Shown here piece after piece: positions 1 to 64,000 of a stretch of 64,000 nt of DNA (within the stretch, counting starts at the first letter, position 1; each line of letters begins with the position of its first letter). This stretch comes from Acetohalobium arabaticum DSM 5501 (GTDB taxonomy: Bacteria > Bacillota > Halanaerobiia > Halobacteroidales > Acetohalobiaceae): contig NC_014378.1 of the NCBI RefSeq assembly GCF_000144695.1, forward strand, positions 1-64,000. Direction: 5' to 3'. Position numbers and translations under genes: made by a program. The notes under the pieces were generated by a model. The model made no database searches. It worked only from the letters and a program-made list of their open reading frames with translations, and was not told where the DNA came from.

Positions 1-55
1 ATTATTAATATGTCCAAATAACATCAAATAAAATTCATCTTTGACCTAGGTCTAT

Positions 56-294
56 TTATTCACAGAGACAACAGTTATTCACAATTTATTAACAGTCTGT
101 GAATAACTTATATCTGTGTCTTTTTTTTCTCTAATTTGCGAAGATATCCACAAAAGAGAGTAGATTGTTAATAAGTCTGTGGATAACATAAAATGGTATA
201 TGTATTTTTTGGTCTTTTTATACTATATTTCAATATATTGGTTAAAATAAAAACAGACAAACAGTATTTATTTACAATAATTTACTTATCCACA
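56..294. other. oriC: oriC, upstream DnaA-box cluster
   Basis: AT-rich non-coding DNA before dnaA holds perfect DnaA boxes (TTATNCACA or its complement) at 56-64, 75-83, 98-106, 178-186 and 286-294, plus a one-mismatch box at 144-152. Boxes occur in both orientations. This matches the upstream half of a Bacillus-type bipartite origin and probably also mediates dnaA autoregulation, which is inference. Confidence 0.9.
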
Positions 295-350
295 ACATCA
301 TCATATACTAATAGACAGTCCTTAAATCGCTTTGCAGGAGGTTTTAATCT

Positions 351-1700
351 ATGAAAAAAGAAGATTTAACAGAGATATGGCAAGAAGCCTTAGAAATATT
401 TAAGTCAGAATTAAGTAAGCCAAGTTTTAAAACTTGGCTTAAATCAACTAAATTAATATCCGTCGAAAATGATCATGCTGTAATTGAAGTCCCTAATGAA
501 TTTTCTAAAGACTGGTTAGAAACCAGATATTCTAATTTAATTAAAGAAACAATTAGTCAATTAATTGATAGAAAGATCAATATAAAATTTACAATTCCTA
601 CTAATAAAGAAGAAAAATTAGTCAATAAAAAAAAGAAAGATAAAAAAACTGATAATCAAGAGGAAGATGATAATAACCCAGCTTCTTTAAATCCTAAATA
701 TACTTTTGATACCTTTGTCATTGGTAGTAGTAATCGATTTGCTCATGCTGCATCTTTAGCTGTTGCTGAAGCACCGGCCAAAGCTTACAATCCTCTTTTT
801 ATTTATGGCGATGTAGGATTAGGAAAAACACACTTAATGCATGCTATTGGACATTATATTATTGAGCATAACTCAGATCTTAAAGTAGTTTATGTTACAT
901 CTGAAAAATTTACTAATGAATTAATTAATTCAATTCGGGATGACAATACTGTCAAATTCCGTAATAAATATAGGAATATTGATATCCTTTTAATAGATGA
1001 TATTCAATTTTTAGCTGGCAAAGAACGAACTCAAGAAGAATTCTTTCATACCTTCAATGCTTTGCACGAAGCCAATAAACAAATAATAATTTCAAGCGAT
1101 CGACCTCCTAAAGAAATTCCAACTCTAGAGGAACGTTTAAGATCTCGATTTGAATGGGGATTAATTACTGATATTCAAGAACCTGATTTAGAAACGAGGA
1201 TTGCTATTTTACGTAAAAAAGCTACCTTGGAAGATCTTGAAGTACCTAACGAAGTTATTGTATATATTGCAAACCAAATTCACTCTAATATTAGAGAATT
1301 AGAAGGCGCATTAATTAGAGTAGTAGCCTACTCTTCATTAACAAACAAAGAAATTACAGTTGAATTAGCCCAAGAAGCTCTAAAGGATATTATTTCTACT
1401 ACAGAAGCAGAAGAAATAAACATTAAATTAATTCAACAAATAGTAGCTAATCATTATAATCTTGAAATAGAAGATATGAAATCAAGAAAAAGAACCAGAG
1501 CTATTGCTTTTCCTAGACAAGTAGCAATGTATTTATCCAGAGAATTAACAGATTCTTCGCTACCAAAAATCGGAGAAAAATTTGGAGGACGTGATCATAC
1601 AACAGTTTTACATGCCTATAACAAAATTGACGATAAAAAAGAAGAAGATATCCAGTTTAAAAATACCATTAAAACTTTAACAAATAAAATAAATAATTAA
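351..1700 (+). CDS. dnaA: chromosomal replication initiator DnaA
   Basis: DnaA is the AAA+ initiator that binds DnaA boxes and melts oriC. The 449 residues show the usual four domains: an N-terminal DnaB/regulator-interaction domain (about 1-85), a short charged Lys/Asp/Glu-rich linker (about 86-113), the ATPase core with Walker A GDVGLGKT (153-160) and Walker B LLIDDIQ (213-219), and the C-terminal DNA-binding domain with the family signature RDHTTVLHA (about 414-422). ERLRSRF near 261-267 carries the conserved arginines of the ATPase. The start is set by an AGGAGG 8-10 bases upstream. The gene lies between two DnaA-box clusters, so it is flanked by its own binding sites and is probably autoregulated. 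Length and motifs are normal for the family. Confidence 0.99.
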
Positions 1701-1710
1701 CTTTCACACA

Positions 1711-1910
1711 TGTTGATAAACTATTAATAACTTGTTTATAATTTGTGGATAATTAGTGAAGTTATGATAGCTTGTTTATATGTGGATAACTTCCACTTAC
1801 TTAATAACAAGTTATCCACATGTGGATAACTTTGATACCAGTAGTTTATCACACTTTTCCACAAATCCACAGCCCCTATTACTACTACTACTATGTTTTT
1901 TAAATATATA
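1711..1910. other. oriC: oriC, dnaA-dnaN cluster with basal unwinding element
   Basis: Perfect DnaA boxes lie at 1744-1752, 1781-1789, 1812-1820 and 1821-1829. A near-box is at 1711-1719, and degenerate boxes at 1855-1863 and 1863-1871. Next come a GC-rich spacer (1872-1876), a run of CTA/TTA triplets (1877-1894) and then a T/A-rich stretch (about 1895-1910). The order box, GC spacer, triplets, AT-rich is that of the Bacillus subtilis DnaA-trio basal unwinding system. This is therefore the likely site where strands first open. Confidence 0.85.
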
Positions 1911-1965
1911 AGACATAATAAGTAAATTGTTAATTGTTAATAACTAAAATCAAGGAGGTCTTTAA

Positions 1966-3063
1966 ATGCAAATTAAAATTGATAGAAAAAATTTTTATGA
2001 TGGTATTCAAACTGTTAGAAAAGCTATTTCCTCTAAAAGTACTTTACCTATTTTATCCGGTATTCTAATTGAAACTCAAGAAAAAAAACTTAAATTAGTT
2101 GGTACAGATTTAGAATTAGGAATAGAATGTAGAGTAGATGCAAATATTATAAAAGATGGAGCTATAGTATTACCTGCTAATCATTTAGCTAATATCGTTA
2201 GGGAACTACCAAATAAAGAATTAGAATTAGAACTAAAGAAAGATAATAAAATAGAAATTTCATGTGGGTTATCACAATTTAAAATTCATGGTTCACCAGC
2301 TGATGAATATCCATTATTGCCAGAAGTTGGTTCAGGTATCGAATATACTCTGTCCCAAGAAAAATTTCAAGCTATGATTAACAGAATTAAATTTGCTACT
2401 TCAGATGATGAAAGTAGACCATTTTTAACTGGAGGCTTATTATCTATCGATAATGAAAATTTAAAGATGGTTGCTACTGATTCTTATCGATTAGCTTATA
2501 CTCAATTAGAACTGGATAAGGACTTAAAAAATGAAAAGATAATTATTCCTAGTAAAACTTTAAATGAATTAAGTAAGTTACTTAACTCAGAAGATGAAAT
2601 TAGATTTTTAATTACTGATAATCAAATCTTATTTGAGTTTTCAGAAATAACTATTATATCTCGTTTAATTGAAGGACAGTTTCCTAATTATAAACAAGTA
2701 ATTCCTGACAATCACAAGACTGAAATTAAATTAAAGAAAAAAGAATTACTCAATGCTACTAAAAGATCAGCATTAGTTGCTAGGAATAACTCTAATATTA
2801 TTAAAACAAAATTCCAAAATGACAAACTAATGATAGAATCCAATGCTCCTGAAGTTGGACAGGCATATGAAGAGTTAAGTACTTCACAACACGGTGATGA
2901 TACTGAAATAGCTTTTAATGCTAATTATTTAATTGATGTTTTAAAAGTAATAGATAATGAAGAAATATTAATTGAATTATCCGGTGAATTAAGTCCTGGA
3001 GTAATCAAAGAAGTAGATAATGACAATTATATTCATGTAATTATGCCGGTTAGATCAACATAA
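1966..3063 (+). CDS. dnaN: DNA polymerase III sliding clamp (beta subunit)
   Basis: DnaN forms the dimeric ring that tethers DNA polymerase III to the template and recruits other replication and repair factors. The 365-residue product has the length of three tandem clamp folds. It begins with the typical MQIKIDRKNFYDGIQ and ends in the conserved HVIMPVR tail used for partner binding. An AAGGAGG lies 8-10 bases before the ATG. The gene follows dnaA across the origin unwinding region and is followed 11 bases later by the yaaA-like S4 gene, the usual Firmicutes order. Its leader therefore overlaps the origin, so initiation complexes could affect its transcription (inference). Confidence 0.98.
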   Translation: MQIKIDRKNFYDGIQTVRKAISSKSTLPILSGILIETQEKKLKLVGTDLELGIECRVDANIIKDGAIVLPANHLANIVRELPNKELELELKKDNKIEISCGLSQFKIHGSPADEYPLLPEVGSGIEYTLSQEKFQAMINRIKFATSDDESRPFLTGGLLSIDNENLKMVATDSYRLAYTQLELDKDLKNEKIIIPSKTLNELSKLLNSEDEIRFLITDNQILFEFSEITIISRLIEGQFPNYKQVIPDNHKTEIKLKKKELLNATKRSALVARNNSNIIKTKFQNDKLMIESNAPEVGQAYEELSTSQHGDDTEIAFNANYLIDVLKVIDNEEILIELSGELSPGVIKEVDNDNYIHVIMPVRST

Positions 3064-3074
3064 GGAGGGATAAA

Positions 3075-3284
3075 ATGAGAGAAATTAAAATCAAGACCAA
3101 AGATATTAATCTTAACCAATTTTTAAAGTGGGCAAATATTGTTTCAACTGGTGGCGAAGCTAAATTACTTATAAAAAAAGGGAAAGTAATGGTAAATGGT
3201 GAAGTAGAAAAAAGGCGTGGTTTTACTCTACATCCTGGAGATGTAATTAAGATAGATAACGAAGAATATAAAGTAATAACCTAA
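3075..3284 (+). CDS. yaaA: S4-domain RNA-binding protein YaaA/YbcJ type
   Basis: This 69-residue protein is a single S4-like RNA-binding fold. It has the characteristic KTKDINLNQFLKWANIVSTGGEAK, then a LLIKKGKVMVNGEVEKRRGFTL stretch, then a GDVIKI loop (all read directly). In Bacillus the equivalent gene yaaA sits between dnaN and recF, exactly as here, with an 11-base gap after dnaN and 26 bases before recF, so it is probably cotranscribed with both. The precise role is not established. Related small S4 proteins are thought to bind ribosomal RNA. The start has a strong AAGGAGG eight bases upstream. Confidence 0.9.
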   Translation: MREIKIKTKDINLNQFLKWANIVSTGGEAKLLIKKGKVMVNGEVEKRRGFTLHPGDVIKIDNEEYKVIT

Positions 3285-3310
3285 TAATTGGTAAGGAGTG
3301 GAAAAATAAT

Positions 3311-4435
3311 TTGTATCTTACCAATCTGTTTCTAAAAAATTTTAGAAATTATCATACCTTAGAACTTAAGTTGAATAGAAATCTTAACATATTTATTGGA
3401 GATAATGCAGAGGGGAAGACTAATATTTTAGAAGCTATCTATCTATTAAGTACCGGAGATTCACATCGAACTAATATTACTTCTGAAATGGTAAACTGGC
3501 AACAGGATAGCTTCTATATAAGCAGTCTTGTAAATAGAAAAGAACAAGAATTTAAAATCGAGTTTCTATTTAAAAATAGAAAAAAAGAAGTTAAAATTAA
3601 TGATAATAAACTGCAAAAGTTAGAAGATTTACTAGGTTATATTAATGCTATAATCTTTTCACCTGAAGATTTAGAACTGGTTAAAGGAAGTCCTAGCAAG
3701 CGAAGAAAATTTATTAATTTAGAAATTTCTCAGGTTAATTCTTATTATTATCATAACTTACAAGAATATAGACGAATAGTAAAACAGCGTAATAATCTAC
3801 TAAAAGAAATTAGAGAAGGTAAAAGCTCTAAAGATATGTTGGTAGTTTGGAACCAGCAATTAATCGAATTGGGAAGTAAAATAATTACTAAACGGCTAAA
3901 TGCATTGGATAAATTAAGTATTTTAGCTAGATTAATGCATAGAAAAATTACTGACGGTTTGGAGACATTGGAGCTTTCATATCAATCATCCTTAGATTTA
4001 AATGGAAATAATTCTACTACAGAAGAAATTGAAACAGTCTTTACAAAAAAATTAAAAGCTAATCAACAGAAAGAAATTGACCGAGGAGTTAGTATTTTTG
4101 GTCCCCATCGGGATGATATTATATTTGAAATAAATGATATCAATACTAGAAAATTTGGATCTCAAGGACAGCAGCGAACTGCTGCTTTAGCTTTGAAATT
4201 GGCTGAATTAGAATTTATGAAATCAGAAATAGGTGAATATCCTATTTTATTATTAGATGATGTCTTTTCTGAACTGGATAATAATCGGCAACAATATTTA
4301 TTAAAAGTAATTGAAAATAGAATTCAAACTTTTATAACTAGTACTGAAATAAATAGATTGCATAAATTAGAAAAAAATAAAAATATCTATCAAGTTAAGG
4401 GAGGTAAGGTCATGAAGACCAAATACGATGGTTAA
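3311..4435 (+). CDS. recF: DNA replication and repair protein RecF
   Basis: RecF is an SMC-like ATPase that helps load RecA at single-strand gaps together with RecO and RecR (recR is also in this window). The 374 residues carry the P-loop GDNAEGKT (30-37), an ABC-type signature region around FGSQGQQRTAALALKLAE, and Walker B LLLDDVFSELD. The start used here is TTG, preceded by AAGGAG about 12 bases upstream. No ATG fits the conserved N-terminus better. The 3' end overlaps the next gene by eight bases, indicating translational coupling. Position between the S4 gene and the remB/gyrB group is the conserved Firmicutes arrangement. Confidence 0.97.
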   Translation: MYLTNLFLKNFRNYHTLELKLNRNLNIFIGDNAEGKTNILEAIYLLSTGDSHRTNITSEMVNWQQDSFYISSLVNRKEQEFKIEFLFKNRKKEVKINDNKLQKLEDLLGYINAIIFSPEDLELVKGSPSKRRKFINLEISQVNSYYYHNLQEYRRIVKQRNNLLKEIREGKSSKDMLVVWNQQLIELGSKIITKRLNALDKLSILARLMHRKITDGLETLELSYQSSLDLNGNNSTTEEIETVFTKKLKANQQKEIDRGVSIFGPHRDDIIFEINDINTRKFGSQGQQRTAALALKLAELEFMKSEIGEYPILLLDDVFSELDNNRQQYLLKVIENRIQTFITSTEINRLHKLEKNKNIYQVKGGKVMKTKYDG

Positions 4436-5309
4436 TCCCATTAATAAAGTCTTAGAAAAGACCTTACAGAATTTAAATTTAACCCACAAAATCAAAGAAA
4501 AGAAAGTATTAAATATTTGGTCAGAAGTTATTGGAGATAAATTAAAAAAACATACTAAAGCTAGTTATATTAACCAAGGGATTTTATTTATAACAGTTAA
4601 TAATTCAACTTGGGCTCATCAATTACTTTTTTTGAAAGAAGATCTAATTTCTCGTTTAAATAAAAAACTGGACCAAAAAATAGTTGAAGATATTAGATTT
4701 AAACTTGGTTCAATCAATTCAACTGATTTAACTGAAGATAAAGGAAGTAAGGATTCATTTAATTTAAGTAAAATAGAATTAACTACAGAAGAAATGACAG
4801 AAATAAAAACTAAACTAAATTCAGTACCAGATGAAAAATTAAGTCGAAAGCTTTATTCTATTTTAGCAAAAGATAAAAAAATGAATAAATGGAAAGAAAA
4901 AGAAGGATGGGTAAGATGTGATTATTGTTCTACCCTGCATCCTAAAGAAACTGAGAACTGTATGATCTGTCAATTGAAAAGTGAAAAGAATTTTAATGAG
5001 ATAGAAGAAGTGTTGATAGAAAATCCATGGTTAACTTATGAAGAAATTAGTAACTTCTTTCCTAGTCTTGCGCATTCGGATTATAATCGAATTAGAAAAG
5101 AATTAATTATTGATTTCTGGCAGGATATAAAAGAAAAGATTCCCCAAGCAATCAACAATAAGAATAATGATAGATCTACACAAGAAATTAAAATTTTAAT
5201 TCAAAATTACGTAATGTTAAAAAGAAGTATTCGACCTGATAAGCTAAACAGAAATATTATCAAAGAAGTTATTGGTAAGAATTATATTCAAGTCTATAAT
5301 CGGTTATAG
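4428..5309 (+). CDS. DUF721 (DciA-like) protein with C4 zinc-finger-like region
   Basis: Residues about 1-95 read as a DUF721/DciA-type domain, including VLNIWSEVIGDKLKKHTKA and a downstream amphipathic helix. DciA proteins act as loaders of the replicative helicase in many bacteria lacking DnaC/DnaI. Whether this protein does so is inference. The C-terminal part is unusual: CDYC (164-167) and CMIC (178-181) form a four-cysteine motif that could bind zinc, followed by a charged helical tail, giving 293 residues against the roughly 100-170 of short family members. The tail resembles a small J-like or WH-like helical region (YEEISNFFP, DYNRIRKEL) but I cannot assign it. The gene overlaps recF by eight bases and precedes remB. 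Confidence 0.75.
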   Translation: MVNPINKVLEKTLQNLNLTHKIKEKKVLNIWSEVIGDKLKKHTKASYINQGILFITVNNSTWAHQLLFLKEDLISRLNKKLDQKIVEDIRFKLGSINSTDLTEDKGSKDSFNLSKIELTTEEMTEIKTKLNSVPDEKLSRKLYSILAKDKKMNKWKEKEGWVRCDYCSTLHPKETENCMICQLKSEKNFNEIEEVLIENPWLTYEEISNFFPSLAHSDYNRIRKELIIDFWQDIKEKIPQAINNKNNDRSTQEIKILIQNYVMLKRSIRPDKLNRNIIKEVIGKNYIQVYNRL

Positions 5310-5324
5310 AGGAGGAAAGCTGTA

Positions 5325-5582
5325 ATGTTGTTACATTTAGGTAATGATTATATGATTCCTACTAAGGATGTAGTGATGATAGCCGACATTGAATCAACTG
5401 ATTCAGAAATCACACGGGAGTTTTTGGAAGTTGCTAAAGAAGAAGGATTTATTAAAAACTTTTCTAAAGGAGAACCTAAATCCTTTGTATTAACTAATGA
5501 AACTATTTACTATTCTAATATATCATCAAAAACATTAAGAAAAAGGATGAATTATGTTAATCGCTTAAGCCGTGATTATTAA
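5325..5582 (+). CDS. remB: RemB-like DUF370 regulator (YaaB)
   Basis: This 85-residue protein starts MLLHLGNDYMIPTKDVVMIADIES, the pattern of the DUF370/Rem family. RemA of this family is a DNA-binding activator of matrix genes in Bacillus. The relative encoded between recF and gyrB is YaaB/RemB, matching the position here. The C-terminal half (SSKTLRKRMNYVNRL) supplies basic residues that may touch DNA. A GAGGAGG lies about ten bases before the ATG. It is 15 bases downstream of the DUF721 gene and about 48 upstream of the chosen gyrB start, so it is probably in the recF-gyrB transcription unit. Its regulatory targets cannot be read from the sequence. Confidence 0.88.
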   Translation: MLLHLGNDYMIPTKDVVMIADIESTDSEITREFLEVAKEEGFIKNFSKGEPKSFVLTNETIYYSNISSKTLRKRMNYVNRLSRDY

Positions 5583-7550
<1,968 letters not shown>

Positions 7551-7584
7551 GTTTTTTAGATTGAATTGACAAGGAGGGAAGATT

Positions 7585-10020
7585 ATGCCGGAATTAAAGA
7601 AACAGGAAGCTACATCTGTTAATATTGAAAATGAAATGAAAGAATCATATATGGATTATGCAATGAGTGTCATAGCTGGAAGAGCTCTACCGGATGTCAG
7701 AGATGGGTTGAAACCTGTCCACCGACGTATTCTATATGCAATGCATCAACTTGGAATTACACCTAATAAGTCACATAAGAAATCAGCTAGAATAGTGGGA
7801 GAAGTTTTAGGTAAATATCACCCTCATGGTGATACAGCTGTTTATGATACTATGGTTAGAATGGCACAGAATTTCTCTTATCGTTATATGTTAGTAGATG
7901 GCCATGGTAATTTTGGTTCTGTAGATGGGGATTCTGCTGCTGCTATGCGGTATACTGAAGCTAGAATGTCTAAGCTATCAACTGAATTGTTATCTGATAT
8001 CAATAAGGATACAGTTGATTTTAAGCCTAATTTTGATGATACACTTAAAGAGCCAGAAGTTCTACCGTCTCGACTACCAAATTTATTAATTAATGGATCT
8101 TCTGGAATTGCCGTTGGTATGTCTACTAATATTCCTCCCCATAATTTAACTGAAGTTATTGATGGATTAATTGCTATGATAGATAATCCTGACCTTGATA
8201 TTATAGAGTTAATGAAGATAATTAAAGGACCTGATTTTCCTACAGGCGGTCTGATTATGGGGCGAAAAGGAATTAAAAAGGCCTTTGAAACCGGCAAGGG
8301 CAAAGTCAAAGTTAGAGCTAAAACAGAGATTGAAGAGTTTGGCAATAATAGAGAACGAATTATTGTTAATGAATTACCTTATCAAGTAAATAAAGCAAAA
8401 TTAGTAGAAAAGACTGCTAATTTAGTCAGGGATGGAGAAGTAGAAGGAATTGCTGATTTAAGGGATGAATCTGACCGGAATGGAATGAGAATATCAATTG
8501 ATTTAAGGAAAAGTGCTAACCCTAAGATAGTTTTAAATAAATTATTTAAGCATACCCAGCTGCAGAGAACCTTTGGAATTATTATGCTGGCTTTAGTTGA
8601 TGGTGAACCAGAGGTACTGAGTCTTAAAGAGGTATTACAGCATTATCTTGAACATCAAAAGGAAGTAGTAACACGTAGAACTAAGTATAACCTAGATAAA
8701 GCTCAGTCACGGGTTCATATTTTAGAAGGTCTGAAGACTGCCTTTAATAATATCGATGCAGTAGTTAAAACCATTCGCAGTTCGGAAAGTAAAAATGTAG
8801 CACAAGAAAGGTTGATTAGCGACTTTGATTTAACAAAGAAGCAGGCTAAGGCTATTTTGAGGATGCGCCTACAGCGTTTAACTGGACTGGAAATAGAAAA
8901 AATAGAATCAGAGTACCAAAAATTAATTGAAGAAATTGAGTATTTGAAATCAATTTTGGCCAGTGAAGAGAAGTTATTGGATATTATAAAGGATGAAATT
9001 CTTGTTTTAAAAGAAAAATATAAAGATGAAAGAAGAACAAAGATAGTTGACCAAGAAATAGATTTAGCTGTTGAGGATTTAATTGAAGAGGAAGAAATAC
9101 TAATCACTATTACTGATAATAACTATATTAAAAGAATTCCACTAGATACCTATAGAAGCCAACATCGTGGAGGTAGAGGAATAATTGGTATAAATCCAGA
9201 TGCAAAAGATTCCGTAGAGCAGTTGTATACCACATCTACTCATGATTATTTGTTATTCTTTACTAACCAAGGGCGAACTTATCGATTAAAGGGATATCAG
9301 ATTCCCGACGCAAGTCGACAGGCTAAGGGAACAGCAATTATTAATCTACTGGATATGGAGCCTAATGAGAGAGTTACTGCTGTAATTCCGGTTGAAGACT
9401 TTGATTTAGATGATTATTTGTTGATGGTTACAGAACAGGGAATAGTTAAAAGAACAGAACTACAAGAATTTAATACAAATTATACTGGTTTGATAGCTCT
9501 TGATCTACAACAGAATGATGAATTAATTGAGGTTAGGTTGACTACCGGTCAAGAAGACATTATTTTAGGTACAGAATTAGGATTGGCAATTAGATTTAAT
9601 GAATCAGAGGTTAGAAGTATGGGGCGAACAGCTAGAGGAGTAAAAGGAATAGATTTAGCGTCTCAGGATAAAGTAGTAGGAGCAGATATTATTAAGGACG
9701 GTGGAAAATTATTAGTAGTTACGGATAAAGGTTACGGTAAACAGACTCCATTAAATAAATACCGCCGTCAAAGTAGAGCTGGAAAAGGGCTACTAACTAT
9801 AAAGAGAACAGATAAGAATGGTAAATTAACTGCTTTAAAAGTAGTAGAAGAAGATGATGAAGTGATGTTGATCTCTAAAGAGGGAATTGTTATCAGAATG
9901 TCTGTATCAGAAATTTCATCTACTAGTAGAAATACACAAGGAGTTAATCTTATGAGCTTAGTTGAGGGAGATCGAGTAGTTTCTCTAGCCCATATTGAAG
10001 ATGAAGATGGTAATGAATAA
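7585..10020 (+). CDS. gyrA: DNA gyrase subunit A
   Basis: GyrA makes the transient double-strand break through an active-site tyrosine and wraps DNA with its C-terminal beta-pinwheel. The winged-helix region [12 protein letters not shown] and the catalytic [10 protein letters not shown] are present. A coiled coil follows at about 360-490. The pinwheel blades include the GyrA box candidate QHRGGRGI and later repeats such as [10 protein letters not shown] and [10 protein letters not shown]. Length (811) is typical. AAGGAGG precedes the ATG. It follows gyrB by 34 bases and ends the origin-proximal gene run. The next 620 bases are non-coding and lead into the rRNA operon, as with rrnO in Bacillus. 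Confidence 0.98.
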
Positions 10021-10082
10021 TTTATTAATTGAATCATTGGCCTCAACTTAAGCTAAATTTTGGAAAAAATGCAGTATATTAT

Positions 10083-10129
10083 TCAGCCTGGGAAGTTTAT
10101 CTGTTCCACTCCAAAACAACCCAGGCTGA
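10083..10129. terminator. long-loop hairpin after gyrA
   Basis: TCAGCCTGGG (10083-10092) is perfectly complementary to CCCAGGCTGA (10120-10129) across a 27-base loop. It lies about 60 bases after the gyrA stop. No T-run follows, so it is only a possible terminator. The right arm contains a 14-mer that recurs at 51800-51813. Confidence 0.4.
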
Positions 10130-10207
10130 TATTATAGAATCATAGATAATTTGCACAACTTTGAAATGCAGTAATATATTAATATGATTGATTACTTTAA
10201 TTTTCCC

Positions 10208-10487
10208 TTGACAAAAGAGCTAATAGATGATAAATTATAAAGTGTCGCCTCAAAAGGGCTGACAAATTAATTCAAATTTTTCTTGACAAAGTGAAGTTTT
10301 GATGTTAGAATGTTTAATGTCGCTTGTAAGAAAGCAGTCTTTTCTGCTGCAAAATCAAATAATTTGAGATTTCTTCTTGACAAGTGACGGAGTTTGTGTT
10401 AATATATTAATTGTCGCTTGAAAAGAACTGGATCTTCTTGAGATTCTTGAATTTGTTCTTGACAAGCTACAAGAAAAATGTTAAAAT
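10208..10487 (+). promoter_or_regulatory. four tandem rRNA promoters
   Basis: Four perfect TTGACA boxes at 10208, 10283, 10377 and 10459 are each followed after exactly 17 bases by a -10 hexamer: TAAATT (10231), TAGAAT (10306), TAATAT (10400) and TAAAAT (10482). Each is followed within a few bases by the same TGTCGCyT sequence, where transcripts should begin. The array directly precedes the 16S gene and reads as a stack of strong sigma-A promoters. Confidence 0.9.
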
Positions 10488-10522
10488 ACTTGATGTCGCT
10501 TATTTGCGACTACTGATCTTTG

Positions 10523-10541
10523 AAAACTGAACATTGTCCAT
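10523..10541 (+). other. 5' arm of the 16S processing stem
   Basis: The 19 bases at 10523-10541 are the exact reverse complement of 12211-12229 downstream of 16S. Together they would enclose pre-16S rRNA in a long helix, the usual substrate for RNase III. An equivalent 17-bp pair, 12458-12474 with 15441-15457, encloses 23S. Confidence 0.85.
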
Positions 10542-10637
10542 GCCAACGTCAATTGAGAATGGTAGTAATCCTTTATTCTTATTTGAGCCATATTAAACTC
10601 AACTTTTAGATCTGCTTTGCAGATTTAAATATATTCT

Positions 10638-12181
<1,544 letters not shown>

Positions 12182-12257
12182 AGTACTTTTAAACCATTCT
12201 ATTGCGTTTAATGGACAATGTTCAGTTTTGAGAGATCAATTCTCTCTGAATAAATGT

Positions 12258-12334
12258 GGGTCTATGGCTCAGTTGGTCAGAGCGCGCGCCTGATAAGCGT
12301 GAGGTCGGTGGTTCGAATCCACCTAGACCCACCA
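12258..12334 (+). tRNA. tRNA-Ile (GAT)
   Basis: Acceptor GGGTCTA pairs with TAGACCC, and the anticodon GAT is at about 12292-12294. The T-arm GGTTCGAATCC and an encoded CCA are present. It lies in the 16S-23S spacer as in many bacteria. Confidence 0.97.
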
Positions 12335-12354
12335 TTTTCAAAATTATAATCTGT

Positions 12355-12430
12355 GGGGGTATAGCTCAGTTGGGAGAGCGCCTGCCTTGCAAGCAGGAGG
12401 TCAGCGGTTCGAATCCGCTTACCTCCACCA
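12355..12430 (+). tRNA. tRNA-Ala (TGC)
   Basis: Acceptor GGGGGTA pairs with TACCTCC through a G-T pair. The anticodon TGC is at 12378-12380 within the CCTGC/GCAGG stem. The CCA end is encoded. It is the second tRNA in the rRNA spacer. Confidence 0.97.
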
Positions 12431-12485
12431 TTTTAAACTAATTAAACTTGTACTTTGAAAACTGCACAATACCTGCATCAACAGA

Positions 12486-15434
<2,949 letters not shown>

Positions 15435-15478
15435 TGTGGAAGGTATTGTGCAGTTTTGAAAGTGCAACTAGAAAGCAC

Positions 15479-15507
15479 TTGACAATAAATAAGAAAGATG
15501 ATATATT
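15479..15507 (+). promoter_or_regulatory. promoter-like sequence between 23S and 5S
   Basis: A perfect TTGACA (15479-15484) is followed after 17 bases by TATATT (15502-15507), about 40 bases before 5S rRNA. It could give extra 5S transcription from inside the operon. This is inferred from sequence only. Confidence 0.55.
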
Positions 15508-15544
15508 GTTAGGTGTGAGTAAAAAATAAACAAGTAAATAAATT

Positions 15545-15661
15545 TTCCGGTGGTAATCGCGGAGGGGCTACACCTGTTCCCATTTCGAACACAGCAGTTA
15601 AGTCCTCCAGCGCTGATGGTACTATGGGGGTGACCCTATGGGAGAGTAGGTCGCTGCCGGA
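15545..15661 (+). rRNA. rrf: 5S ribosomal RNA
   Basis: Terminal TTCCGG pairs with CCGGAA. Between them lie the conserved CCCATTTCGAACACAGCAGT and GGGAGAGTAGGTCGCTGCC. About 117 bases. It is the last gene of the rRNA operon and is followed 17 bases later by a strong terminator. Confidence 0.96.
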
Positions 15662-15678
15662 AATTAATTAATATATTT

Positions 15679-15722
15679 AAAAGACTCCTTATTGCTATTA
15701 ATAACAATAAGGAGTCTTTTTA
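15679..15722 (+). terminator. rRNA operon terminator
   Basis: AAAAGACTCCTTATTG (15679-15694) pairs perfectly with CAATAAGGAGTCTTTT (15705-15720) around a ten-base loop, and the T-run forms the stem end. A second perfect 13-bp palindrome follows at 15721-15753 (arms TATTATGCTAAAT and its complement), which may be a backup terminator. Confidence 0.9.
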
Positions 15723-15897
15723 TTATGCTAAATTATAATAATTTAGCATAATAAAAATATTAACTAATTTAAATATAGTGATTTTAAGTAAATATTCTGC
15801 TAAATAATTTATTATATTTCATAGTTTAGTTATATTTTGTATAGTATGTTAAAATAATGAGAATGGAGAGATAATTAATGAATAGAGAGGGGTCCAT

Positions 15898-16425
15898 ATG
15901 AAGAAAGTTCAAAAAGAATTAATTTTGACTTTATTTTTGGTTGGAATATTGCTTTTAGTAGGTTGTACACAGACAGAGTTAAGAGAAAAAGCCAGTGATG
16001 TGCCTATTAAACCAAAAGTTGATTTTAAAGCTCCTGATTTTACTTTAACTGATCTAAATGGTAAAAAAGTAAAATTATCTGATTTTAAAGGTCAAGTAGT
16101 CTTTTTAAACTTTTGGGCTACTTGGTGTCCCCCTTGTCGGGCTGAAATGCCTCATATTCAGGAAATTCATCAGGAGAAGGGGAATAAAGTAAAAGTATTA
16201 GCTGTAAATGTAAAAGAATCTCCTAAAAAAGTCAAAGAGTTTATGGAAAAGAATGGTTATAATTTCACTGTATTAATGGATAAGACTGGAGAGGTAGCTA
16301 ATGATTATCTAGTTAGGGGGATTCCTAAAACTTTAATTATCAATCAGGAAAGAGTAATTACAACTGAACATGTTGGTAGTATGAATAAGACGAAAATGAA
16401 TAATTTACTTACTGAAGCATTTTAA
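15898..16425 (+). CDS. TlpA/ResA-like thioredoxin-fold lipoprotein
   Basis: This 175-residue protein is a probable membrane-anchored thiol-disulfide oxidoreductase on the outer face of the cell membrane. The N-terminus is a lipoprotein signal (MKKVQKELILTLFLVGILLLVG) ending at Cys23 in the lipobox. The thioredoxin-like domain starts at about 42 (APDFTLTDLNGKKVKLSDFKG), with the redox motif WCPPC at 76-80 and the cis-proline region RGIPKTLII near 148. In ResA relatives it reduces cytochrome c thiols or other exported proteins. The substrate here is unknown. GAGAGGGG precedes the ATG. It stands alone between the rRNA operon and sppA, so it offers no operon hint. Confidence 0.88.
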   Translation: MKKVQKELILTLFLVGILLLVGCTQTELREKASDVPIKPKVDFKAPDFTLTDLNGKKVKLSDFKGQVVFLNFWATWCPPCRAEMPHIQEIHQEKGNKVKVLAVNVKESPKKVKEFMEKNGYNFTVLMDKTGEVANDYLVRGIPKTLIINQERVITTEHVGSMNKTKMNNLLTEAF

Positions 16426-16501
16426 TTTAAAGCAAAGCTCTTGATTATCGCCGATTCTTATTATCTACATAACTTTGAATTAATTTCGGGAGGTTTAGTT
16501 A

Positions 16502-17482
16502 ATGGGGTTTAGTATCAAAAAAATGACAGTTTCAATTTTATTGAGTTTTTTAATCATTTTAGTAATTTTAGGAGGTTTAGGTTTTTTATTAATTAATTTT
16601 TTAGGAAACAGTGACCAGGCTGGAGTTGAAAGTATAGCAGTTATTAATATTCATGGTCCTATTTCAGTTGGAGGAACTCAAGAAGTTTTAAGTACTTCAC
16701 AGACTAATGCCAGTGAAGTTATAAAGCAGATTAATGAAGCTAAGGATAATAAAAAGATTAAAGCCTTGTTATTGCGAGTAAATAGTCCTGGAGGTAGTTC
16801 AGCTGCTTCAGATGAAATATATCGTGAACTAAAAAAGTTTAAAAAGACAGGTAAACCAGTAGTTATTTCGATGGGAGATATAGCTACTTCTGGAGGTTAT
16901 TATATTTCAGCTATTGCTGATCAAATTTATGCTAATCCTTCTACAATTACTGGAAGTATAGGGGTGATTATGCAGTTTAAAAATTTACAAGATCTTTATG
17001 ATAAATTAGGTGTTGATTCAATTACTTTTAAAAGCGGCCCTTATAAAGATATCGGTAATCCAGATCGAAAGTTAACAGCAGAAGAGAAAGAATTATTACA
17101 GAATATGGTTGATGAAGTTTATCAGGAATTTTTAACTGCAGTTGCTGAAGGAAGAAGTATGTCTAAATCTAAAGTAGAGAAATTGGCTGATGGTAGGATT
17201 TATAATGGCCGAAAGGCTAAAAAGTTAGGATTAGTAGATGAAATGGGAACTTTTTATGATGCAGTAAAGACTACTGCTAAATTAGCAGAGATGAAAGCGG
17301 ATCCTAATTTAATTTATTATAATCGTTCTTCGCCTTTAGAACGTTTTTTTCGTTCCACTACTAATTTAATTAAAGGAGTATTATTACAGCAAGGATTAAA
17401 GATCAATTCAAATAACCCTAATGAATTATATTATCACTTATTACAAGAGGAAAAGGTTAATAATCTGGAATTAGAGTATTAA
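16502..17482 (+). CDS. sppA: signal peptide peptidase SppA (S49)
   Basis: SppA is a membrane-bound serine protease that degrades cleaved signal peptides. An N-terminal membrane anchor spans about residues 9-33. The S49 core has LLLRVNSPGGSSAASDEIYREL, the nucleophile Ser130 in DIATSGGYYISA and the general-base Lys182 in SGPYKDIGNP, the Ser/Lys dyad of the short (Bacillus-like) SppA form. The length of 326 fits that form, and the N-terminal duplicated half of E. coli SppA is absent. GGGAGG lies about nine bases before the ATG. It is followed by a convergent hairpin at 17561-17600. Confidence 0.95.
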   Translation: MGFSIKKMTVSILLSFLIILVILGGLGFLLINFLGNSDQAGVESIAVINIHGPISVGGTQEVLSTSQTNASEVIKQINEAKDNKKIKALLLRVNSPGGSSAASDEIYRELKKFKKTGKPVVISMGDIATSGGYYISAIADQIYANPSTITGSIGVIMQFKNLQDLYDKLGVDSITFKSGPYKDIGNPDRKLTAEEKELLQNMVDEVYQEFLTAVAEGRSMSKSKVEKLADGRIYNGRKAKKLGLVDEMGTFYDAVKTTAKLAEMKADPNLIYYNRSSPLERFFRSTTNLIKGVLLQQGLKINSNNPNELYYHLLQEEKVNNLELEY

Positions 17483-17560
17483 CCTTTGATTAATAAGATT
17501 TAACAAGGTAGGGGCTAATTATAGACTTCATTCTTCACTCTATAATTATCTATAAATTTT

Positions 17561-17600
17561 AATGGAGCAGGATAGGTTATATAATCTATCCTGCTCCATT
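17561..17600. terminator. 15-bp perfect hairpin, probably bidirectional terminator
   Basis: AATGGAGCAGGATAG (17561-17575) pairs perfectly with CTATCCTGCTCCATT (17586-17600) around a ten-base loop. It lies between the sppA stop and the end of a short minus-strand reading frame, so it can serve both. Neither side has a clear T-run. Confidence 0.6.
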
Positions 17601-17610
17601 AAGGTTATTA

Positions 17611-17838
17611 TCACCTATTTCTTGGGGCACAGCCTCTATTTTTAAACCTTTTTCCTCTGCCTTGGAGACCAAACCTTTAGTCTTGGAATCTTCTTATACT
17701 TGGAGTAGACATCATTGGATTAAAGCTTACTCTTCCACAAGGCATAGTATATGCACCATTTTCTTCTGCTGCTATAACTGTCATACCCAAAGACAATAGC
17801 AATACTAATACTGTCATATCTGTTACTGCTTTCTTTAT
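17611..17838 (-). CDS. possible secreted small protein, AUA start, in-frame stop
   Basis: Not recognised. On the minus strand a GGAAGG (17845-17850) is followed six bases later by ATA (17838). From there the frame reads as an ideal Sec signal: KK, then TVLVLLLSLGMTVIAA, then AEENGAYTMPCGRVSFNP. The first ATG in frame is eight codons in (17817) and has no Shine-Dalgarno, so AUA is the better-placed start. A TAA at 17677-17679 ends a 53-residue product. The same frame continues as RFGLQGRGKRFKNRGC and stops at 17611, just before the hairpin at 17561-17600. Either a short peptide is made, or this is a recently inactivated gene of about 75 codons. It is divergent from feoA. Confidence 0.4.
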
Positions 17839-17917
17839 ATCAATCCTTCCTTAATTATAATTTAAATCATGCACGTTTTTTTATTAAGGTTCATAATATA
17901 TAAGTGACTTTTAAGTG

Positions 17918-17950
17918 TTAGCTTAAGTTAACATAGTTAATTTAAGCTAA
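17918..17950. promoter_or_regulatory. inverted repeat upstream of feoA, candidate metal-regulator operator
   Basis: TTAGCTTAA (17918-17926) and TTAAGCTAA (17942-17950) form an inverted repeat, with GTTAAC between them, 30 bases before the feoA start. DtxR/IdeR-family operators are AT-rich inverted repeats of this general kind, and a DtxR-family gene lies at the end of the same locus. Binding is inferred. Confidence 0.45.
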
Positions 17951-17979
17951 ATTTAAATATAGGAAAGGGGGGGATAAGT

Positions 17980-18225
17980 GTGAAATTAACCAATATACCA
18001 ATAGGTAAAAGTGGTAAAGTAATGCGTCTTACTTGCCAAGGACAGAAAAGAAGAAGATTATTAGATTTAGGGTTGATCCCGGGAACTATAGTAAGGGCTA
18101 AGCAGAAGAGCCCATTCGGTGATCCAATTGCTTTTGAAATCAGAGGAGCTACAATGGCTTTGAGAAGTGAAGAAACAGAGGCAGTTATCATAGAAGAAGT
18201 GAAAAAAAATAAAAAAGTTAGTTAA
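17980..18225 (+). CDS. feoA: FeoA ferrous iron transport protein A
   Basis: FeoA is a small cytoplasmic SH3-like protein that supports the ferrous-iron transporter FeoB. The 81 residues show the standard MKLTNIPIGKSGKVMRL start, then RRRLLDLGLIPGTIVRAKQKSPFGDPIAFEIRGATMALR, which is the FeoA fold almost complete. The GTG start is preceded by AGGAAAGGGGGG. It is followed after 15 bases by the GTPase part of FeoB, indicating one operon. The inverted repeat upstream suggests control by a metal-responsive regulator, probably the one encoded at 20400-20885. Confidence 0.95.
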   Translation: MKLTNIPIGKSGKVMRLTCQGQKRRRLLDLGLIPGTIVRAKQKSPFGDPIAFEIRGATMALRSEETEAVIIEEVKKNKKVS

Positions 18226-18240
18226 GAAAGGAGGAAAAAA

Positions 18241-19044
18241 ATGGAACCAAAAGCTGATTCGGATCAAATTAGTCTATTGCGCGAGTCATTCAATATTAAT
18301 TTCAAAAGAGGAAATCCGGTTATTGCTTTAGCAGGAAATCCTAATACCGGAAAAAGTACTGTTTTTAATGGCTTGACAGGATTAAAACAAGATACCGGTA
18401 ACTGGCCTGGTAAAACGGTAACACAAGCACAAGGCTATTATACTTATCAAAATCAAGATTATATATTAGTTGATTTACCAGGTACCTATTCTTTATTAGC
18501 TAATTCTACTGATGAACAGGTAGCTAGAGATTTTATCTGTTTTGCACAACCAGATGCAACTATTGTAGTTGTTGATGCAACTAAATTAGAACGAAATCTT
18601 AACTTAGTTCTACAGATAATGGAACTTACTAACAATGTAGTTGTCTGTTTGAATTTAATGGATGAAGCAAGACGCAAAAATATTGAGATTGATGTAGAAG
18701 GTTTAAGTCAGGATTTACAGATTCCTATAATTCCTACTGTTGCTCCAAAAAAGATTGGTTTAGAAAAGCTTAAAGACAAAATAGCTGATATTGTAACAGG
18801 AAGAATAAAAGTAACTCCAAAACAAATTAAATACTCTTCACAAATAGAAGAGGCAATAGAAAAGATTTTACCAGATTTAGAAGCTATTTTACCTGATTAT
18901 ATAAATTCTCGTTGGGTGGCTTTACAACTAATTGAAGGAGATAATAGCATTCTTGAAGCAATGCAGACTTATTATCCTGAACAGATTGTAAAAGAAATTA
19001 CAGCTAACTTACAAAGCGAGGTGAAGGCAGGTGGAGCTTTCTGA
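18241..19044 (+). CDS. feoB: FeoB GTPase half (split FeoB, N-terminal part)
   Basis: This protein carries only the soluble half of the ferrous-iron transporter FeoB. It shows a 22-residue leader, the G1 P-loop GNPNTGKST (32-40), G3 DLPG (78-81) and G4 NLMD (138-141), followed by the helical GDI-like region (about 175-260). It stops at 267 residues, where normal FeoB would run on into the membrane. The membrane half is encoded by the next gene, which overlaps this one by 14 bases and is in another frame. A natural two-gene split or a fixed frameshift are both possible. The overlap with its own start codon and SD-like GAGGTGAAGG favours coupled translation of two polypeptides. Confidence 0.92.
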   Translation: MEPKADSDQISLLRESFNINFKRGNPVIALAGNPNTGKSTVFNGLTGLKQDTGNWPGKTVTQAQGYYTYQNQDYILVDLPGTYSLLANSTDEQVARDFICFAQPDATIVVVDATKLERNLNLVLQIMELTNNVVVCLNLMDEARRKNIEIDVEGLSQDLQIPIIPTVAPKKIGLEKLKDKIADIVTGRIKVTPKQIKYSSQIEEAIEKILPDLEAILPDYINSRWVALQLIEGDNSILEAMQTYYPEQIVKEITANLQSEVKAGGAF

Positions 19045-20428
19045 GTCAAATCAATTAAATTCAATTACAGAAAAAGTTAATCGCTTATTTAATAAAGAGG
19101 AAAGAGAAGAACTAAGTGATCAAATGGTAAAAGATATTTATACTAAAGCTGAAAGAATAGCAAACAGGAATACAAAAGTTAAAGAAGGGAAAACATCTAA
19201 TTGGGAAGAAAAACTAGATAGAATTTTAACTTCAAAGTGGACTGGATTTCCAATTATGTTACTTATGCTGGGCGGAGTCTTCTGGATTACCTTAGTAGGA
19301 GCAAGTTATCCTTCCTCAATACTTAATAAAGCCTTGTTTTCAGTTGAAGGAGTTCTAAGTGATATGGTTATGTCTTTAGGTATTCCAGAGTGGTTACATG
19401 GATTATTAATTGACGGTGTGTATCGAACAGTAGCCTGGGTTATAGCAGTTATGTTTCCGCCTATGGCAATCTTTTTTCCTTTATTCACATTATTGGAGGA
19501 TCTAGGTTACCTGCCTCGAGTAGCATTTAATTTAGATAACTTCTTTAAGAAAGCAGGAGCCCACGGTAAGCAGGCTCTAACTATGAGTATGGGGTTTGGC
19601 TGTAATGCTGCGGGAGTAATTGCAACTAGAATTATCGATTCACCACGAGAAAAATTGATAGCTATTTTAACTAATAACTTTGTTCCCTGTAATGGACGTT
19701 TTCCAACTTTAATTATACTTTCTAGTCTCTTTATGACTGGAATTGCAGGTGGAATGTATAATTCATTTGTAGCAGCAGGTATAGTAGTAGGTATAGTCCT
19801 GGTTGGTATTATGATGACTTTTGTGGTTTCCTGGGGGCTTTCTAAAACTATTTTAAAAGGAAAACCATCCTCATTTACCTTAGAGTTACCCCCATTTAGG
19901 AAACCACAGTTGGGTAAAGTTTTAGTTAGGTCATTTATAGATAGAACATTATTTGTTCTAGGGCGAGCAATTATGGTAGCAGCTCCGGCAGGAATTATAG
20001 TCTGGGTATTAGCCAATACTACTATTAATAGAGCTAGTCTCATTACTCATTTAGCTAATTGGCTTGATCCTTTTGCTACTCTATTAGGCATGGATGGCTT
20101 TATTCTACTGGCTTTCTTCTTGGGACTACCGGCTAATGAAATTGTATTACCAGTGTTATTAATGAGTTATTTATCAACCGGAACTATGCTAGAACCTGGA
20201 AGCATGGAAAGTTTCAAAAATATTTTAGTAAATAACGGTTGGACCTGGGTAACTGCATTATCAACAATGTTATTTTCTCTCTTACATTTTCCCTGCGGAA
20301 CTACACTATTAACAATTAAAAAAGAAACTGATAGTCTTAAATGGACTATTTTTGCTGGAGTATTGACTTTAGGTATAGCAGTTATAGTTACCTTTATAGT
20401 TAATCAAATGATTCATATCTTTTTATAA
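19031..20428 (+). CDS. feoB: FeoB membrane half (split FeoB, C-terminal part)
   Basis: This 465-residue protein is the membrane permease part of FeoB. A soluble lead-in of about 70 residues (including DIYTKAERIANRNTKV, the usual FeoB segment before the first helix) is followed by about eight to ten membrane helices. Conserved gate features are present: SMGFGCNAAG, FVPCNGRFPT, LPANEIVLPVLLMSY and LLHFPCGTT. It starts with GTG inside the end of the GTPase gene and reads in the next frame. Together the two products cover all FeoB domains, about 730 residues. The 3' end overlaps the convergent DtxR-family gene by 29 bases, so the two transcripts are antisense at their ends. Confidence 0.92.
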   Translation: MELSESNQLNSITEKVNRLFNKEEREELSDQMVKDIYTKAERIANRNTKVKEGKTSNWEEKLDRILTSKWTGFPIMLLMLGGVFWITLVGASYPSSILNKALFSVEGVLSDMVMSLGIPEWLHGLLIDGVYRTVAWVIAVMFPPMAIFFPLFTLLEDLGYLPRVAFNLDNFFKKAGAHGKQALTMSMGFGCNAAGVIATRIIDSPREKLIAILTNNFVPCNGRFPTLIILSSLFMTGIAGGMYNSFVAAGIVVGIVLVGIMMTFVVSWGLSKTILKGKPSSFTLELPPFRKPQLGKVLVRSFIDRTLFVLGRAIMVAAPAGIIVWVLANTTINRASLITHLANWLDPFATLLGMDGFILLAFFLGLPANEIVLPVLLMSYLSTGTMLEPGSMESFKNILVNNGWTWVTALSTMLFSLLHFPCGTTLLTIKKETDSLKWTIFAGVLTLGIAVIVTFIVNQMIHIFL

Positions 20429-20885
20429 GTAGATTAAAATCATCCTGGGAATTATCCTGGGATGATTCTGTGTTCATGAATTTTTCTTGAAAGTCAAAAA
20501 AATCTTGTTGGTACTCTGGATGCTGTTTGAAAAATGCAACTAAACAGGTGATGGCATCAACTGTTTTCTGGGATAGATAATGCTCCATAGCTTCTGCTTC
20601 TTGATATTTATCACAGTTACTACCAATAACATGAAGGAAATCTCTTAAAAGTTTATTCCTGGTAACCAAGAAATTACCAACTTCCTGCCCTTTTTTTGTT
20701 AATTGAATATTTTTATAGCGTTCATAATCTAAGTAACCCTTCTCACTTAATTTCTTAACAGCTTTAGTCACTGATGGAAGTGAGACATCTAACTTATCAG
20801 CAATATCAGTAGTTCGTACATAACCTTGTTGATCTAAAAAGCGGTAGATTTCTTCTAGATAATCTTCTAAACTTGGTGAAAGCAT
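20400..20885 (-). CDS. DtxR/MntR-family metal-dependent regulator
   Basis: The 161-residue protein has a DtxR-type winged helix (LEDYLEEIYRFLDQQGYVRTTDIADKLDVSLPSVTKAVKKLSEKGYL, residues about 6-52) and a dimerisation/metal-binding helical domain with the typical RNKLLRDFLHVIG and EAEAMEHYLS ligand segments (Glu/His near 97-102). It lacks the SH3 third domain of DtxR, so it is MntR-sized. Facing feoAB, it is a likely iron or manganese sensor for that operon. Its own leader has a perfect 15-bp palindrome at 20928-20942, over the probable -35 region, which suggests autorepression. Which metal it senses cannot be read from the sequence. Confidence 0.88.
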   Translation of the reverse strand: MLSPSLEDYLEEIYRFLDQQGYVRTTDIADKLDVSLPSVTKAVKKLSEKGYLDYERYKNIQLTKKGQEVGNFLVTRNKLLRDFLHVIGSNCDKYQEAEAMEHYLSQKTVDAITCLVAFFKQHPEYQQDFFDFQEKFMNTESSQDNSQDDFNLLIKRYESFD

Positions 20886-20927
20886 ACTTTTCTCTCCTAA
20901 GTTCTCCTTTATTATAATACTATATGT

Positions 20928-20942
20928 AACTAAAGTTTAGTT
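20928..20942 (-). promoter_or_regulatory. palindromic operator candidate of the DtxR-family gene
   Basis: AACTAAAGTTTAGTT is a perfect 15-base palindrome. On the minus strand it ends about 10 bases before a TATAAT (complement of 20911-20916), so a bound dimer would block the promoter of the 20400-20885 gene. Confidence 0.55.
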
Positions 20943-21003
20943 TAGAAGTAGAGAATTTAATCCCTGAATAAAAGTATCACCAACAGCAAGAAGCAGATGG
21001 TGA

Positions 21004-21174
21004 ACTTTTTTAACCATAACTACTGATGATGTTACAAGAGTAATGAACAAAGTATTACTCAAAGCTGACTTATTTGAAGTGCTTAATGAAGAAAAACCAA
21101 CTTTAATTAGTGACAATAGTACTCAATTTACTACTAATGACTTTAAAGCAATGCACATAAATTTATATCTTTGA
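21004..21174 (+). pseudogene. fragment of an rve-type (IS3-like) transposase
   Basis: One frame reads TTDDVTRVMNKVLLKADLF, then EEKPTLISDNSTQFTTNDFKAM, and stops at 21172. LISDNxxQFT is the second catalytic Asp motif of integrase-core transposases of the IS3 kind. Only about 55 codons remain, and a stop lies immediately upstream, so this is a dead remnant. Its 3' end overlaps the convergent 180-codon gene by about 12 bases. It marks an insertion scar at the edge of the accessory stretch. Confidence 0.6.
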
Positions 21175-21705
21175 TACTTTAATTAAATAGTCTTGAATTA
21201 AAGTTATATTTTGGATAACTAAATCTAACAATAATTTCATTTCTTGTGGACCATGTTCTTGATTTTCTGCACTAAAATCATAATATAATGCTTTTACCAC
21301 TTCTTGAATCCGATTTATTTTTTTATTTGAAGAACTACTCTGATAAATTTTCATTAATCTATCCGCTTTAGCTTTTGCTTTATCTACCAACGTATTTGTT
21401 TGTTGATTTAAATTATAAAAATTAATATTCTTTTCTGCAATTAAAAAAGAAAAATGATAAAAAATATCTTCTATTTTTTTGGAACGCATACTTAGATTAT
21501 TAGTTTTTATAGTTAACTTATAATTAAATAGATAAATAGAAGTTAATAATAAGGCTATTTCTTGTTTTGATTTTTTCGTACTCTTTAATTCTTCCATTAA
21601 CTCTTGGTTTTCATTGGAAAGTAAATCAATCAATTCTTCTGCTATTTCAATCTCCGAAATAACATTACTTCTATTAAATACTTTTTTTAATACTTTAAAT
21701 ATCAT
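21163..21705 (-). CDS. hypothetical helical protein, 180 residues
   Basis: Not recognised. The product is almost wholly charged helix (SEIEIAEELIDLLSNENQELMEELKSTKKSKQEIALLL), without a signal peptide, membrane segment or cysteine motif. A hydrophobic patch LLLTSIYLFNYKL near 52-64 is too polar at its ends for a clear transmembrane helix. AAGGAGG seven bases before the ATG shows that it is probably translated. It lies between a transposase fragment and a region of inverted repeats and may have arrived with mobile DNA. Codon use is AT-rich like the neighbours. No function can be proposed. Confidence 0.6.
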   Translation of the reverse strand: MIFKVLKKVFNRSNVISEIEIAEELIDLLSNENQELMEELKSTKKSKQEIALLLTSIYLFNYKLTIKTNNLSMRSKKIEDIFYHFSFLIAEKNINFYNLNQQTNTLVDKAKAKADRLMKIYQSSSSNKKINRIQEVVKALYYDFSAENQEHGPQEMKLLLDLVIQNITLIQDYLIKVSKI

Positions 21706-21754
21706 TTCAAGGCCTCCTTTAAAATGAAATTTATAATGTATAAAAAATAAAAAA

Positions 21755-21777
21755 CCTCATATTCTATAAATATGAGG
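21755..21777. terminator. hairpin of 9 bp
   Basis: CCTCATATT (21755-21763) pairs with AATATGAGG (21769-21777) around a five-base loop, in the leader of the minus-strand gene. It is flanked by A- and T-rich bases but its role is unclear. Confidence 0.35.
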
Positions 21778-21924
21778 AGGTTTCACCACTAACTCCATAT
21801 AACTTAGGTGACCAAATACAAGTTATACTTCAACGTTCTCATTATTAAATTTTTTTAATCACATGTTATTATAATTATACTATTTTTTAACATAAAATTC
21901 AAAAAATAATAAGTTAAAATCAAA

Positions 21925-21952
21925 AAAGAGGTGAATTTTAATTCACCTCTTT
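21925..21952. terminator. tetraloop hairpin, terminator-like
   Basis: AAAGAGGTGAAT (21925-21936) and ATTCACCTCTTT (21941-21952) form a perfect 12-bp stem with a four-base loop. The A/T ends would terminate transcription in either direction. No intact gene adjoins it, so it may belong to lost mobile DNA. Confidence 0.55.
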
Positions 21953-22017
21953 AAATAATATAAACGAATTTCATAAATATGAAGCCTATCATTTCAAGAG
22001 TTTATAGAAATATAAAC

Positions 22018-22330
22018 AGGCTTCACTCCATTTTTATCGTAATACATAATAGGCAAAAAAACACAGAAAGGAGTGAAGCCTATTATGTATGTTCAACAAT
22101 AAAGGTTATTTTTCTTGGAAGAATTGATATTTTCTAATTTAGACCTTGCTAAAATAACACATGAAATTAGATGTAATTTCAATAAAGGACCAACTGGTTA
22201 TTAACTCTATTATTGAAGAATTAGTTAATAAGCGAGTGCAAAATAGCCCGACAGAATTTAATTGGTCTTGGTTTAAAAATAGAAAGGAAATGCTTAATCT
22301 TGCAATTTAAAATATTTATAAGGAGGTGTG
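22018..22330. mobile_element. degenerate insertion-element remnant with nested inverted repeats
   Basis: AGGCTTCACTCC (22018-22029) and TACATAATAGGC (22043-22054) are both complementary to parts of one 20-base stretch at 22070-22090 (GGAGTGAAGCCT overlapping GCCTATTATGTA). Just after it a broken frame reads MYVQQ, stop, then LDLAKITHEIRCNFNKGPTGY, and later FNWSWFKNRKEMLNLAI, with several stops. This has the look of a decayed transposase behind its terminal repeat, but I cannot name the family. No intact gene lies between 21706 and 22611. Confidence 0.4.
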
Positions 22331-22331
22331 A

Positions 22332-22602
22332 AACCCTGGTTATAACCAAGTTGTGGTTTAACAACTAGGTTTCGGTAAACCACCACCTAGCTCTATTAAG
22401 TTGGAAGGAAAAGAGTTTGCCGTAATTACTAACTTCAAGGGCAAGGTAACGCCTTGGTTTTTGTAGCATCTTGTTTTCAAAGGCAAATTGAGAATTGCCA
22501 ACTGTGCAGAAGTTGCCCTTAGTGGTTGAAACCTGTGAAACCACAATTTTTAATCTATATTAATTATATATAGATAGTTCTAGATAAGTTTTTATAACCA
22601 GG
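22332..22602 (+). ncRNA. HEARO / IscB omega-RNA-like structured element without an ORF
   Basis: A roughly 270-base non-coding block with GC content above its surroundings. CCTGGTTAT (22335-22343) pairs with ATAACCAGG (22594-22602) and closes the element. GTGGTTTA (22353-22360) pairs with TAAACCAC (22376-22383), and CTAGGT in its loop (22365-22370) can form a pseudoknot with ACCTAG (22385-22390). Downstream are GGGCAAGGTAACGCC, an ATTGCCAACTGTGCAGAAG segment and a final GTGGTT/AACCAC hairpin. These resemble HEARO RNAs, now known as guide RNAs of IscB/IsrB nucleases. That assignment is from memory and not computed. No nuclease gene is present: a DUF296 gene follows ten bases later. The element sits right after GTGA. 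Confidence 0.55.
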
Positions 22603-22611
22603 ATAAAATTA

Positions 22612-23058
22612 ATGGAGTATACAGAAGCAAGTATCGGAAGAATATTCATTTTACGTCTTGAAACTGGAGATCAAATTCCAGAAACAATTGAAGAATTTGC
22701 TGAAACTAAAGGAATTGACTCTGCAACAGTATTATTTATTGGTGGGGCAGATAAAGAAGGGGAGGTTGCTGTAGGACCTAAAGATGGCTCTGCTAAGCAA
22801 CCTATTCCTGATACCAAAAAATTAAGTGGAGTTAGTGAAGCAATAGGAGCAGGAACAATTTTTACTAACGAAAATAAGCTTCCAAAATTACATCTGCATT
22901 CTTCTTTTGGGCGAAAAGATAAAACAATTACTGGATGTACAAAAGCAGGAGGAATAGATATTTGGAATATTGGGGAAGTTATTATTTTAGAACTTAATAA
23001 TCATTCAGCTTATAGAAAGATTGATCCTGAAACTGGATTTGAGCTGTTAGAAGTTTAA
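22612..23058 (+). CDS. DUF296/PPC-domain protein
   Basis: The 148 residues form one PPC (DUF296) domain: FILRLETGDQIPETIEEFAETKGIDSATVLFIGGADK, then the conserved histidine strand KLHLHSSFGRKD, then GCTKAGGIDIWNIGEVIILEL. Related proteins in plants bind AT-rich DNA. Bacterial stand-alone versions are uncharacterised and may bind a metal through the HLH histidines. The local SD is poor (AGGA at 22600-22603). A good AAGGAGGTG at 22320-22328 is separated from the ATG by the structured element at 22332-22602, so expression of this gene may depend on that RNA. A strong terminator follows at 23091-23131. Confidence 0.9.
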   Translation: MEYTEASIGRIFILRLETGDQIPETIEEFAETKGIDSATVLFIGGADKEGEVAVGPKDGSAKQPIPDTKKLSGVSEAIGAGTIFTNENKLPKLHLHSSFGRKDKTITGCTKAGGIDIWNIGEVIILELNNHSAYRKIDPETGFELLEV

Positions 23059-23090
23059 TTTTAAACTTAATTTTAATGTCATGTGAATCT

Positions 23091-23138
23091 CTCCATCTAA
23101 ATCTGTGATTAAATCACAGATTTAGATGGAGCTTCTTT
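23091..23138 (+). terminator. terminator after DUF296 gene
   Basis: The 19 bases at 23091-23109 (CTCCATCTAAATCTGTGAT) pair perfectly with 23113-23131 and are followed by CTTCTTTATTT. The perfect stem and tight loop indicate a factor-independent terminator. Confidence 0.75.
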
Positions 23139-23139
23139 A

Positions 23140-23515
23140 TTTACTATGGTGGGTTTACAACACTATTATCTCTTACCATCCGTGAACTACTCGGCAATGA
23201 ATTACCCGTAATATCAAGCAAATTACCCAATCGGCGTGTCCAACGTCTACCCAGTCAAAGACTGGTTATACAAAAAGCGTCACTACTCCTATCTAGCATA
23301 GGTGCTAGACTCAGAGATACTTTTATTGCTTAAGATAGAAGTGTAAGTACCTCTATAAGTGTTTACTAGAAGATTTAGTGTCTTCTATCTACAACGAGCA
23401 CCCTGAATATTTTACACAGTAGAGGTTTAGCTACTGCAACCTCCAATATTCACTTGTGCGTAATTTACAGGCCTTGCTTGTAAATGTTTCACTTCTATTT
23501 CCTATCTATAATATC
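23140..23515. other. structured non-coding region, unassigned
   Basis: No credible gene lies in these 375 bases, but paired segments abound. CCAGTC/GACTGG (23251-23265) is a triloop hairpin, and TCTAGCA/TGCTAGA (23292-23309) is a tetraloop hairpin. AGATAGAAG (23333-23341) pairs with CTTCTATCT (23382-23390). A long imperfect helix pairs GCAC-GAATATT (23398-23411) with AATATTC-GTGC (23445-23459) and encloses GAGGTT/AACCTC. GC content exceeds that of the neighbouring genes. It could be a structured RNA on either strand, or the right end of a lost mobile element. I do not recognise a known family. Confidence 0.4.
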
Positions 23516-23594
23516 CCCTTCTCTTTTAACCTATTTTCAGTTAATCGACGGTTATAAACTATTACTATTATCTTCTCCTTGATTAGAATAAAGT

Positions 23595-23620
23595 ATATTA
23601 GAAGAATAAAAGCATAATAT
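23595..23620 (+). promoter_or_regulatory. possible sporulation-type promoter
   Basis: ATATT (23595-23599) and CATAATAT (23613-23620), separated by 13 bases, resemble the -35 and -10 of mother-cell sigma-E promoters, 22 bases before the first gene of the small-protein cluster. The match is loose. CATATTATA at 24256-24264 before the second gene fits the sigma-K -10 pattern CATANNNTA, with AC 15-17 bases upstream. Confidence 0.3.
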
Positions 23621-23641
23621 TTAATAAGGAGGGGTAAAAGT

Positions 23642-24226
23642 ATGGCATTAGACCGTTTTAAAAAGAAAAAAACAGAGTCAAAAGTAAAAATTAAAGGATC
23701 ACATTTCAAGCAAAGAGATAAAATTAAAAGTGAACCAAGTAATTCAGAACAGAAAATAAATTTTAAGAATAATAATGAAGAAAATATAGTAACAGCAAAG
23801 ATAAAAAAGAAACTGTTAAAAGAAAAAACTCCCCTAGGTAAAGAAGAGATTCAAGCTGAATCTATAGATAAATTAAAGAATTCAACAATAAACCATAATA
23901 ATCAACAACAATATGAAAATGAGCTTAAAAAAGATAATCTGCAAATAAATTCTATTAAACAGAACTGTTCTAATTTAAAGTCCAGTTTAAAAGAAGTTGC
24001 CCTTCAAACAGAAAAAATGGCTGATAATTTAGATGATTTAATAGGAGACACTGAAGAGTTGGAATCAAGTAAGAGAAATAAAGAAAAAGTGGAAAATGAT
24101 GGCTTGGGTTCAAATTCAAACCAGGATCCATTGGATACATTTTCATTAGATAAGGTATCGATTATAATTATCCTCCATATTTTATTACAGAGATTTTTTA
24201 CTGATAATCAGGATAATAAAAAGTAA
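23642..24226 (+). CDS. hypothetical basic/coiled protein with C-terminal hydrophobic segment
   Basis: Not recognised. The 194 residues begin very basic (RFKKKKTESKVKIKGSHFKQRDK), continue as Lys/Asn/Gln/Glu-rich low-complexity helix, include a heptad-like segment SNLKSSLKEVALQTEKMADNLDDLIG (about 110-137), and end with a short hydrophobic stretch VSIIIILHILLQRFF (about 172-186). AAGGAGGGG lies close to the ATG. Composition and the C-terminal hydrophobic end resemble the next gene's product. It is the first of five small genes lying tail to tail with cotJABC, which suggests, but does not prove, a role in the spore surface or sporulation. Confidence 0.6.
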   Translation: MALDRFKKKKTESKVKIKGSHFKQRDKIKSEPSNSEQKINFKNNNEENIVTAKIKKKLLKEKTPLGKEEIQAESIDKLKNSTINHNNQQQYENELKKDNLQINSIKQNCSNLKSSLKEVALQTEKMADNLDDLIGDTEELESSKRNKEKVENDGLGSNSNQDPLDTFSLDKVSIIIILHILLQRFFTDNQDNKK

Positions 24227-24313
24227 AATATAATTCACACTTTCGGTAGTAATAACATATTATATTATGAATTAAAGCTGGCTTAAATTGTATACATAAA
24301 GGAGGGAGGAGAT

Positions 24314-24610
24314 ATGACAGATTCAGCTGAAATGGAAGAAGGGCGTGAAGTAGACTCCATTTCAGAATCAGAAACTAGTATTATTAATTCTAATCAAGAA
24401 AGTGATGAGCCAAATGAAATAAAGGAGACATCAGACAATAAAACTCAAGAAGAACTGAAAGATAAATCTCCTGAAGCTGAATTACAGCAAAAAGAATCAA
24501 ATCCCTACTGTATACGAACTAAAATGAGTGGTAGCACAAGATTAATTATAATATTAATTGTAATTTTAATACTGCAAAAAATTACAGCCGGCACAGATCT
24601 TTTTTGTTAA
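24314..24610 (+). CDS. hypothetical acidic protein with C-terminal hydrophobic helix
   Basis: Not recognised. Residues 1-62 are strongly acidic and disordered-looking (Ser/Glu/Asp/Asn-rich). CIRTKMSGSTR then leads into a hydrophobic run LIIILIVILILQKITAG (about 76-92) and a terminal Cys. This is the layout of a small tail-anchored protein with 98 residues. GGAGGGAGGAG precedes the ATG. The 3' part resembles the end of the preceding gene's product (RxIIIILxILLQ), so the two may share a domain of this type. A CATATTATA element 58 bases upstream fits a sigma-K -10. Function unknown. Confidence 0.6.
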   Translation: MTDSAEMEEGREVDSISESETSIINSNQESDEPNEIKETSDNKTQEELKDKSPEAELQQKESNPYCIRTKMSGSTRLIIILIVILILQKITAGTDLFC

Positions 24611-24642
24611 TTTTAAATTATCACAATGAGGGGGTAGAAGTA

Positions 24643-24849
24643 ATGTCAAATGAACAATCTTTAGAAGATGTCAAAACCTTAATTAATCAGTTTGAAAACT
24701 TTTTATCAGATAATAATCGGGAAGTAATGAATAAAATTGTAAATGAATTGGATAGTGCAGATGGTAAATCTGAGATAGACCAAACTAAAATGAAAGAATT
24801 AATTTCACAGTTAATCAATCAAAATAATATTGATCCATCCCAGTTATAA
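24643..24849 (+). CDS. hypothetical 68-residue helical protein
   Basis: Not recognised. MSNEQSLEDVKTLINQFENFLSDNNREVMNKIVNELDSADGK and the remainder predict two amphipathic helices without membrane segments or cysteines. The start at 24643 is chosen because GAGGGGG lies nine bases ahead. The in-frame ATG at 24604 overlaps the end of the preceding gene and has no SD. It lies 32 bases after the hydrophobic-tail gene and is probably cotranscribed. The C-terminal Q-L-I-N-Q-N-N-I-D-P-S-Q-L is Asn/Gln-rich. No function can be given. Confidence 0.55.
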   Translation: MSNEQSLEDVKTLINQFENFLSDNNREVMNKIVNELDSADGKSEIDQTKMKELISQLINQNNIDPSQL

Positions 24850-24919
24850 ATACATATCGCCGTAAATTCTGTTCACTTTAAAATCTGATGAATATCATAT
24901 TATTAGCTGAGGAGTTGAA

Positions 24920-25168
24920 ATGACTATGACAGATGGCGGTTATGAAGACTTTGAGGACTTTATGCAGAATAGACTGTCAAATAATGATAGTAATTCTGCA
25001 AAACAGAGTCTAGGAGGTGAAGATTCAATGAATGAAACTGAACTAGAAGGTGAAGAAAGGCCTGAAAGTAGAAAGCGTAAAAAGGGTAAGTGTTCTAAAA
25101 ATTGCGGACAGATTATAATTGAAAAGGTTGAAGAATTAGAAATTGAAATCGACTGCTGTACAGATTAG
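24920..25168 (+). CDS. hypothetical acidic/basic bipartite protein with Cys pairs
   Basis: Not recognised. The 82 residues start acidic (MTMTDGGYEDFEDFMQNRLS), pass through a basic RKRKKGKCSKNC patch (Cys58 and Cys62), and end in a beta-like IIIEKVEELEIEIDCCTD with a vicinal Cys pair. The four cysteines could bind metal or crosslink, as often seen in coat proteins, which is only inference. GAGGAG lies about seven bases before the ATG. A CATATTAT element is 17 bases upstream. A strong terminator at 25204-25238 ends this transcription unit. Confidence 0.55.
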   Translation: MTMTDGGYEDFEDFMQNRLSNNDSNSAKQSLGGEDSMNETELEGEERPESRKRKKGKCSKNCGQIIIEKVEELEIEIDCCTD

Positions 25169-25203
25169 TAATTTCTTAATAATTAAATAAAATTTTAAAC
25201 ATA

Positions 25204-25238
25204 GAAAGTCAACTAAAAGTAGTTGGCTTTCTTTTTTT
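25204..25238 (+). terminator. terminator of the small-gene cluster
   Basis: GAAAGTCAACTA (25204-25215) pairs with TAGTTGGCTTTC (25220-25231) with one G-T pair, around AAAG, and is followed by seven Ts. Confidence 0.85.
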
Positions 25239-25303
25239 ATTTAAATTGCACTTTTAATCAGTAATATGAATAAATTAACTTACAAGAGGGAGGTGTTTAA
25301 TAT

Positions 25304-25636
25304 ATTTTTTCTTTAATTAATAGAATCAAAGAAAAAATTGGTAGTTTATTTAAAAGAACAGACTGTAGAAATAAGGATGAGATTCATCTTAATTTAGACG
25401 GGTTAGAAATAATTATGGAGCGATGTTTTGCCTATGACAAGCCCCATGAGGTTTCTGTTTTTGTTCCTCGGGCTGAATTAAGGAAGAAGATGGATGATGG
25501 AGAAAAGACAGAAGAAATAGAGATTCTACTTAATAGTATTACTGTTGTTCATTCGCCTCAACGGCCTTCTGATGAGGGAGAAGGCTCTCCCCCAGAACCT
25601 CCAGAAATTCCTCAAGATGATGTTGATAATATGTAG
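25304..25636 (+). CDS. hypothetical protein with predicted AUU start
   Basis: Not recognised. The only ATG in frame (25415) has no Shine-Dalgarno and would give 73 residues. The frame is open for 37 more codons upstream to ATT at 25304, eight bases after a clear GGGAGGTG (25288-25295). No ATG, GTG or TTG occurs in frame in that stretch. The extension reads FSLINRIKEKIGSLFKRTDCRNK, an amphipathic basic helix, then EIHLNLDGLEIIMERCFAYDKPHEVSVFVPRAEL, a beta-rich core, and an acidic Pro-rich tail. The predicted length is 110. It is convergent with cotJC and shares the hairpin at 25636-25661. Confidence 0.55.
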   Translation: MFSLINRIKEKIGSLFKRTDCRNKDEIHLNLDGLEIIMERCFAYDKPHEVSVFVPRAELRKKMDDGEKTEEIEILLNSITVVHSPQRPSDEGEGSPPEPPEIPQDDVDNM

Positions 25637-25667
25637 AGACCCTGCAGTCTGCAGGATCTCTTTTATT
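25636..25667. terminator. convergent terminator
   Basis: CCTGCA and TGCAGG around GTC form the core of a hairpin extended by GAGA/TCTC, followed by TTTTATTTTA. It lies between the small gene at 25304 and the end of cotJC. Confidence 0.7.
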
Positions 25668-26255
25668 TTAGTCACATTGTCCATTTTTATAATCTTTATC
25701 TTTAAGATAGTCTCTTACAATCTCTAAAGTTTCTCCAAAGCGTTGGAAGTGAACTACTTCTCTTTGCCTTAAAAAACATAGAGTGTCTACTACTCCTGGA
25801 TCATTACTGAGATTAATTAAATATTCATAAGTGGCTCGAGCTTTTTCTTCTGCAGCTAAGTTTTCATGTAAAGTAGCAATCGGATCTTCATGTGATTGAA
25901 TAAAAGCAGCTGTCCAGGGTACCCCTGCAGCATCATGAGGATATAAGGCCCGACCATGTTCAGCATAATGTGCTCCAAGACCTGCTTTTCGTAGTTTTGA
26001 AACTGGCACTCCTTCAGTTAGTTTATAGATTAAGGCACCAAGTACTTCCCAGTGAGCTAATTCCTCTGTGCCGATATTTGTCAAAGTAGCTTTAGCCTCA
26101 TCAGTTGGGATGGTATATCGTTGTGTTAAATATCTAATACCTGCTGATAGTTCACTGTCTGGTCCTCCATATTGAGCATAAAGGTATTTAGCCATTTCTA
26201 AGTCATTTTTCTTTACTTTAACCGGATACTGAAGTATCTTTTCATAACTCCACAT
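25668..26255 (-). CDS. cotJC: CotJC, manganese-catalase-family spore coat protein
   Basis: CotJC is a Mn-catalase-like protein of the inner spore coat. The 195 residues include the di-metal helices LSAGIRYLTQRYTI, TNIGTEELAHWEVLGALIYKL (Glu/His ligands at about 65-69) and LAAEEKARATYEYLINL (Glu ligands), then REVVHFQRFGE with its His. This is the shape of the short CotJC rather than full manganese catalase. It is the last gene of cotJABC, 18 bases after cotJB. In Bacillus the operon is transcribed by sigma-E in the mother cell. Its presence implies that the lineage makes, or once made, spores. Catalase activity here is plausible but not shown. Confidence 0.93.
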   Translation of the reverse strand: MWSYEKILQYPVKVKKNDLEMAKYLYAQYGGPDSELSAGIRYLTQRYTIPTDEAKATLTNIGTEELAHWEVLGALIYKLTEGVPVSKLRKAGLGAHYAEHGRALYPHDAAGVPWTAAFIQSHEDPIATLHENLAAEEKARATYEYLINLSNDPGVVDTLCFLRQREVVHFQRFGETLEIVRDYLKDKDYKNGQCD

Positions 26256-26273
26256 AAATCTCCCTCCTTCTAA

Positions 26274-26555
26274 TTAATAATTAATCTGCCATGGCCATTC
26301 AGTTCTTATATACTTCCAATAATAATCCTCTTTACATTCAGCCTGCCATGATTGTTTATAGCACCAATCAGCAGTAATAGGTCCATATTTTTGTTGATAA
26401 TTTCTCTTTAAGTCTTTAAGTTTACAAGCATACTTTTGGTGGTCTTCTAAAGCTATTTCATCACAAGGATGAGTATTTAAATATAAACTTAATTCGAGAA
26501 CTACAAATTTCAAAGCCATAATCTTTTTCAGATATTGAAGCTGTTTTTTAGACAT
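26274..26555 (-). CDS. cotJB: CotJB spore coat protein
   Basis: This 93-residue protein has the CotJB pattern: an N-terminal helix LKKIMALKFVVLELSLYLNTHPCDEIAL, then ALKDLKRNYQQKYGP-type residues (DLKRNYQQKYGPITADW) and a C-terminal WPWQINY. The paired tryptophans and the NTHP motif are family hallmarks. It is encoded between cotJA and cotJC in one operon, with AAGGAGG before the ATG. It is needed with CotJC for normal coat assembly in Bacillus. No catalytic residues are expected. Confidence 0.92.
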   Translation of the reverse strand: MSKKQLQYLKKIMALKFVVLELSLYLNTHPCDEIALEDHQKYACKLKDLKRNYQQKYGPITADWCYKQSWQAECKEDYYWKYIRTEWPWQINY

Positions 26556-26578
26556 ACTGATACACCTCCTTATTAAAA

Positions 26579-26758
26579 CTAATATTTTTCTCGCCGGTAT
26601 GGCCGATACAACTCGGGAAAGAATGTTCCTTTCTTCAAAGCTTCTTGTGGTTCATAATATTCTTCATAGGTTTGAAAGGGAATATAGACCTGAGCAAGTC
26701 TATATTCAGGATGATAATCTATATTAAATTCCACTTTTTCCATTTCCTCTTCTGTCAT
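26579..26758 (-). CDS. cotJA: CotJA spore coat protein
   Basis: A 59-codon gene on the minus strand reads MTEEEMEKVEFNIDYHPEYR, then LAQVYIPFQTYEEYYEPQEA, then LKKGTFFPELYRPYRREKY. The AQVYxPxQxY and GTxFPELYRPY segments are those of CotJA. GGAGGTGAC stands just upstream of the ATG. It precedes cotJB by 23 bases and completes cotJABC. The gene is shorter than usual minimum ORF lengths and is easy to miss. The leader between this gene and the divergent HTH gene (26759-26929) is AT-rich, with no clear consensus promoter. Confidence 0.9.
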   Translation of the reverse strand: MTEEEMEKVEFNIDYHPEYRLAQVYIPFQTYEEYYEPQEALKKGTFFPELYRPYRREKY

Positions 26759-26929
26759 TTATGTCACCTCCTACAATAATTTAGTTAGTATATTCTATTC
26801 AATACTGGATAATTTGTTAATTACAAAAATTAATGTCAAAGCTAAGCAGGAGTTTCAAAATTTTCCTGCAAAATATATTAATATACATAATATGTAAATA
26901 TATTGAAAATAATAAAAGGAGGATGACAT

Positions 26930-27508
26930 ATGTCAAAAAGCAAATATACAATTAGTGTTGAGGAAGCGGCAAAGCGTTTAGGTGTTTCAAGACGTACAAT
27001 TTATCGTAGATTAAATAATGACAAGCTGGACGGGAAAAAGAAACGAACTAAACATGGAGATAAATGGTTTATATCTGAAGATGAATTTAGTAAACAAGCA
27101 GAAGTGATTCAAGAAGTTGTGGAAACGGAAAGAAGGGTAGATATAAATGACCTTAAACAAGAAATAAAAGAAATATTTTTAGAAACACAGAAAGAAATTA
27201 TTAAAGAGACAATTGACAAACAAAGAGAAGTGATTAAAGAAGATATTAAAGATGAAATAAAAAAAGAAACCGAAAAAATAGGTAATACAGTAAATGAAGG
27301 GTTAGATCAGGTTAAAGAATCATTTGAAGAAACTGCAGTTTCAATTCCACAAGCAATTAAAGAAGAACAAAAAGAGCATAGAGAATGGATTAATCAGCGT
27401 GATAGAAAGCTTATGAGAAATATTAGACGAATGCAGAAAAAACAGAATAAAGAAGAAGAAGAAACTAATCAAGGTCTGTGGAATAAATTAATAAAAGTTT
27501 TTAGATAA
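26930..27508 (+). CDS. excisionase/MerR-type HTH protein with long coiled coil
   Basis: The first 55 residues are a helix-turn-helix of the excisionase/MerR kind (YTISVEEAAKRLGVSRRTIYRRLNNDKLDGKKKRTKHGDKWFISEDEF). The rest, about 60-192, is charged coiled coil with repeated KEIIKETIDKQREVIKEDIKDEIKKETEKIG. Such HTH plus coiled-coil proteins are known as small regulators of plasmids, phages and sporulation loci, but no specific family can be named. AAGGAGG precedes the ATG by about eight bases. It is divergent from cotJABC and unlinked to the serine operon downstream. DNA binding is well supported by the HTH. The target is unknown. Confidence 0.7.
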   Translation: MSKSKYTISVEEAAKRLGVSRRTIYRRLNNDKLDGKKKRTKHGDKWFISEDEFSKQAEVIQEVVETERRVDINDLKQEIKEIFLETQKEIIKETIDKQREVIKEDIKDEIKKETEKIGNTVNEGLDQVKESFEETAVSIPQAIKEEQKEHREWINQRDRKLMRNIRRMQKKQNKEEEETNQGLWNKLIKVFR

Positions 27509-27573
27509 TATTAACAAATTACTGCATAGTTGTTGTATAGAAAGAGTAATTTAAGAAAAAGTAATCAAAAAGC

Positions 27574-27602
27574 TTGCATTTTAATTGATGATTTTATATA
27601 AT
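27574..27602 (+). promoter_or_regulatory. promoter of the serine T-box operon
   Basis: TTGCAT (27574-27579) and TATAAT (27597-27602) are 17 bases apart, about 40 bases before the T-box stem I. Confidence 0.65.
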
Positions 27603-27639
27603 ATACATAATCTTAGATTAATATTTATAATTAAAATGT

Positions 27640-27874
27640 TATGATCTAGGCTAGTAGGTTCTGCTTTTATCTTAGAGAGTCGGTGCTAATTGAGATCCGA
27701 CATAAAAGTAGAATTGAATCCACCTAGGGAGCAGCTAGTGAATTAAGCTATGCCGGTTTGGACACCGTTATATGTCCTGATGAAAGTGAGAAATTAGGGT
27801 GGCAACGCGGAGAAGATAAGTCTCCCGCCCCTAGTAGTCCATTACTATGGATTATTAGGAGCGGGAGATTTTTT
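27640..27874 (+). promoter_or_regulatory. T-box riboswitch, probably serine-specific
   Basis: The T-box sequence AGGGTGGCAACGCGG (27796-27810) is followed by a terminator: TCTCCCGC (27821-27828) with GCGGGAGA (27861-27868) and a T-run. Upstream is a large stem I. In its 3' strand, GAATCCACC (27716-27724) offers TCC as a serine specifier codon. Uncharged tRNA-Ser would stabilise the antiterminator and turn on the aminotransferase-serA (and perhaps serS) genes. The specifier assignment is inference supported by the gene content. Confidence 0.9.
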
Positions 27875-27915
27875 GATTTTAGTATTGAGTAGATATTTAG
27901 GAGGGGATTATTAGT

Positions 27916-29085
27916 ATGAGTATGAAAGAAAAGAGAACTTTAATGTTGCCAGGTCCAACTCCAATTCCAGAACGGGCTCGTCAGGCCGGAGCGGAGAAGA
28001 TAATTGGCCATCGGGAATTGGAATGTGAGGAGTTAGTTGAGGAAGTAGTAGAAGGTCTTAAGTATGTCTTTCAAACAGAAGAAGATGTTTTAATCTTAAC
28101 CTGTTCTGGTACTGGAGGACTAGAGGCTTCGATAGCTAATACGCTTTCAGCCGGCGATAAAGTGTTGGCTTTATGTACTGGTGCTTTTGGTGAAAGGTAT
28201 GCCACCATTGCTGAACGTTATGGCGTGGATGTAGAGCGGATGAACTTTACCTGGGGAGAAGCTGTAGATGTAGATCGGGTTAAAAAAAGATTAGAAGAGG
28301 ATGAAGCAGGCGAAATTAAAGCTATTTTAATGACTCATAATGAGACATCTACTGGTGTTGTAAATAATCCTGAGCCAATAGGAGAATTAGCTGAGGAACA
28401 TGATGTGCTTTTATTGGTTGATGCAGTCAGTTCACTGGGAGGAGTTGAATTAAAAGTAGATGAGTGGGGAGTAGATGTAGCTGTAACATCTTCTCAGAAG
28501 GCATTAATGACTCCGCCAGGACTTTGTTTAGTCAGTGTTAGTAAGAAAGCATTAGAGGCTGGAAAAGAAGCTGATTCACCTAAATTTTATTGGAGTTTTA
28601 AGCGGGCTAAAGATCGTTATGATCGTGATACTCAAACTCCTTCGACTCCGGCTATATCAACCTTGTATGTTCTCAGGAAAGTTTTGAGGGAGATTAAAGA
28701 CGAAGGTTTGAAAAATGTCTTTAGGCGTCATGAAATAGTGACTAAGGCTATTCGCAAATCAATGAGAGCATTAGGCTTAGGTTTGTTAGTAGATGATGAG
28801 ATTGCTTCTACAACAGTAACAGCTGTTAGAGTGCCGGAAGGAATTGAATTCAATACTTTATGCCAGAAACTTAAAGAGAAATATAATGTCTATATTACTG
28901 GTAGTAAAGGTGAGTTAAAAGGAAAGGTTTTTCGAATTGGTCATTTAGGAAATGTAAGTAGAGTTGATATCTTATCTACTATTTCAGCTTTGGAGATGGT
29001 ATTAAAAGAAGAAGGGTTTGATTTAGAGTTAGGTACAGGTCTTAGAGCAGCACAACAAGTATTTTATGAGGAGGAGAGTAGATAA
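27916..29085 (+). CDS. class V aminotransferase (serine/alanine-glyoxylate aminotransferase family)
   Basis: This 389-residue PLP enzyme begins with MLPGPTPIPERA, the family start, and has LTCSGTGGLEASIANTLSAGDKVL (phosphate-binding), LLVDAVSSLGGVEL (PLP Asp) and the Schiff-base lysine in TSSQKALMTPPGL. Family members transaminate alanine, serine or glyoxylate, and some act as phosphoserine aminotransferase. Being the first gene after a serine T-box and overlapping serA by one base (TAATG), it most likely supplies the SerC step of serine synthesis. This is inferred, because no classical SerC is seen in this operon. AGGAGGGG precedes the ATG by about ten bases. Confidence 0.9.
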   Translation: MSMKEKRTLMLPGPTPIPERARQAGAEKIIGHRELECEELVEEVVEGLKYVFQTEEDVLILTCSGTGGLEASIANTLSAGDKVLALCTGAFGERYATIAERYGVDVERMNFTWGEAVDVDRVKKRLEEDEAGEIKAILMTHNETSTGVVNNPEPIGELAEEHDVLLLVDAVSSLGGVELKVDEWGVDVAVTSSQKALMTPPGLCLVSVSKKALEAGKEADSPKFYWSFKRAKDRYDRDTQTPSTPAISTLYVLRKVLREIKDEGLKNVFRRHEIVTKAIRKSMRALGLGLLVDDEIASTTVTAVRVPEGIEFNTLCQKLKEKYNVYITGSKGELKGKVFRIGHLGNVSRVDILSTISALEMVLKEEGFDLELGTGLRAAQQVFYEEESR

Positions 29086-30668
29086 TGAAAGTATTAGTTA
29101 GTGATAATATCTCTCAAGCAGGAATCGATATTCTGAAGGATAATGGAGTAGATGTAACCTTTAATACTGAACTATCTTATGAAGAATTATTAGAAGAGAT
29201 TGGTAAGTATGATGGAATTATCTTAAGAAGCATGACGCCTCTTAATGAGGAGGTTCTAAGCCAGGCTGATAATCTAAAGGTGATTGCCCGAGCCGGTTCT
29301 GGTTATGATAATATAGATGTAGAAGCAGCTTCAAAACGCGGAATTATTGTCTTGAATACTCCTGGTCAGAATACTATTTCTGCTGCTGAACAGACAATGG
29401 CTTTGATGTTAGGATTATCCAGAAATCTTCCTCAGGCTAATGAAGCTTTACATGAAGGTATCTGGGATAGAAATAAGTATCAAGGTGTAGAAATAAATCA
29501 AAAGACCTTAGGAATTATAGGGTTAGGCCGTGTAGGAGGAAATGTAGCAACAAGAGCAAAATCCTTTAATATGGAAGTGATAGCCAATGATCCTTATATT
29601 CCAGCCGAACGGGGTGAAAAGCTTGGAGTTGAGTTAGTAGGCTTTAAAGAAGTCTTAAAGAGATCTGATTATATCTCTATCCATACACCGCTTACAGATG
29701 AGACATACCATATTTTAGGCAAAAAAGAGTTTGCTCAGATGAAAGAAGGAGTTAGAATTGTTAATGCAGCGCGCGGTGAAAATGTTGATACTTATGAGTT
29801 GGCCGAAGCAATTAAAGAAGGGAAAGTTGCTGGAGCTGCTCTTGATGTACATGAAGAAGAACCGTTAAAAGAAGAACATCCTTTATTGGAGTTGGAGGAT
29901 AGAGTAATTGTTTCTCCACATTTGGGCGGTACTACAGTAGAAGCTATGGATAATGTAGCCATTGATGCAGCTAAACAGGCAATTAGCGTGCTTAGAGGTG
30001 ACTTACCAAGAACTCCACTAAATGCTCCTGCTCTACAACCAGAGGCTATGAAAGAGATTGAACCATATGTAAATCTAGCTAAAAAGTTAGGTGCTTTTTA
30101 TGCTCAGTGGGGGGAAGGAAGGATAAAAGAATTAACAATAAGTTATAGAGGAGAATTAGCTGAAAAGGAGATTGGTCCAGTTACCACAGCTTTATTAATA
30201 GGAATTTTAAATCCAATTTTAGATACCACAGTTAATTCTGTTAATGCAGGTTTAATTGCTGAAGAGCGTGGAATTGATATTACAGAAAGTAAGAGTTCTA
30301 CTACTGAACGATACTCTAGTTTAATTGAATTAAAGGTAGAAACAGAAGCAGGAGTTAATAATTTAGTAGGAACTGTTTTTGATGATACTGATTTAAGAAT
30401 TGTAGAGATCAATGGTTACAGAGTAAATGCTATTTCCGAAGGAAATCTATTAATTACTAATCATACTGATAAACCAGGAGTAGTAGGAAAGATTGGTACT
30501 TTGTTAGGTGAAAATGATATAAATATTGCTAATATGCAGTTAGGCCGTCATGATGCAGGTGGAGAAGCTGTCATGGTAATGGGCATAGATAATGAGTTAA
30601 ATTCTGAAGTTAAAGAAAAACTTTTAACTATTGATGGTATATCAGATATTAAAGAAGTTAACCTATAA
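29085..30668 (+). CDS. serA: D-3-phosphoglycerate dehydrogenase
   Basis: SerA oxidises 3-phosphoglycerate, the first step of serine synthesis. The 527 residues show the substrate/nucleotide-binding domains with GIIGLGRVGGNVATRAKSF (NAD fold at about 145) and the catalytic Arg, Glu and His (SPHLGGTT around 281). They continue with an intervening ASB-like domain (about 315-450) and a C-terminal ACT domain (LLITNHTDKPGVVGKIGTLL, about 455-527). The ACT domain suggests serine feedback, on top of T-box control. Translation is coupled to the aminotransferase by the TAATG overlap. The length is typical of the long (type I) form. Confidence 0.97.
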   Translation: MKVLVSDNISQAGIDILKDNGVDVTFNTELSYEELLEEIGKYDGIILRSMTPLNEEVLSQADNLKVIARAGSGYDNIDVEAASKRGIIVLNTPGQNTISAAEQTMALMLGLSRNLPQANEALHEGIWDRNKYQGVEINQKTLGIIGLGRVGGNVATRAKSFNMEVIANDPYIPAERGEKLGVELVGFKEVLKRSDYISIHTPLTDETYHILGKKEFAQMKEGVRIVNAARGENVDTYELAEAIKEGKVAGAALDVHEEEPLKEEHPLLELEDRVIVSPHLGGTTVEAMDNVAIDAAKQAISVLRGDLPRTPLNAPALQPEAMKEIEPYVNLAKKLGAFYAQWGEGRIKELTISYRGELAEKEIGPVTTALLIGILNPILDTTVNSVNAGLIAEERGIDITESKSSTTERYSSLIELKVETEAGVNNLVGTVFDDTDLRIVEINGYRVNAISEGNLLITNHTDKPGVVGKIGTLLGENDINIANMQLGRHDAGGEAVMVMGIDNELNSEVKEKLLTIDGISDIKEVNL

Positions 30669-30742
30669 ATACAGCGGAAGTTAAATTCTACCTTTGATAA
30701 ATAAATAAGGTAATTGCCCAATTCAATAAGGAGGGCTAATAG

Positions 30743-32023
<1,281 letters not shown>

Positions 32024-32038
32024 ATTTAATAAATATTA

Positions 32039-32067
32039 TTGACAATCAATAAAGGCTATGTTATACT
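32039..32067 (+). promoter_or_regulatory. promoter of the tRNA cluster
   Basis: TTGACA (32039-32044) and TATACT (32062-32067) are spaced by 17 bases, 12 bases before the first tRNA-Ser. Confidence 0.8.
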
Positions 32068-32079
32068 TTTCTATGCGTT

Positions 32080-32175
32080 GGAGAAGTACCCAAGTCAGGT
32101 TGAAGGGGACGGTTTGCTAAATCGTTAGGTCGCCATATAGGCGGCGCGAGGGTTCAAATCCCTCCTTCTCCGCCA
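32080..32175 (+). tRNA. tRNA-Ser (GCT), copy 1
   Basis: Acceptor GGAGAAG pairs with CTTCTCC. TTGCTAA gives anticodon GCT, the variable arm is long, and CCA is encoded. It is identical to the copy at 32341-32436. Confidence 0.96.
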
Positions 32176-32200
32176 TAATTAATGATTGTATAATTAATCC

Positions 32201-32229
32201 TTGACAACTTAATTAATCTGTTATATAAT
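32201..32229 (+). promoter_or_regulatory. perfect consensus promoter before tRNA-Ser(TGA)
   Basis: TTGACA (32201-32206), a 17-base spacer and TATAAT (32224-32229) match the sigma-A consensus in every position. It drives the second tRNA independently of the first. Confidence 0.85.
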
Positions 32230-32247
32230 GAATAAGTGAGTCAATAT

Positions 32248-32333
32248 GGAGGGATGACCGAACGGCAAGGGGCTAGACTTGAAATCTAGTGAAGGCGAAA
32301 GCCGTCTGGGTTCGAATCCCAGTCCCTCCGCCA
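32248..32333 (+). tRNA. tRNA-Ser (TGA)
   Basis: Acceptor GGAGGGA pairs with TCCCTCC. CTTGAAA gives anticodon TGA. The variable arm GTGAAGGCGAAAGCC is long, and CCA is encoded. Confidence 0.96.
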
Positions 32334-32340
32334 TTATTGT

Positions 32341-32436
32341 GGAGAAGTACCCAAGTCAGGTTGAAGGGGACGGTTTGCTAAATCGTTAGGTCGCCATATA
32401 GGCGGCGCGAGGGTTCAAATCCCTCCTTCTCCGCCA
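32341..32436 (+). tRNA. tRNA-Ser (GCT), copy 2
   Basis: The 96 bases are identical to 32080-32175, including the variable arm and CCA. It starts seven bases after the preceding tRNA, so it is cotranscribed with it. Confidence 0.96.
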
Positions 32437-32444
32437 TTTATCAT

Positions 32445-32521
32445 GCGCCCGTAGCTCAACTGGATAGAGTAACTGACTACGAATCAGGAGGTTGGAGGTT
32501 CGACTCCTCCCGGGCGCACCA
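32445..32521 (+). tRNA. tRNA-Arg (ACG)
   Basis: Acceptor GCGCCCG pairs with CGGGCGC. CTACGAA gives anticodon ACG, whose A34 must be deaminated to inosine by TadA, and tadA starts 22 bases downstream. CCA is encoded. Confidence 0.96.
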
Positions 32522-32543
32522 CTTTTATTTAGATGGTGATATA

Positions 32544-33011
32544 GTGGATTCTGATGATGAATTTTATATGAAATTAGCTTTGGCTGAAGCCCAAAAGGCT
32601 TATGATAAAGCAGAGGTTCCTATTGGAGCAGTAGTAGTTAAAGGAGATGAGGTTATTGCCCGCAGCCATAATCTGCGTGAAAAGTTAGCCGATCCAACTG
32701 CTCATGCTGAAATATTAGCTATAAAAGAAGCGGCTAATACTTTAGGTGATTGGAGACTATATAACTGTACAATTTATGTAACAGTTGAACCCTGCGTGAT
32801 GTGTGCTGGTGCTTTAGTACAGGCTAGAGTAGAAAGGCTTGTTTACGGTACTGCTGATTTAAAGGCTGGAGCTGCTGGGTCCATTCTGGATTTAGTTCAG
32901 TTTTCTGATTTTAATCATCAGCTTGAGGTTAAATCAGCTATTTTAGAAGATGAATGTAAAGATATAATGGAGTCTTTCTTTCAAGATTTACGACAAGGGA
33001 AAATAAATTAA
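32544..33011 (+). CDS. tadA: tRNA(Arg) adenosine(34) deaminase
   Basis: TadA converts the wobble A34 of tRNA-Arg(ACG) into inosine. The 155-residue cytidine-deaminase fold has zinc ligands in PTAHAEILAI (His and catalytic Glu) and EPCVMCAGALVQARV (two Cys). The GTG start is taken because the next in-frame start would remove conserved helix 1. The SD is weak (GATGGTGAT). It follows its only known bacterial tRNA substrate gene, tRNA-Arg(ACG), by 22 bases, so enzyme and substrate may be cotranscribed. The order tadA, SRP RNA, dnaX is shared with Bacillus, where tadA was called yaaJ. Confidence 0.97.
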   Translation: MDSDDEFYMKLALAEAQKAYDKAEVPIGAVVVKGDEVIARSHNLREKLADPTAHAEILAIKEAANTLGDWRLYNCTIYVTVEPCVMCAGALVQARVERLVYGTADLKAGAAGSILDLVQFSDFNHQLEVKSAILEDECKDIMESFFQDLRQGKIN

Positions 33012-33030
33012 AATTTAGTATAAATTACGT

Positions 33031-33127
<97 letters not shown>

Positions 33128-33164
33128 AACTAAGTTAAAAAAGGAGTAATCCTTAATATAGATT

Positions 33165-33434
33165 TGTCGTGCTAGACGGGGTGGTAGCGGTGCCCTGTAA
33201 CCCGCAATCCGCTACAGCGGGGTTGAAGTCTATCTGAGCATTTTCCTTTTTAAGGTCAGGCTTAAGTAAGTGGCGTTGAAGGTTGGGTCCTACGCAACGG
33301 GAGTTTACAAACTCCGTCAGGCCCGGAAGGGAGCAGCGGTAAGTAAATCTTTCCGTGTGCCGTAGGGGTACCTGACTGGAGCTAACTACTTAAGTAACGC
33401 TTAAACAGGATTATGCGAGGGTAGATGCACGACA
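33165..33434 (+). ncRNA. ffs: signal recognition particle RNA (large, Firmicutes type)
   Basis: TGTCGTGC (33165-33172) pairs with GCACGACA (33427-33434), closing an RNA of about 270 bases. The universal SRP domain is clear: CCGTCAGGCCCGGAAGGGAGCAGCGGTAA (pieces at about 33315-33343, with the GGAA tetraloop). An Alu-like 5' domain is indicated by GGTAGCGGTGCCCTGTAAC. This is the long form, as in Bacillus scRNA. It precedes dnaX as in Bacillus. Confidence 0.95.
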
Positions 33435-33493
33435 TATTTTTATATTAGCTATAATTATTTGCTCTCGAATCTCATAATAAGGTTGGGAAAAAG

Positions 33494-35254
33494 ATGAGTT
33501 ATTTATCATTATACCGCAAATGGAGACCGCAGACTTTTAGTGATATTGTAGGGCAGCAGAATGTAATTCAGACTTTGGAGAACGCTATTAAATTTGATAG
33601 AATTGCCCATGCATACTTATTTTGTGGACCGCGTGGTACCGGTAAAACCAGTACTGCTAAGGTTTTTTCTAAAGCTTTGAACTGTAATGATGGTCCTACT
33701 GTAACGCCTTGTAGCGAATGTAAATCCTGCCAAAAGATTGAAGATAATAGTTCCATTGATGTAATTGAGATTGATGCTGCTTCTAACCGTGGAATTGATG
33801 AGATCAGAGAGTTAAGAGAAAAGGTTAAATTCTTTCCTACTGAAGGTAATTATAAAGTCTATATTATAGATGAAGCCCATATGTTAACTAAAGAAGCTTT
33901 TAATGCTTTATTGAAGACATTAGAAGAACCTCCGGAGTATGTAATCTTTATTTTAGCAACTACTGAACCCCATTCATTATTACCAACTATTCTTTCCCGC
34001 TGCCAGCGGTTTGATTTCAGCAGATTATCTATACAGAATTTAGTTCAGCGATTGAATTTTATCTCTCAACAGGAAGAGATTGATCTGACTGCTGAAGCAG
34101 CCCTAGCTATTGCTAGAAGTGCTGAAGGCGGTATGAGGGATGGGATTAGCCTGTTAGATCAGATTATCTCCTATAGCGGTGATCGGATTGAAATTGATGA
34201 TGTGGTTACTGTTTTAGGTTTGGTAGATAGGGAAGTCCTGTTTGAAATGGTAGAGATAATTACTAATAATCAAGTTGAACAGGGACTATCGCTGATAAAT
34301 GATATTGTAAATCAAGGTAAAGATTTACAGCAGTTTGTTAATTCATTAATTGACCATTTTCGTAATCTGTTGATTGAAAAAGAATGTCGGCAGATTAATG
34401 ACTTAATTGAATTGCCCACAGAACAGATTGAGAAGATAGAAGAACAGTCAAATAAATTAACCACTACAGAATTATTGAGGTTAATTAATGTCTTAATAGA
34501 GCTTGAGTCTGATCTTAAACAGAGTAATTATCCGCAAGTACTTTTAGAGATGGGGATTATTGAATTAATTAAACCAGAAGTAGATACTTCTCAAGAAGGA
34601 ATTTTAGATAGATTAACTCGGCTAGAAGAGAGGATTTCTACTTTTCAGCCGTCTTCTGACCAATCTTCAGTTGATAAAGAAACTGAAAAAGTTATAAAAA
34701 ATAGAGAGAAGAGTAAATCTATAAATAAGAAGGAAGTAAAGAACAAGGGACCAAAAGTAAAGGAAAGTAAAGAAGAAATTAAACAGGAGGATGAGTCAAA
34801 AGATAATATATCTTTTGCTCAGATTCAAAAGCGCTGGACTGATATTTTAGAATATTTACGTAAAGATGAAGCCCGAACTTATGCTATGTTAAAAGAAGGT
34901 AGATTATCTGCTGTAGAGGATAATGGATTAATTATTGCTTTTGATAAGAAACATGGATTCCATAAAGAGAATATAGATCGTAAAACTGGAGTTATCGAAA
35001 AGATAATCAAAAAAGTTTTAGGATTAGAGTTGAAGGTGAAGACAGTTTTTTCTGGAAGTAATAAGTATAAGCAGCAAGCAGAGAATAAGAAACAAGAAAA
35101 TAGTAATGAACAGAAGCCTAGAAGTAATCAGGATACTGAAAATCCAAGCAAGAATAAAACTGAAGAAAACAGCTTGAAGGCAGCAGAGAATCCGTTGGTT
35201 AAAAAGGTTTTAGATGTTTTTGATGGTAAGATTATTAAAGTAGAAGAAGATTAA
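33494..35254 (+). CDS. dnaX: DNA polymerase III gamma/tau subunit
   Basis: DnaX is the clamp-loader ATPase that organises the replisome. The 586 residues carry Walker [11 protein letters not shown] (about 44-53), a zinc-binding Cys set within [16 protein letters not shown] (about 64-79), Walker B IIDEAHML and the sensor region [11 protein letters not shown]. Beyond about 365 lies a Lys/Glu-rich linker and a C-terminal tau-like domain ([22 protein letters not shown], about 435-520). No slippery heptamer with a following stem was evident, so a short gamma form by frameshifting is not predicted. It is cotranscribed with ebfC and recR. Confidence 0.97.
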
Positions 35255-35274
35255 ATTGTAAGGAGGAAAAAGCT

Positions 35275-35583
35275 ATGGATATGAGTAAAATGATGAAGCA
35301 GGTGCAGAAGATGCAGTCGCAGATGGAAGATGTACAGGAAGAATTAGCTGAAAAGAAAGTGGAAGCAACTGCTGGAGGTGGAGTAGTTAAGGTTGTTGCT
35401 AATGGACAGCAGGAGATTGTAGATATTAGTATTGAACCTGATGCAGTTGATCCTGATGATGTGGAGATGTTAGAAGATCTAATTTTAGCGGCAACTAATG
35501 AAGCTATGCGCAAAGTACAGGATATGGCTTCTGAAGAAATGGGTAAATTAACTGGAGGCATGAATATTCCGGGATTATTTTAA
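35275..35583 (+). CDS. ebfC: YbaB/EbfC nucleoid-associated protein
   Basis: A 102-residue member of the YbaB/EbfC family, which binds DNA as a dimer. It shows [49 protein letters not shown], the coiled helix and strand of the fold, then [27 protein letters not shown] precedes the ATG. It sits 20 bases after dnaX and 16 before recR, the standard dnaX-yaaK-recR operon. Family members are implicated in recombination repair through DnaX/RecR, though the mechanism is unsettled. Confidence 0.96.
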
Positions 35584-35599
35584 TTAAGGGGCAGTAGCC

Positions 35600-36205
35600 A
35601 TGAAATATTATGCAAAACCGATCGCAAAATTAATTGGTAAATTAACTAAGTTGCCTGGTATTGGACCTAAAAGTGCACAACGATTAGCCTTTTATATTAT
35701 GAATGATTCTGATGAGGAAGTTGAAGAGTTGGTTGATGCTATTAAAGATGTTAAGGACAGGATAGATTACTGTGAAGTATGTAATAACTTAACTGAGCAT
35801 GAACGCTGTAATATCTGTAGCAATGATGAACGGAATCGATCTGTTATCTGTATAGTTGAAAGTCCTAAAGATATAATTGCTATGGAAAAGACAGGAGAAT
35901 ATAATGGCCTTTATCATGTCTTGCATGGTTCTATATCTCCCATGGAAGGTGTAGGTCCTGATGATATTGAGATTAAAGGATTATTATCAAGGATTGAAGA
36001 TGAGGATGAAGAGGTAGAAGAGGTTATTTTAGCTACGGACCCTAATGTGGAAGGGGAAGCAACTGCAATGTATATTGCCCGCCTACTAAAGCCGTTAGGT
36101 ATTACTGCTAGTAGAATAGCCCATGGTCTACCGGTAGGTGGAGATTTGGAGTATGCTGATGAAGTTACCCTTTCTAAAGCTTTAGAGGGTAGGAAACAAG
36201 TATAA
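35600..36205 (+). CDS. recR: recombination protein RecR
   Basis: RecR acts with RecF and RecO to load RecA at single-strand gaps. The 201 residues have the N-terminal HhH ([19 protein letters not shown]), the C4 zinc motif CEVC-x8-CNIC (about 56-72), and the Toprim domain starting [19 protein letters not shown] with [23 protein letters not shown], then the conserved [18 protein letters not shown]. Length and all motifs are standard. SD GGGGCAG is moderate. It is third in dnaX-ebfC-recR. Confidence 0.98.
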
Positions 36206-36254
36206 ATTAATGAAGTTTTGGTTATCCTATTGGTGAATTAAGGGGGTAATCAAG

Positions 36255-36530
36255 ATTTCTTCTATTATTGACTTTATGAATCAGATATCTGATAAACTTA
36301 ATTCCTATTATAAGGAAATGAAGGCTGAATTAGTTACTTTAGAAGATCTTGATCCTACAATTGATGAAGAACTGGAGAATGCTAGACAGGAATGGAGAGA
36401 AGCAAGAAGATATTTTGAGAGAGTAGAGGATCCTTATTTGATTGATTATGCTATTTATTCTTTGGAAGCTGCAGAAGCTAAGTATAATTATCTAATAAAA
36501 AAGGCTAGACGTTTAAAGAGTCACCAGTAA
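36255..36530 (+). CDS. yaaL: YaaL/DUF2508 family protein, predicted AUU start
   Basis: The DUF2508 pattern ARQEWREARRYFERVEDPYLIDYAIYSLEAAEAKYNYLI is complete, and yaaL follows recR in Bacillus as here. The first ATG (36276) has no SD. AGGGGG (36241-36246) lies eight bases before an in-frame ATT (36255), which would add SSIIDFM-type residues and give 91 residues. I therefore propose AUU as the start, but ATG at 36276 remains possible. The function of the family is unknown. The gene ends inside a terminator hairpin at 36519-36544. Bacillus has bofA next. It is absent here. Confidence 0.8.
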   Translation: MSSIIDFMNQISDKLNSYYKEMKAELVTLEDLDPTIDEELENARQEWREARRYFERVEDPYLIDYAIYSLEAAEAKYNYLIKKARRLKSHQ

Positions 36531-36544
36531 TTGGTGGCTTTTAT
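36519..36544 (+). terminator. terminator of the dnaX-recR operon
   Basis: AGTCACCA (36519-36526) pairs with TGGTGGCT (36532-36539) around GTAAT and is followed by TTTTAT. It overlaps the yaaL stop codon. Confidence 0.75.
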
Positions 36545-36553
36545 CTTTATTAC

Positions 36554-36582
36554 TTGACATTTTTCTAATAATTTCATATAAT
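36554..36582 (+). promoter_or_regulatory. consensus promoter upstream of the por leader
   Basis: TTGACA (36554-36559), 17 bases, TATAAT (36577-36582): a perfect sigma-A match, but 416 bases before porG. The leader between has no gene. An orphan AGGAGGTG at 36925-36932 is not followed by a credible frame. Confidence 0.7.
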
Positions 36583-36873
36583 TAATATAGTTAACACTAA
36601 GATGTAATATTTTTCAGGACTAGTGGTCATACCATCAGTTGAACCTATAAATTCATTTATTGTTTGAATAATGGCAAAAATAGAAAAAAATGGTTTCTTA
36701 TACTAATCATTACATATATGGATTTAATTATAAAACGATTTTTGGATAAAATAGACTGCTTTTTTAATACTATTATTGAGTAAAAAGTTATTTTTAAGTT
36801 AATATTTTGAAAAAATATTTTCTTTATATTATGCAGGAAAAGATCTATTCGTTGTGGAAATTAATATGTGGTA

Positions 36874-36889
36874 TGTGATATTTGCCACA
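36874..36889. promoter_or_regulatory. CRP/FNR-like palindrome upstream of por
   Basis: TGTGATATTTGCCACA matches the CRP/FNR-family half-sites TGTGA-N6-TCACA with one mismatch. It lies about 110 bases before porG and could be an operator for a CRP/FNR-type regulator. No such regulator gene is in the window. Confidence 0.45.
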
Positions 36890-36998
36890 TGATGATTTTA
36901 AAGTATGATTGTTTAATTAAAATCAGGAGGTGGGATTCCAAGCTTTATAGGGTATAAAATTTAAGATTTAATATTTAAATATGAAAGGAGGACTATAG

Positions 36999-37574
36999 AT
37001 GGCAAATTTAACAGAAATTCGCTGGCATGGTCGTGGAGGACAGGGTGCTAAGACAGCATCTATTCTATTAGGCAAGGTTGCTTCAAAAACTGGCAAGAAT
37101 ATTCAAGCATTTCCAGAGTATGGTCCAGAAAGAATGGGGGCACCAGTATTAGCATTCAATAGGATTAGTGATGAGGAACTTACAGTTCACTGTCAGGTTA
37201 CTGAACCGAGTATAGTGACTGTTTTAGATCCTACTTTACTGGAAGCTGTTGATGTAACTGAAGGTATACCAGCTGACGGTAAAATTATTATTAATACCAC
37301 TAAATCTCCAACCGATGTTAAGAAGGAATTAGACTTTGAGGGAGAAGTATATACTGTTGATGCTGATGGTATCTCTACTGATGAAATTGGAGCTGCTTTT
37401 CCTAATACTCCAATGTTGGGGGCATTAGTAAAGGTAACTGATTTATTGGAATTTGATAACTTCAAAGAACAGGTTGAGAAGGAATTCAAAAAGAAGTTTG
37501 CTAGTAAGCCTGAAGTTATTGATGGTAATATGAAATCAATTGAACGGGCTTACCAGGAGGTGAAGAGTGAATAA
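36999..37574 (+). CDS. porG: pyruvate:ferredoxin oxidoreductase gamma subunit
   Basis: PorG is one of four subunits of the enzyme that converts pyruvate and CoA to acetyl-CoA, CO2 and reduced ferredoxin. The 191 residues begin EIRWHGRGGQGAKTASILL, the gamma-subunit signature, with FPEYGPERMGAPVLAFNRIS shortly after. AAAGGAGG precedes the ATG. Its stop overlaps the porD start by one base (TAATGG), so translation is coupled. The gene order G-D-A-B is the four-subunit type found in archaea and Thermotoga, rather than the fused single-chain enzyme of many clostridia. Pyruvate is the probable substrate but a close 2-oxoacid relative cannot be excluded. Confidence 0.93.
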   Translation: MANLTEIRWHGRGGQGAKTASILLGKVASKTGKNIQAFPEYGPERMGAPVLAFNRISDEELTVHCQVTEPSIVTVLDPTLLEAVDVTEGIPADGKIIINTTKSPTDVKKELDFEGEVYTVDADGISTDEIGAAFPNTPMLGALVKVTDLLEFDNFKEQVEKEFKKKFASKPEVIDGNMKSIERAYQEVKSE

Positions 37575-37885
37575 TGGCTGCTAAAAAAGATGCTCAAAAA
37601 CCCGGTTGGAAGGAAGTTCCAGAAGGCGGTTTGATCTTAGAAGCAGGTAATGCTACTGAGTATAAGACTGGAGGCTGGAGAACTCATCGTCCAGAATTGG
37701 ATATAGATCAGTGTATTAATTGTCATCGCTGCTGGATTTATTGTCCAGATTCTGCTATTGTTTCTGAAGATGAAGAAGTTACTGGATTCGATCATGATTA
37801 TTGTAAAGGCTGTGGAATTTGTGCTCATGAATGTCCTGTTGATGCTATTTCTATGATTAAAGAGGAGCCATCAACTGAAGAATAA
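37574..37885 (+). CDS. porD: pyruvate:ferredoxin oxidoreductase delta subunit (2[4Fe-4S])
   Basis: This 103-residue subunit carries two ferredoxin-type cluster motifs, CINCHRCWIYCPDSAI (about 50-65) and CKGCGICAHECPVDAI (about 78-93), preceded by a family-typical GGWRTHRPELDIDQC lead. It passes electrons from the TPP centre in PorB to external ferredoxin. It overlaps porG by one base and is 20 bases before porA. AGGAGGTG lies within the porG end. A ferredoxin gene lies convergent at 40084-40251 and may encode the electron acceptor. Confidence 0.95.
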   Translation: MAAKKDAQKPGWKEVPEGGLILEAGNATEYKTGGWRTHRPELDIDQCINCHRCWIYCPDSAIVSEDEEVTGFDHDYCKGCGICAHECPVDAISMIKEEPSTEE

Positions 37886-37905
37886 ATGGAAGGAGGAAGA
37901 TAAAT

Positions 37906-39087
37906 ATGTCCAACGAGGTTGCTTTAACTGGTCACGAAGTAATAGCTAATGCCATGAGGCAGATAAATCCTGATGTTGTAGCAGCATATCCAATAACTCC
38001 GCAGACAGAAATTGTACAGTTATTTTCACAATTTGTTGCGGATGGAAAAGTAGATACAGATTTTGTTACTGTAGAGAGTGAACACAGTGCAATGAGTGCT
38101 ACAGTCGGTGCATCTGCTGGTGGAGCTAGAGCAATGACTGCTACTGCTGCTAATGGTTTAGCTTTAATGTGGGAAATTGTATATATTGCTGCATCAACTA
38201 GATTGCCGATTGTAATGCCTGTAGTAAATAGAGCATTAAGTGGACCAATTAATATTCACTGTGATCACAGTGATGCTATGGGGGCTAGAGATTCCGGCTG
38301 GATTCAGCTATATGCTGAGGATGCCCAGGAAGCTTATGATAATGCTGTTCAGGCTGTAAGAATTGGTGAACATGAAGATGTTAGACTACCTGTTATGGTT
38401 AATATGGACGGGTTTATTATCAGTCATGCAGTAGAGAATATGGAATTATTAGCTGACGAAGACGTACAGGAATTTGTTGGTGAATATGAACCGGAAAATA
38501 CTTTATTAGATTCTGAAAATCCAATTACTGTAGGACCGATTGACCTACAGGACTTCTATTTCGAGCATAAACGTCAGCAGGTTGATGCAATGGAGAATGC
38601 TAAAGATGTTATTGCTGATATTGCTCAAGAATATAAAGAAATGACAGGTCGCGGCGTTGAATATTTTGAAGAGTATAAGTTAGATGATGCAGAAATTGGA
38701 ATTTTAGCTTTAGGTTCTACTGCTGGAACTGCTAAAGTAGCTGTTGATGACTTAAGAGAGCAGGGGGTTAAGGCTGGACTTCTCAAATTAAGAATGTTTA
38801 GACCTTTCCCAACAGAAGAGCTTGTAGAAGCACTTAAAGATTTAGAAGTATTAGCTGTAATGGATAGAGCAGATACCTTCTCTACTACTGGAGGACCTGT
38901 ATTTGCTGATGTAAGAAGTGCTTTCTATGATGCTAAAGCTGATGTAGAGGTAGTTAACTATATCTATGGTTTAGGTGGTCGTGATACTAGAGTTGAAGAT
39001 ATAGAATCTATTTATGAAGATCTACAGGAAATTGCTGCTTCTGGTAAGGTTGAAAATAGAGTAAATTATCTCGGTGTAAGAGAATAG
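37906..39087 (+). CDS. porA: pyruvate:ferredoxin oxidoreductase alpha subunit
   Basis: PorA contributes the PYR-type half of the TPP-binding site. The 393 residues include the typical LTGHEVIANAMRQINPDVVAAYPITPQTEIVQLFS and VESEHSAMSATVGASAGGARAMTATAANGLALM, then the Rossmann-like C-terminal domain (GILALGSTAGTAKVAVDDLREQGVKAGLLKLRMFRPFP, about 265-310). AAGGAGGAAG precedes the ATG. It is followed by porB after 12 bases. Length and motifs are normal. High Glu/Asp content agrees with a cytoplasm high in salt, which is inference. Confidence 0.95.
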   Translation: MSNEVALTGHEVIANAMRQINPDVVAAYPITPQTEIVQLFSQFVADGKVDTDFVTVESEHSAMSATVGASAGGARAMTATAANGLALMWEIVYIAASTRLPIVMPVVNRALSGPINIHCDHSDAMGARDSGWIQLYAEDAQEAYDNAVQAVRIGEHEDVRLPVMVNMDGFIISHAVENMELLADEDVQEFVGEYEPENTLLDSENPITVGPIDLQDFYFEHKRQQVDAMENAKDVIADIAQEYKEMTGRGVEYFEEYKLDDAEIGILALGSTAGTAKVAVDDLREQGVKAGLLKLRMFRPFPTEELVEALKDLEVLAVMDRADTFSTTGGPVFADVRSAFYDAKADVEVVNYIYGLGGRDTRVEDIESIYEDLQEIAASGKVENRVNYLGVRE

Positions 39088-39099
39088 GAGGTGGAATAA

Positions 39100-40032
39100 A
39101 TGTCTAAAGTTAATTTAAAAGAATTATCACATCAGGATGAAAGGTTGACCGGTGGACATAGATTATGTTCAGGATGTGGAGCTTCAATTATTGTGCGACA
39201 GATTTTACATGCCACACAAGATCCAGTGGTAGTTGGTTGTGCAACAGGTTGTCTTGAGGTTTCAACTACTATTTATCCTTATACTGCTTGGAAAGACTCT
39301 TTCATTCATAATGCTTTTGAAAATTCTGCTGCAACTGTTAGTGGTGTAGAAGCTGCTTATCGTTCTTTAAAGAAGCAGGGTAAGATCGATGAAGAGACAA
39401 AGTTTTTAGCTTTTGGTGGTGATGGTGGAACTTACGATATCGGTTTCCAATCACTTTCTGGAGCTATGGAACGTGGGCATGACATGGTTTATGTCTGTTA
39501 TGATAACGGTGCTTATATGAATACTGGTATTCAGCGTTCCAGTGCTACACCTAGAAATGCTAGTACAACAACTAGTCCAGCTGGAGAAGTAATTCCTGGT
39601 AAGCAGCAGTTTAGAAAAGAGTTGACTGATATAGTTGCTGCTCATAACATTCCTTATGTTGCCCAGGCTTCACCACATAAGTTTAAGGATTTAGTACGAA
39701 AAGCTAAAAAAGCCTTTGAAGTAGAAGGACCGGCCTTCTTGAATGTATTATCTCCATGTCCAAGAGGATGGAGATATCCAGAAGATGAGGCTATGGATCT
39801 ATTGAGATCAGCTACAGATAGCTGTTTCTGGCCGTTATATGAGTGTGAAGATGGTGAGTGGAAGTTAAATTACAAGCCGAAAGAAAAGGCTCCAATTACT
39901 GATTGGTTAAAGCCGCAGGGTAGATTTAAGCATGTCTTTAAAGAAGGTAATGAGCATTTAGTTGATGAGATCCAAGAACATGTTGACCAGAGATGGGAAA
40001 CAATTCTTCACCGCTGTGGAGAAACTGAATAA
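39100..40032 (+). CDS. porB: pyruvate:ferredoxin oxidoreductase beta subunit
   Basis: PorB binds the TPP pyrophosphate and a proximal [4Fe-4S] cluster. The 310 residues show LCSGCGASIIVRQIL (Cys pair), GGDGGTYDIGFQSLSGAMERG (TPP/Mg GDG motif, about 107), YDNGAYMNTGIQRSSATP, and a later cysteine LSPCPRGW (about 221-228). This completes PorGDAB. A strong terminator at 40042-40076 follows immediately. AGGAGGTGG precedes the ATG. Confidence 0.95.
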   Translation: MSKVNLKELSHQDERLTGGHRLCSGCGASIIVRQILHATQDPVVVGCATGCLEVSTTIYPYTAWKDSFIHNAFENSAATVSGVEAAYRSLKKQGKIDEETKFLAFGGDGGTYDIGFQSLSGAMERGHDMVYVCYDNGAYMNTGIQRSSATPRNASTTTSPAGEVIPGKQQFRKELTDIVAAHNIPYVAQASPHKFKDLVRKAKKAFEVEGPAFLNVLSPCPRGWRYPEDEAMDLLRSATDSCFWPLYECEDGEWKLNYKPKEKAPITDWLKPQGRFKHVFKEGNEHLVDEIQEHVDQRWETILHRCGETE

Positions 40033-40041
40033 GTTAATATC

Positions 40042-40076
40042 AAACAGGGTTAGCCGGTCTCGGCTAACCCTGTTTT
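40042..40076. terminator. bidirectional terminator after por operon
   Basis: AAACAGGGTTAGCCG (40042-40056) pairs perfectly with CGGCTAACCCTGTTT (40061-40075) around GTCT. The A and T ends let it serve both porB and the convergent ferredoxin gene. Confidence 0.9.
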
Positions 40077-40083
40077 AATATCT

Positions 40084-40251
40084 TTATTCTTCAATAATTG
40101 CTTCTGTAGGACATTCATCTGCACAGATACCGCATTCTATACATTCATCTTCATCAATTGAATAAATATCGCCTTCTTCAATAGCATCTTCTGGACATTC
40201 ATCCAAACAGGTTTCACAGGCTACACATTCATCAGTGACTTTAAAAGCCAT
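40084..40251 (-). CDS. 2[4Fe-4S] ferredoxin
   Basis: A 55-residue minus-strand gene encodes a clostridial-type ferredoxin. It has [12 protein letters not shown] (cluster 1) and [12 protein letters not shown] (cluster 2), each with the C-x2-C-x2-C-x3-CP spacing, within a very acidic chain ending IIEE. GGAGGG precedes the ATG. It is convergent with porGDAB and is the natural acceptor of electrons from that enzyme and a partner of NfnAB at the end of the window. The next 280 bases (40252-40531) are AT-rich and hold no gene. I see only weak promoter-like sequences there. Confidence 0.95.
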
Positions 40252-40531
40252 TTTATCCCTCCTTTATCAGTTGATTAAATTTTATTTAGTTACATAAGAT
40301 AAAATTAAACTTAATTATTTAAATTCCTTCTTTTTTAGGAAAAAAATAATATTTATCATTAGTTAAAAGGAAAATGGTAGATGGTTAGTGTATTACATTA
40401 AATATAAGGATTTATACCTAAGTAATTATTATAGTAGGATATAATCATAATAAGATTTAAAATGAATGATGGGTTAGAGTAAATTATAATAGAGAAGGTA
40501 TAGAATTTAATATGTTTAGGGAGGTAAAAGA

Positions 40532-41407
40532 ATGGAAATTACTAAAGAAGAACTGCGAGCTGGATTTAAGGAAGAAAATTATATCTGTGGTGAGGAGGTA
40601 AGAATACCTACTTATTTAGCTTTAAAGTTAGAAAAGCCGCTGTTAATCACTGGAGAGCCGGGGGTAGGTAAGACAGAGATTGCTAAAGTGTTAAGTAATT
40701 TTTTTAATACTGAATTAATTCGACTACAGTGTTATGAAGGATTGGATGAGAATAAAGCCCTTTATGAATGGAATTATCAAAAACAATTGATCAATATTCA
40801 GATTAATAAGGATAATAAATCAGAGAATCTGATTGAAGAAGATATCTTCTCTGAGGATTATTTATTGGAAAGACCATTACTTAAATCAATTAAAGCAGAG
40901 AAACGTCCGGTATTATTGATTGATGAAATAGATAAGACTGACGAAGAGTTTGAGGCATTTCTGTTTGAATTGTTGTCTGATTTCCAGGTTTCGATTCCTG
41001 AATTAGGGACGGTGGCTGCAAAACAGAAACCGATTGTAGTGTTAACTAGTAATGCTAATCGAGAATTATCTGATGGTTTAAAACGGCGCTGTATCTTTTT
41101 ATATATTGATTTACCATCTATTGAAAAGGAAGTGGAGATTATTCGTACTAAAGTACCTGGGATTGGTGATAAGTTATCTAGAGATATTGCTGCTGCGATT
41201 AGTTATCTCAGGGTTAATCTGGATCTTAAAAAGAAGCCTTCTATTTCTGAAACATTGGATTGGGCTAGAGCTTTAGTAGGCTTAGATGCAGATAGATTGA
41301 GTCCAGAATTAATCCAGCGTACTAGAACGTTATTTTTGAAGAATAAGAATGATCTGGATAGTTTTGATGAATTAGGAGCCAAGCGTTTAATTAGAGAGAT
41401 AAATTAA
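40532..41407 (+). CDS. MoxR-family AAA+ ATPase
   Basis: The 291-residue ATPase has Walker A GEPGVGKTE (41-49), Walker B VLLIDEIDKTD (about 128) and the sensor-1 region VVLTSNANRELSDGLKRRC, the pattern of MoxR/CoxD-like chaperone ATPases. Such enzymes work with a VWA-domain partner to insert metals or remodel protein complexes. The next gene, 37 bases downstream, encodes exactly such a VWA protein. AGGGAGG precedes the ATG. The client of the pair is not encoded nearby: guaB follows and is under its own riboswitch. Confidence 0.88.
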   Translation: MEITKEELRAGFKEENYICGEEVRIPTYLALKLEKPLLITGEPGVGKTEIAKVLSNFFNTELIRLQCYEGLDENKALYEWNYQKQLINIQINKDNKSENLIEEDIFSEDYLLERPLLKSIKAEKRPVLLIDEIDKTDEEFEAFLFELLSDFQVSIPELGTVAAKQKPIVVLTSNANRELSDGLKRRCIFLYIDLPSIEKEVEIIRTKVPGIGDKLSRDIAAAISYLRVNLDLKKKPSISETLDWARALVGLDADRLSPELIQRTRTLFLKNKNDLDSFDELGAKRLIREIN

Positions 41408-41444
41408 GAGAATAAGTAGTAAGTTGGAAGTGAGGTAAAATAGA

Positions 41445-42893
41445 ATGCAGGATAGTGATGACTTAGTTAAAGAGGTTGATGAGTCTATTAATATTTTTTC
41501 TGCAGAAGAGAAACCTGATTATGTAGAGAATAATATGATAAAATTTATTCAGATTTTACGTAATTTAGGGATTAAAATCAGTTTAGCTGAATCAATTGAA
41601 GCAATGGAAGCCTTAAAATTAACTGATATTATTGATAAAAAAGAGGTTAAAGCTACTCTCCGTTCCTTGTTAGTCAAAAACAATTATGAACGAGAGATCT
41701 TCGATGAAGCTTTTGAGGCTTTCTTTGTTGCTCAGAAAGAAAAGCAACAGAGACAGGAAGCCAGAAAGCAGGAAATTAAACAGCAGGAAGAGGCCAAAAG
41801 GAAAGCAGAAGAAGATTTGACCTTTAAGCGGGAGAAGGGAATAAGTAATAAAGATGAAGAACTTGAGTTAAATCTGACTGATGAGCAAAAAGAAACTTAT
41901 ACTCAATTACCTGAAGAAGCTAAGCAGAAGATCAGAGATTATATAGAGGATAGTTTTCCTGGCCATTTACAGTATTCTTCAAATGTTCAACCTATGTTAG
42001 AAAAGATGGTTGGTGGATTATTGAATTACTGGAAGCGTCAGTTAAAGAATAGTGATCAAGAAAGGCAACAACAGCATGATCTCGAGTCGAAACTAACCGG
42101 TGATTTGGAGATGGATACAGTAATTCAACAGGTTGTTTCTTCTCTGCAGGAAGATGAGTCATTATTAACTCAGGACTTAAAGAAGATTCCTGAAGAGAAG
42201 CTATCCCAAGTGACGATGATTATCAAAAAGCTATCCCATAAATTGGCTACTAAAATTTCGCGGCGCTTCCAAAATAGTTTAAAGACAGATAAAATCGACC
42301 TTAGAAAAACAATCAGGAATAATATTAAATATGGCGGAGTAATGCTGGATTTGGAGTATAAAACTAAGAAGATTCAAAAACCGAAGTTCTTAGTAATCTG
42401 TGATGTATCAGATTCTATGGCCCGTTATGCTACATTTGTTTTGCAGTTTATCTATGGTATTTCCAGTGCTATCCAAGATATAGAAAGTTTCATTTTTTCT
42501 GAAGATTTAGAGAGAATTACTGAGTATTTTAATAGTAATTTATCATTTAAAGATACAATGGCTAAAGTTATTACCAATAGTGAAGAATGGGGAGAAACAA
42601 CTAATCTAAATCAGGCTTTGGAGACTTTTCAGCACCAGCATCTTGATTTATTAACTCCAGAAACTATTCTTTTTATCATGAGTGATACTAAGACTTTACA
42701 GTATAAAGAAGCAGCAGCAAAACTAGAAGATATGCGTGATCATCTAAAAGATATAGTCTGGTTGAATACGTTAGACCAATCTGAATGGGATGAGCTGGAA
42801 TCTGTTCAGGCTTTCAAAGAGGTAACTAGAATGGTGGAATGCTATACAATAAAACATCTTAATAATTCTCTGAAAATTAATATTTTAACTTAA
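41445..42893 (+). CDS. VWA-domain protein (CoxE-like), partner of MoxR ATPase
   Basis: This 482-residue protein starts with a helical region (FIQILRNLGIKISLAESIEAMEAL, about 28-55), then a long Gln/Glu/Lys coiled coil (about 95-150), a second helical block, and a C-terminal von Willebrand A domain. The MIDAS motif DVSDSMARYA (D-x-S-x-S) is at about 325-334, with later TNLNQAL and MSDT supplying the other metal contacts. CoxE-type VWA proteins pair with MoxR ATPases to mature metalloenzymes. The target here is unknown. SD GAAGTGAGG is modest. It is cotranscribed with the ATPase. Confidence 0.85.
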   Translation: MQDSDDLVKEVDESINIFSAEEKPDYVENNMIKFIQILRNLGIKISLAESIEAMEALKLTDIIDKKEVKATLRSLLVKNNYEREIFDEAFEAFFVAQKEKQQRQEARKQEIKQQEEAKRKAEEDLTFKREKGISNKDEELELNLTDEQKETYTQLPEEAKQKIRDYIEDSFPGHLQYSSNVQPMLEKMVGGLLNYWKRQLKNSDQERQQQHDLESKLTGDLEMDTVIQQVVSSLQEDESLLTQDLKKIPEEKLSQVTMIIKKLSHKLATKISRRFQNSLKTDKIDLRKTIRNNIKYGGVMLDLEYKTKKIQKPKFLVICDVSDSMARYATFVLQFIYGISSAIQDIESFIFSEDLERITEYFNSNLSFKDTMAKVITNSEEWGETTNLNQALETFQHQHLDLLTPETILFIMSDTKTLQYKEAAAKLEDMRDHLKDIVWLNTLDQSEWDELESVQAFKEVTRMVECYTIKHLNNSLKINILT

Positions 42894-42965
42894 TTTTTCG
42901 ATTCTCTTGACACTTTTAAATAAGTTTGATAAACTTATTTAAAATTTAAGAAGTTAAATAAGGTT

Positions 42966-43036
42966 GGTTCGTATAACTTCGAGAATAAGGCTCGAAAGTT
43001 CCTACCAAATGGCCGTAAACCATTTGACTACGAATT
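42966..43036 (+). promoter_or_regulatory. guanine-type purine riboswitch
   Basis: TTCGTA (42968-42973) pairs with TACGAA (43029-43034). The core has AAGTTCCTACC and CCGTAAACCATTTGACTACG, close to the purine aptamer consensus. The residue that distinguishes ligands is C in GACTACG, so guanine (or hypoxanthine) is predicted rather than adenine. Confidence 0.9.
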
Positions 43037-43046
43037 TTGATGGTAG

Positions 43047-44633
<1,587 letters not shown>

Positions 44634-44645
44634 GTATTTTGGTTT

Positions 44646-44680
44646 AAAGGCTCTTCTATTAATAGAGGAGCCTTTTTGAT
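44646..44680 (+). terminator. guaB terminator
   Basis: AAAGGCTCTTCTAT and ATAGAGGAGCCTTT pair with one G-T, followed by TTGATTTTTAA. Confidence 0.85.
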
Positions 44681-44796
44681 TTTTAATTAGAACTCTTTTA
44701 TTCTAGATGTAACTAGACATGTAAAGGAGAAAAAAATCTTTTCCAGAATAATAACAAATAAGAAAAAAGATTATGATGCATGATGGAGGAAGACAA

Positions 44797-45429
44797 ATGA
44801 AAGGATTATTTATTACATTAGAAGGACCAGAAGGAGCAGGTAAGTCAACTCAGATTGAATTATTAAATAAATACTTTAGTGAACAAGGTTATGAAGTGGT
44901 TCAAACTAGAGAACCAGGCGGTACTGAGATAGGAAGTAGAATTAGAAACATACTACTGGATAGTAATTTAGATAATTTAGAGCCTAAAACAGAACTGTTA
45001 TTATATGCAGCCAGTAGAGCCCAGCATGTTAATGAGGTAATTAAGCCGGCATTAAAAGAAGGAAAAGTAATAATCTGTGATCGATTCAGTGATGCTACCC
45101 TAGCTTATCAAGGCTATGGAAGAAGGCTGGATAAGGACTTGATTCTTAAGTTAAATCAGATGGCAACAGGCGGTTTAGAACCTGATTTAACTTTTTTATT
45201 GGATATTGAGCCTGAAGAAGGACTATTGAGAACAAAAAATGAAGTAAGAGACAGAATAGAAAGAGAGGATTTATCATTTCATCAACAGGTCAGGGATGGA
45301 TACTTAAAGCTGGCTGAAAAAAAGAGTCGTTTTGAGGTTATAGATGGTAGCCAGAGTATAGAAAATATATTTGATAATCTGATAGAGACATTGGAAGAGA
45401 GGTTAGAGCTCAATGAAGATTCAGAATGA
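44797..45429 (+). CDS. tmk: thymidylate kinase
   Basis: Tmk phosphorylates dTMP to dTDP for DNA synthesis. I start at the ATG at 44797 (MKGLFITLEG), eight bases after GGAGGAAG, rather than the in-frame ATG at 44773. The P-loop is EGPEGAGKST (about 9-18), followed by the DRX-type TREPGGTEIG and CDRFSDATLAYQGYGR (about 93-108). The 210-residue length is typical. The 3' end overlaps the yaaR-like gene by 17 bases. The block tmk-yaaR-holB-ricT-yabA-trmN6 is the conserved Firmicutes order. Confidence 0.97.
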   Translation: MKGLFITLEGPEGAGKSTQIELLNKYFSEQGYEVVQTREPGGTEIGSRIRNILLDSNLDNLEPKTELLLYAASRAQHVNEVIKPALKEGKVIICDRFSDATLAYQGYGRRLDKDLILKLNQMATGGLEPDLTFLLDIEPEEGLLRTKNEVRDRIEREDLSFHQQVRDGYLKLAEKKSRFEVIDGSQSIENIFDNLIETLEERLELNEDSE

Positions 45430-45868
45430 TTTAAAGAAGGACCTTAATCAGCTCCTTAATAAATCTAAGTTACAGACTTCTGAGTCAGTCAAAAGCAGTG
45501 ATAATAAATTTTTGGATACTCTTCAGGAAGTCCATGATGCTAATACAAAAGAAAGACTGGATGAATTATTGGGACAGATAGATAAACAGGGTGAACGGTT
45601 GAGCCAAAAACGAACATTTAAAGAATTAGTTCGTTATAAAAAGATGGTTCAGCAGTTTGTTAAGGAAGCAGTAGAAAAAATGTACAGAGTAAAAGAGGAG
45701 TTTAGTACTTATGGAAGCGGGAATCATAAAGTATATAATCTAGTGGTAAAAGTTGATGAGTCACTGGAGGAATTAACAGAATTAGTCTTGGATAAACAGT
45801 CAACTCAGCTGGAGATACTTGACCGTCTTGATGAAGTACGTGGTATGTTAGTTGATATCTATACTTAA
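45413..45868 (+). CDS. yaaR: YaaR/DUF327 family protein
   Basis: A 151-residue helical protein with the DUF327 pattern: FLDTLQEVHDANTKERLDELLGQIDKQGERLSQKRTFKELVRYKKMVQQFVKEAVEKMYRVKE (in parts from about 31-95), then YNLVVKVDESLEELTELVLDKQ. In Bacillus yaaR lies between tmk and holB, as here. Function is unknown. No membrane segment or catalytic motif is visible. The start overlaps tmk by 17 bases, suggesting coupled translation. holB follows after 28 bases. Confidence 0.92.
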   Translation: MKIQNDLKKDLNQLLNKSKLQTSESVKSSDNKFLDTLQEVHDANTKERLDELLGQIDKQGERLSQKRTFKELVRYKKMVQQFVKEAVEKMYRVKEEFSTYGSGNHKVYNLVVKVDESLEELTELVLDKQSTQLEILDRLDEVRGMLVDIYT

Positions 45869-45896
45869 AGCAATTTAGGAACAAGGAGGAAGGGAT

Positions 45897-46886
45897 ATGG
45901 CTTTTGGAGATGTTGTAGGCCAGGATACACCTATAGATATATTACAGAATGGGCTTAAAAGAGACAGGGTTAATCATGCTTATCTCTTTGCTGGTAAAAA
46001 AGGAGTAGGTAAAGAGTTTACTGCTGTTCAGTTTGCTAAGGCCCTTAACTGTAAAGAAAGAAAATCTGATGCCTGTGGTGAATGTATATCCTGCCGTAAA
46101 TTTAACAGCGGCAATCATCCTGATATAGTTAATATTGAACCGGAAGGTAAGTATATTAAGATAGACCAGATTCGCAGTTTGCAGCAGAATACTTCCTATA
46201 AACCTTATGAGAGTGAATGGAAGATATATATTATTAAACAAGCAGACCGGATGAATCTTCAGGCTGCTAATGGTCTGCTGCGAACATTAGAGGAGCCTCC
46301 TAAGTATGTAGTTATTATTCTGCTGGCTTCTAAAGAGGATTTATTATTGCCGACTATTACTTCTCGCTGTCAAATTATCAAATTTAGGACTTTGACAGTT
46401 GATGAAATTACTGATAGATTAATTAGTAGGTTTGAATTGGATAGAGCTGAAGCTGAAAAGATAGCTATTTTAGCCGATGGTAGTTTGGGTAAGGCAATTG
46501 AGTTTATTGAAAATGAAGATACCTTAACAACTAGGGAAATAATACTGGATGAGCTTAAAGAATTAAATGGTTTGGATATAGTTGAAGTATTTGAGTTGGT
46601 CCAGAAAATACTGGATTATAAAGAAGAAATAGATGGAATTTTAGAAAGCATAATAACTTTTTATCGAGATTTATTACTGTATAAAGGCAGCCAAAAAGAA
46701 GAGTTGTTGATTAATTTTGATTATCAAGAAGAAGTAATAAAGTTAAGCCGAGAATATACTTTTGATGAATTACAGTCAATTATCGAAGAAATAGAGCAGA
46801 CTAATAATTTGGTTCAAAATACCAATGTAAAATTACAACTAGCTTTAGAGGTAATGTTGTTAAATATAAAAGAAAAGAGGGTGTGA
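45897..46886 (+). CDS. holB: DNA polymerase III delta' subunit
   Basis: HolB is the non-hydrolysing clamp-loader subunit. The 329 residues resemble DnaX but are shorter. They show the P-loop-like GKKGVGKEFTA (about 28-38), a zinc-binding cysteine set CKERKSDACGECISCRKF (about 50-67), and SRCQIIKFRTL with the conserved SRC motif. The P-loop Lys is retained but the Thr after it is Glu, fitting loss of ATP hydrolysis. AAGGAGGAAGG precedes the ATG. It overlaps the ricT reading frame by up to four bases, depending on the start chosen. Confidence 0.95.
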   Translation: MAFGDVVGQDTPIDILQNGLKRDRVNHAYLFAGKKGVGKEFTAVQFAKALNCKERKSDACGECISCRKFNSGNHPDIVNIEPEGKYIKIDQIRSLQQNTSYKPYESEWKIYIIKQADRMNLQAANGLLRTLEEPPKYVVIILLASKEDLLLPTITSRCQIIKFRTLTVDEITDRLISRFELDRAEAEKIAILADGSLGKAIEFIENEDTLTTREIILDELKELNGLDIVEVFELVQKILDYKEEIDGILESIITFYRDLLLYKGSQKEELLINFDYQEEVIKLSREYTFDELQSIIEEIEQTNNLVQNTNVKLQLALEVMLLNIKEKRV

Positions 46887-46891
46887 TAGTA

Positions 46892-47716
46892 ATGCATACT
46901 ATAGTGGGAGTAACTTTTGGTAAAGCAGAAAAAATATATTACTTTGATCCTGCAGATATAGAATTAGTAGTAGGAGATAATGTAATCGTAGAGACTTCTC
47001 GAGGGGTTGAGTTTGGTGAAGTAGTAATGCCGCCCCAGGAAGTTCCAGACGAAGAAGTGGTTTATCCGTTAAAAGAGGTAATTAGAAAGGCAACTTCTAG
47101 CGATTTTAAGACTAAAAAAGAGAATGATGAAGATGAAGAAGAAGCCTTTGATATCTGTTTAGAGAAAATAGATGAACATGGTTTACCGATGAAGTTGATT
47201 GAAGTTGAGTACACCTTTGATCGAAATAAGATTATTTTCTACTTTACTGCTGATGGAAGAGTGGACTTTAGAGAGTTAGTTAAGGATTTAGCATCTATAT
47301 TCAAGACTAGAATTGAACTCCGCCAGATTGGTGTTAGAGATGAAGCAAAGATGGTAGGAGGTTTAGGTCCTTGTGGGCGTCAACTATGTTGTGAGACAGT
47401 ATTAAGAGATTTTGAACCTATTTCTATTAAGATGGCTAAAGCCCAGAATTTATCGCTGAATCCGGCTAAAATATCAGGGATCTGTGGCCGGCTGATGTGC
47501 TGTCTGAAGTATGAGTGTGATAATTATAAAAAGGCTAAAAAGAAAATGCCTAATGTAGGGGATAAAGTAGAAACTGATTTCGGTGTCGGAGAAGTTATTA
47601 ATCTTAATGTAGTAAAAAAGACAGTAAAGGTAAGTTTAAATAACAGTGATAAATTAGAATTTTCAATTGATGAGGTAAAGACAATTGAAGAAGAGGATGA
47701 AGCAAGTGATGATTAA
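46892..47716 (+). CDS. ricT: RicT/YaaT, PSP1-domain regulatory protein
   Basis: RicT (YaaT) of Bacillus is part of the Y-complex that promotes RNase Y maturation of certain mRNAs and influences sporulation. The product carries the PSP1 domain with VGVTFGKAEKIYYFDPADIEL and CYS-rich GGLGPCGRQLCCETVLRDFEPISIKMAKAQNLSLNPAKISGICGRLMCCLKYE (shown in parts: PCGRQLCC about 165 and CGRLMCCL about 200). These cysteines bind iron-sulfur clusters in the Bacillus complex. I start at ATG 46892 after GAGGG. GTG 46883 is in frame but too close to the SD. Length is 274. Confidence 0.94.
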   Translation: MHTIVGVTFGKAEKIYYFDPADIELVVGDNVIVETSRGVEFGEVVMPPQEVPDEEVVYPLKEVIRKATSSDFKTKKENDEDEEEAFDICLEKIDEHGLPMKLIEVEYTFDRNKIIFYFTADGRVDFRELVKDLASIFKTRIELRQIGVRDEAKMVGGLGPCGRQLCCETVLRDFEPISIKMAKAQNLSLNPAKISGICGRLMCCLKYECDNYKKAKKKMPNVGDKVETDFGVGEVINLNVVKKTVKVSLNNSDKLEFSIDEVKTIEEEDEASDD

Positions 47717-47724
47717 TTATATAG

Positions 47725-47756
47725 AGAGCACCTATTAGGTGCTCTTTATTTTTAGC
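47725..47756 (+). terminator. terminator after ricT
   Basis: AGAGCACC (47725-47732) pairs with GGTGCTCT (47738-47745) around TATTA, followed by TTATTTTT. Confidence 0.85.
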
Positions 47757-47910
47757 TGACAGGGATAATGATGATTGGTAGTGAGGTAATAGCTATTATG
47801 ATTTATGGATATACTAACTGATAAAGATTAATAATTATTTTAATTAAGCAGGATTAATTTCAGTTATCACGAATATAATGCAAAGACTCTTCATATGGAG
47901 GTATTTAATT

Positions 47911-48261
47911 GTGGAGGAAATTTTAAGTCTATTAGCTACTTTTCAGGAAAAACTGAATATGTTAAATGATGATTTCCAGAAGATAAAGAAGATTACGCAT
48001 AGATTATATAAAGAGAACGAAGAGCTAAAGGAAGAGAATGAGAATTTAAAGCGGCTGCTTTTTGAGCAGAAAGCAGAAAATGAAGAAGAACCTGAAGCTA
48101 GGGAAGGATATAATAATTTAGCTAAATTATATGAAGAGGGATTTCATATTTGTCATCTTAATTTTGGTGAAAAACGGGATGGAGAATGTCTCTTCTGCAT
48201 GGGGCTTTTGGATATTCAACTAGATTCTGAAGTTGAGGCTGATAAAGTTGTCCAGGATTGA
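47911..48261 (+). CDS. yabA: replication initiation control protein YabA
   Basis: YabA restrains DnaA at the origin through contacts with DnaA and DnaN, both encoded at the start of this window. The 116-residue product from GTG 47911 (GGAGG eight bases ahead) has the N-terminal tetramerising coiled coil (about 1-60, [20 protein letters not shown]) and the C-terminal zinc-binding region [17 protein letters not shown] (His/Cys set at about 82-98). A longer frame to an ATG at 47878 lacks support. It overlaps trmN6 by 14 bases. Confidence 0.93.
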
Positions 48262-49018
48262 ATTAAAGAAGGATGAAAGATTGGATGATTTAATACATAG
48301 TAATCTACAGATTATTCAAAGCAGCAATCACTTTGCTTTTGCTATTGATGCTGTTTTACTGGCTGATTTTGTAGAAATTAAACCCAAAGATCGAGTGATT
48401 GATTTAGGAACTGGAACAGGAGTAATTCCTCTGTTGTTAACGGGAAAGAATGATCCGGATCAAATAGTAGGTATTGAAATTCAGGTTAAATTAGCAGAGA
48501 TGGCTCAAAGAAGTGTCCTGTACAATAAATTAGAGGATGTAATTGAAATTAAGAAAGCTGATATTAGACAGCTTAAAGAAGTCTTTGCTGCTGAAAGCTT
48601 TGATGTAGTAGTCAGTAATCCGCCTTATCTACCTTTAGGGCAGGGAAAGGTGAATCCTGATAGTAGTATTGCCCTTGCTAGACATGAACTCAAGGTTAAG
48701 TTAGAAGATGTAGTGGAGATTAGTTCTTATTTGGTGAGATATAAAGGAAGAGTTTCTTATATTTATCGGGTGGAAAGATTGGATGAGCTATTAGAAGTGA
48801 TGAATTACTATAATCTGCAACCTAAATATATGCGTTTAATCCAGCCGGAGGGTGATAAGGCCTGCAATTTAGTACTAGTAACCGGAATTAAAGGAGCTAA
48901 TTCTGGCTTAGAAGTTGATAAGCCGCTGATTATTTATCGTGATAATGGTGAATATACTGAAGAAGTATTGAAAATATATTATGGAGAAGATTATAATTAT
49001 AAGGGAAAAGGTAGTTGA
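48248..49018 (+). CDS. trmN6: tRNA1(Val) (adenine(37)-N6)-methyltransferase family protein
   Basis: This Rossmann methyltransferase has the SAM motif [15 protein letters not shown] (about 45-59) and the N6-adenine catalytic motif [10 protein letters not shown] (about 125), as in TrmN6/YabB enzymes that modify tRNA-Val A37. I choose TTG 48248 as start, with GAGG nine bases ahead inside yabA. TTG 48233 is in frame but has no SD. Length is 256. It is coupled to yabA and precedes the GIY-YIG gene, the Bacillus yabA-yabB-yazA order. The exact tRNA substrate in Firmicutes is less certain. Confidence 0.9.
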
Positions 49019-49022
49019 TTGG

Positions 49023-49271
49023 ATGGGACATTATGTTTATATTCTGCGCTGTGCTGATGAAACTCTTTATACTGGTTATACTACTGATCTTGACCGAAGG
49101 GTAAAGGAACATAATCAAGGACAAGGTGCTAAGTATACTCGTGGTAGAAAACCGGTAGAATTAGTTTATAGTGAAGAATATAGAACGAGAAGTAGTGCTC
49201 AAAAAAGAGAGTATGAGATAAAGACTTATTCTAGACAAAAGAAACTGGATTTAGTTAAAAATAGTAGTTAG
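49023..49271 (+). CDS. yazA: GIY-YIG domain protein (YazA/YhbQ type)
   Basis: An 82-residue single-domain GIY-YIG protein: HYVYILRCADETLYTGYTTDLDRRVKEHN contains the YV-YIL and LYTGYT strands and the catalytic Arg, followed by GAKYTRGRKPVELVYSE and the Glu. Solitary members of this family are structure-specific nucleases or DNA-processing proteins of unclear role. The start at 49023 (MGHYVYIL) is preferred. The ATG at 48981 lies inside trmN6. It is followed by rsmI after 19 bases. Confidence 0.92.
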   Translation: MGHYVYILRCADETLYTGYTTDLDRRVKEHNQGQGAKYTRGRKPVELVYSEEYRTRSSAQKREYEIKTYSRQKKLDLVKNSS

Positions 49272-49290
49272 CTTTAGGGAGGAATAGATT

Positions 49291-50151
49291 ATGTCAGAAA
49301 CTAAATTATATATCTGTGGAACTCCGATCGGCAATTTAGAGGATATCAGTCTGCGGGCCTTAAAGATTTTGAAAAAAGTAGATTATATTGCTGCTGAAGA
49401 TACTAGAAGAACTCAGAATTTATTGAATCATTACGAAATAGATGCAGAATTAATTAGTTATCATGAACATAATGAAGAAGAAAAGAGTACAAAAATAATT
49501 CAGATGTTGAAATCAGGCCAAGAGATTGCCTTAGTCTCTGATGCTGGAATGCCGGGAATTTCAGATCCTGGCTATAAATTAACATCTCTGGCTGATGAAG
49601 AAGGTATTAGAGTAGTACCAATACCAGGGCCAACAGCTATGACAGCAGCATTAGTAGCTTCTGGCTTGCCTACAGATAAGTTTGTTTTTGAAGGTTTTCT
49701 GCCGCGGAAAGAAAAACAGCGTCAGGAGAGATTAAAAGAATTGAGTGCTGAAACTAGAACTCTTGTTTTTTATGAATCGCCTTATCGGCTAAAAGATAGC
49801 CTTCAGAATATGTTAGATATTTTAGGTGACCGTAAGATAGCTGTCTGGAGAGAGATAACAAAAAAGTTTGAAGAAAAGATTTCAGGTCAAGTTAGTGAAG
49901 TGTTGGGCCATTTTGAAGATGAAGATCCTAAAGGTGAAATTACTATAGTATTGGACGGTTTAGATGCTGACCAGCTTCATTATAAAGAAGCTGCCTGGAA
50001 AGACCTTACTATTTTGGAACATCTGCAGCTTATGATGGATAAAGGAGTTACTAAAAAAGAAGCAGTTAAGTTAGTAGCCAAGGAACGAGGTCTGCCTAAA
50101 AGAGAGGTATATGAAGAAGCAATTGTTATTGATGCCCAGGTGAAAAAATAA
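49291..50151 (+). CDS. rsmI: 16S rRNA (cytidine(1402)-2'-O)-methyltransferase
   Basis: RsmI methylates C1402 in the decoding centre of 16S rRNA. The 286 residues show LYICGTPIGNLEDISLRALKIL, AAEDTRRTQNLLNHY, the SAM-binding LVSDAGMPGISDPGYKL and PGPTAMTAALVASGLPTDKFVFEGFLPRK of the tetrapyrrole-methylase fold, plus a C-terminal helical domain with KKEAVKLVAKERGLPKREVYEEAI (about 255-280). AGGGAGG precedes the ATG. It ends the tmk block and faces abrB with a shared hairpin at 50156-50181. Confidence 0.97.
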   Translation: MSETKLYICGTPIGNLEDISLRALKILKKVDYIAAEDTRRTQNLLNHYEIDAELISYHEHNEEEKSTKIIQMLKSGQEIALVSDAGMPGISDPGYKLTSLADEEGIRVVPIPGPTAMTAALVASGLPTDKFVFEGFLPRKEKQRQERLKELSAETRTLVFYESPYRLKDSLQNMLDILGDRKIAVWREITKKFEEKISGQVSEVLGHFEDEDPKGEITIVLDGLDADQLHYKEAAWKDLTILEHLQLMMDKGVTKKEAVKLVAKERGLPKREVYEEAIVIDAQVKK

Positions 50152-50155
50152 TAGG

Positions 50156-50181
50156 AGTAGATAGCACTTAAGCTATCTACT
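50156..50181. terminator. convergent hairpin between rsmI and abrB
   Basis: AGTAGATAGC (50156-50165) and GCTATCTACT (50172-50181) pair perfectly around ACTTAA. T-runs are weak on both sides. Confidence 0.6.
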
Positions 50182-50222
50182 GTTATATATAATGTCAGTC
50201 ATATATGTAATATAAGTTTTCA

Positions 50223-50468
50223 TTAAGCACTTTCAGTCATTTCAGCTAAACACTTGTAGCAGATTGTTTTGCCCTTAAAATTAGTAGTATTTCCAGCTTC
50301 GCCGCAGAAGACACAGGCTGGTTCATATTTTTTTAGAATAATGCTTTCACCATCTACATAGATTTCTAGGGAATCTTTTTCTTCAATCTCAAGTGTTCTT
50401 CTTAATTCAACGGGGATTACTACTCTTCCTAGTTCATCAACTTTTCTAACAATCCCTGTAGACTTCAT
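50223..50468 (-). CDS. abrB: AbrB-family transition-state regulator
   Basis: The 81 residues have the AbrB swapped-hairpin DNA-binding domain MKSTGIVRKVDELGRVVIPVELRRTLEIEEKDSLEIYVD (residues 1-39) and a C-terminal extension with CVFCGE and CYKC (two CxxC motifs, about 52-72) that may bind zinc, as in AbrB/SpoVT relatives of clostridia. I start at 50468 (GGAGG eight bases ahead) rather than the longer frame at 50495. Position after rsmI matches abrB in Bacillus, where it represses post-exponential genes. The targets here are unknown. Confidence 0.93.
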   Translation of the reverse strand: MKSTGIVRKVDELGRVVIPVELRRTLEIEEKDSLEIYVDGESIILKKYEPACVFCGEAGNTTNFKGKTICYKCLAEMTESA

Positions 50469-50631
50469 TTCCAATACCTCCTTTTTGTTTTTCATTTTTC
50501 GACAACTAATCTTGAATAAATTATACTATAATTTCCAGGCAAAGTCAATACCTAACAATTTTTTAAAACTGGAGAATTTTTTGAATATTAATGTACATTA
50601 ATATTCAAAATAATTAAAAGGTGGGAGATAA

Positions 50632-51624
50632 ATGTTAGAAGTATCTGCAAAGCTTAAAGAAGATTTGACAAATGCTAATCAGGAACTACAACAGAAATAT
50701 TCAAAGAAATCTGGATTGAATAAACAGGATCTAAGAGCTAAAATTAAACAAAAATTAAGTGGAATTATTAAGTTGAATCAGATGTCTGAAGATAGTTTAG
50801 AAGCTTGGACAGATAACAGAGTAATTGTTGGGGTTGATGGTTCGGTGAATAAATTGGGAAGTAATTATCCTCATTACCTCTGTTTATTACAGGCTTTAGC
50901 TAAGAGTACTGCTAAAGAAGATATAATTGAAACGGAATTATTCTGTCCCTTAGTTTCAAGTTCTAAAGAAGAGATTAATAAGTTTATACTTGATCAGCAA
51001 CAGCAGGGAAATACCGGCATCAGTAAACAGTATGCTGCTAATAAGATTAAGATTTCTAAGTTAGCGGAATTAGAGCTGGAAGTAGCTCTACAGGCAATTA
51101 AAGAATGGCAGCCTAAATTAATTATGTTAGATGGTTCGCTGATTAGGTATCGAATTGAAGCGGAAGAAAAATGGAGTGAATTAAAAGAAACAGCTATTAG
51201 CCAAGAAATTCTATTAGTAGGAGTAATAGAGGAGATTGGAACTCAGGAAGTAGGTAAAGAGGTAGATGAGGAATTAGCAGAATTTTATGATCGTGAATTA
51301 TTATTTGGAGTATTAAATCGAGGGGAGATGTTAACTTTAGAATTTAAACGGAGTCTAAAGACGGTATTTCTGCGGACAAGCCGAGACCCCCAGGTGATTG
51401 GTCTAGATATTTTGGAAGAACAGCAGTCTGAATTACAGAATATGGCTGAATTAATCTATACTTTAACTCCAGAAGACAGCCGCGGGATTCCTATCTGGCT
51501 GGATGTAGTGGACCATGAGGTTAGAATTTCGGATAAAATGATGGAGAGTTTGATTGATGCTTATCTGGATTCGAGCTTAAAGAAGAGGTTGTTTGCTTCG
51601 AAGCGGGAGGAGAGGGTTTATTGA
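50632..51624 (+). CDS. nurA: NurA-domain nuclease
   Basis: NurA is an RNase-H-like nuclease that works with the HerA translocase in DNA-end resection. The 330 residues contain the acidic catalytic strands RVIVGVDGSVNKLGSNYPH (first Asp at about 69) and PKLIMLDGSLIRYRIEAEE (second Asp at about 165), then FLRTSRDPQVIG and a late Asp/His pair WLDVVDHEVRISDKM (about 297). GGTGGGAG precedes the ATG. herA follows about 500 bases later, not adjacent as in archaea. The pair is inserted between abrB and metG, which are neighbours in Bacillus. Confidence 0.88.
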   Translation: MLEVSAKLKEDLTNANQELQQKYSKKSGLNKQDLRAKIKQKLSGIIKLNQMSEDSLEAWTDNRVIVGVDGSVNKLGSNYPHYLCLLQALAKSTAKEDIIETELFCPLVSSSKEEINKFILDQQQQGNTGISKQYAANKIKISKLAELELEVALQAIKEWQPKLIMLDGSLIRYRIEAEEKWSELKETAISQEILLVGVIEEIGTQEVGKEVDEELAEFYDRELLFGVLNRGEMLTLEFKRSLKTVFLRTSRDPQVIGLDILEEQQSELQNMAELIYTLTPEDSRGIPIWLDVVDHEVRISDKMMESLIDAYLDSSLKKRLFASKREERVY

Positions 51625-51644
51625 TATATTGTTGCGGTTTAGAG

Positions 51645-51788
51645 TTGATATCTTGCAAACGCTCCAGAAATCAGCCCTAATTAATTAGCAATAATTTACC
51701 TTTATATCTACATTCAAAGATCTTAGCTTATATGATGATCATTCTCTCTTATGGGGCTGCTTTAATGTCGCTTATTGCAAGATATCAA
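51645..51788. repeat. element bounded by a 14-bp inverted repeat (first of two)
   Basis: TTGATATCTTGCAA (51645-51658) and TTGCAAGATATCAA (51775-51788) are exact reverse complements, enclosing 116 bases. Inside, CAGCCC near 51674 and GGGCTG near 51755 can also pair. It looks like a MITE, REP-type repeat or structured RNA between nurA and herA. Confidence 0.55.
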
Positions 51789-51867
51789 CATTATCTTCGA
51801 AACAACCCAGGCTTACTGTAAATAATCAATATGCATTTAAATTAATTCCCTGGTAATATTTAGTTCA

Positions 51868-51995
51868 ATAGTCAATATGTGTTCAGAGCGACTCTTAAAA
51901 CTGGCCCGGAACCATGGACGGTGGAGGGGCAGTTTTTGACAGTGAGCGAAACAGGACGTTGAGCGAACGACAAGCGGAGGATACATATTGACTAT
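51868..51995. repeat. element bounded by a 13-bp inverted repeat (second of two)
   Basis: ATAGTCAATATGT (51868-51880) and ACATATTGACTAT (51983-51995) are exact reverse complements around about 100 bases. The interior is far more GC-rich than the genome and contains AAAACTGGCCC ... GGGGCAGTTTT as a second stem, plus two related TGAGCGAA stretches (about 51942 and 51959). No frame codes convincingly. A mobile repeat or structured RNA is likely. Confidence 0.6.
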
Positions 51996-52133
51996 CACTG
52001 CAATATCTTGGATACGTACATTGATTATTCGATGTAATTACAGATACAAAGTGCAGCATTATAATAAGTTAAATCTATCCGTAAGCTGTGATATAATGAT
52101 AATATAATTACTTGATTAAGAGAGGTGTTGAAA

Positions 52134-53990
52134 ATGCAGGTAGTTGGATTAACTACTCAACAGGAGGTCTATGTAGCTTCCAAAGAACGGAAGTTTCGCA
52201 GTAATGAGATATTGAAGATTTTAGATTCTGAACTGGATAATCCGTTAGGAGAAGTAATTGAAACTCAGTCCTATAACCGCTTTATTCCGCTGTCAATTGA
52301 AGATAGTTTTGTTGATAAAGGGGTTATTGAATCGCTGCGAAGTATAGGCTATAATATTGATGAAGATGAGATTAATATAGCAAAAGTAAGACTTTTGACA
52401 GAAGCTATCTATCCGGTTAAGACAGGAGCAGCAGTAGAGATACCGGAGTTTGATGAAGTTAAGGATTTAATGATTAAGGAGGAGCCTGATCAAGGATTAG
52501 TACTTGGAATAATTCGGGGGACAGAAGAGATGACAGCTGAGATGGATGATAAGCTGCAGAATATAGCTCCTCTACTTGAGGATGATGAGATTACTTCCCA
52601 GGAAGGGATTCCTTTTAACTTTAAGCTGCGGGCTATGCATCAGTATCCGCATATTGGTATCTTCGGCGGTTCTGGTTCTGGTAAGTCGTTTGGTATGCGT
52701 GTGATGTTAGAAGAATTGATGAAGTTAGAGGTTCCCACTTTAGTCTTTGATCCTCATTTTGAGATGGATTTTAGCGAAGATTTTGCCGGCTTACCTGAAG
52801 AATATAAAGTTGATTTTGATGATCGGTTCGAAATATTTCAGGTAGGACAGGATGTAGGTGTTAACTTTGAGGATTTAAGTACTAAGGACTTAACGGAACT
52901 GCTGTCAGCGGCCAGTGACTTAAGTGAATCTATGAGCAATGTTGTAGAAAGCTTACATAATACAAAAGGTAAGCGGGATTCATTATTAACCTTTAAAAAT
53001 CGGCTGCATGATCTACAGGAGGCTATGAATGAAGGAAAGAATAAGATTCAGCGGCGGTTGAGGTCTGGTGAATTAAGCGGACAGAATAAGGAGCAGTACC
53101 AGGATTATCTCGGTCTGTTAGAGGATTACGGCAGCCTGCATTTAAGTTCAATTAATGGCGTTATCTGGCGGCTGAATAGATTGGAAAGGGATGGTTTGTT
53201 CAGACAAAGTATTACAGATATAGAGGATGCATTGAAGAGAAGACAGTCAGTAGTTATTCAGGGGACTATTAGATTGCTGCAGGTATTCTCTACTTATCTA
53301 TTGGGGAATCTATACCGACAGAGGAGAGACTATAAGGATGCTGATTACCGTGGGGAAACAGCAGATTATTTTCCACCCTTTGTAATTGCTACTGATGAGG
53401 CCCACAATTTTGCTCCGAAAGGCTATGAATCGCCAGCAAAGAGAATCTTAAAACAGATTTCGCAGGAGGGTAGAAAGTATGGTACCTTCCTAATTCTGGC
53501 TACTCAGCGGCCGACATTACTAGAAGAAACAGTTACTGCTCAGCTGAATACTAAGTTTGTCTTCAGGACAGTTAGAGCCTCTGATATTGAAATTATCAAG
53601 CAGGAGACAGATCTAACTGCTGAGGAGGCTAAGCGGCTCCCTTATCTTAGATCCGGTGATGCCTTTATGTCTTCGGCTATCTTTGGGCGGACGATGCCGA
53701 TTAGAATCAGAGTAGCTAAGACGACTAGTCCTCATACTGAGAATCCGTTTGATGAATTGGAAGCAAAGACTGAAGCAGATCAGGAAGAGTTTTATAATCT
53801 AATAGCTGATCAGCTGCCAATTCACGACAGTGATTTATTGACTCCGCTAAAAGAGGTTAATAAGAGGCTGGATGGCGGGGTATTGAATGTTAATAGCCTG
53901 CAGGACAGATTGGAAAATTTAGCGGCTAAAGGTAAGATTGAAAAAGAGGAGTCAGTTTTAGGTGATGTTACTTATAATTTAGAAAAATAA
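52134..53990 (+). CDS. herA: HerA-type DNA translocase/helicase
   Basis: HerA is a hexameric FtsK-like ATPase that drives NurA on DNA ends. The 618 residues begin with a HAS-barrel-like domain (to about 150), then the P-loop IFGGSGSGKSFGMRVML (about 183-199) and FDPHFEMDFS. An inserted coiled region follows (about 270-340), then Walker B FVIATDEAHNFAPKG (about 418) and the arginine-finger region ILATQRPTLLEETVTAQLNTKFVFR. Start ATG 52134 follows AGAGGTG. The C-terminus LQDRLENLAAKGKIEKEESVLGDVTYNL looks like a winged helix. Alone it could be a HerA of a defence system. With nurA beside it, DNA-end processing is more likely. Confidence 0.9.
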   Translation: MQVVGLTTQQEVYVASKERKFRSNEILKILDSELDNPLGEVIETQSYNRFIPLSIEDSFVDKGVIESLRSIGYNIDEDEINIAKVRLLTEAIYPVKTGAAVEIPEFDEVKDLMIKEEPDQGLVLGIIRGTEEMTAEMDDKLQNIAPLLEDDEITSQEGIPFNFKLRAMHQYPHIGIFGGSGSGKSFGMRVMLEELMKLEVPTLVFDPHFEMDFSEDFAGLPEEYKVDFDDRFEIFQVGQDVGVNFEDLSTKDLTELLSAASDLSESMSNVVESLHNTKGKRDSLLTFKNRLHDLQEAMNEGKNKIQRRLRSGELSGQNKEQYQDYLGLLEDYGSLHLSSINGVIWRLNRLERDGLFRQSITDIEDALKRRQSVVIQGTIRLLQVFSTYLLGNLYRQRRDYKDADYRGETADYFPPFVIATDEAHNFAPKGYESPAKRILKQISQEGRKYGTFLILATQRPTLLEETVTAQLNTKFVFRTVRASDIEIIKQETDLTAEEAKRLPYLRSGDAFMSSAIFGRTMPIRIRVAKTTSPHTENPFDELEAKTEADQEEFYNLIADQLPIHDSDLLTPLKEVNKRLDGGVLNVNSLQDRLENLAAKGKIEKEESVLGDVTYNLEK

Positions 53991-54001
53991 CCAGTTAAAG
54001 C

Positions 54002-54030
54002 TTGACAAATTGGACTAAGTTATGTATATT
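54002..54030 (+). promoter_or_regulatory. metG T-box promoter
   Basis: TTGACA (54002-54007) and TATATT (54025-54030) with a 17-base spacer, just before the T-box leader. Confidence 0.75.
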
Positions 54031-54034
54031 CTTA

Positions 54035-54333
54035 ACTAGAATGGGAATAATATAACCAAGGTCGAAAATATAGACTAAAGGCTGTGAATAGAAGAGTAGA
54101 TGCGGTAGCTATTTACAGAGAACTGCGGCAGCTGAGAAGCGGTAATAGCTAAAGTATTGAAGATGGTCTAGGAGCTGTATAGCTGAAAGAAAGTAGGCTA
54201 TACCGGTTAGCAGAGCCGTTATCTCTGTTTTAAAGCGGCCGCTTTTATAGTTTAGAAGCGGCAAGTAGGGTGGTACCGCGATAGTAATGATCTTGAATCT
54301 CTCGTCCCTGTTAGATGGGGAGGAGAGTTTTTT
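54035..54333 (+). promoter_or_regulatory. T-box riboswitch, methionine-specific
   Basis: The T-box AGGGTGGTACCGCG lies at 54267-54280. The terminator CTCTCGTCCC (54299-54308) with GGGGAGGAGAG (54317-54327) and a T-run comes next. In the specifier region GAAGATGGTC, ATG (54163-54165) is the candidate Met codon. The leader controls metG directly downstream. Confidence 0.93.
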
Positions 54334-54371
54334 AGTTTTAAATAAGGCTTTATAGAGGGAGTGAAGAATAA

Positions 54372-56306
54372 ATGACAAAGGATACTTTCTATGTAACAAC
54401 ACCGATCTATTATCCTAATGATAAGCTGCATATTGGCCATACTTATACAACAACTGCTGCGGATACTGTTGTTAAGTTTAAAGAATTGCAGGGTTATGAG
54501 ACAGAATTAATTACCGGTTCTGATGAACATGGCCAGAAGCTGCAGAAGACGGCTGAGGAACATGGTATGGAGCCGCTGGGGTATATCGATGGCATTGTCA
54601 AGACTTTTAAGGAGTTATGGTCAACGCTTGAGGTGGACTATACTGAATTTGTGCGGACAACTAGTCAGGAACATAAGAAAGATGTTCAGCATATCTTCAA
54701 AAAGATCTACGATAAGGGTGATATTTACAAAGATAAGTATGAAGGCTATTACTGTACCCCCTGTGAAACATACTGGGCAGAAAGAGAACTGGATGAAGAA
54801 GGCAACTGTCCAGACTGTAACCGTCCGGTTGAGTGGGTAGAAGAAGAGAGTTACTTCTTTAAGATGTCTGAATATGAGGAGCAACTGCTGGAGTTTTTAG
54901 ATGATAATCCCGACTTTATCCAGCCGGCTAAACGGCGTAATGAGATGATTAACTTTATTGAAGAGGGGCTGGAGGATCTCTGTGTTTCTCGAACTTCCTT
55001 TGATTGGGGGATTCCGGTGCCCATAGATGGAGACCATGTAATCTATGTCTGGTTTGATGCTTTGATAAGCTATCTTACTGGTATCGGTTTTAGGCGCGAT
55101 GAAGATAAATTTGGTAGTTACTGGCCGGCAGATGTCCATATTGTTGGTAAGGATATTCTCCGTTTTCATACTATTATCTGGCCGGCAATTTTGATGGCAG
55201 CAGATATGGAACTGCCCAAACAGGTTTTCGGCCATGGCTTTCTGACTGTTGAAGGAGGTAAGATGTCCAAATCTAAAGGGAATGTAGTTGATCCTACCAA
55301 GTTAGTTAATGATTTCGGAGTGGATGCTGTTCGATATTATCTAATGCGTGAAGTTGCTTTTGGAACTGATGGTTCTTATTCAACAGAATCCTTTATCAGG
55401 CGAATTAATTCCGATTTGGCCAATGATTTAGGAAATCTATTGAACAGAACTGTAGCTATGGTTGAACAGTACTTTGATGGGGTGATTCCTGAGCCGAGAT
55501 CGGAGACTGAGTATGATGCTGATCTTAAAAAGACGTCCCAACAAGAATTAGCAGCTATGGCTGATGATATGGAAAATCTACAGTTCAGCACAGCTTTAGA
55601 ACATCTCTGGACCGTTATCAGACGTACTAATAAGTATATTGATCAGACTACACCCTGGATTCTAGCTAAGGATGAAGATAAGCAGGATAAGCTGGGGACT
55701 GTTCTCTATAACTTACTGGAAGCACTGCGAATTACAGCTATTGCTTTAAAGCCGTTTTTGCCGGAAGCACCGGCTAAGATCTGGCAGCAGATCGGTATCA
55801 AAGCTGATCTTGACCAGCAGAGATGGTCTGAAGTTGAAGAGTGGGGATTGTTAGAAGCCGGATTGGAGGTTAATCCTGGAGATCCGATCTTCCCCCGTAT
55901 TGATGCAGAAGAATATTTTGCTAAGCAGGCTGAAGCTGAAGATGATGAGAAGGAGGAAACAGAAGAGATGGTTGAAGAAGATAAAATTACTTTTGATGAC
56001 TTTACTAAGCTTGATTTGAGAGTAGCTGAAGTTCTGGAAGCTGAAAGAATTGAAGGTAGCGATAAATTATTGAAGCTGCAGGTAGCCTTGGGTGAAGAGA
56101 GAAGACAGTTAGTTGCTGGTATAGCTAAACATTATGAAGCAGATGAGTTAATCGGTAAGAAGGTATTAATGGTGGCCAATTTAGAACCTGCAACTATCTT
56201 TGGAACTGAATCTAATGGAATGGTTCTAGCAGCATCAGATGATGAAGGAGAATTAACTCTGACTACAGTTGATCAGGATATTGCCAGCGGTAGTCAGGTA
56301 GAATAG
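54372..56306 (+). CDS. metG: methionyl-tRNA synthetase
   Basis: MetG charges tRNA-Met. The 644 residues show class I motifs YPNDKLHIGHTYT (HIGH at about 21-24) and GGKMSKSKGNVVDP (KMSKS at about 298), a zinc knuckle CTPCETYW...CPDC (about 127-147), an anticodon-binding helical domain, and a C-terminal Trbp111/EMAP-like tRNA-binding domain (FTKLDLRVAEVLEAERIEGSDKLLKLQVALG, about 542-644). A highly acidic linker (about 515-535) joins the last domain. The ATG has a modest GAGGGAGTG upstream and follows a methionine T-box. tatD follows after 16 bases. Confidence 0.98.
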   Translation: MTKDTFYVTTPIYYPNDKLHIGHTYTTTAADTVVKFKELQGYETELITGSDEHGQKLQKTAEEHGMEPLGYIDGIVKTFKELWSTLEVDYTEFVRTTSQEHKKDVQHIFKKIYDKGDIYKDKYEGYYCTPCETYWAERELDEEGNCPDCNRPVEWVEEESYFFKMSEYEEQLLEFLDDNPDFIQPAKRRNEMINFIEEGLEDLCVSRTSFDWGIPVPIDGDHVIYVWFDALISYLTGIGFRRDEDKFGSYWPADVHIVGKDILRFHTIIWPAILMAADMELPKQVFGHGFLTVEGGKMSKSKGNVVDPTKLVNDFGVDAVRYYLMREVAFGTDGSYSTESFIRRINSDLANDLGNLLNRTVAMVEQYFDGVIPEPRSETEYDADLKKTSQQELAAMADDMENLQFSTALEHLWTVIRRTNKYIDQTTPWILAKDEDKQDKLGTVLYNLLEALRITAIALKPFLPEAPAKIWQQIGIKADLDQQRWSEVEEWGLLEAGLEVNPGDPIFPRIDAEEYFAKQAEAEDDEKEETEEMVEEDKITFDDFTKLDLRVAEVLEAERIEGSDKLLKLQVALGEERRQLVAGIAKHYEADELIGKKVLMVANLEPATIFGTESNGMVLAASDDEGELTLTTVDQDIASGSQVE

Positions 56307-56322
56307 ATAGGAGTGGTCTGGA

Positions 56323-57090
56323 ATGTTAGTTGATACACATGCACATATCGATTTTCCGCGGTTTGATGATGATAGAGATAAAGTAATCAAACGAGCTAAG
56401 GAGAATAATCTGGAGTATATTATCAATGTCGGTGCTGATGAAGCATCCAGTCAGCGCTCCGTTGAATTGGCCCAACATCATGATATGATCTATGCTGTTG
56501 TAGGAGTCCATCCTCATGAAGCTAAGAGTGTAACGGAAGAGACTTACAGCCGGCTTAAAGAATGGGCAGCTGAAGATAAAGTGGTAGCTATCGGGGAGAC
56601 TGGGCTTGATTATCATTATGATAACTCTCCCCGACAGGTACAACAGCAGGTTTTTAGGCGCCATATCCGACTGGCTAAAGAAGTAGATCTACCATTGGTA
56701 ATCCACAGCCGGGAAGCTGAAGATCAGACTATGGAACTTCTGAAAGAAGAAGAAGCTGAAGAAGTAGGAGGAATTATTCATTGCTTTCCTGGTGACCAAA
56801 AGATGGCAAACCAGGCTTTAGACCTTAACTTTTATATTGCTGTTGGTGGAATATTAACTTTTAATAATTCCTATCAACTCCAGCGGGTTGTAAAACAGAT
56901 ACCGCTGGATAGGCTGTTGCTTGAAACTGATGCACCGTATTTAACTCCTGAGCCTAACCGAGGGAAGAGAAATGAACCTGCTTATATAAAGTATGTAGCT
57001 GATAAATTAGCCCAGATTCTGCCCCATTCGACTGAAAAGATTGCTGCCGTGACTACCGAGAATGCAAAAGAGGCCTTCAGTATCGCCTAA
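56323..57090 (+). CDS. tatD: TatD-family deoxyribonuclease
   Basis: A TIM-barrel metal-dependent DNase of 255 residues. Metal ligands are seen in LVDTHAHIDFPRFDDDRD (HxH at about 6-8), AIGETGLDYHYD (Glu at about 92), LVIHSREAEDQTM (His), IIHCFPG (His) and LLLETDAPYLTPEP (Asp at about 204). It lies 16 bases after metG as in Bacillus (yabD) and 81 bases before a radical SAM gene of a family found beside tatD. The physiological role, DNA repair or turnover, is not settled. Confidence 0.96.
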   Translation: MLVDTHAHIDFPRFDDDRDKVIKRAKENNLEYIINVGADEASSQRSVELAQHHDMIYAVVGVHPHEAKSVTEETYSRLKEWAAEDKVVAIGETGLDYHYDNSPRQVQQQVFRRHIRLAKEVDLPLVIHSREAEDQTMELLKEEEAEEVGGIIHCFPGDQKMANQALDLNFYIAVGGILTFNNSYQLQRVVKQIPLDRLLLETDAPYLTPEPNRGKRNEPAYIKYVADKLAQILPHSTEKIAAVTTENAKEAFSIA

Positions 57091-57171
57091 GGGGATATAG
57101 ATTTGATTTTTAATTTAAATTAAATTATGTTATAATGATTATATTCCTTAATTTGGTGAGGAGGTCTCAAG

Positions 57172-57777
57172 ATGGATATTACCTATGGATTAGGGGATTC
57201 CCTTTACTTGAATTTAACTAATCGCTGTACTAACCAATGTGAATTCTGTGTAAGACAGTATAAAGATGGAATTGCAGGCTATAATCTACGTTTGGATAAA
57301 GAACCGACAGTTAAAGAAGTGATTGCTGAAATTGAGAATCCAGAGGATTATGAGGAGATAGTCTTCTGTGGTTATGGAGAGCCTTTGATTCGTTTAGAAG
57401 CAGTAATAGAAATAGCTGATTGGCTGCAGAAGTTTGATGTAGCAGTGAGAATAAATACTAATGGCCAAGCAAATTTGATCCACCAACGTAATATCGTTCC
57501 GGAGTTGAAAGGCTTAATTGATACTATTTCAATTAGCCTTAATGCTAAAAATGCTAAAAAGTATAAACAGTTATGTAATCCGGAGTTTGGACTTGATACC
57601 TTTCCGGCAATCTTAGATTTTATAGAAGAATGTAAAGGGATAATTCCTAATGTAGTCTTAAGTGTTGTTAAGTATCCTACTACTAGTATTTATGAGTGTA
57701 GAAAGATTGCTGAAAACCTTGGTGTTGAGTTTAAAGTTAGACAATACAGTCAGTCTGATACAAAAGAAGATAATTAA
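57172..57777 (+). CDS. TatD-linked radical SAM protein
   Basis: The 201 residues contain the radical SAM cluster motif CTNQCEFC (Cys19, 23, 26) after LYLNLTNR, then [13 protein letters not shown] (the SAM-binding GEP motif at about 68) and INTNGQ. The chain is short, a partial TIM barrel without extra cluster domains, and ends KEDN. Position right after tatD matches the family annotated as TatD-associated radical SAM, whose reaction is unknown. GAGGAGG precedes the ATG, and TATAAT at about 57131 suggests its own promoter. The substrate cannot be inferred. Confidence 0.88.
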
Positions 57778-57806
57778 TATCTATAATTTTAATTGGAGGG
57801 TATGAA

Positions 57807-58454
57807 ATGAAGCTGTTTATTGATACTGCTAATATTGATGAGATTAAGGATATGAATCAGCTAGGAATCCTATCCGGTGTAACTACTAATCCTTCTTTAA
57901 TTGCTAAAGAGTCAGGACAGAGTTTTGAAGATATTATCGAGGAGATAACATCGGTAGTAGATGGTCCTGTCAGTGCCGAGGTGATCAGCACTGAGGCTGA
58001 AGGAATGGTAGAGCAGGCTCGGGAGTTGGCTTCTATATCTGATAATGTAGTAATTAAGATACCGATGACTAAAGAAGGTTTGACAGCTGTTAATCAGTTA
58101 TCTCAGGAAGGGATTAAGACCAATGTAACCTTAGTCTTTTCAGCCAATCAGGCACTTTTAGCAGCCAAAGCCGGTGCTACTTATGTCAGCCCATTTATGG
58201 GGCGGCTTGATGATATCGGCCATAATGGAGTTGAAGTAGTTAAAGAGATTGTTCAGATCTTTAAAGAATATGAGCTTGAGACTGAGATAATTGCAGCCAG
58301 CGTTCGCCATCCTAAGCATGTTAAAAAGGTTGCCAAGGCAGGTTCGGATATTGCTACAATTCCGTATGGAGTGTTAGAAAAGATGTTAGGCCATCCTAAG
58401 ACTGATGAAGGACTTGATAAATTTTTAGCTGATTGGGAAGAAGCACAAGAGTAA
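57807..58454 (+). CDS. tal: transaldolase (fructose-6-phosphate aldolase family)
   Basis: A 215-residue short transaldolase/TalC type: [35 protein letters not shown], with the Schiff-base lysine in [13 protein letters not shown] (about 86), then [34 protein letters not shown]. Small enzymes of this family are either transaldolases of the pentose phosphate pathway or fructose-6-phosphate aldolases. Phe/Tyr near the active site would decide, and I cannot. GGAGGG precedes the ATG. A perfect palindromic terminator follows at 58472-58503. Confidence 0.94.
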
Positions 58455-58471
58455 ATTAAGTACTAGAAGAT

Positions 58472-58505
58472 AAAAGTGAACCCTAGCTAGGGTTCACTTT
58501 TCTAT
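58472..58505 (+). terminator. transaldolase terminator
   Basis: AAAAGTGAACCCTA (58472-58485) and TAGGGTTCACTTTT (58488-58501) are perfect complements, with T-rich sequence after. Confidence 0.85.
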
Positions 58506-58530
58506 TAGATATTTAGAGGTGGTAATAATA

Positions 58531-59403
58531 ATGGAAAAGAGAATAGCAAATCCCAGTACAACTAGAGAAATTTTAGAGGAGAATGGTATTCAGCTCAAAA
58601 AGAGCCTCGGTCAAAACTTTTTAGTTGATCGGAATATCATTGATAAGATTATTGTCAGTGCTGATTTAACTTCATATGATCATGTGATCGAGATCGGTCC
58701 TGGAATCGGTTCTTTAACCCAACGGTTGGCTGAAGGGGCTAAAGCAGTCTGGGCTATCGAACTTGATGAAAGATTTATTAAAATTTTAGAAGAGAATTTA
58801 AGTAACTATAATAATGTTAATTTTATTCAGGCTGATGCTTTGGAATATGATTTTGAACAGTTATTAACTAAATTAAGCGGAGAATCTATCAAGGTAGTAG
58901 CAAATCTACCATATTATATTACAACTCCAATTATTATGCGTCTATTAGAAGAAAAGTTACCATTTGAACGAGTAGTAGTGATGGTTCAAAAAGAGGTAGC
59001 TGAGCGGATAGTAGCTACTCCAGAAGATGGTAAGAAGTATGGTTCACTTTCTTTAGCAGTTAGGTATTATTCTCAGCCGGAGATTACAGGAACAGTTCCT
59101 AGGACTGTCTTTATGCCGCAGCCAAAAGTAGATTCAGCAATAGTAAAGATGGAGATTAGAGATAAACCGCCGGTTGAAGTTAAGGATGAAGAATTATTAT
59201 TTAAAGTAATTCAGGCTGCTTTTCAGCAGCGCCGGAAAACGATCAGAAACTCTTTGAGCAAAGCTGCTAATTTAGATTTAAAACGAGATTTAGTTGATCA
59301 GGCTTTAGACAAGGTAGATATAGAATCAAGAAGGCGGGGAGAAAAACTGGATTTAGAGAGGTTTACTGCTTTGAGTAATAGTATTTTTGATCTGTTAAGT
59401 TAG
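58531..59403 (+). CDS. rsmA: 16S rRNA dimethyladenosine transferase
   Basis: RsmA (KsgA) dimethylates A1518/A1519 at the 3' end of 16S rRNA. The 290 residues show KKSLGQNFLVDRNIIDKI, the SAM motif VIEIGPGIGSLTQRL (about 50-64), the catalytic VANLPYYITTPII (NLPY, about 123) and the C-terminal helical domain QRRKTIRNSLSK. I start at ATG 58531 after AGAGGTGG. The GTG at 58519 overlaps that SD. Position before veg matches the ksgA-yabG-veg order of Bacillus, although yabG is absent. Confidence 0.97.
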   Translation: MEKRIANPSTTREILEENGIQLKKSLGQNFLVDRNIIDKIIVSADLTSYDHVIEIGPGIGSLTQRLAEGAKAVWAIELDERFIKILEENLSNYNNVNFIQADALEYDFEQLLTKLSGESIKVVANLPYYITTPIIMRLLEEKLPFERVVVMVQKEVAERIVATPEDGKKYGSLSLAVRYYSQPEITGTVPRTVFMPQPKVDSAIVKMEIRDKPPVEVKDEELLFKVIQAAFQQRRKTIRNSLSKAANLDLKRDLVDQALDKVDIESRRRGEKLDLERFTALSNSIFDLLS

Positions 59404-59619
59404 TTTTATCTAAAAGCAGCCGGCTTAGTAAGTGAGAAGATGTCGGAAAGGATAGTAACTGACTTAAATATTGAAATCCATCTTGATATAGGCCGGAATG
59501 GTGAGACTCGTGATTTAATTAAAGAGGTAGTAGGTATGGTAGTCGGTAATGGATATGAAGCTAAAATTAAGCCTTCGGCCTATGCTGCTTCTCATGTAGC
59601 TGATAGATATACAAAATAA
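59404..59619 (+). pseudogene. truncated DUF458 (YkuK-type) RNase H-like gene
   Basis: A frame without a good start reads FYLKAAGLVSEKMSERIVTD, then LNIEIHLDIGRNGETRDLIK, then EVVGMVVGNGYEAKIKPSAY and AASHVADRYTK, the C-terminal half of DUF458 proteins (predicted RNase H-like fold, first Asp in HLDIG). The usual N-terminal half of the about 150-residue family is missing. The frame meets a stop at the end of rsmA. The only ATG (59440) lacks an SD. It is probably a decayed gene or deletion scar. Confidence 0.7.
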
Positions 59620-59622
59620 CCA

Positions 59623-59691
59623 TTGACATATCTTTTTCTTTCTGGTATAATTGATTTTTACCTTGACATTTTATATTTGATATGTTATAAT
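59623..59691 (+). promoter_or_regulatory. two tandem consensus promoters before veg
   Basis: Promoter 1 has TTGACA (59623-59628) and TATAAT (59646-59651). Promoter 2 has TTGACA (59663-59668) and TATAAT (59686-59691). Both have 17-base spacers and match the sigma-A consensus completely. Confidence 0.92.
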
Positions 59692-59725
59692 AATTAAGAC
59701 TTTAATAGATGGAAGGTGGACTGGT

Positions 59726-59992
59726 ATGGGGGATAATATTCTAGAACAGATCAAGAGTGATTTGGAGTCCTTTGTAGGAAAAGAGGTTAGTCTGAAAGCC
59801 AATCAGGGCAGACGTAAGATAATTAAAAAGGAAGGCGTTCTCGAGGAGACTTATTCTAATGTCTTTGTAGTTAAAGTTGAAGAAGATAGAGCACCCCGTA
59901 AAGTATCTTATAGTTATGCTGATATCCTAACAGAAACTGTAGAAGTTCAAATAAAGAATAATAATACAAAGATCGGTTGTGTCAGTGTTTAA
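59726..59992 (+). CDS. veg: Veg family protein
   Basis: The 88-residue product has the Veg fold pattern: ILEQIKSDLESFVGKEVSLKANQGRRKIIKKEGVLEETYSNVFVVKVEED, then RKVSYSYADILTETVEV. In Bacillus Veg stimulates biofilm matrix genes and is made from a very strong promoter. The double consensus promoter here implies the same. GGAAGGTGG precedes the ATG. The terminator AACACAAGTGAT/ATCACTTGTGTT at 59998-60030 follows at once, so veg is monocistronic. Confidence 0.94.
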   Translation: MGDNILEQIKSDLESFVGKEVSLKANQGRRKIIKKEGVLEETYSNVFVVKVEEDRAPRKVSYSYADILTETVEVQIKNNNTKIGCVSV

Positions 59993-59997
59993 CTTTT

Positions 59998-60031
59998 AAC
60001 ACAAGTGATGGAAATCACTTGTGTTATTTTT
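59998..60031 (+). terminator. veg terminator
   Basis: A perfect 12-bp stem (59998-60009 with 60014-60025) closed by a GGAA tetraloop and followed by ATTTTTAC. Confidence 0.92.
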
Positions 60032-60100
60032 ACTTTAAACATTAATTTTGATATATTATAATTACATACAACTGTTTCATCTTAGTAAGGAGGAAGCATT

Positions 60101-60871
60101 ATGGCTAAAAAGAAGGTAGTTCAATCAGTGGATAGATCCTTGATTATTTTAGAAGCACTAGCAGATAAAGGAAAACCTATGGCTTTAAGTAATTTAGCTG
60201 AGGAGATAGATTTAAATATTAGTACTGTCCATAGACTTCTTAATACATTGCGGTTACGCGGTTTTATAGAACAGGAAGAGGATAGCGGAAAGTATTATTT
60301 AGGACTTAAGACCTTCGAAATTGGCAATGCAGCTAAAAAGAATATTAATTTAATAAGTATTGCTAAACCATATATGCAGGATTTAGTAGATCAATGTAAT
60401 GAGACTACTAATTTAGCTATTCTGGATGAGGGAGAAGTTGTCTATATTGAGCAGGTGGCTTCTACTAATATGGTTAAAATGTTTGCTCAAATAGGAAGTA
60501 GAGGACCGGCTTATTGTACCGGAACAGGAAAGGCTTTATTGGCTTATGAGGATCCTGACCAGTGGTCTGAATTGTTTGCTAAAATGGATTTTGGTAAATT
60601 TACTGATAATACTAAGGTAGATTCTGAAGTGTTAAGAGCGGAATTAAAGGAGATTAGACAACAGGGATATGCTATAGATCGGGGTGAGATGGAAGAAGGA
60701 GTTCGCTGTGTAGCTGCACCGATTAAGAATCATGAGGGAGAAGTTATAGCTGCTGTTAGTGTTTCAGGTCCCAGTATTCGATTGACTGAGAAGTATATTG
60801 AAGAAGAAGTAATTGAAACGGTAGTGGAGATAGCTGGGCAGATTTCTGCTCGTTTAGGATATAGGATATAA
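60101..60871 (+). CDS. IclR-family transcriptional regulator
   Basis: The 256-residue protein has the IclR winged helix (VQSVDRSLIILEALADKGKPMALSNLAEEIDLNISTVHRLLNTLRLRGFIEQ, about 5-57) and effector domain with DLVDQCNETTNLAILDEGEVVYIEQV, CTGTGKALLAYEDP and AAPIKNHEGEVIAAVSVSGPSIRLT. Effectors of the family are small organic acids. AAGGAGGAAG precedes the ATG. It is 210 bases upstream of glutamate dehydrogenase on the same strand and might regulate it or a distant catabolic gene. No operator can be named. Confidence 0.93.
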   Translation: MAKKKVVQSVDRSLIILEALADKGKPMALSNLAEEIDLNISTVHRLLNTLRLRGFIEQEEDSGKYYLGLKTFEIGNAAKKNINLISIAKPYMQDLVDQCNETTNLAILDEGEVVYIEQVASTNMVKMFAQIGSRGPAYCTGTGKALLAYEDPDQWSELFAKMDFGKFTDNTKVDSEVLRAELKEIRQQGYAIDRGEMEEGVRCVAAPIKNHEGEVIAAVSVSGPSIRLTEKYIEEEVIETVVEIAGQISARLGYRI

Positions 60872-61012
60872 ATTTTTTAAGAATTTAAGCAGGATTTTTG
60901 CAGCTTTATCCAGAACAACTGTAATTGAAAGTGTTTAAAAATGGTTTTTACAATATGAAATTTTTCCTATACTTAGCTATAAAGGGGGGGGAGTAGCAGA
61001 GTAGTACAGTAG

Positions 61013-62422
<1,410 letters not shown>

Positions 62423-62467
62423 GCTTATAGTTATTAGTTAGAAAATAGTTTTACGTTCTGGTTAATT

Positions 62468-62500
62468 GGACAGCTCATTCTATGGGCTGTCTGATTGCTT
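62468..62500 (+). terminator. gdhA terminator
   Basis: GACAGCTC (62469-62476) pairs with GGGCTGTC (62484-62491) with one G-T pair, followed by TGATTGCTTTT. It has a moderate stem. Confidence 0.65.
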
Positions 62501-62529
62501 TTAAGTAAAGAGAATAGAGGAGGAAGATA

Positions 62530-63372
62530 ATGTTTGAGATTATAGAAAAGAAGGCTTTAGCGTCAGAGATTGTTTCTCTTATTGTTGAAGCACCTCTGAT
62601 TGCTGCAAAGGCTGAGCCGGGGCATTTTGTAGTTGTCCGTGTTTCTGAAACAGGTGAGAGAATTCCCTTGACTATTGCGGATTATAATCGGGATAGAGAA
62701 ACTATTGAGCTGATTATTCAGGCAGTAGGATACTCAACAATTCAGCTATCAAAGCTTGAAGAAGGCGACCAGCTGCTTGATGTTTTAGGACCATTGGGTG
62801 AACCAGTGGAGATTGAAAAGCTTGGAAGAGTAGTCTGTGTTGCTGGAGGAATAGGTGTAGCGCCGATCTATCCTAAGGCTAAAGAGTTAAAGGAAGCTGG
62901 TAATGAGATTATAAGTATTATCGGAGCTCAGACAGAAGAGAAGCTGATTATGCAGGATAGAATGGAGTCTATTTCTGAAGAACTCTATTTAGCTACTGAT
63001 GATGGCTCAATAGGACATGAAGGCTTTGTAACAGAGGTATTGGAATCAGTGTTAGAAGAGAATGAAGTAGATGAGGTAATTGCTATTGGTCCAGTGGTGA
63101 TGATGAAAGCAGCCTGTGAAGTAACGGCAGATTATGGTATAGATACTGTAGTTAGCTTGAATCCGATTATGGTTGATGGTACTGGTATGTGTGGAGGCTG
63201 TCGAGTGACTGTTGGTGGCGAAAACCGCTTTGCCTGTGTTGATGGACCGGCTTTTGATGGACATAAGGTAGACTTTGTTGAATTAATGAGGCGCCAGGAC
63301 CATTACCATCCTCAGGAAGAGAAAGCTATGCACCGCTGTAAGTTAGAAGAGGAGGTGGGCAGAGATGGCTAA
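62530..63372 (+). CDS. nfnA: NfnA/SudB-type ferredoxin:NADP oxidoreductase, FAD/NAD subunit
   Basis: This 280-residue subunit has the ferredoxin-reductase layout: FAD domain with GHFVVVRVSETGERIPLTIAD (about 36-56), NAD domain CVAGGIGVAPIYPKAKEL (about 101), and a C-terminal [2Fe-2S]-binding set GTGMCGGCRVTVGGENRFACVDGP (about 217-240). Paired with the large subunit beginning eight bases before its end, it forms NfnAB, which bifurcates electrons from NADPH to ferredoxin and NAD (or the reverse). Older names are sulfide dehydrogenase beta and GltA-associated. GAGGAGG precedes the ATG. It fits the Por/ferredoxin metabolism seen upstream. Confidence 0.92.
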   Translation: MFEIIEKKALASEIVSLIVEAPLIAAKAEPGHFVVVRVSETGERIPLTIADYNRDRETIELIIQAVGYSTIQLSKLEEGDQLLDVLGPLGEPVEIEKLGRVVCVAGGIGVAPIYPKAKELKEAGNEIISIIGAQTEEKLIMQDRMESISEELYLATDDGSIGHEGFVTEVLESVLEENEVDEVIAIGPVVMMKAACEVTADYGIDTVVSLNPIMVDGTGMCGGCRVTVGGENRFACVDGPAFDGHKVDFVELMRRQDHYHPQEEKAMHRCKLEEEVGRDG

Positions 63373-64000
63373 TAGACAGAAGATGAAGAAGCAGCAGCCT
63401 GAAAAGAGAATTAATAACTTCCAGGAAGTAGCCTGTGGCTATACTAAAGAGGAAGCAGTAAAGGAAGCAGAACGCTGTCTTCAGTGTAAAGATTCGCCCT
63501 GTGTTGACGGCTGTCCAGTAGAAGTTCCGATTCCTGACTTTATTGAGGAGATTACTAATGAAAACTTTGATCAGGCAGCTGAACTGGTCAAAGAGAAGAA
63601 TGCTCTGCCGGCTATCTGTGGAAGGGTCTGTCCACAGGCGGAACAGTGTGAAGCAGAGTGCATTCTAGGTAAGAAAGGTCAGCCAGTTGCTATCGGTGCC
63701 TTAGAGAGATTTGTTGGTGATTATGAATTAAAACAGGATAGAGAAATTGAAGCTAAAACTGATAAAGATATCAAAACAGCAGTTGTTGGTTCTGGACCAG
63801 CCGGTTTGACAGCAGCGGCTGATATGGCAAAGCTTGGCTATCAAGTAACAGTTTTTGAAGCTTTATCAGATCCAGGCGGTGTTCTTCGATATGGTATTCC
63901 GGAGTTTAGACTGCCTAAATCAATTGTAGATGAAGAAGTACAGGAGATAGAAAATTTAGGAGTAGAGGTAAGACCTAATACTTTGATTGGTTCTACTCTT
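63365..64000 (+). CDS. nfnB: NfnB/GltA-type large subunit, cut by window end
   Basis: The 5' 212 codons of a GltD-like flavoprotein are present. They include an N-terminal cysteine region ERCLQCKDSPCVDGCPVEVPIPDFI and ICGRVCPQAEQCEAECILG (two [4Fe-4S] clusters), then TAVVGSGPAGLTAAADMAKLGYQVTVFEA (FAD site at about 141) and GGVLRYGIPEFRLPKSIVDEEVQEIENLGV. It overlaps nfnA by eight bases. AGGAGGTGG lies about nine bases before the ATG. The same sequence is often annotated as glutamate synthase small chain. The neighbour nfnA makes the bifurcating transhydrogenase role more likely. The 3' end lies outside the window. Confidence 0.93.
   Translation, partial: MANRQKMKKQQPEKRINNFQEVACGYTKEEAVKEAERCLQCKDSPCVDGCPVEVPIPDFIEEITNENFDQAAELVKEKNALPAICGRVCPQAEQCEAECILGKKGQPVAIGALERFVGDYELKQDREIEAKTDKDIKTAVVGSGPAGLTAAADMAKLGYQVTVFEALSDPGGVLRYGIPEFRLPKSIVDEEVQEIENLGVEVRPNTLIGSTL

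Follow-up and report, generated by a model that had tools for sequence, protein, structure and literature searches.

Introduction

Mobile genetic elements must limit the damage that they inflict on their hosts, and the known solutions to this problem are insertion into safe target sites and self-splicing. In the established layout of TnpB omega-RNAs, the guide is located 3' of the scaffold, beyond the right end of the element. In mRNAs, the Shine-Dalgarno (SD) sequence is usually separated from the start codon by 5-9 nt. In IStrons, a group I intron renders the insertions harmless through splicing (PMC4227781). In phage T4 genes 25 and 38, a hairpin cuts the spacing between the SD and the AUG from 27 to 11 nt and from 22 to 5 nt, respectively, and is required for efficient initiation (PMC3014915).

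Here we describe a locus of Acetohalobium arabaticum that can be compared with these systems. The locus lies in a 64,000-nt stretch, hereinafter the window, of a genome (G000) that consists of a single contig of 2,469,596 bases. We consider it likely that positions 22326-22602 are the remnant of a TnpB-type OMEGA element that landed directly after the SD of a PCC/DUF296 gene and then lost its left end and tnpB, and that the terminal stem of this remnant forms a split ribosome-binding site.

A structured insert upstream of the DUF296 gene

The original prediction held that a structured RNA had stranded an SD upstream of the DUF296 start codon, and both the coordinates and the strength of the fold agree with this: the 293 nt fold with -78.5 kcal/mol, whereas shuffled versions average -62.9 (z -3.35), and 1 in 200 of these is as good as the native sequence. 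The features of the locus are collected in Table 1. The strands of the GTGGTT/AACCAC hairpin occupy 22522-22527 and 22539-22544, GTGA lies at 22328-22331, the internal sequence GGCAAGGTAACGCC at 22440-22453, and the 3' arm of the terminal stem, TATAACCAGG, at 22593-22602.

Table 1. Coordinates of the features of the locus in the window
Feature	Positions	Strand	Basis
Host SD and target site, AAGGAG	22320..22325	+	found at an identical position and spacing in the G003 orthologue, which lacks the insert
Inserted element, 277 nt	22326..22602	+	missing from orthologues; right boundary is that of the multi-copy elements
Extended SD AAGGAGGTG, host AAGGAG plus element GTG	22320..22328	+	sequence
5' arm of the putative bridging stem, CCTGGTTATA	22335..22344	+	10 Watson-Crick pairs with 22593-22602; equalled by 1 of 200 shuffles
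TnpB-type omega-RNA core	22371..22549	+	match of model R2; covariation on alignment A4
3' hairpin GTGGTT-GAAACCTGTGA-AACCAC (helix 7)	22522..22544	+	4 of 7 pairs vary on both sides; 98% of cells paired
Right end TTTTTATAACCAGG, including the 3' arm 22593-22602	22589..22602	+	common to IscB-type copies (G000, G008); present as AAGCAGG in TnpB-type copies (G003, G005)
Predicted guide ATAAAATTAATGGAGTATAC, adjoining the right end on its 3' side and extending over spacer and start codon	22603..22622	+	inference from the known TnpB omega-RNA layout
PCC/DUF296 gene, 148 aa, ATG at 22612	22612..23058	+	PF03479 (PCC, formerly DUF296), E 2.3e-20

The absence of a nuclease at the locus, another element of the original prediction, was confirmed: no nuclease ORF adjoins the insert, the next ORF being the PCC/DUF296 gene itself. 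The comparison with relatives that had been proposed as a check also bore out the insertion. The DUF296 orthologues in four other genera are 68-73% identical, and in three of these four genera, those whose upstream DNA was read directly, a plain SD is followed by the start codon, without the insert. The G003 orthologue reads TTAAGGAG-GAGCTGAAA-ATGGAATATAC, and the window reads TATAAGGAG, then the 277 nt, then ATAAAATTA-ATGGAGTATAC. Excision of 22326-22602 in silico yields AAGGAG-N9-ATG, with the same 9-nt spacing as in G003, and comparison with the empty site finds AAGGAG only once, without target duplication, as in IS200/IS605 insertions. Judged by this alignment of filled and empty sites, 22326-22602 is an insertion that splits AAGGAG from the ATG. 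By comparison with relatives, the element starts at 22326, such that AAGGAG is the sole certain host part of AAGGAGGTG and the GTG is derived from the element.

Several features were observed nearby. An inverted repeat, GCTTCACTCC...GGAGTGAAGC, flanks CCTATTATGTAT/ATACATAATAGG at 22005-22085 and is possibly a relic of a small mobile element. Just 5' of the SD, at 22190-22309, there is, by eye, an apparent C-terminal remnant of an ORF (ending in NQLVINSIIEELVNKRVQNSPTEFNWSWFKNRKEMLNLAI and a stop codon), for which no start was found. Farther upstream, on the minus strand (21766-21848), a c-di-GMP-II riboswitch (67.6 bits) precedes a 180-aa ORF (21163-21705) that has no Pfam match.

Affinities of the RNA

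For the covariance model R2, nine RNAs linked to tnpB in G005 and G003 were used, with the window sequence left out. On the 64-kb window, it yields a single match, at 22371-22549, over its full length (1-169), with 43.3 bits and an E-value of 4.2e-11, R2 E-values being rough because of the short calibration. In the joint alignment A4, which is biased towards structure, 19 of the 53 pairs vary on both sides (4.1 on average after shuffling), and the share of cells that pair is 96.7%, compared to 38-48% in slid controls. Across 398 genomes of the phylum, model R3 detected the RNA only in G000 (the window), G003, G145 (three copies), and G372 (one copy), and all four copies in the latter two genomes, which represent a distant family, are located directly 3' of tnpB or of a truncated 3' part of tnpB. 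The end of the omega-RNA coincides with the right end of the element at 22602, which is also the end of the multi-copy elements, and the position of the guide falls outside the element. By this homology, the window RNA is an omega-RNA of the TnpB (IS200/IS605-like) type.

The original prediction labelled the RNA omega-RNA/HEARO-like. The first half of this label stands, given the homology to RNA found 3' of tnpB, whereas the second half does not: the Infernal check with RF02033 gave no match at E 10 in 21900-23200. As positive controls, two true HEARO-IscB loci elsewhere in G000 score 128.7 bits with the same model. R2 produced no match to the IscB-linked RNAs (L032, L091-L093, L211-L213), and in Rfam scans of the window, no family (riboswitches, group I intron, and others) matched the insert RNA. 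The search for nuclease genes elsewhere in the genome was partly successful, recovering IscB loci and, at E 1e-10, no TnpB of the element's family. As tnpB is missing from the locus and the search at E 1e-10 recovered no family member, the window element is classed as a remnant and not as an intact member of the TnpB elements, and its RNA is probably an orphan.

Related elements and their sites of insertion

At the DNA level, the same element was not detected elsewhere in the genome, and neither a search of 59 genomes of the class with the omega-RNA core nor a search of plasmid and phage collections with the insert recovered a relative of the core. The outer frame of the insert, in contrast, recurs before polA in G000 and before several genes in another genus, and copies in most genera of the order were detected with a covariance model that spans the SD, the hairpin, and the start codon. 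This model, R1, was derived from alignment A2, where the rbr row has an artificial loop and the mutS2 row a shortened spacer, and its role was limited to finding copies.

The relatives fall into two types, associated with unrelated kinds of nuclease. The copies in G000 (polA), G006, and G008 immediately adjoin the 3' side of an IscB gene (NF040563). The G008 copies are identical up to ...TATAACCAGG and thereafter continue into different host genes, which shows the hairpin to be a mobile element's right end. A search with the right end recovered a variant, TTTTTATAAGCAGG, in 13 copies in G003 and 12 in G005; these represent an element of the TnpB kind (TIGR01766, E 5e-14; NF040570, E 7e-19, below its cut-off). 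In these G003 and G005 elements, a structured RNA sits between tnpB and the right end, and seven of the G005 copies have lost most of tnpB and kept the omega-RNA.

Individual copies show features of their own. In the genome of the window, an IscB element follows the polA SD (L032:2090-3724, that is, G000:C1:369089-370723); the RNA that precedes it looks HEARO-like (GCTACGTTAT) when read by eye but is not matched by RF02033. G008 likewise carries an IscB element before polA (L095). In a second element of the polA type in G000 (L211, at G000:C1:2135844), iscB is interrupted by an insertion that holds a degraded gene for a Y1 transposase and a disrupted tnpB-like gene. G006 (L091-L093, L212-L214) holds three IscB elements and three iscB-less copies with an IscB-type left end, two of which retain the long IscB-type RNA; in this complete genome, Y1_Tnp has no match. 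The iscB-less G006 copies terminate in AAGGAGG, which means that the right end itself is an SD. The TnpB proteins of L107:119-1267 and of L219/L220 have no obvious zinc finger, and in their RuvC-III motif, VHNSAALVIGRR or VHHGAALVIARR, H replaces the expected D; to judge from these motifs, they may be catalytically altered or dead, though multi-copy. A PDB search with the G005 TnpB returned no match.

The insertion rule can be read from the left junctions of these elements. Left ends were read independently for 12 TnpB-type copies, and GGAG precedes the left end in 10 of them, for example, AAAAGGAG joined to GTTGAACAGCTC in G145 and GATGGGAG joined to GTTGAAACAGTTTATTAAAATC in G372. The IscB left end, AAGGAG followed by CTATGAAACAGCTTATAAA, is similar, with GGAG being part of the search pattern, such that this flank is not independent. 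The original prediction placed the insertion after GTGA, and the junctions of the relatives replace this with insertion after the GGAG of an SD. At the other side, a start codon lies 4-12 nt past the right end in 34 of 36 copies, compared to 7.35% of random window positions, and in 21 of the 23 TnpB copies, which were found by the right-end sequence or the RNA model, ignoring the start codon. A start codon was counted if its ORF comprised 50 aa or more or, for ORFs cut off by the edge of the retrieved DNA, 25 codons or more. Among the genes hit, identified by eye from translations, are polA (in G000 and, independently, in G008), smc, spoVT/abrB, flgK, and an aldehyde ferredoxin oxidoreductase-like gene. 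In the empty allele of the window locus, the guide from 22603 (ATAAAATTAATGGAGTATAC) would adjoin AAGGAG, which would fit the SD being the TAM; perhaps, the SD serves as the TAM, the suggested target motif, of both the TnpB and the IscB nucleases.

Similar arrangements were noticed farther afield. A pattern scan of genome contigs with the exact SD and CCTGGTTATA gave 17 matches, three of them in Halanaerobacter jeridensis. Among the other matches, at least two show SD, hairpin, and start codon by eye, namely, those before a dehydrogenase gene of Domibacillus mangrovi (L045:3406-3500) and before rpsN (type Z) in a Bacillota MAG (L038:6725-6775), and most of the remainder are chance-like; the two loci suggest, from their sequences, that the arrangement extends beyond the order. 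Short SD-hairpin-AUG structures precede spoVT/abrB in four genera (L066, L067, L068, L076), where the arms differ and yet pair; this hairpin looks like either a retained scar or a host feature. The eleventh TnpB-type copy in G005 (L157) also precedes a gene of the spoVT/abrB family.

A candidate split ribosome-binding site

Each of the 22 copies examined has an SD followed by an arm that can pair with the terminal 10 nt of the element, although this pairing is imperfect in the three most distant copies. In most of the 22, the SD matches AAGGAGGTG at 8-9 of the 9 positions and lies 3-6 nt ahead of the arm. The arms vary in a compensatory fashion (CCTGGTTATA/TATAACCAGG, CCTGCTTATA/TATAAGCAGG, CCTGATTATA/TATAATCAGG, CTTGGTTAT/ATAACCAAG). 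For most copies, at most 7 of 200 shuffles are as good; the imperfect arms in G145 and G372 form 8 of 10 pairs and are equalled by 14-21 of 200 shuffles. The stem encloses a loop of 4-30 nt in the IscB-type copies and the solo copies; loops that contain the omega-RNA measure 248-292 nt. In the TnpB elements, the 3' end of tnpB contains the SD and the 5' arm (AAGGAAGGTGGTGAAAATCCTGCTTATA in G005, AAAGGAAGTGTAACGCCTGAGTTTT in G145), and the intact IscB-type relatives carry a second SD and the 5' arm just upstream of the right-end hairpin.

The order of SD, stem, and start codon, with conserved pairing, is that of T4 gene 25. The stem 22335-22344/22593-22602 would draw the upstream AAGGAGGTG close to the ATG, such that ribosomes could still initiate on the DUF296 gene, and we infer translation across the stem from this geometry. 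In the original prediction, the terminal stem covered the one SD-like stretch left before the ATG; the comparisons point rather to a stem that joins the upstream SD with the start codon. Two observations weigh on the other side. The spacing left after folding is about 9-15 nt, and 15 nt in the window, which is longer than usual and counts against bridging, T4 gene 25 working at 11 nt, and the 3' arm holds an AGG at SD distance, such that the stem could alternatively mask a weak SD. Because the SD and the arms would form a split ribosome-binding site like those of T4 genes 25 and 38, the insertion is probably silent in translation, a counterpart, at that level, of IStron splicing.

Origin of the window copy and alternative explanations

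The putative scenario for the window starts with a TnpB-type (IS200/IS605-like) OMEGA element inserting directly 3' of the DUF296 AAGGAG. A subsequent deletion from the native AAGGAG to the SD in the tnpB tail would have removed the left end together with tnpB, while retaining the omega-RNA, the right end, and the terminal stem. The 5' end in the window, GGTGTGAAACCCTGGTTATA, is closer to the G005 tnpB tail (GGTGGTGAAAATCCTGCTTATA) than to the left end (GTTGAAACAGTTTATTAAAA). The stretch from the arm to the omega-RNA is about 60 nt shorter in the window than in G005, which means that the deletion was not one clean SD-SD event or that further deletions followed. The short solo hairpins in G005, and those before spoVT in G002-G004, look like products of the same process in IscB-type elements. 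The original prediction offered capture as a cis-regulator or mobilisation in trans. Both are less likely than a deletion scar, which better fits the failure to find a TnpB of the element's family in the genome and the similarity of the 5' end to the tnpB tail. Most likely, then, the window copy is such a scar, with the guide RNA and the SD-bridging stem kept; on the same comparisons, it would have arisen by SD-SD deletion, and no active TnpB would now be using the RNA.

The main competing explanation, which we regard as unlikely, is that the window copy is a complete non-autonomous omega-RNA mini-element that a TnpA still mobilises in trans and that a TnpB from another locus may protect. Such mini-elements are indeed found in the order, as attested by the seven tnpB-deleted G005 copies that combine a left end, omega-RNA, and right end, and by the IscB-type copies without iscB in G006, and G000 encodes Y1 transposases, four of them intact. 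However, the window copy is the only one in its genome, which contains no TnpB of the family; its left end is doubtful, GGTGTGAAACCCTGGTTATA fitting the tnpB tail better; none of the Y1 genes of G000 is linked to the ends of these elements, and G006 has no Y1 match at all.

Domestication as a translational switch, in which the SD-like AGG is masked by the stem or DUF296 is turned on or off by a protein or RNA that binds the omega-RNA, appears quite unlikely. The strong fold and the perfect arms would suit such a device, as would the overlap of the predicted guide with the start codon: excision of the guide RNA would conflict with translation of the host gene, and omega-RNA processing, were TnpB present, would cut the mRNA at the start codon. 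Yet, the insert is confined to one species among the orthologues examined, and the same layout before the unrelated polA, smc, flgK, mutS2, and spoVT genes favours a generic property of the element.

HEARO identity was tried and rejected: RF02033 has no match at E 10, and R2 matches the window and not the IscB-linked RNAs, which refutes this identity for the RNA core. That the insert is a HEARO/IscB element with iscB lost is accordingly highly improbable, even though the IscB elements of G000 share the right end and the insertion rule with it and one of them lies before polA. An ordinary long 5' leader is, for all the frequency of structured leaders in Bacillota, hardly conceivable and, indeed, refuted by the lack of any such leader in the orthologues and by the homology of the RNA to that of mobile elements.

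Altogether, the identity of the RNA, the fact of insertion, and its position are well supported, and the scar origin and split ribosome-binding site function are the best reading of the comparative data.

Implications and comparison with known systems

Beyond the window, we lean towards a more general proposition, namely, that TnpB and IscB OMEGA elements of Bacillota share ends that insert after a host SD and carry an SD and a bridging stem, such that insertion is silent in translation, and that nuclease loss leaves behind SD-hairpin-AUG scars, with or without a guide RNA, that the host requires. If true, this would be a third solution to the problem of host damage, in which the element lands on a ribosome-binding site and rebuilds it via a stem, and would explain the presence of such elements just upstream of the start codons of housekeeping genes. 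The copies, whose loops run from 4 to about 290 nt, would also offer a natural set of split ribosome-binding sites that bears on the tolerance of initiation for structure between the SD and the AUG. The part of the open-access literature that was covered contains no description of OMEGA elements that target or rebuild an SD, which is weak evidence of novelty; the IStron is the concept that comes nearest (PMC4227781).

Among the closest described counterparts is the TnpB omega-RNA of IS200/IS605 elements, such as ISDra2, where, too, a structured RNA lies 3' of tnpB and ends at the right end, the guide falls outside the element, and insertion occurs 3' of a short fixed motif. The window differs in that it lacks tnpB and its RNA matches no Rfam family, that the fixed motif is the GGAG of an SD, and that the right end and the upstream SD together appear to form a split ribosome-binding site. 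HEARO (RF02033)/IscB is likewise an OMEGA element, and the IscB-type elements of G000 and its relatives have their right end and insertion rule in common with the window element, but the window RNA is not HEARO and the locus has no iscB. IStrons, which combine a group I intron with IS605 or IS607 (PMC4227781), resemble the window element as insertion sequences with an RNA device that spares the host gene; unlike in IStrons, there is no intron in the window element, and the RNA would remain in the mRNA, with the stem carrying the SD to the start codon. Finally, the split ribosome-binding sites of T4 genes 25 and 38 (PMC3014915) share with the window a hairpin between the SD and the AUG that shortens the effective spacing, but whereas the T4 hairpins are short features of the host genes, the stem described here belongs to a mobile element, recurs before unrelated genes, and encloses up to about 290 nt.
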